Shown here piece by piece: positions 1 to 17,452 of a stretch of 17,452 nucleotides of DNA; position 1 is the stretch's first letter, and each line of letters starts with the position of its first letter. Made by a program: the position numbers and the translations under genes. Below the pieces are notes generated by a model. It saw only the letters and a program-made list of their open reading frames with translations, made no database searches and was not told where the DNA came from. The DNA comes from Candidatus Zixiibacteriota bacterium (lineage in GTDB: Bacteria > RBG-13-66-14 > B26-G2 > WVWN01), in NCBI GenBank assembly GCA_030613505.1, contig JAUWLW010000052.1, positions 1 to 17,452 on the forward strand, read 5' to 3'.

Positions 1-75
1 CGGTTTCTCGCCGCCGGCAGCCGCCGCGGCCAGGCCGACGCAGGTCAGAAAAACCGACACGAAAGTTTTGTCCAC
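1..75 (-). CDS. N-terminus of an exported protein (partial, runs off the left edge)
   Basis: Reading leftward from a GTG at 75-73, 25 codons stay open to the window edge. They encode a short charged start (M-D-K), a hydrophobic core and an alanine-rich stretch ending in A-A-A-G-G-E-K-P, the layout of a Sec signal peptide. A purine-rich ribosome-binding site (GAAAGGGGAAA) lies just upstream of the GTG. The gene follows MarC on the same strand after an 89-bp gap. The mature protein lies outside the window, so its function cannot be assigned. The cysteine at about residue 12 is preceded by L-T, not a good lipobox, so ordinary signal peptidase I cleavage is more likely. Confidence 0.55.
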   Translation of the reverse strand, partial: MDKTFVSVFLTCVGLAAAAAGGEKP

Positions 76-164
76 GCCGTTTCCCCTTTCGCAGCGCTTC
101 CCCCTATGCGTTAAGAGGCGCTACGCCGCGCCTCGATTTCCGAAAAATCCCCGCCCCGCTAGTT

Positions 165-803
165 TCATTTCACGATTTCGAACGCGCCCTGCACGCCCAA
201 TATGACCATCTCGGTCCCTATCACCGCCAGGATTAATCCCATCAGGCGGCTGATAATTTTCACTATGCCCGCGCCCAGGAACTCGATGAACTTTCGGCCG
301 TAGACGAAAAACAAGTACGTTATAAGGCACATAACGCCGAAGATCGCGACCGTCGTCACGACGGCCAATATAGACCCCCCGGAGGCGAAGTTCATGGCCG
401 TGGCGATGCTGCCCGGGCCCGCCAGAATCGGTATCGCCAACGGCGTCAACGCGACGCGTATTACGGAGTCGCGCGAGCGGTCGCGGTCTTCGGCCGACGG
501 CGTTTGCATTTTGGAGAACCGGCCTTGAAGCAACTCGAAGCCCACCCAAAAAATGAGGATCCCGCCGGTTATGCGGAAGGCCGGCAGCGTCAGGCCGAAG
601 AGTTCGAAGATGAGCTTGCCCGCTACACAAAAAACGGCGACGACGACGAAGGACGTCAGCACGGACCTCCGCGCGACGGCCCTCTTCTGCGGCTCGTCGA
701 AGTTCCCGACCAGGCCCACGAATATGGCCGTGTTCGCGAACGGGTTCATAATGGCGAAGAAGGCGAAGAACGTCTTAACTATGAGTACGGGTAGGGTGTC
801 CAA
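165..803 (-). CDS. MarC/UPF0056-family integral membrane protein
   Basis: A 212-residue, very hydrophobic protein with about six membrane segments, the usual size and topology of the MarC (formerly multiple antibiotic resistance, UPF0056) family of the inner membrane. The family hallmark is near the N-terminus, where a hydrophobic helix runs into N-P-F-A-N-T-A-I-F (residues ~20-28), equivalent to the NP-x-G/A-N motif of MarC proteins. A second conserved half contains A-I-P-I-L-A-G-P-G-S (residues ~123-132). The start is TTG at 803, chosen because GGGAGG sits a normal distance upstream. The biochemical role of MarC proteins is not established, so no substrate is proposed. It is divergent from the EamA transporter at 1009. 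Confidence 0.9.
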   Translation of the reverse strand: MDTLPVLIVKTFFAFFAIMNPFANTAIFVGLVGNFDEPQKRAVARRSVLTSFVVVAVFCVAGKLIFELFGLTLPAFRITGGILIFWVGFELLQGRFSKMQTPSAEDRDRSRDSVIRVALTPLAIPILAGPGSIATAMNFASGGSILAVVTTVAIFGVMCLITYLFFVYGRKFIEFLGAGIVKIISRLMGLILAVIGTEMVILGVQGAFEIVK

Positions 804-939
804 CGTCGCAGCCTCCCGGTCAACGTATAGCCCACGTACCGCCTGCCGGCTTGTTCGTAGGCCCGCGAGGTTAACCTTCGTAGCTCAAAAATACTACCAC
901 AAACGGCGATTAAATTCTGGTAAATATATCCAGTATTCG

Positions 940-945
940 TATAAT
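940..945 (+). promoter_or_regulatory. Putative -10 box for the EamA transporter gene
   Basis: A perfect TATAAT lies in the AT-rich intergenic region between the divergent marC-like and EamA genes. Transcription would start near 952, leaving a leader of about 57 nt before the CTG at 1009. No good -35 hexamer is evident 16-18 bp upstream, so this is a moderate call. The rest of 804-1008 shows no other feature that I can support. Confidence 0.45.
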
Positions 946-1008
946 CCAAAACAAATACGCTGAAGCATTCATTTAACGCAAACTCGAGCCCCGAGAGGAG
1001 TAACGCCC

Positions 1009-1905
1009 CTGGACGGAACGGTCCCCCATCTCGGCGAAACCTTCGCGCTGCTGGCGGCGGTAGCGTGGGCCTTCGCCGTAATTCTATTCAAGAAGAGCGG
1101 CGAGACGGTGCACCCCATCGGCCTCAACCTCTTCAAGGACCTGTTCGCGTTGGTTCTGCTCGTACCCACGATGTGGCTCTTCGGCGAGACGCTGTGGCGG
1201 GACGCGCCCGCCGCGGAGTACGCGTTGCTGCTGGCGAGCGGCGCGCTGGGCATCGGCCTGGGCGACACCTTCTTCTTCAAGAGCTTGAACCTGCTGGGCG
1301 CGGGCCTGACGGCGATCGTGGACTGCCTATACAGCCCGTTCATCATCGGCCTTTCCCTACTCTTCCTGGCGGAGAAGCTGAGCGCGCTTCAGGTTGTCGG
1401 CGCGGCGCTCGTCGTCGCCGCGGTGCTGGCGGCCTCGCTCGAGTGGCGAAAGGGGTTGATAGGCCGCCGCGACCTGGCGTTCGGCATCCTCTACGGCGTT
1501 CTGGGTCTCGCCTCTATGGCGGTGGGCATCGTAATGATAAAGCCCCTCCTGGAGCGTTCGCCGCTGTTGTGGGCGACGGAGGTCAGGGTTATCGGCGGCG
1601 TCGCGGCGCTGGCCGTCATCCTCCTCTTCCACCGCCGGCGGCGCGCCATCGTGTCGTCGGTGTTCTCGACGCGCGGCTGGCGCTACATGCTGGGCGGCTC
1701 GTTCGTGGGGGCGTACCTCGCGATGATCTTTTGGCTCGCCGGGATGAAGTACACCCAGGCCTCGATAGCCGCGGCGCTGAACCAGACGGCCAACGTCTTC
1801 ATCTTTATCTTCGCGGCGCTCTTGCTTCGCGAGCCTATCACGCGCCGGCGGACGTTGGGCATCGTCCTGGGCTTCGCGGGCGCCGTCCTGGTTTCGTTTG
1901 GATAA
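1009..1905 (+). CDS. EamA/DMT-superfamily transporter
   Basis: A drug/metabolite-transporter superfamily permease of about 298 residues with two EamA repeats and about ten membrane helices. Typical signals are the P-F-I-I-G-L-S-L-L-F-L-A-E-K-L stretch ending the first repeat, and A-A-L-N-Q-T-A-N-V-F-I-F-I-F-A-A-L-L-L-R-E-P near the C-terminus, matching the conserved end of EamA domains. The first methionine-type codon of the obvious long form (GTG at 1108) would delete the first membrane helix. The reading frame stays open upstream to a stop at 961-963 and encodes G-E-T-F-A-L-L-A-A-V-A-W-A-F-A, a standard first helix. I therefore place the start at CTG 1009, preceded by GAGAGGAG at 993-1000. 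The substrate is unknown; DMT members export metabolites, amino acids or sugars. Confidence 0.85.
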   Translation: MDGTVPHLGETFALLAAVAWAFAVILFKKSGETVHPIGLNLFKDLFALVLLVPTMWLFGETLWRDAPAAEYALLLASGALGIGLGDTFFFKSLNLLGAGLTAIVDCLYSPFIIGLSLLFLAEKLSALQVVGAALVVAAVLAASLEWRKGLIGRRDLAFGILYGVLGLASMAVGIVMIKPLLERSPLLWATEVRVIGGVAALAVILLFHRRRRAIVSSVFSTRGWRYMLGGSFVGAYLAMIFWLAGMKYTQASIAAALNQTANVFIFIFAALLLREPITRRRTLGIVLGFAGAVLVSFG

Positions 1906-1924
1906 TAGGCGAAAACGAGACATT

Positions 1925-2029
1925 ATGAGCGTCAGGCGGGACCTTTGCTCGGTTGCGTTATCCGCCGCCGCGCTATGCGCGGTCGCCCTCGACCACCTGG
2001 TCCGGCAAATGAGGAGTAGCGACTCTTGA
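1925..2029 (+). CDS. Possible 34-residue peptide, coupled to the radical SAM gene
   Basis: ATG at 1925 opens a 34-codon frame ending in TGA at 2027-2029, overlapping the TTG start of the radical SAM gene (TTGA, 4 bp). The product has a basic N-terminus (S-V-R-R-D) and an alanine/leucine-rich hydrophobic middle, so it could be a small membrane peptide. Its stop-start overlap and its position filling the gap between two same-strand genes favour reality. A weak ribosome-binding site and the GC-rich background (chance ORFs are common) count against it. I recognise no family. Confidence 0.35.
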   Translation: MSVRRDLCSVALSAAALCAVALDHLVRQMRSSDS

Positions 2030-2988
2030 ATAAGATAGCTTTCGGCCCCATTCCGTCGCGGCGCCTGGGCCGCAGCCTGGGAATAAACAACATACCGCCC
2101 AAAACGTGCACGTATTCGTGCGTCTACTGCCAGGTAGGCCGGACGACGGCGATGGCGCTCGAGCGCCGCGCGTTCTTCGCGCCGGAGGATATCTTCGAAG
2201 CGGTCAAGGCCAAGGTCGAGGCGGCCCGGCGCCACGGCGAAGGCGTCGACTACCTCACGTTCGTGCCCGACGGCGAGCCGACGCTCGACGTCAACCTGGC
2301 TCGCGAGGTCGAGCTCCTCCGGCCGCTCGGCGTCAAGGTAGCCGTAATAACGAATTCCTCGCTCCTGTGGCGCGACGACGTGCGGGCGGACCTCGCCCGG
2401 GCCGACTGGGTCTCGGTAAAGGTGGACGCCGCCGACGAGGAGGCGTGGCGGCGCGTAAACCGGCCGCACGGCGGACTTCGGCTGGCGGCGGTCCTGGACG
2501 GCATATCCGCGTTCGCGAAAACGTTCGAGGGCACGCTCGTCACCGAGACCATGTTGGCGCGAGACGTGAACGACGGCGCGGAGCAATTGCGAAAAGTCGC
2601 GGCTTTCCTGGCGGGGCTAAACCCGTCGGCGGCGTACCTGTCGATTCCTACCAGGCCCCCGGCCGAGGAGGGCGTCGAAGCTCCCGACGAGGAGGTCGTT
2701 AACGCCGCCTTCCAGATATTGGCGAAGGCCGTGCCGAGGGTGGAATGCCTTATCGGTTACGAGGGCGACGCGTTCGCCTTCACCGGCAACGTCGAGGATG
2801 ACATATTGAGCATAACCGCGGTCCACCCCATGCGGGAGGAGGCGGTGGCGGACCTTCTCGCCAGGGCGGGCGCTTCGCGCGCCGCGGTGGATAAACTCGT
2901 GGCCGACGGAATGCTAGCCGAAGTCGAATTCGACGGGAAGAAGTTTTACGTGCGGAAGTTCGGGACGGGAGGCAACCGCGGAAATTAG
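2026..2988 (+). CDS. Radical SAM protein, COG0731/TYW1-like group, with C-terminal winged helix
   Basis: A 320-residue protein whose N-terminus reads F-G-P-I-P-S-R-R-L-G-R-S-L-G-I, then C28-x3-C32-x2-C35 (C-T-Y-S-C-V-Y-C), the cluster that binds the SAM-cleaving [4Fe-4S]. This N-terminal signature is typical of the COG0731 Fe-S oxidoreductases related to the wyosine-synthesis enzyme TYW1. The glycine-rich G-E-P-T-L-D segment (residues ~83-88) is the SAM-binding GGE-like motif. From about residue 262, M-R-E-E-A-V-A-D-L-L-A-R-A-G and the following stretch look like a winged-helix module, seen at the end of several proteins of this group. The start is TTG at 2026 with AGGAG about 10 nt upstream. 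The substrate cannot be assigned; bacterial members have no settled role. Confidence 0.88.
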   Translation: MNKIAFGPIPSRRLGRSLGINNIPPKTCTYSCVYCQVGRTTAMALERRAFFAPEDIFEAVKAKVEAARRHGEGVDYLTFVPDGEPTLDVNLAREVELLRPLGVKVAVITNSSLLWRDDVRADLARADWVSVKVDAADEEAWRRVNRPHGGLRLAAVLDGISAFAKTFEGTLVTETMLARDVNDGAEQLRKVAAFLAGLNPSAAYLSIPTRPPAEEGVEAPDEEVVNAAFQILAKAVPRVECLIGYEGDAFAFTGNVEDDILSITAVHPMREEAVADLLARAGASRAAVDKLVADGMLAEVEFDGKKFYVRKFGTGGNRGN

Positions 2989-3042
2989 GAAGGTAAAGGA
3001 CGACGCGCGGGCCGCCTTCCCCGTTGCGAGGCACGACGATTC

Positions 3043-3048
3043 TATAAG
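3043..3048 (+). promoter_or_regulatory. Putative -10 box before the VOC gene
   Basis: TATAAG lies 20 bp upstream of the ATG at 3069, with GGGAGG between them as ribosome-binding site. A TTGCGA upstream is only 13 bp away, too close for a standard -35, so the assignment is tentative. Confidence 0.3.
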
Positions 3049-3068
3049 ATAAAACGGGAGGTCAACCG

Positions 3069-3443
3069 ATGACCGAAAATATTAACCTGGGGAAATTCCA
3101 CCTTTGCCTTAACGTCGCCGAGCTGAAGCGGTCGCTCGATTTTTACGCCAAGCTCGGCCTGAGGCAAGTCGGGGGGAGCGTCGACGAGGGTTGGGCGGTC
3201 CTCGAGTACGGCAACCTTTACCTGGGTCTCTACCAGGGGCATATAGAACAAAACCTCCTCAACTTCCGCGGCGGCGACGTCTTCGCCGTCGCGGCGTCGC
3301 TCAAGGCCCGAGGCGTGAGGATGAAGGCCGATGCGGCCCGCGAGGCCGACGGCAGCGACGGCGCCTGGCTCGAGGACCCGGACGGCAACCTCATATACTT
3401 CAACACCCACGCCGACGAACGGGAAGACGCCGGCGGCGATTAA
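3069..3443 (+). CDS. VOC-family (glyoxalase/bleomycin-resistance fold) protein
   Basis: A 124-residue single-domain protein with the beta-alpha-beta-beta-beta arrangement of the vicinal oxygen chelate superfamily. K-F-H-L-C-L-N-V-A-E-L-K-R-S-L-D-F-Y-A-K-L-G-L (residues ~9-31 in two pieces) is the classic first strand and helix, and W-L-E-D-P-D-G-N-L-I-Y-F (from about residue 102) is the conserved final strand carrying the glutamate ligand. His11 and a late glutamate could bind metal. ATG at 3069 is preceded by GGGAGGTCAACCG, a strong ribosome-binding site. VOC proteins include lyases, dioxygenases and resistance proteins, and the sequence does not choose between them. It is probably transcribed on its own. 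Confidence 0.85.
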   Translation: MTENINLGKFHLCLNVAELKRSLDFYAKLGLRQVGGSVDEGWAVLEYGNLYLGLYQGHIEQNLLNFRGGDVFAVAASLKARGVRMKADAAREADGSDGAWLEDPDGNLIYFNTHADEREDAGGD

Positions 3444-3526
3444 AGTACCCGACGTCGCGCCGGGCGTACGGAGAGGCAAATAAATAGACGGCGGTGAGTG
3501 GTTTGCGTTCGTACGGCCGAAACGGC

Positions 3527-3555
3527 TTGCTTCGGGCGCGCGCGGGTGTTATATT
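3527..3555 (+). promoter_or_regulatory. Extended -10 promoter of the glutamine synthetase operon
   Basis: TTGCTT (3527-3532), a 17-bp spacer, then TATATT (3550-3555) preceded by TG at 3547-3548, giving TGtTATATT, an extended -10. Transcription would start near 3562, 40 nt before the GTG of glnA. This explains why an in-frame start at 3498 cannot be used. A short hairpin sequence (GCCG-AAA-CGGC, about 3517-3527) lies just upstream and could be an operator, but I cannot show that. Confidence 0.6.
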
Positions 3556-3602
3556 TTTTCGAAAGGTCCATTCGCGGTTCTTTCGCTGCAGGAGGCTCCG
3601 CC

Positions 3603-5039
3603 GTGAAGATAGAAGGGATAACGGATTTCGAGTCACTCGCGGCGTACGCCCGCGAAAACGGCGTCGTCAACCTGGACTTGAAATTCGTCGACCTTCCGGG
3701 CCGCTGGCACCACGTAACGGTCCCGGCGGCGCGACTGACCAACGAACTCTTCGAATACGGCGTCGGCTTCGACGGCTCGCAGAGCCCCGGGTACAAGGCC
3801 GTCGAGGCGGGCGACCTGGCGCTCAGGCCGGACCCGACGACGGCGATGTTGGACCGGTTCTGGGAGCAGCCGACTGTCTCGCTCATCTGCGACATCCACG
3901 AGGCCGACACGCTCGAGCGCTACGCCCGCGACCCGCGCGCGCTGGCCGAGCGCGCCGCGGTCTACCTCGCCGGCCTTAACGTCGCCGACGCCTACTGGGT
4001 GTCGCCGGAGTACGAGTTTCACCTCCTGCGCAACGTCTACTACGCCTCCGAGCCGGGGCGCTGCCTGTACTTCGCCAACGCCCCCGAGGAGGAAGAGGGC
4101 TCGCACATCTCCGCCGCGGTGGCGACGCCCGGCTACAACGTCCCGCGCGAGGGCGGCTACCAGTCGATCCCGCCGCTGGACGAGTTCTACGACCTGCGCG
4201 CCGAGATGGCCGCGGCCGTAGAGGCCTCGGGTTTGCCGGTCCGCTACCACCACCACGAAGTGGGCGCCACCGGCCAGTGCGAGATAGAGGTGGGTTTCCT
4301 CCCGCTGGTGCGGGCCGCGGACATGAACCTCTGGGTCAAATACCTGGTACGGAACCTCGCCCGGGAGTGGGACCTGTACGCGACCTTCATGCCCAAGCCC
4401 ATATTCGGCGAGGCCGGCAACGGCATGCACGTCCACCAGTTCCTGGGCTCGGAGGGGCTCTCGGCCTTCTACGACGCCGACGGCTACGGCGGCCTGGGCG
4501 AACTGGCGCGCCACTTCATGGGCGGCATCCTGAAGCACGGCCGGTCGCTGGCCGCCTTCACCAACGCCGCCACCAACTCCTACAAGCGCCTGGTGCCCGG
4601 GTTCGAGGCGCCGGTGCGCCTCTTCTACTCCATCGGCAACCGCTCCGGCACGATACGGATTCCCAAGTACGCGGCCCGGGCCGAGGAGGCGCGCTTCGAG
4701 TACCGGCCGCCCGACGCCACCTGCAATCCGTACCTCGCCTTCTCGGCCTTGCTCATGGCCGGCCTCGACGGCGTCGTGAACGAGGTCGACCCGGGCGAAC
4801 CGCTCGAGGAAGACCTGGCCAAGATGCCCAAGGCCAGGCAAAGGCGGATACGCTCGCTGCCCAAATCGCTGGTGGCGGCCCTCGACGACCTGCGCCGCGA
4901 CCACGACTACCTCGTCGCCGGCGGCGTCTTCACCGAGGATATAATAGGGGCTTATATCGAGACCAAGATGGAGCACGACGTGCGCGCCCTCGACCGGCGG
5001 CCCCACCCCCACGAGTACATATTATATTTCGACATGTAG
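3603..5039 (+). CDS. glnA: Type I glutamine synthetase
   Basis: Catalyses ATP-dependent synthesis of glutamine from glutamate and ammonium in the cytoplasm. It is 478 residues, the normal length for a dodecameric GSI subunit. Conserved sites are present: metal-binding glutamates in S-P-E-Y-E-F (136, 138), H-H-H-E-V-G-A-T-G-Q-C-E (E219, E227), G-N-G-M-H-V-H-Q (H276), N-R-S-G-T-I-R-I-P (N346-R347 and R352), and F-E-Y-R-P-P-D plus C-N-P-Y-L-A-F (365-380). The start is GTG 3603, with GGAGG 7 nt upstream; longer in-frame starts lie above the promoter. The C-terminal segment 395-434 has no tyrosine in the region equivalent to the adenylylation loop of E. coli GlnA, so control by AMP transfer is unlikely. 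It leads the nitrogen-assimilation block, upstream of the HdrBC-like and glutamate synthase genes. Confidence 0.96.
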   Translation: MKIEGITDFESLAAYARENGVVNLDLKFVDLPGRWHHVTVPAARLTNELFEYGVGFDGSQSPGYKAVEAGDLALRPDPTTAMLDRFWEQPTVSLICDIHEADTLERYARDPRALAERAAVYLAGLNVADAYWVSPEYEFHLLRNVYYASEPGRCLYFANAPEEEEGSHISAAVATPGYNVPREGGYQSIPPLDEFYDLRAEMAAAVEASGLPVRYHHHEVGATGQCEIEVGFLPLVRAADMNLWVKYLVRNLAREWDLYATFMPKPIFGEAGNGMHVHQFLGSEGLSAFYDADGYGGLGELARHFMGGILKHGRSLAAFTNAATNSYKRLVPGFEAPVRLFYSIGNRSGTIRIPKYAARAEEARFEYRPPDATCNPYLAFSALLMAGLDGVVNEVDPGEPLEEDLAKMPKARQRRIRSLPKSLVAALDDLRRDHDYLVAGGVFTEDIIGAYIETKMEHDVRALDRRPHPHEYILYFDM

Positions 5040-5047
5040 CGACCCCC

Positions 5048-5076
5048 TTGCGGCGGCCTGATTTTTATGTTATGGT
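5048..5076 (+). promoter_or_regulatory. Putative internal promoter before the HdrBC-like gene
   Basis: TTGCGG (5048-5053), a 17-bp spacer and TATGGT (5071-5076) preceded by TGT, the same extended -10 layout as the glnA promoter. It sits in the 63-bp gap after glnA and would start transcripts near 5083, about 20 nt before the ATG at 5103, which has no recognisable Shine-Dalgarno sequence. It would let the glutamate synthase genes be expressed apart from glnA. Confidence 0.45.
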
Positions 5077-5102
5077 GACGAAACCGGCCCGAAAATCCCT
5101 AA

Positions 5103-6425
5103 ATGGCAAACCGCCTGCCGATATTCTGGGGATGCACGATCGCCCACCGCCTCCCCTTCATTGAAAACGCGACTAGGCGCGCGCTACAAACCCTCGGCAT
5201 CGAAATCGTCGACGTCGAGGGTTTTAGCTGTTGCCCCGACCCGCTCTTCTCGCGCCTTCTCGGCGAGGAGGATACGCTTGCGCTTTCGGCTCGGAACCTG
5301 GCGCTGGCGGCCGACGCCGGTCCGGAGTTATTGGTCGTATGCGACGGCTGCTACCAGTCTCTCGCGGCCGCCGCGTGCGAGCTGGGCCACCGCGGCCGGC
5401 GGGAGGCTGTAAACGCCCGCCTCGCCGCTGCGGCGTGCCGGTACGACGGAGGGGTTCGTCCCCTCCATTTTTTAGAAGTCCTGAGGCGCCTGGGCGCCGA
5501 CGCCGTGAAGGAGTGCGTCGCGCGACCGCTGACGGGTTTGCGTCTGGCCGTCCACTACGGCTGCCACGCGCTAACGCCGTCGCCGCCGGCCGTCGCCGAC
5601 GCCTCGAATCCCAAGATTATGGAGGAGACGGTCGCGGCCCTCGGCGCGGAACCGGTCCCGTACGGCGAGCGGCTGAGCTGCTGCGGCGGCCCGCTCTCGG
5701 CCTTCGCCGAAGAAACCAGCGCGCAACTTCTAAGGCGCAAGATGCGCAGCGTCGACGAGGCCGGGGCCGACGCCGTCGTCCTCACCTGCCCGAGCTGCTT
5801 CCTGCAGTTCGACCTCCGCGCCAAGCTCGTCGACGAGGACCTCCGCCTTCCGGTATTCCACCTCGCCGAGCTGATGTGTCTCGCCTTCGGCGTCCCGGCC
5901 CGGGACCTCCGCTTCAAAGGTTGGCACGCCGTCCGCGTGGATGACGCGATGAAGATAATCGGCGCCGAGGAGGACGGGGAGGACCTCCGCCGGCACTTCG
6001 ACGTCGAGAGCCTCGCCGAATGCTGCGGCTCCTGCACGTACGAGTGCACGGTGGTGCGGGGCCAGGCCGACGTCGCCAAGCGCAACGTGTACGACCCGAT
6101 GGCGGTCGTAGATAAGGTCGTGGCGGGCGACATCGAGCCGCTGCTTCAGAGCGAAGAGATATGGTACTGCATCGCGTGCCACGAGTGCGTTCGCCGATGT
6201 CCGCACGGCCGGGGCCTGGCCGGGATGTTCGAAACGCTCAGGAGGCTGGCGCTCGCGCGGGGCGTGAGGCCGGAGGCCGTGACGGCCCGGCTGGACAGCG
6301 TCCGCAAGACGGGCCTGGGCCTCGCGAAGCAGGAATGGGCCCGCGACGAGTTCGGCCTCGGGCCCGCGTCCCAGCCGTCCGCCGAAGAAGTGGCGAAGGT
6401 CCTGGGCGGAAGTGACGACGAATGA
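5103..6425 (+). CDS. HdrB-HdrC fusion-like iron-sulfur protein in the glutamate synthase operon
   Basis: 440 residues in two parts. Residues 1-~245 resemble the heterodisulfide-reductase subunit HdrB, with two complete cysteine-rich CCG motifs: C11-x31-C43C44-x35-C80-x2-C83 and C154-x38-C193C194-x34-C229-x2-C232. These bind noncubane [4Fe-4S] clusters in HdrB and occur in many thiol/disulfide and quinone-linked oxidoreductases. The C-terminal part resembles HdrC: a first cysteine group C-C-G-S-C-T-Y-E-C (~307-315), lacking the usual spacing of the first cysteine, and a full ferredoxin motif C-I-A-C-H-E-C-V-R-R-C-P. No membrane segment is present. The gene follows glnA by 63 bp and overlaps the next gene by 4 bp (ATGA), so it is translated with the glutamate synthase. 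I infer an electron-transfer role for that enzyme. A true methanogen-type Hdr is unlikely because HdrA is not nearby. Confidence 0.85.
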   Translation: MANRLPIFWGCTIAHRLPFIENATRRALQTLGIEIVDVEGFSCCPDPLFSRLLGEEDTLALSARNLALAADAGPELLVVCDGCYQSLAAAACELGHRGRREAVNARLAAAACRYDGGVRPLHFLEVLRRLGADAVKECVARPLTGLRLAVHYGCHALTPSPPAVADASNPKIMEETVAALGAEPVPYGERLSCCGGPLSAFAEETSAQLLRRKMRSVDEAGADAVVLTCPSCFLQFDLRAKLVDEDLRLPVFHLAELMCLAFGVPARDLRFKGWHAVRVDDAMKIIGAEEDGEDLRRHFDVESLAECCGSCTYECTVVRGQADVAKRNVYDPMAVVDKVVAGDIEPLLQSEEIWYCIACHECVRRCPHGRGLAGMFETLRRLALARGVRPEAVTARLDSVRKTGLGLAKQEWARDEFGLGPASQPSAEEVAKVLGGSDDE

Positions 6426-7618
6426 ACGGCCTTTCCTATAGAGGAACGTGGGATAAACCCGCTACGCCGCCGGGCCGGCTGGAGCGAATCGGCGAGGCGT
6501 GCGGCATCGCCGCGCTGGTAAACCTGGACGGGCGCCCCGAAAGCGGCGCCCGTATCGGTAAAATGATCCGGACTATGGTCGACCGCGAGAACGGCCTGGG
6601 CGCCGGCTACGCCGCCTACGGCCTATTCCCCGAGCGCGCCGACCTCTACTGCCTCCAGATGCTCTTCGACGACCGGGGGGCGCTGGAGCGCGCGCGGGAA
6701 TTCCTCGGAAAAAAATTCCGCCTCGACGCCGACGAGGAGATCGCCACGTACCCGGTGGCGACGCTTTTGGGGAAGCCGCCGATCTGCTGGCGGTTCTTCG
6801 TAGCGCCCCCCAAGGAGGCCGAGGGGCAAGAGGACGACTACGTCATGGCGCAGGTCTTCCGGCTCAACGCCGAGCTGGCCGGCGCGTTCGTGATGTCCTC
6901 CGGCAAAGATATGGCGGTCTTCAAGGGGAACGGCTGGTCGCACGAGATTTTCGACTTCTACGGCATCGGCGATTACGAGGCGCCGCTGTGGCTCGCCCAC
7001 TCGCGCTTTCCGACCAACAGCCCGGGCTGGTGGGGAGGGGCGCACCCCTTCAATATCCTGGGCCTCTCCATCATTCACAACGGCGAGATCACGTCCTACG
7101 GGACGAACCGCCGCTTCGTCGAGATGTGGGGTTACCGCTGCACGCTGTTGACGGACAGCGAGGTCATCGCGTATTCGCTGGACCTGCTGCTGCGCCAACA
7201 ACGTCTCCCGGAGCTCGTCGCGTGCGCGGCCCTCGCGCCCCCCTACCACTTCCTCATCGACGAGATGGAGAACGGCGGCGCGCGGGAGCTGTTGCGCGAG
7301 ATCCGCGTGAACTACCGCCCGGCGATGCTCAACGGCCCTTTCAGCGTCGCCGTGGCTACGAATTACGAGGCGCCGACGCTGCTCGGCATGACGGACCGCA
7401 AGAAACTCCGGCCGCTGGTGGCGGCGACCTCCGCCGACGGCAATACCGTCTTCCTCTCGAGCGAGGAGTGCGCCATCGCTATCCTGGGCGAGGATGCCAC
7501 GGAGGCCTGGGCCCCCCACGCCGGCAAGCCCGTCATCGCCGGCGTAGGGCGCGGCCTGGTCCGGCGCGGCACGGAGGATTACTTCGAGGGCCTCGAGATC
7601 GAGTTCGCGAACCCGTAA
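6422..7618 (+). CDS. Glutamate synthase, glutaminase (class II amidotransferase) subunit
   Basis: 398 residues matching the N-terminal amidotransferase domain of GltB as a separate polypeptide. It hydrolyses glutamine and passes ammonia to the synthase subunit. The catalytic nucleophile should be Cys27 (A-C-G-I-A-A-L-V-N), which becomes N-terminal after removal of 26 residues. The motif S-R-F-P-T-N-S-P-G-W-W-G-G-A-H-P-F, then I-I-H-N-G-E-I-T-S-Y-G-T-N and T-D-S-E, are the conserved substrate-binding and oxyanion elements of GltB. The start ATG overlaps the stop of the HdrBC-like gene. No later methionine or other start codon places Cys27 at position 2, so a cleaved propeptide, as in E. coli GltB, is likely. 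It ends 5 bp before the FMN subunit gene. Confidence 0.92.
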   Translation: MNGLSYRGTWDKPATPPGRLERIGEACGIAALVNLDGRPESGARIGKMIRTMVDRENGLGAGYAAYGLFPERADLYCLQMLFDDRGALERAREFLGKKFRLDADEEIATYPVATLLGKPPICWRFFVAPPKEAEGQEDDYVMAQVFRLNAELAGAFVMSSGKDMAVFKGNGWSHEIFDFYGIGDYEAPLWLAHSRFPTNSPGWWGGAHPFNILGLSIIHNGEITSYGTNRRFVEMWGYRCTLLTDSEVIAYSLDLLLRQQRLPELVACAALAPPYHFLIDEMENGGARELLREIRVNYRPAMLNGPFSVAVATNYEAPTLLGMTDRKKLRPLVAATSADGNTVFLSSEECAIAILGEDATEAWAPHAGKPVIAGVGRGLVRRGTEDYFEGLEIEFANP

Positions 7619-7623
7619 TCGTT

Positions 7624-9153
7624 ATGGCGGACATATACCACGAGATCCCACCACGCTTCCAGGTCGAAATCGACCGCGAGAAGTGCCGCCTCTGCGAGCG
7701 GTGCACGGTGAACTGCACCTACGACGTGCACTCGTTCCAGGGCGAACGCATCGTTACCCGCAGCGAGAACTGCGTCGCGTGCCAGCGCTGCGCGACGATG
7801 TGCCCCCAGGGGGCTATCTCGATCCTGCCGGGCAAAATCTCCTTCGCGCCCCACTACACCTACAGCGAGCGCATCAGGCGCATCATCTACGAGCAGGCCA
7901 GCACGGGGGGAGTGATGCTCGCCGGCTCCGGGACCGACCTGCCGTACCGCGTTATCTTCGACGACCTGCTGCTCGACGCCGCCCAGGTGACCAATCCCTC
8001 CATCGACCCGCTGCGGGAAACAGTCGAGACGGTTACCTACCTCGGCCGCAAGCCGGACCGAATGTTCGTGACCGAAGGTGACGGCAAGCTGACCGTGAGC
8101 CGGGGCGCCGACTACCCCAACGTCCAACTCTCGACGCCCATCGTCGTGGGCCACATGTCGCTGGGGTCGATCTCGTACAACGCTTGCGTCGCCATCCTCC
8201 GCGCCGCCAAGGAAGTGGGGACCATGGTCGGGACCGGCGAGGGCGGCCTGCACCCCGACTTCTACGAGTACGCGGACGTCATCAACAGCGAGGTCGCCTC
8301 GGGCCGCTTCGGCATCGAGCCCCGCTACCTCAAGGAGATCGCCGCGCTCGAGATCAAGATAGGCCAGGGGGCCAAACCAGGCCACGGCGGCCACCTCCCC
8401 GGCGAGAAGGTAGACGCGCTCATCTCCGAGACGCGCATGATTCCCAAGGGGACGGACGCGCTGTCGCCCTACCCCCACCACGACATCTACAGCATCGAGG
8501 ACCTGGCGCAGCTCATCGGCGCGCTCAAGGAGGCGAGCCGGTACCGCGTGCCGGTAGGCGTCAAGATAGCGGCGGTACACAACAGCGCGCCCATCGCCTC
8601 CGGCATCGCCCGCGCCGGCGCCGACTTCATAACGTTGGACGGCCTGCGGGGCGGAACCGGCGCCGCGCCCCGCATCATTCGCGACCACGCCGGCATCCCC
8701 GTCGAGCTGGCCGTCGCGGCCGTGGACCGGCGCCTCCGCGAGGAGGGAATCCGCCACCTGGTCTCGATCGTGGCGGGCGGGAGCATCCGCTACGCCGCCG
8801 ACCTGGTGAAGGTCCTCGCGCTGGGCGCGGACGCGGCGATGGTGGGCCAGTCGGTGCTGATCGCGATGGGCTGCCGCGCGTGCCAGATGTGCCACCTCGG
8901 CAACTGCTCGTGGGGAATAGCGACGCAGCGGCCCGACCTCACGCGGCGCCTCGACGTGGACATCGCCGCCCAGCGGCTGGCCAACGTCTTCCACGCCTGG
9001 ACCGAGGAGCTCCGCGAGATACTGGGCGCGCTCGGCATAGACTCCGTTGAATCGCTGGTGGGCAATCGCGACCGCCTCCGCTACGTGGGGCCCAACCCCA
9101 AAGTCGCGGAAGTTTTGGGCGTCAAGCACGCCGGCGAACCGTGGTCCGATTAA
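7624..9153 (+). CDS. Glutamate synthase, ferredoxin-FMN synthase subunit (archaeal-type GltB2)
   Basis: 509 residues. Residues 11-65 are a two-cluster ferredoxin domain: C21-x2-C24-x2-C27-x3-C31 and C50-x2-C53-x2-C56-x3-C60-P. The rest is the FMN-binding glutamate synthase barrel, which makes glutamate from 2-oxoglutarate and ammonia. Landmarks are G-H-G-G-H-L-P-G-E-K-V, S-P-Y-P-H-H-D-I-Y-S-I-E-D-L, G-L-R-G-G-T-G-A-A-P and V-A-G-G-S-I-R. The [3Fe-4S] ligands follow as C417-x5-C423-x4-C428, exactly the spacing of bacterial GltB, ending in G-I-A-T-Q-R-P-D-L. The ATG at 7624 lies 5 bp after the previous stop without a good Shine-Dalgarno, suggesting translational coupling. The frame is open far upstream (to 6988) inside gltB1, but that part overlaps the glutaminase gene and is not coding. 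Confidence 0.95.
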   Translation: MADIYHEIPPRFQVEIDREKCRLCERCTVNCTYDVHSFQGERIVTRSENCVACQRCATMCPQGAISILPGKISFAPHYTYSERIRRIIYEQASTGGVMLAGSGTDLPYRVIFDDLLLDAAQVTNPSIDPLRETVETVTYLGRKPDRMFVTEGDGKLTVSRGADYPNVQLSTPIVVGHMSLGSISYNACVAILRAAKEVGTMVGTGEGGLHPDFYEYADVINSEVASGRFGIEPRYLKEIAALEIKIGQGAKPGHGGHLPGEKVDALISETRMIPKGTDALSPYPHHDIYSIEDLAQLIGALKEASRYRVPVGVKIAAVHNSAPIASGIARAGADFITLDGLRGGTGAAPRIIRDHAGIPVELAVAAVDRRLREEGIRHLVSIVAGGSIRYAADLVKVLALGADAAMVGQSVLIAMGCRACQMCHLGNCSWGIATQRPDLTRRLDVDIAAQRLANVFHAWTEELREILGALGIDSVESLVGNRDRLRYVGPNPKVAEVLGVKHAGEPWSD

Positions 9154-9169
9154 ACGCTTTTGGAGGAAA

Positions 9170-10009
9170 ATGGTCGAAGTAAAGGAAAAAGTCGAAGCGG
9201 AGGTAAGGGCGGAAGCCGAACCGTACGTCGTCGAGATTTCCGCGCTGGACGAACGGGGGGAGCCGAAGCCCTACAAAGCTCTCAACGAAGAGGTCCACCG
9301 CGCCGCCGCGGCCGGCTGCGACGTCATCCGCCTGCGCGACGTGCACGGCCAGCGTTTCCTGGCCGCGGGTATGGAAGGCCGGGTTCGCCTCGAGGTCTAC
9401 GGCACGCCCGGCAACGACCTCGGCATCTTCATGGACGGCCCGACGATCGAGGTCTTCGGCTCGGCGCAGGACCAGACCGGCAACACGATGAACAACGGCA
9501 AAATAGTCGTCCACGGCAACGCCTGGGACGTCACGGCCTTCGCGGCGCGGGGAGGCAAGATCTTCGTCCGGGGCGACGGCGGCTACCGCATCGGCATCCA
9601 CATGAAGGAGTTCCGGCGGCACCGGCCGGTCGTCGTTTACGGCGGCTGCGTGCGCGAGTTCTTCGGCGAGTACATGGCGGGTGGCTTGCTGGTGGCGCTG
9701 GGGCTCGACGGCCGCGGGAACGCCGCGACCCACAACGCAGGCCGCGAGGTTGTCGGCCCGGGCCTCGCGACCGGAATCCACGGCGGCGTCATATATCTGC
9801 GCGGCGACGTCCCCGACCACTACCTCGGCGTCGGCGCCGTCAAGCGCGGGCTCGACGAGCGCGACCGTAAAACGCTCGAGCCGGTATTGCGCGAGTTCGG
9901 CGAGTACTTCGACGTCCCGCTCGAGTTAATTTGGGAGAAGCCGTTCACGAAAGTAGTGCCGGCCTCCTCCAGGCCCTACGGGGCGTATTATTGTGGAAAA
10001 TTGATCTAA
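9170..10009 (+). CDS. Glutamate synthase, GXGXG (GltB C-terminal) subunit
   Basis: 279 residues corresponding to the C-terminal right-handed beta-helix of GltB, here a separate subunit. Repeating glycine-rich turns occur throughout (G-M-E-G-R-V, G-T-P-G-N-D-L-G, M-N-N-G-K-I-V-V-H-G-N-A, A-R-G-G-K-I-F-V-R-G-D-G-G-Y-R-I-G-I-H, A-G-G-L-L-V). The domain stabilises the ammonia tunnel of the synthase. The first ~30 residues are rich in K/E/V and may be an assembly arm. The start is ATG 9170, just after GGAGG, 16 bp after the FMN subunit. The last residues (Y-C-G-K-L-I) end normally. With the two preceding genes it reconstitutes all of GltB, so the enzyme is complete except for an electron-input (GltD) subunit. 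Confidence 0.93.
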   Translation: MVEVKEKVEAEVRAEAEPYVVEISALDERGEPKPYKALNEEVHRAAAAGCDVIRLRDVHGQRFLAAGMEGRVRLEVYGTPGNDLGIFMDGPTIEVFGSAQDQTGNTMNNGKIVVHGNAWDVTAFAARGGKIFVRGDGGYRIGIHMKEFRRHRPVVVYGGCVREFFGEYMAGGLLVALGLDGRGNAATHNAGREVVGPGLATGIHGGVIYLRGDVPDHYLGVGAVKRGLDERDRKTLEPVLREFGEYFDVPLELIWEKPFTKVVPASSRPYGAYYCGKLI

Positions 10010-10050
10010 GGCGTGCCATACTCAACGACGCAGCGACCCGGGAGGCTGCG

Positions 10051-10770
10051 ATGCTCAGATACGCAACGATATTAATAACTTTAGCCGCGCTCCTTACGAC
10101 GGGCTGCTGGTACGGGACCTTCATGAGCCCGCGGGCCGTCGGCACCGGCAAGGTCCGCCTCCGCGTCGCCGGCGAGCTGCCGGCCTACCTCAAAAGCCAC
10201 GACCGCGACAAGGACAACGCCAAGGTCCCGGGCCCGGAGGGAAAAGAGGTAACGCCCGGCTTCGGCGACGGCTTCGCCAACGCGATGATCACGTACGGCG
10301 CCGGCGAGCGCTTCGACATCGGCCTCCAGGGCAACTTGTACTCCGTCGGCATCCACGCCAAGTGGTGGGCGGTGGTAGTGCCGGAGAGAAAGAAGAGAGG
10401 GATGGACTTCGCGCCCATCCTCTTCCTTCACTACATCTTCGACACCCAGCGCATCGCGCCCAAGCTCTCGCTCGTGGGCGGCGTACCCATCAGCCGCATC
10501 GCCGAGGCCTACATCGGCTACGAGGGGTTCTACGGGCCGCAGATGACGCTCATGGACGACGTGTTCGCGGGCCGCATCGACTTCGAGGACGTCGGGAAGC
10601 AGGAACTTTACCAGGACAACCTCTTCATCGGCGTCGACTTCAACTTCAAGGACATCGGCTTCACCACCGAGTTCGGCTACCCCATCAACCGCAACGACCG
10701 CGACAGGTCGTCGGCGATATGGTTCGGCATCGCGGCGTACTACGGCGAGCTGTTGAGGGGCCTATTGTAG
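10051..10770 (+). CDS. Predicted lipoprotein / outer-membrane barrel-like protein of unknown function
   Basis: 239 residues. M-L-R-Y-A-T-I-L-I followed by L-A-A-L-L-T-T-G-C19 is a signal peptide with a cysteine in lipobox position, although T rather than L stands at -3. The mature part has several amphipathic beta-strand-like stretches (F-D-I-G-L-Q-G-N-L-Y, S-L-V-G-G-V-P-I, N-L-F-I-G-V-D-F-N-F, F-T-T-E-F-G-Y-P-I, I-W-F-G-I-A-A-Y-Y), as in small outer-membrane barrels. ATG at 10051 has GGGAGG 7 nt upstream. It starts 41 bp after the GXGXG gene on the same strand and could share its transcript, ending at the hairpin at 10819. I know no family for it and propose no role in nitrogen metabolism. 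Confidence 0.75.
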   Translation: MLRYATILITLAALLTTGCWYGTFMSPRAVGTGKVRLRVAGELPAYLKSHDRDKDNAKVPGPEGKEVTPGFGDGFANAMITYGAGERFDIGLQGNLYSVGIHAKWWAVVVPERKKRGMDFAPILFLHYIFDTQRIAPKLSLVGGVPISRIAEAYIGYEGFYGPQMTLMDDVFAGRIDFEDVGKQELYQDNLFIGVDFNFKDIGFTTEFGYPINRNDRDRSSAIWFGIAAYYGELLRGLL

Positions 10771-10818
10771 CGGGCCGGAGAAGGCCGGGCGCCGCGCGGC
10801 GCTTAGGTTGAAACGCAC

Positions 10819-10850
10819 AAAAAAACCCCCGCCTGATAGGCGGGGTTTTT
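10819..10850. terminator. Bidirectional intrinsic terminator between convergent genes
   Basis: Stem CCCCGCC (10827-10833), loop TGATA, stem GGCGGGG (10839-10845), then five T on the plus strand. Seven A at 10819-10825 become a T tract on the minus strand. It therefore ends both the operon from glnA to the lipoprotein gene (plus) and the toxin-antitoxin operon (minus, gene end at 10871). The stem is the same as that of the hairpins at 15117 and 16292. Confidence 0.9.
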
Positions 10851-10870
10851 ATATCATCACTACGGAGGGG

Positions 10871-11125
10871 TTATTTATAAACGTCCCCTCGGAAGCCGAT
10901 TAAGTAAACTTTTATGCTTTCTTCCGTCAAAAAATAGACAACGCGAACCGGCCCCACCCTCAACCTGAACGAATTTTCGAAACCGCCGCGGACGGGCTTG
11001 ACGTCAATTGTCCTCGTTTGCGGGTCCGCGGCGAGTTTCTCGAGGCGCGACGTTATGGCCTTTTGAAGGTATAGCGGGAGGCGATGGTAGTTCTTAGCGG
11101 CAGTCTTGGAGAATAATACCCTCAC
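10871..11125 (-). CDS. RelE/ParE-superfamily toxin of a type II toxin-antitoxin pair
   Basis: 84 residues. M-R-V-L-F-S-K-T-A-A-K-N-Y-H-R-L-P, a helix pair rich in lysine and arginine, then R-L-R-V-G-P-V-R-V-V-Y-F-L and final strands give the compact RelE fold. RelE toxins are ribosome-dependent mRNA endonucleases or, as ParE, gyrase inhibitors; I cannot choose between them here. The typical C-terminal catalytic residues are not obvious apart from basic residues and a final tyrosine (Y83). The ATG overlaps the antitoxin stop by 4 bp (11122-11125), the standard antitoxin-first order. No separate ribosome-binding site is needed. Confidence 0.85.
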   Translation of the reverse strand: MRVLFSKTAAKNYHRLPLYLQKAITSRLEKLAADPQTRTIDVKPVRGGFENSFRLRVGPVRVVYFLTEESIKVYLIGFRGDVYK

Positions 11126-11334
11126 TCTTTGCCGGCGCCCCGGTTGACTTCCTCCAGCGTATACGTGTCGCCGCGTTCAAAATCTTTTCGGCTACCGGCG
11201 GTTTGAGTTTCGGCATCCTCCAACTGATTGCCGCGGGCGACCTTATCGGCGAAATATAGGATCTCCAAGATAGCGTCCTCGTCCAACGCTACGGCTTTTT
11301 CGATCAGCCGGCCTAATAGTTCTTGCTTGGTCAT
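11122..11334 (-). CDS. Antitoxin of the RelE-type pair
   Basis: A 70-residue acidic protein (M-T-K-Q-E-L-L-G-R-L-I-E-K-A...) with helical N-terminal half and an E/T/G-rich tail, the shape of an antitoxin whose flexible C-terminus wraps the toxin. Its stop overlaps the toxin start. The frame extends to an ATG at 11352, but that codon lies inside TGCTATAAT (11351-11359), a near-perfect extended -10. A transcript from it would begin near 11343, downstream of that ATG. I therefore list the ATG at 11334; a GTG at 11343 is also possible and would be leaderless. I do not recognise the DNA-binding fold. The pair is likely self-repressing through this promoter, as is usual for the class. Confidence 0.7.
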   Translation of the reverse strand: MTKQELLGRLIEKAVALDEDAILEILYFADKVARGNQLEDAETQTAGSRKDFERGDTYTLEEVNRGAGKE

Positions 11335-11350
11335 TTGGATCACCCGATAC

Positions 11351-11359
11351 ATTATAGCA
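11351..11359 (-). promoter_or_regulatory. Extended -10 promoter of the toxin-antitoxin operon
   Basis: On the minus strand 11359-11351 reads TGCTATAAT, i.e. TGn plus a consensus -10. No -35 matches 17 bp upstream, as expected for extended -10 promoters. The predicted start of transcription is near 11343, so the mRNA would have almost no leader. Confidence 0.55.
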
Positions 11360-11419
11360 TTATTAAAGGAGGCGGTAGCCGCAAAAGGGGTTTTTACGCC
11401 TTCGCCCGCGAGACAAAGC

Positions 11420-11448
11420 TTGACGGGCGTAACGCAAGCTGTTAAGAG
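11420..11448 (+). promoter_or_regulatory. Possible promoter of the symporter gene
   Basis: TTGACG (11420-11425), a strong -35, is followed after 17 bp by TAAGAG (11443-11448), a poor -10. It lies 40 bp upstream of the symporter ATG. The ATG itself is preceded by a T-rich stretch without a Shine-Dalgarno sequence. Confidence 0.3.
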
Positions 11449-11488
11449 TTAACCCTGCGGAGCTCCGTTTTTAACCGCCTTTTTTAAT

Positions 11489-12736
11489 ATGAAACTCAAA
11501 GGCCACCACATCATCCTGCTGCTCATCATGGTCGGCATGCTCGCCGGCGGCATCTGCGGCTGGGCCTTCGGCGAGAAGATGCTCGCCGTCAAGTTCCTGG
11601 GCGACCTCTTCCTCAACTCCCTCATGATGATGATCGTGCCGCTCATCGTGGCGTCGATGATTACGGGGGTGGCGTCGCTGGGGGACATCCGGCGGCTGGG
11701 CCGGACGGGCCTGGTGACCGTAGGCTACTACTTCGTGACCACCGGCGTCGCCGCCGCCATCGGCCTCTGCCTAGCCAACTTGATTAAACCGGGCGCGGGC
11801 GTCACGCCCGTAGCCCACGAGCTGCCGTCGATGGTGGGGGAGAAGACGTACACCGTCGTCGACGTCATCGTCAACATGATCCCGAAGAACGTCTTCGAGG
11901 CCGCGGCCGAGACCAACGTCCTGCCGCTCATCGTCGTGGCGCTCGTCTTCGGCGGCATCCTGACGACGCTGGGCGAGAAGGGCCAACCGGTCATAAAGTT
12001 CTTCGCTGGCGTCAACGCCGCGGTCATGAAGCTCGTTTACCTGGTGATGATGTTCGCGCCGGTGGGCGTGTTCGCGCTGGTGGCGACGAAGCTGGGCGCC
12101 GCGGGAGGGGGCGAGGCCTTCTGGGGGGAGCTGTTCAAGCTGGGCAAGTACGCGGCCACGGTGCTTACGGGCCTCGCCCTCCACGCCTTTATAGTCCTGC
12201 CGCTGCTGCTTTTCTTCATCGCCCGCCGCAACCCCTTCAAGTACGCGTTCAACCTGCTCACGCCCTTCGCCACCGCTTTTTCCACCGCCTCCTCCGCCGC
12301 GACGCTGCCGATGACGATGCGCGCCGTCGAGAAGCGCAACAAGGTCTCCAACGAGGCGGCGTCGTTCGTCCTGCCGCTGGGCGCCACTATAAACATGGAC
12401 GGGACGGCGCTCTACGAGGCCGTCGCCGCGCTCTTCATCGCGCAGGCGTACGGCATCGAGCTGACGGCGGTGCAGCAGCTCGTCATCTTACTCACGGCGA
12501 CGCTGGCGGCGGTGGGCGCCGCGGCCATCCCGGAAGCCGGCCTGGTGACGATGGTCATCGTGCTAACCTCGGTGGGCCTGCCGGTGGAGGGCATCGGCGC
12601 CATTCTGGCCATCGATTGGTTCCTGGACCGCTGCCGCACGACGGTGAACGTGTGGGGCGACAGCGTCGGCGCCGCGGTCGTCGACCGCCTCGAGGTCTCC
12701 CGCCGCGCCACCCGAGACGAGGTAGAGGAGTATTAG
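11489..12736 (+). CDS. Sodium/proton:dicarboxylate or glutamate symporter (DAACS family)
   Basis: A 415-residue inner-membrane protein of the GltP/DctA/EAAT family, which takes up glutamate, aspartate or C4-dicarboxylates with cations. Family hallmarks are present: L-N-S-L-M-M-M-I-V-P-L-I early on, the HP1 loop serine motif A-S-S-A-A-T-L-P (about 265-275), N-M-D-G-T-A-L-Y-E-A-V-A-A-L-F-I-A-Q (TM7, about 301-318), the HP2 region A-I-P-E-A-G-L-V-T-M, and the TM8 motif D-W-F-L-D-R-C-R-T-T-V-N-V-W-G-D. The arginine in D-R-C-R-T-T and aspartate in V-W-G-D are expected for acidic substrates. ATG 11489 is the only start that keeps the first helix. It is separate from the glutamate synthase operon but fits glutamate-centred metabolism. 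No terminator follows; transcription would converge with the AT-rich gene ending at 12831. Confidence 0.93.
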   Translation: MKLKGHHIILLLIMVGMLAGGICGWAFGEKMLAVKFLGDLFLNSLMMMIVPLIVASMITGVASLGDIRRLGRTGLVTVGYYFVTTGVAAAIGLCLANLIKPGAGVTPVAHELPSMVGEKTYTVVDVIVNMIPKNVFEAAAETNVLPLIVVALVFGGILTTLGEKGQPVIKFFAGVNAAVMKLVYLVMMFAPVGVFALVATKLGAAGGGEAFWGELFKLGKYAATVLTGLALHAFIVLPLLLFFIARRNPFKYAFNLLTPFATAFSTASSAATLPMTMRAVEKRNKVSNEAASFVLPLGATINMDGTALYEAVAALFIAQAYGIELTAVQQLVILLTATLAAVGAAAIPEAGLVTMVIVLTSVGLPVEGIGAILAIDWFLDRCRTTVNVWGDSVGAAVVDRLEVSRRATRDEVEEY

Positions 12737-12830
12737 GGGGATTTTATATCCGCGGGGAAAAGGGAACCAGGAGGTTAACAGCCGAAAAACGTCAAAAAGC
12801 AAGGGTGGATTCGCTAAAGTAGACCACTAT

Positions 12831-14111
12831 TTAACCCCTCCTAGAATACAATAAAAACGTATCCATAACCTTAGGTACTATACGGTCGATATATATTAAT
12901 TTACCGCGGCCGCCAAACCGGTTTTCTCTACAAAACCAGTCTCCTGTAAACCCCGTCAAAGGGGTAATCTCGAAGTTTATCTTCCCTCCGTGGAGCATAC
13001 TAGAATCCTGGAACCTAACGATACCTCCCCGTAACTCGATTTTTAGGGTATACTCATTCCGGTATACCCAAAACGATTCTTCTATTCCAGTCCCTGAAGC
13101 TTTCTCAGGTATCAAAGTCTCTATTTGTCGGTCCGCCGGTTCTTTTTTATTGATAAATTCGACAGCCGCTTTAACGTGTGCGATTAAATAGTTATATAGA
13201 TCTCTAGCTTCTTTCGCTACCTCGGAACGATTTATAGAAACCCGGAAATCTATCCTAGGGATTGTATATTCCGTAATCCGTGACCAATACAATTCCCTGA
13301 TAGGTTTAGTGAACCAAGCCCATGTTACTTCCCCAATTACCGATACCGACGCCCAAGTATCATAAGCCCATTTTTTAACTTTACCCCAAGTGTGGTAAAA
13401 AATTTTTCTCCTTAATTGTGATATTAAAACTTCCGAGTGCGAAAAATACCTCGTTTTCGCTTCGTCTATTAATTCCCCCGTTCTTAATTTACCATCTAAA
13501 TCCCGTGTGAATAATTCTACCCGTTCTAACGAATACGTTTCTTCGCCTTTAACGCTTTCATCTAACGCGGTATCGGGGAATCCCGAGTGAATATTAAAAG
13601 ACTTCTTCATCCGCCACCTTTTATTACGGTCGGTTTTAATAAATAGGAAAACGCGCGGAGTTTCATACATTGCCGGAGGGTGGAACGTACTCTTCGGGTC
13701 GAAAGATAATACCGAATAAACTACGGACTTTTCACGGATAAATATCGGCCGAAAATCATCACCCCGCTCTACATCCGTAAGATTATCCGGGAAATCTAAG
13801 TATTTTTTATGCGGGTAAAACGTATATTCGCTAGTACGTAATAGCGTTTTAGTAACTATTTTTAAGGCGATATCGTCTATTATACCTGGTATCGAGCGCT
13901 TATTAACGAAACCCAATTTAAGGAATAACTTGTCGGTTCTATAACGGGTAGGGAACCCCTCCATCTTATTTAAATATACTACACTAGTCCCAACGTTGAT
14001 CTTAGGTTTGAATCTTAATAAAACCCTAGTTATAATCGTGTGTAACCCTACCAAAGCGGGTGGTAGTAGGATTATTATCGATGCAAAAGTAATAATATCC
14101 CCGGTACGCAC
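12831..14111 (-). CDS. AT-rich orphan protein with an N-terminal membrane anchor
   Basis: 426 residues that I do not recognise. Residues ~6-33 form one hydrophobic segment (I-I-T-F-A-S-I-I-I-L-L-P-P-A-L-V), and the remainder is soluble, mixed alpha/beta and rich in aromatic and charged residues. A middle stretch W-G-K-V-K-K-W-A-Y-D-T-W-A-S-V-S-V is tryptophan-rich, followed by a second mildly hydrophobic patch. The last third has beta-rich segments (I-E-L-R-G-G-I-V-R-F, K-I-N-F-E-I-T-P-L-T-G-F). Codon use is strikingly AT-rich with many AAA, ATA and TTA codons, unlike its GC-rich neighbours, which suggests recent transfer. The start is a GTG at 14111, with TATAAA immediately upstream and no Shine-Dalgarno, so translation may be leaderless. 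Function unknown. Confidence 0.75.
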   Translation of the reverse strand: MRTGDIITFASIIILLPPALVGLHTIITRVLLRFKPKINVGTSVVYLNKMEGFPTRYRTDKLFLKLGFVNKRSIPGIIDDIALKIVTKTLLRTSEYTFYPHKKYLDFPDNLTDVERGDDFRPIFIREKSVVYSVLSFDPKSTFHPPAMYETPRVFLFIKTDRNKRWRMKKSFNIHSGFPDTALDESVKGEETYSLERVELFTRDLDGKLRTGELIDEAKTRYFSHSEVLISQLRRKIFYHTWGKVKKWAYDTWASVSVIGEVTWAWFTKPIRELYWSRITEYTIPRIDFRVSINRSEVAKEARDLYNYLIAHVKAAVEFINKKEPADRQIETLIPEKASGTGIEESFWVYRNEYTLKIELRGGIVRFQDSSMLHGGKINFEITPLTGFTGDWFCRENRFGGRGKLIYIDRIVPKVMDTFLLYSRRG

Positions 14112-14123
14112 TATTTTATACTA
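14112..14123 (-). promoter_or_regulatory. -10-like element abutting the orphan gene start
   Basis: The minus strand reads TAGTATAAAATA directly before GTG 14111. Either TAGTAT or TATAAA could serve as -10, putting the transcript start at or inside the start codon. No Shine-Dalgarno sequence is present, consistent with a leaderless message. Confidence 0.35.
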
Positions 14124-14221
14124 ACACAGAACTACGGCTTATTTAAATATAAAATATAGATATCTGAACGTAAAACATCTAGGGTAATAATAAATTAATA
14201 ACGTTTAGAAGGGATTAACCT

Positions 14222-15052
14222 ATGATCAAACCTACCGTCTTCTTTTTAGGATTTGCGTTTTTGGCCTCTTGTCCTTCCGCGCTACACCTCTACCAGCCGG
14301 CGCATGACTACACTGCGGAGGAGATCGCGGAGCTGAACTGGTTCGAGCTGACGTTATTGGAAAACGAGCCGTACGCCCGCCAGGGGTACGTCTTCGACTC
14401 GGACTTTCTCATGGACCACTACCTCGCCACCGACTGGTACGGGCCGGTCCACGGCACCGAAGAGCACATCGCCGCGGCGATGAAGTTCACCGCCAAGGAA
14501 GAGCGCGACATGGCCCGCTTCAAGGAGGCCGCGGCGAAGCTCAAGGCCACGTACGACGGCTGCTGGCCCGTCGCTTCCCTCGCCGGCCTGGAGGTCAAGT
14601 ACTACCGCGAGGTGTCGTCGGCTAAAGTCCCCAAGGTCCAGCTCTCGCCCGAATTCTACGACCTGGGCGCGGCCGACGGCATATCGGCCTGGTCGCGGCC
14701 TGCCGTCGCCGCGGACGACGCTTTGGAAAAAGAACCGGCCGCCGGTGACTACTACCGCGTGTTCTTCCGCGAGGGCGGCACGATCGCCGCGGTCGGAGCG
14801 TTAGGCCAAAGCCACGGCAAGTCCTACACGATATGGAAGGCGTGGTTCGACGCGGCCGGCGCGCTTCGCCTCTTCCACCCTATCTATAGACGCGACGGGA
14901 AGACGAGCAAGGTCGCGATCGCGGCTTTCGCGGGGAGCGCGGAGGACGCGCGCGTGCGTTGCCTGATTTCGGGCGACGCGAGCCGCATAGATATGGAAGT
15001 GCGCGGCGGCCCGTACGCCCGGCTGCCGTTCACGGTCATCCTCTACGAGTAG
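14222..15052 (+). CDS. YARHG-domain lipoprotein
   Basis: 276 residues. F-F-L-G-F-A-F-L-A-S-C17 is a signal peptide with a canonical lipobox (L-A-S-C), so the protein is lipid-anchored in the envelope. Residues ~40-75 form a YARHG domain: L-T-L-L-E-N-E-P-Y-A-R-Q-G-Y-V-F, then F-L-M-D-H-Y-L and W-Y-G-P, matching the extracellular YARHG pattern with Q in place of H. The remaining ~200 residues, beta-rich with D-Y-Y-R-V-F-F-R-E-G-G-T-I-A-A-V-G, are not recognised. ATG 14222 follows AGAAGGGA. The frame resumes in phase after the TAG at 15050-15052 for 14 more codons to TAA 15097, so the C-terminus may have been shortened by a nonsense change. Confidence 0.8.
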   Translation: MIKPTVFFLGFAFLASCPSALHLYQPAHDYTAEEIAELNWFELTLLENEPYARQGYVFDSDFLMDHYLATDWYGPVHGTEEHIAAAMKFTAKEERDMARFKEAAAKLKATYDGCWPVASLAGLEVKYYREVSSAKVPKVQLSPEFYDLGAADGISAWSRPAVAADDALEKEPAAGDYYRVFFREGGTIAAVGALGQSHGKSYTIWKAWFDAAGALRLFHPIYRRDGKTSKVAIAAFAGSAEDARVRCLISGDASRIDMEVRGGPYARLPFTVILYE

Positions 15053-15116
15053 CGGCGCCGCGGCGCCGAGGGCTACAAGAAGCTGGTCGGCGACTAACCC
15101 CGGAATATGTAGCGAT

Positions 15117-15148
15117 AAAAAAACCCCGCCTTTGCGAGAGGCGGGGTT
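15117..15148 (-). terminator. Terminator of the patatin gene, copy 1 of a repeated hairpin
   Basis: Stem CCCCGCCT (15124-15131), 7-nt loop, AGGCGGGG (15139-15146). Seven A at 15117-15123 give a T tract on the minus strand, so it chiefly ends the patatin transcript (gene end 15169). It may also end the YARHG lipoprotein transcript on the plus strand, where only two T follow. The same 32 bp recurs at 16292-16323. Confidence 0.85.
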
Positions 15149-15168
15149 AATTCGCTCAGTGCTTAGAG

Positions 15169-16101
15169 CTATTTCGGTCTGCCGGCCTTGAGGTCGACTT
15201 TCTCGTCGAGCTTGTCCTCCAGGATCTTATGGCCCAGCTCCTCGCCGAGGTCCGTCAAGGCCGGGATGCCGCTCGCGTCGTCCATCGGGATGGGATACGG
15301 CAGGTCCATCTGGAAGCGGCGGAAATCGAGGCCGGGGAAGAGGTCGCGCACCAGCCGCACTTGTTGGTCGCTGGCGTCGGATACAAAAGTGTCGATGGTT
15401 TGGGAGGCCCAGTTCAACGCGTTGAACCGGTCGGCCTGGTGCGGCTTCAAGCCCTCCGGGTAACGGCCGGTACCGATGCTGACGAGCGTCGTCTCCTCGA
15501 GCGGCCACTGGAGGCAGAACTTGGCCTCGTACGCGGCTATGTAGCAGGGGTTCGCGTAGGAGCCGACGCCGCCGTCGACGTAGCGGCCGTCCACCACCGG
15601 CATGTACGTCGGCGCCGACGAGCTGCAAAGTACGGCGTACCAGAGCTTCCAGTCCCTGTAGTTATCCTTCCACGGTTTGACGAAGCAGGTTTTATTGAGG
15701 ACCAGGTCGCGGGTGGTGATGACGACGTCCATCCGCGGGTCCGCGGCCCACACGTCGCCCATCGTCGTCTCGCCCAGGAACTTCCGCAGCGTAGTCTTGA
15801 AGCCGTCGCTGGGGTACATGTAGTGGACCAGGTACTTAAAGGGGAAGATACAACGCCAGCTTTTCTTAAAAATACCGCGCCCCAGGTCCTCGTATACCTC
15901 GTGGATCTTCGTCGCCGGGATGCTAGCCGCGATGGCCGCGGAAAGGATGCTGCCGGTGGAGGTCCCGGCCGTCAGCTGGAACATCTCGCGGCACGACCTC
16001 CCCACCGCCCCTTCCAAGACGGCCAGCGCCTTGGCGACCATCGTCCCCCGGATGCCGCCGCCGTCTATGGCCAGCGCGGCGTACTTGCGAAACGGCTTCA
16101 T
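15169..16101 (-). CDS. Patatin-like phospholipase
   Basis: 310 residues, a full patatin domain with the Ser-Asp catalytic dyad. D13-G-G-G-I-R-G19 is the oxyanion-hole motif, G46-T-S48-T-G50 is the nucleophile elbow (Ser48), and V-D176-G-G carries the catalytic aspartate. These enzymes hydrolyse acyl esters of membrane lipids. No signal peptide is present, so it acts in the cytoplasm or is delivered by another route. ATG 16101 has GGGGAGG 6 nt upstream and a good promoter at 16182-16210. The gene is single, flanked by identical hairpins and convergent with the YARHG lipoprotein. Patatins occur in lipid turnover, virulence and also in anti-phage systems such as CBASS, but no cyclase gene is next to it here. 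Confidence 0.93.
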   Translation of the reverse strand: MKPFRKYAALAIDGGGIRGTMVAKALAVLEGAVGRSCREMFQLTAGTSTGSILSAAIAASIPATKIHEVYEDLGRGIFKKSWRCIFPFKYLVHYMYPSDGFKTTLRKFLGETTMGDVWAADPRMDVVITTRDLVLNKTCFVKPWKDNYRDWKLWYAVLCSSSAPTYMPVVDGRYVDGGVGSYANPCYIAAYEAKFCLQWPLEETTLVSIGTGRYPEGLKPHQADRFNALNWASQTIDTFVSDASDQQVRLVRDLFPGLDFRRFQMDLPYPIPMDDASGIPALTDLGEELGHKILEDKLDEKVDLKAGRPK

Positions 16102-16181
16102 AGCTTACCTCCCCGGGTTAAGGGAAATTCCCCAACGCTTAGTTAGTAGTTAGCTACATTACTCGGAAATAACGTCGCCGA

Positions 16182-16210
16182 ATAATATTAACAAAATACG
16201 TAACAATCAA
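16182..16210 (-). promoter_or_regulatory. Promoter of the patatin gene
   Basis: On the minus strand TTGATT (16210-16205), a 17-bp spacer and TATTAT (16187-16182). Transcripts would start near 16175, giving a leader of about 74 nt. Confidence 0.55.
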
Positions 16211-16291
16211 GGGAAAAGAGTACAACTTTGCTGTGAATTTGATTCCATAAAAAATAACAGGTTACTATGACCGACGCTACGCCCGGCCAAG

Positions 16292-16323
16292 AAAAAAACC
16301 CCGCCTTTGCGAGAGGCGGGGTT
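16292..16323 (-). terminator. Orphan terminator-like hairpin, copy 2 of a repeated element
   Basis: Thirty-two bases identical to 15117-15148 in the same orientation: seven A, CCCCGCCT stem, 7-nt loop, AGGCGGGG and two T. A T tract exists only on the minus strand, yet no minus-strand gene ends just upstream of it. It would shield the patatin promoter from minus-strand read-through coming from the right. Confidence 0.75.
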
Positions 16324-16367
16324 TGCGTACGGGTCGCGTTGTTCGTAGGGGCGGTTTAATTTTAACC

Positions 16368-16396
16368 TTGCTTCGTAACCCGCCGAGGTTTATTAT
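16368..16396 (+). promoter_or_regulatory. Promoter of the ABM-like gene
   Basis: TTGCTT (16368-16373), 17-bp spacer, TATTAT (16391-16396). The -35 is identical to that of the glnA promoter. Transcription would start near 16403, 26 nt before the ATG. Confidence 0.55.
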
Positions 16397-16428
16397 AAGG
16401 ATAAAGCGAACGGCAAAAGGAGGCCGAG

Positions 16429-16737
16429 ATGCTCGTTGAATTCGCTCTATACAAAATAGTCCCCGGCAAGGAGCCGCAGGCGCTGGGGATACTGGAGGAG
16501 CAGGCCGCCGCCAAGCGCCGCCTGGAGGGCTGCCGCGACGCCCGCGTCCTCTCCGCGTCGCGCTCCGTCGCCAGCCCCTCCACCGACCCCGAGCTGATCC
16601 TCACCCTGGCCGAGTTCGACGACGCCGCGGCCTACGCCGCGTACCGGGAGCTCGTCGCCGAGGACGAGAAGAAAGCCGGCAAGGCCGCCCTCACCGGCTT
16701 GACCGCCGCGCCGCCTATGGTCGGCGTCTTCGAGTAG
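16429..16737 (+). CDS. Small dimeric alpha/beta-barrel (ABM-like) protein
   Basis: 102 residues. Begins M-L-V-E-F-A-L-Y-K-I-V-P-G-K-E and ends with T-L-A-E-F-D-D-A-A-A-Y-A-A-Y-R-E-L-V, a beta-alpha-beta pattern like that of the antibiotic-biosynthesis monooxygenase and related ferredoxin-like dimeric families. These include haem-degrading and quinol monooxygenases and many proteins without known activity. The match is at fold level only. A strong AAGGAGG lies 5 nt before ATG 16429. It is a single gene. Confidence 0.7.
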   Translation: MLVEFALYKIVPGKEPQALGILEEQAAAKRRLEGCRDARVLSASRSVASPSTDPELILTLAEFDDAAAYAAYRELVAEDEKKAGKAALTGLTAAPPMVGVFE

Positions 16738-16775
16738 GGCGTAATAAAAGGGGTAAAAAACTACCTAGTAACCCG

Positions 16776-16805
16776 AAAAAAACCGCCGGTTTTATTAACC
16801 GACGG
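16776..16805 (-). terminator. Terminator of the HEPN-like gene
   Basis: On the minus strand CCGTCGGTT (16805-16797), a 5-nt loop and AACCGGCGG (16791-16783) pair over nine bases with one G-U, followed by seven T (16782-16776). It lies 24 bp past the end of the gene at 16829. Confidence 0.8.
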
Positions 16806-16828
16806 CCGTAGGGGTCCGTTACGGAGTA

Positions 16829-17200
16829 TTACACGCCTAAACGCGCTTGTGAGTATTTTTTTATCTTGCGAACCCGCGCACGCGACAATTGGAGGATCAT
16901 ACCTATCGGCCGCCAATTAGGATCGTAACGGGCTATCCAACCATGGTTAAACAAAGACGCGTATTCTTCCGAAATGTCTGTATACAAATCGTCGACTAAA
17001 TCTAATATTTTGCGGTGGCGTTTCGTACTTACCTCTACCTCGCTGTATCGACCGTCCTTCCGCAAGCAAGCACATACGAAATGCATCGCGGCATAGAAAT
17101 AACAAATTACAGCCCATACTTGATCGGTACGTTCGCACGTGTTTTCTCCGAATTCTTTATCATTAACAGCTCTATCAAAATGATTCTCCGGAGAGGGCAC
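16829..17200 (-). CDS. HEPN-like small protein, possible toxin of a two-gene unit
   Basis: 123 residues, predicted all-helical. The pattern T-D-Q-V-W-A-V-I-C-Y-F-Y-A-A-M-H40-F, then K-R-H62-R-K, E-Y80-A-S-L-F and I-A-R91-Y-D resembles small HEPN-superfamily proteins (helix with W..yyAalH, then H-R, then Y..L and a final aRY). The canonical catalytic R-x4-6-H motif is not clearly present, so RNase activity is not claimed. GTG 17200 follows TAGGAG and lies 2 bp after the stop of the upstream gene, so the two are one operon. Base composition is AT-richer than the surrounding genes. The other possibility is an uncharacterised helical protein with no link to HEPN. Confidence 0.65.
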   Translation of the reverse strand: MPSPENHFDRAVNDKEFGENTCERTDQVWAVICYFYAAMHFVCACLRKDGRYSEVEVSTKRHRKILDLVDDLYTDISEEYASLFNHGWIARYDPNWRPIGMILQLSRARVRKIKKYSQARLGV

Positions 17201-17202
17201 CT

Positions 17203-17452
17203 TTAACTCCTATTTACGTAAACCTCACGGAACGGCGCACCGAATAACGAATATGGGTCTATATTCTCGTCCGGGTGGTAGAAGAATTCGTAACTCTCAG
17301 GTAAAACTTTCCTTAAATACTTAAAACTTTTTATTATTTCCGTCTCATATTCGGGGTTCCAATTTTTAACGAATACCCATATCTCAGAACCGTTATCCTT
17401 AATAACTTCTAAAACCAACCTAACCGATGCTATTTTATTGAAATATCTCTCG
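17203..17452 (-). CDS. Partner of the HEPN-like protein (partial, runs off the right edge)
   Basis: The reading frame enters from the right edge (E-R-Y-F-N-K-I-A-S-V-R-L-V-L-E-V) and ends at TAA 17205-17203, giving 82 visible residues. An internal TTG at 17418 exists but has no convincing ribosome-binding site, so the true start is probably outside the window. The visible part alternates short strands and helices: I-W-V-F-V-K-N-W-N-P-E-Y-E-T-E-I-I-K-S-F is followed by Y-E-F-F-Y-H-P-D-E-N-I-D-P. No nucleotidyltransferase motif (G-S-x-A-x-G) is seen, so it is not an obvious MNT antitoxin. Function unknown. It is AT-rich like its partner. Confidence 0.6.
   Translation of the reverse strand, partial: ERYFNKIASVRLVLEVIKDNGSEIWVFVKNWNPEYETEIIKSFKYLRKVLPESYEFFYHPDENIDPYSLFGAPFREVYVNRS

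Follow-up and report, generated by a model that had tools for sequence, protein, structure and literature searches.

A single-chain fusion of HdrB- and HdrC-like parts (HdrBC) is well supported, on gene context and conservation, as the electron-input module of a split glutamate synthase (GOGAT) shared by numerous anaerobic bacteria and some archaea. On balance the enzyme is probably a split archaeal-like glutamate synthase that takes electrons through HdrBC from a dithiol at the HdrB part. More tentatively, and at somewhat short of even chances, it may represent a new class of glutamate synthase in which a protein-bound lipoyl dithiol feeds an Hdr-type module, with neither NAD(P)H, ferredoxin nor F420 as the direct donor.

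Gene layout and the HdrBC fusion

The window, a stretch of 17,452 nucleotides from a Candidatus Zixiibacteriota genome, carries hdrBC between glnA and a three-piece GltB (Table 1). The end of hdrBC and the ATG of the glutaminase gene overlap by 4 bp (ATGA, 6422-6425), as reported in the preliminary description made from the sequence. Domain assignment agrees with that description in its other structural points: the fusion contains two PF02754 domains, each with a complete CCG motif, and an HdrC-like dicluster part, the GATase, ferredoxin plus FMN and GXGXG pieces of GltB follow on its 3' side, and GltD is absent from the window. The glutaminase with an N-terminal cysteine, the FMN/Fe-S synthase domain and the GXGXG domain, encoded together, make this a split archaeal-like GltB. 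The likely start of glnA is the GTG at 3603, in an ORF that itself opens at 3498, and its position beside the operon is consistent with the predicted formation of glutamate from glutamine and 2-oxoglutarate. Unlike in the F420-dependent glutamate synthase, none of the genes that flank the operon within the window is of FrhB type. Mis-binning of the contig was ruled out by its tetranucleotide profile (0.95 with the genome mean), and HdrBC used as a query against viral contigs gave no match.

Table 1. Features of the glutamate synthase operon in the window.
Feature	Position	Strand	Support or residues
glnA, type I glutamine synthetase	3603..5039	+	TIGR00653 above cut-off
HdrB-HdrC fusion, 440 aa, proposed electron-input subunit of split glutamate synthase	5103..6425	+	
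First CCG motif, CX31CCX35CXXC	5133..5351	+	Cys11, 43, 44, 80, 83
Second CCG motif, CX38CCX34CXXC	5562..5798	+	Cys154, 193, 194, 229, 232
HdrC-like part, 8 Cys for two [4Fe-4S] clusters	6021..6200	+	Alignment with 90 relatives
GltB1, class II glutaminase (GATase) subunit	6422..7618	+	PF00310/PF13522
GltB2, 2[4Fe-4S] ferredoxin domain and FMN-binding synthase domain	7624..9153	+	PF01645 E 3e-126, Fer4 domains
Two-cluster ferredoxin domain of GltB2	7684..7803	+	Cys21-60
Cys-rich stretch of GltB2	8872..8907	+	Cys417, 420, 423, 428
GltB3, GXGXG beta-helix subunit	9170..10009	+	PF01493

All 18 cluster cysteines of HdrBC are kept in an alignment of 90 relatives drawn from two domains of life. The ten cysteines of the CCG motifs align with those of the solved HdrB 5odc_B (E 8e-54), on which the predicted model superposes with Z 35 and an rmsd of 1.9 over 281 residues. 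The methanogen HdrB/HdrC structures 5odc, 7bkb and 8rvu share all ten and match with Z 33-35, and the HdrB part is 37-38% identical to 5odc and 8rvy. Matches of lower rank than HdrB and EtfD, such as racemases at Z about 7, were disregarded as common arrangements. With two complete CCG motifs and this fold the protein is of HdrB type. HdrD is a chain of HdrC followed by HdrB and the partner of the membrane protein HdrE; the order here, HdrB then HdrC, is not that of HdrD. Against the TIGR03288 model (CoB-CoM heterodisulfide reductase, cut-off 345) the window protein scores 214 bits and two relatives 283 and 274. In the window copy the first HdrC motif is shortened by two residues to CCxxCxxxC, the full CxxCxxCxxxC being present in all eight relatives inspected. 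Eight cysteines are still retained, and AlphaFold confidence falls below 50 at residues 303-328. The copy also forms a long branch, which together with the altered motif makes its own activity less sure.

Functional residues of GltB1 and GltB2 are conserved as well. The N-terminal nucleophile of GltB1, Cys27 (codon 6500-6502), lies behind a propeptide and is invariant in 121 relatives, while GltB2 keeps sets of eight and four cluster cysteines in alignment with its relatives. The Cys-rich stretch of GltB2 presumably binds a [3Fe-4S] cluster of the type known from GltB. The ferredoxin domain of GltB2 is where HdrBC presumably docks and delivers its electrons. Natural fusions of HdrBC with any GltB piece were sought as evidence of contact and none was found.

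Distribution and exchange of the input genes

An unbiased survey covered 386 genomes, and each of its 12 full-length HdrBC fusions was in a GOGAT context, the FMN subunit being present in 11 of the 12 fusion genomes and in 41 of the 374 others (Fisher p = 1e-9). At the twelfth, a GATase lies alongside at the end of the contig. Among the best 80 loci from GTDB genomes, which span seven named phyla of Bacteria and Archaea, 79 have HdrBC beside split gltB, with the genes arranged as HdrBC-GATase-FMN-GXGXG or in a rotated version of this order, and the contig of the remaining one is too short for a neighbourhood call. The arrangement is thus not confined to a single genome; such confinement is what the preliminary description had said would count against its proposal. 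Glutamine synthetase adjoins in 28 of these 80 loci, and the distances among HdrBC proteins track those among FMN subunits with r = 0.97 (73 loci). Congeners of the window's organism (G001-G003) lack the operon, which was therefore gained or lost as a block, as might be expected if HdrBC were a non-interacting passenger in a horizontally transferred operon. That reading is highly improbable given a linkage held across the seven phyla and both domains, with a one-to-one exchange of genes in the operon slot.

The alternative occupants of this slot are a HycB-like ferredoxin and an NADH-rubredoxin-reductase-like (NROR-like) flavoprotein. Across the 52 genomes that carry this GOGAT, HdrBC is found at 11 loci (unfused in two) and HycB-like and/or NROR-like genes at 32, and no locus carries both HdrBC and the HycB/NROR-like genes. 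The two types occupy separate halves of the FMN-subunit tree, on which a single switch suffices, so that one ancient event is indicated and not repeated independent replacement. In G126 and G263 an AhpF-like gene lies near a GOGAT that lacks HdrBC; it was discounted as evidence, a GGDEF-like ORF intervening.

The GltD model TIGR01317 gave no hit above cut-off in any of the 47 genomes scanned. A standard gltD encoded elsewhere and co-varying with these gltB genes, which the preliminary description had also named as contrary evidence, was thus not found, and GltB here is not linked to GltD in the manner of NADPH-GOGAT (GltBD). In G151, a genome of the other GOGAT type, two fragments could together represent a split GltD. 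In the window's own genome the best GltD-like ORF (C63) was rejected as the missing subunit, scoring 281 against the GltD cut-off of 447.7. It exceeds the TIGR01316 cut-off and, since the gene immediately before it encodes an NfnA-type ferredoxin-NADP reductase subunit, is taken as half of an NfnAB pair. A second Glu_synthase gene (C30) was rejected as a partner, being a rubredoxin-fused single domain.

From the survey co-occurrence, the slot exchange with its single switch and the lack of a true GltD, HdrBC is almost certainly the electron input. This was one of two roles proposed at the outset, and it gains from the conserved order across phyla, the mutual exclusion and the near-perfect co-occurrence. 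The other, a sensor or regulator of the glutamate synthase without catalytic electron transfer, appeals to the ability of Fe-S clusters to sense redox state but gained no support from the results and is scarcely credible when the cluster cysteines are invariant over two domains of life, a regulatory domain is absent and HdrBC substitutes for a catalytic electron-transfer pair and is not an addition to one. It is also very unlikely that electrons flow outwards, with HdrBC acting as a disulfide reductase fed by the GOGAT ferredoxin domain or the ferredoxin pool and so linking nitrogen status to the reduction of thiols. Methanogen HdrB-type proteins do reduce a disulfide, and the HdrB fold and cysteines are intact here, but HdrBC and the evident NAD(P)H-type input pair are mutually exclusive, and this GOGAT has no other dedicated donor.

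Proposed electron path and donor

From these patterns we infer a physical complex, inward electron flow and the nature of the donor. HdrBC would replace the usual input, whether GltD, the HycB-like ferredoxin with NROR-like flavoprotein, or FrhB. Electrons from a dithiol would be taken up at the active site of HdrB, which has two CCG noncubane [4Fe-4S] clusters, and travel through the HdrC pair of clusters to the GltB2 ferredoxin domain and on to the FMN of that subunit, to reduce iminoglutarate formed from 2-oxoglutarate and glutaminase-derived ammonia. In the clostridial operons the donor would most likely be a lipoyl carrier protein that is dedicated to the enzyme and is re-reduced by dihydrolipoyl dehydrogenase (Lpd) with NAD(P)H, the overall path then running from NAD(P)H through Lpd, lipoyl dithiol, HdrBC and the GltB2 ferredoxin domain to FMN. 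Other hosts, that of the window among them, would probably use a carrier with a lipoyl or comparable dithiol whose gene lies away from the operon.

A lipoyl donor is suggested by six Bacillota (clostridial) operons among the best 80 loci, in which an Lpd gene is inserted between gltB3 and hdrBC. A stand-alone lipoyl domain is encoded directly upstream of hdrBC in five of the six, both Lpd proteins scanned exceed the TIGR01350 cut-off, and LipB and LipA are above cut-off in one of these operons. Judged by this gene content, a lipoyl dithiol is likely to be the donor in the clostridial operons; for the window's enzyme it is plausible. The 2-oxoglutarate/glutamate couple has a potential of about -0.13 V. 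That of lipoamide, -0.29 V (PMC6067878), lies below it, and transfer would therefore be downhill.

Lipoyl genes at the locus itself are restricted to one clade, the Bacillota, among the best 80 loci; two related archaeal loci have a lipoate ligase alone nearby, and none occur at the actinobacterial loci, roughly 50 in number, or in the window operon. Among genomes with HdrBC-GOGAT, 60 of 64 encode a lipoate ligase/transferase domain, against 20 of 33 for the other GOGAT type (p = 1e-4, uncorrected for relatedness). Away from the operon, the genome of the window encodes LplA, a protein of GcvH type and a pair of Lpd and LipA genes, though lipoylation genes elsewhere may instead serve glycine cleavage or 2-oxoacid dehydrogenases. 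That most loci are without lipoyl genes would fit an input role for HdrBC with some other donor, such as a CoM/CoB-like or thioredoxin-like thiol or an HdrA-type bifurcating flavoprotein, and hdrA does lie beside HdrBC-GOGAT at six Methanosarcinales/ANME-2 loci, accompanied by hdrC-hdrB if the contig extends far enough. A non-lipoyl donor nevertheless seems rather unlikely, as HdrA is absent at bacterial loci, a non-exhaustive look through the cluster table showed no recurrent alternative donor gene at the remaining loci, and lipoate machinery is nearly universal in HdrBC-GOGAT genomes.

Relation to known systems

Glutamate synthases are classed by electron donor as dependent on NAD(P)H, ferredoxin or, in methanogens, F420. 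NADPH-GOGAT has the GltB catalytic chemistry and domains in common with the present enzyme, in which GltB is in three pieces and GltD is missing. The methanogen F420-dependent enzyme, whose dependence on F420 is, by the published account, still to be proven, combines a split GltB with an FrhB-like subunit (PMC3087415, PMC9012536). It thus resembles the HdrBC type in having a dedicated non-GltD input subunit encoded alongside, but FrhB binds F420 and FAD whereas HdrBC has no flavin or nucleotide site. The HycB/NROR type (32 genomes) has homologous GltB1-3 with its input genes in the same operon, and differs in using a flavoprotein whose C-terminal domain is of rubredoxin-reductase type and in its half of the FMN tree. 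Compared with methanogen HdrB/HdrC, HdrBC is a single chain with HdrB first, its partner is glutamate synthase, its bacterial loci lack HdrA and most of its hosts are non-methanogens.

The closest parallel for a lipoyl partner is sHdr-LbpA, in which Hdr-type CCG proteins are tied to a lipoate carrier and maturation genes, with linkage to Lpd in archaea (PMC6067878). Of the six Bacillota operons, five encode a lipoyl carrier with the Hdr-type CCG protein and one has LipA and LipB, and sHdrA, TusA and DsrE are absent from the clostridial operons listed. The sHdr system oxidises sulfur and is proposed to reduce its lipoyl carrier (Cao et al. 2018, PMC6067878), whereas here the carrier would be the electron source for making glutamate. 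No description of HdrBC beside GOGAT, or of lipoyl and GOGAT together, was found in largely open literature, and prior description is possible.

If the proposed role is correct, the donor classes of glutamate synthase, an enzyme central to nitrogen metabolism, would be extended by an Hdr-type dithiol module, HdrB-type CCG proteins would acquire a biosynthetic role, and it would become clear how many GltD-less anaerobes feed their glutamate synthase. A lipoyl donor would bring lipoic acid into nitrogen assimilation, with an Hdr-lipoyl pair running biosynthetically, and the operons with Lpd and lipoyl genes make the donor question directly testable. The slot-exchange pattern also provides an annotation rule for hundreds of genes labelled 'CoB-CoM heterodisulfide reductase subunit B' in non-methanogens.

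The operon and the HdrB-HdrC fusion

The genes for glnA, HdrBC (the HdrB-HdrC fusion) and the three pieces of the split GltB lie on one strand with little space between them. The 4-bp overlap of HdrBC with the glutaminase gene noted in the preliminary description is confirmed, with the HdrBC stop and the GltB1 start sharing ATGA. The GATase Cys27, all 12 GltB2 cluster cysteines and all 18 HdrBC cysteines are retained in the window copies, and the four proteins are divergent (median identity to relatives 35% for HdrBC and 56% for the FMN subunit). The operon is absent from the congeners G001-G003, and was therefore probably gained horizontally in the window's lineage or lost in that of the congeners. 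Mis-binning of the contig is unlikely, since its composition agrees with that of the genome. A separate ORF, identified by sequence as a patatin-like phospholipase (GGGIRG and GTSTGS motifs), is unrelated to HdrBC.

Features of the window
Feature	Position	Strand
glnA	3603-5039	+
HdrB-HdrC fusion	5103-6425	+
GltB1, class II glutaminase	6422-7618	+
GltB2, ferredoxin and FMN synthase subunit	7624-9153	+
GltB3, GXGXG subunit	9170-10009	+
Patatin-like phospholipase ORF	15169-16101	-

As first described, two complete CCG motifs and an HdrC-like part are found in one protein. It has eight more cysteines besides those of the CCG motifs. Residues 1-286 align with HdrB of Methanothermococcus (5odc_B) at E 8e-54, each of the ten CCG cysteines being in register. 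Superposition of the AlphaFold model (mean pLDDT 81) on 5odc_B gives a Z of 35 and an rmsd of 1.9 over 281 residues. Against the methanogen HdrB equivalog it scores 214 bits, below the cut-off of 345; this test places the window protein among HdrB-type proteins but outside the CoB-CoM heterodisulfide reductases. A weaker point is the HdrC-like part, whose first cluster motif reads CCxxCxxxC in the window copy where relatives have CxxCxxCxxxC, and around which the model is uncertain.

The probable electron-input slot

GTDB genomes were scanned with an alignment of four fusions identified from sequence alone (query A1), giving 469 relatives; the 80 best of these were retrieved. HdrBC adjoins GltB genes on the same strand in 79 of these best 80, most commonly as HdrBC-GATase-FMN-GXGXG; the remaining locus is a 3.1-kb contig. 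Their hosts are Actinomycetota (49), Archaea of Methanosarcinales/ANME-2 (11), Bacillota (6), Armatimonadota/Hebobacteria (3), Sumerlaeota, Nitrospinota, Acidulodesulfobacteriota and unnamed bacteria. These best 80 loci contain no GltD-like, HycB-like or NROR-like (NADH-rubredoxin-reductase-like) gene of at least 120 bits. Because the best hits lean to one subfamily, 386 genomes picked irrespective of gene neighbourhood were also surveyed. Twelve hold a full-length fusion, and the FMN subunit is found in 11 of these compared with 41 of the 374 others (p = 1e-9); in the twelfth the contig ends straight after HdrBC-GATase. Both surveys agree that the arrangement is not limited to one genome. In a Nitrospinae MAG an extra divergent Glu_synthase-domain protein (L157:9496-11088, 530 aa) lies between the FMN and GXGXG genes, and in six Methanosarcinales/ANME-2 loci (L158, L136, L163, L160, L170, L172) HdrA adjoins the operon, with hdrC-hdrB where the contig permits.

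A single free-standing GltD-like ORF is present in the window's genome (2.86 Mb, 93% complete), and an NfnA-like gene immediately precedes it. The ORF's score of 281 bits falls short of the GltD cut-off of 447.7, and it passes just TIGR01316, a broader model that Nfn-type proteins resemble. With the NfnA-like gene upstream and a score under the cut-off, it was read as part of NfnAB and rejected as the missing GltD; no standard gltD was found elsewhere in this genome. The sole other strong FMN-domain homologue, on contig C30 (L053:8231-9670), joins a rubredoxin and one glutamate-synthase FMN domain in a single protein, with no glutaminase or GXGXG partner nearby.

Among 52 genomes with this FMN subunit, HdrBC adjoins it in 11 loci (two with separate HdrB and HdrC genes), while 32 loci carry a HycB-like dicluster ferredoxin and/or an FAD pyridine-nucleotide oxidoreductase whose C-terminal domain is that of a rubredoxin reductase; the two kinds of module occur together at none. 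The remaining nine comprise five contig breaks, two lone FMN genes and two loci, from one genus, with neither module. In a tree of 121 FMN subunits one change parts the HdrBC kind from the HycB/NROR kind, and in methanogens an FrhB-like subunit is reported at the corresponding place (PMC3087415, PMC9012536). It is therefore very likely that HdrBC fills the electron-input slot of the split glutamate synthase, the first of the roles originally proposed for it, which slot exchange without co-occurrence and the one-change tree support well. HdrBC and FMN-subunit distances correlate (0.97 over 73 loci), which is compatible with interaction and by itself no proof.

The HycB-like and/or NROR-like pair marks a second conserved type of split glutamate synthase (L099:9140-14440 and 31 loci among L090-L100 and L236-L271). 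Two loci, L248 (G183) and L254 (G227), have hdrB and hdrC at the HdrBC place, likely the unfused form of the fusion. Two others in the HdrBC half of the tree, L238 (G126) and L257 (G263), lack HdrBC and have an AhpF/thioredoxin-reductase-like gene about 1.1 kb off.

Lipoyl genes and the proposed electron donor

No description of a glutamate synthase with HdrBC, or of a lipoyl-linked one, was found in the literature searched, which covers few subscription journals. The system is still a glutamate synthase, with an input module unreported in that literature and a donor that may be new. Six Bacillota loci (L102, L103, L106, L164, L169, L178) have a dihydrolipoyl dehydrogenase (Lpd) gene between GXGXG and HdrBC; in the two that were scanned, Lpd scores 503.6 and 562.9, above the TIGR01350 cut-off of 408.8. 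In five of the six, HdrBC is directly preceded by a lipoyl domain encoded on its own, about 80-90 residues long, and in L102 octanoyltransferase LipB and lipoyl synthase LipA, both over cut-off, lie between Lpd and the carrier. Two archaeal loci, L172 and L181, have a lipoate-protein ligase after the operon, directly adjoining it in L172. Among genomes with the HdrBC type, 13 of 14 and 47 of 50 carry a lipoate ligase/transferase domain, compared with 20 of 33 with the other type (p = 1e-4, inflated by related genomes and a few duplicates).

These genes point to a dithiol or lipoyl donor as likely in the clostridial operons, where the lipoyl carrier would be oxidised by HdrBC and so supply glutamate synthase. 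The 2-oxoglutarate/glutamate couple lies near -0.13 V. With lipoamide at -0.29 V (PMC6067878), electron flow would be downhill. An Hdr-type protein that works with a lipoyl carrier has a precedent in the sulfur-oxidising sHdr system, although there the carrier is proposed to be reduced (PMC6067878), whereas here oxidation is proposed.

There are no lipoyl genes within the window operon; elsewhere the genome encodes a lipoate ligase and a GcvH-type carrier, and an Lpd-like gene lies next to one for LipA. A lipoyl donor could possibly act in trans on the window HdrBC, and the same kind of donor is plausible here, if only tentatively so. On contig C15 (L288:1252-3537) the Lpd-like gene is followed almost directly by that for LipA, and no 2-oxoacid dehydrogenase subunit is visible beside the pair in this short locus. 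On contig C19 (26447-31745; L282:6448-11746) one strand encodes in succession a GcvH-type lipoyl protein, a LarA-like racemase, a GlcD-CCG fused flavoprotein (831 aa) and a lipoate ligase, possibly a second case in this genome of a CCG-domain enzyme paired with a lipoyl carrier.
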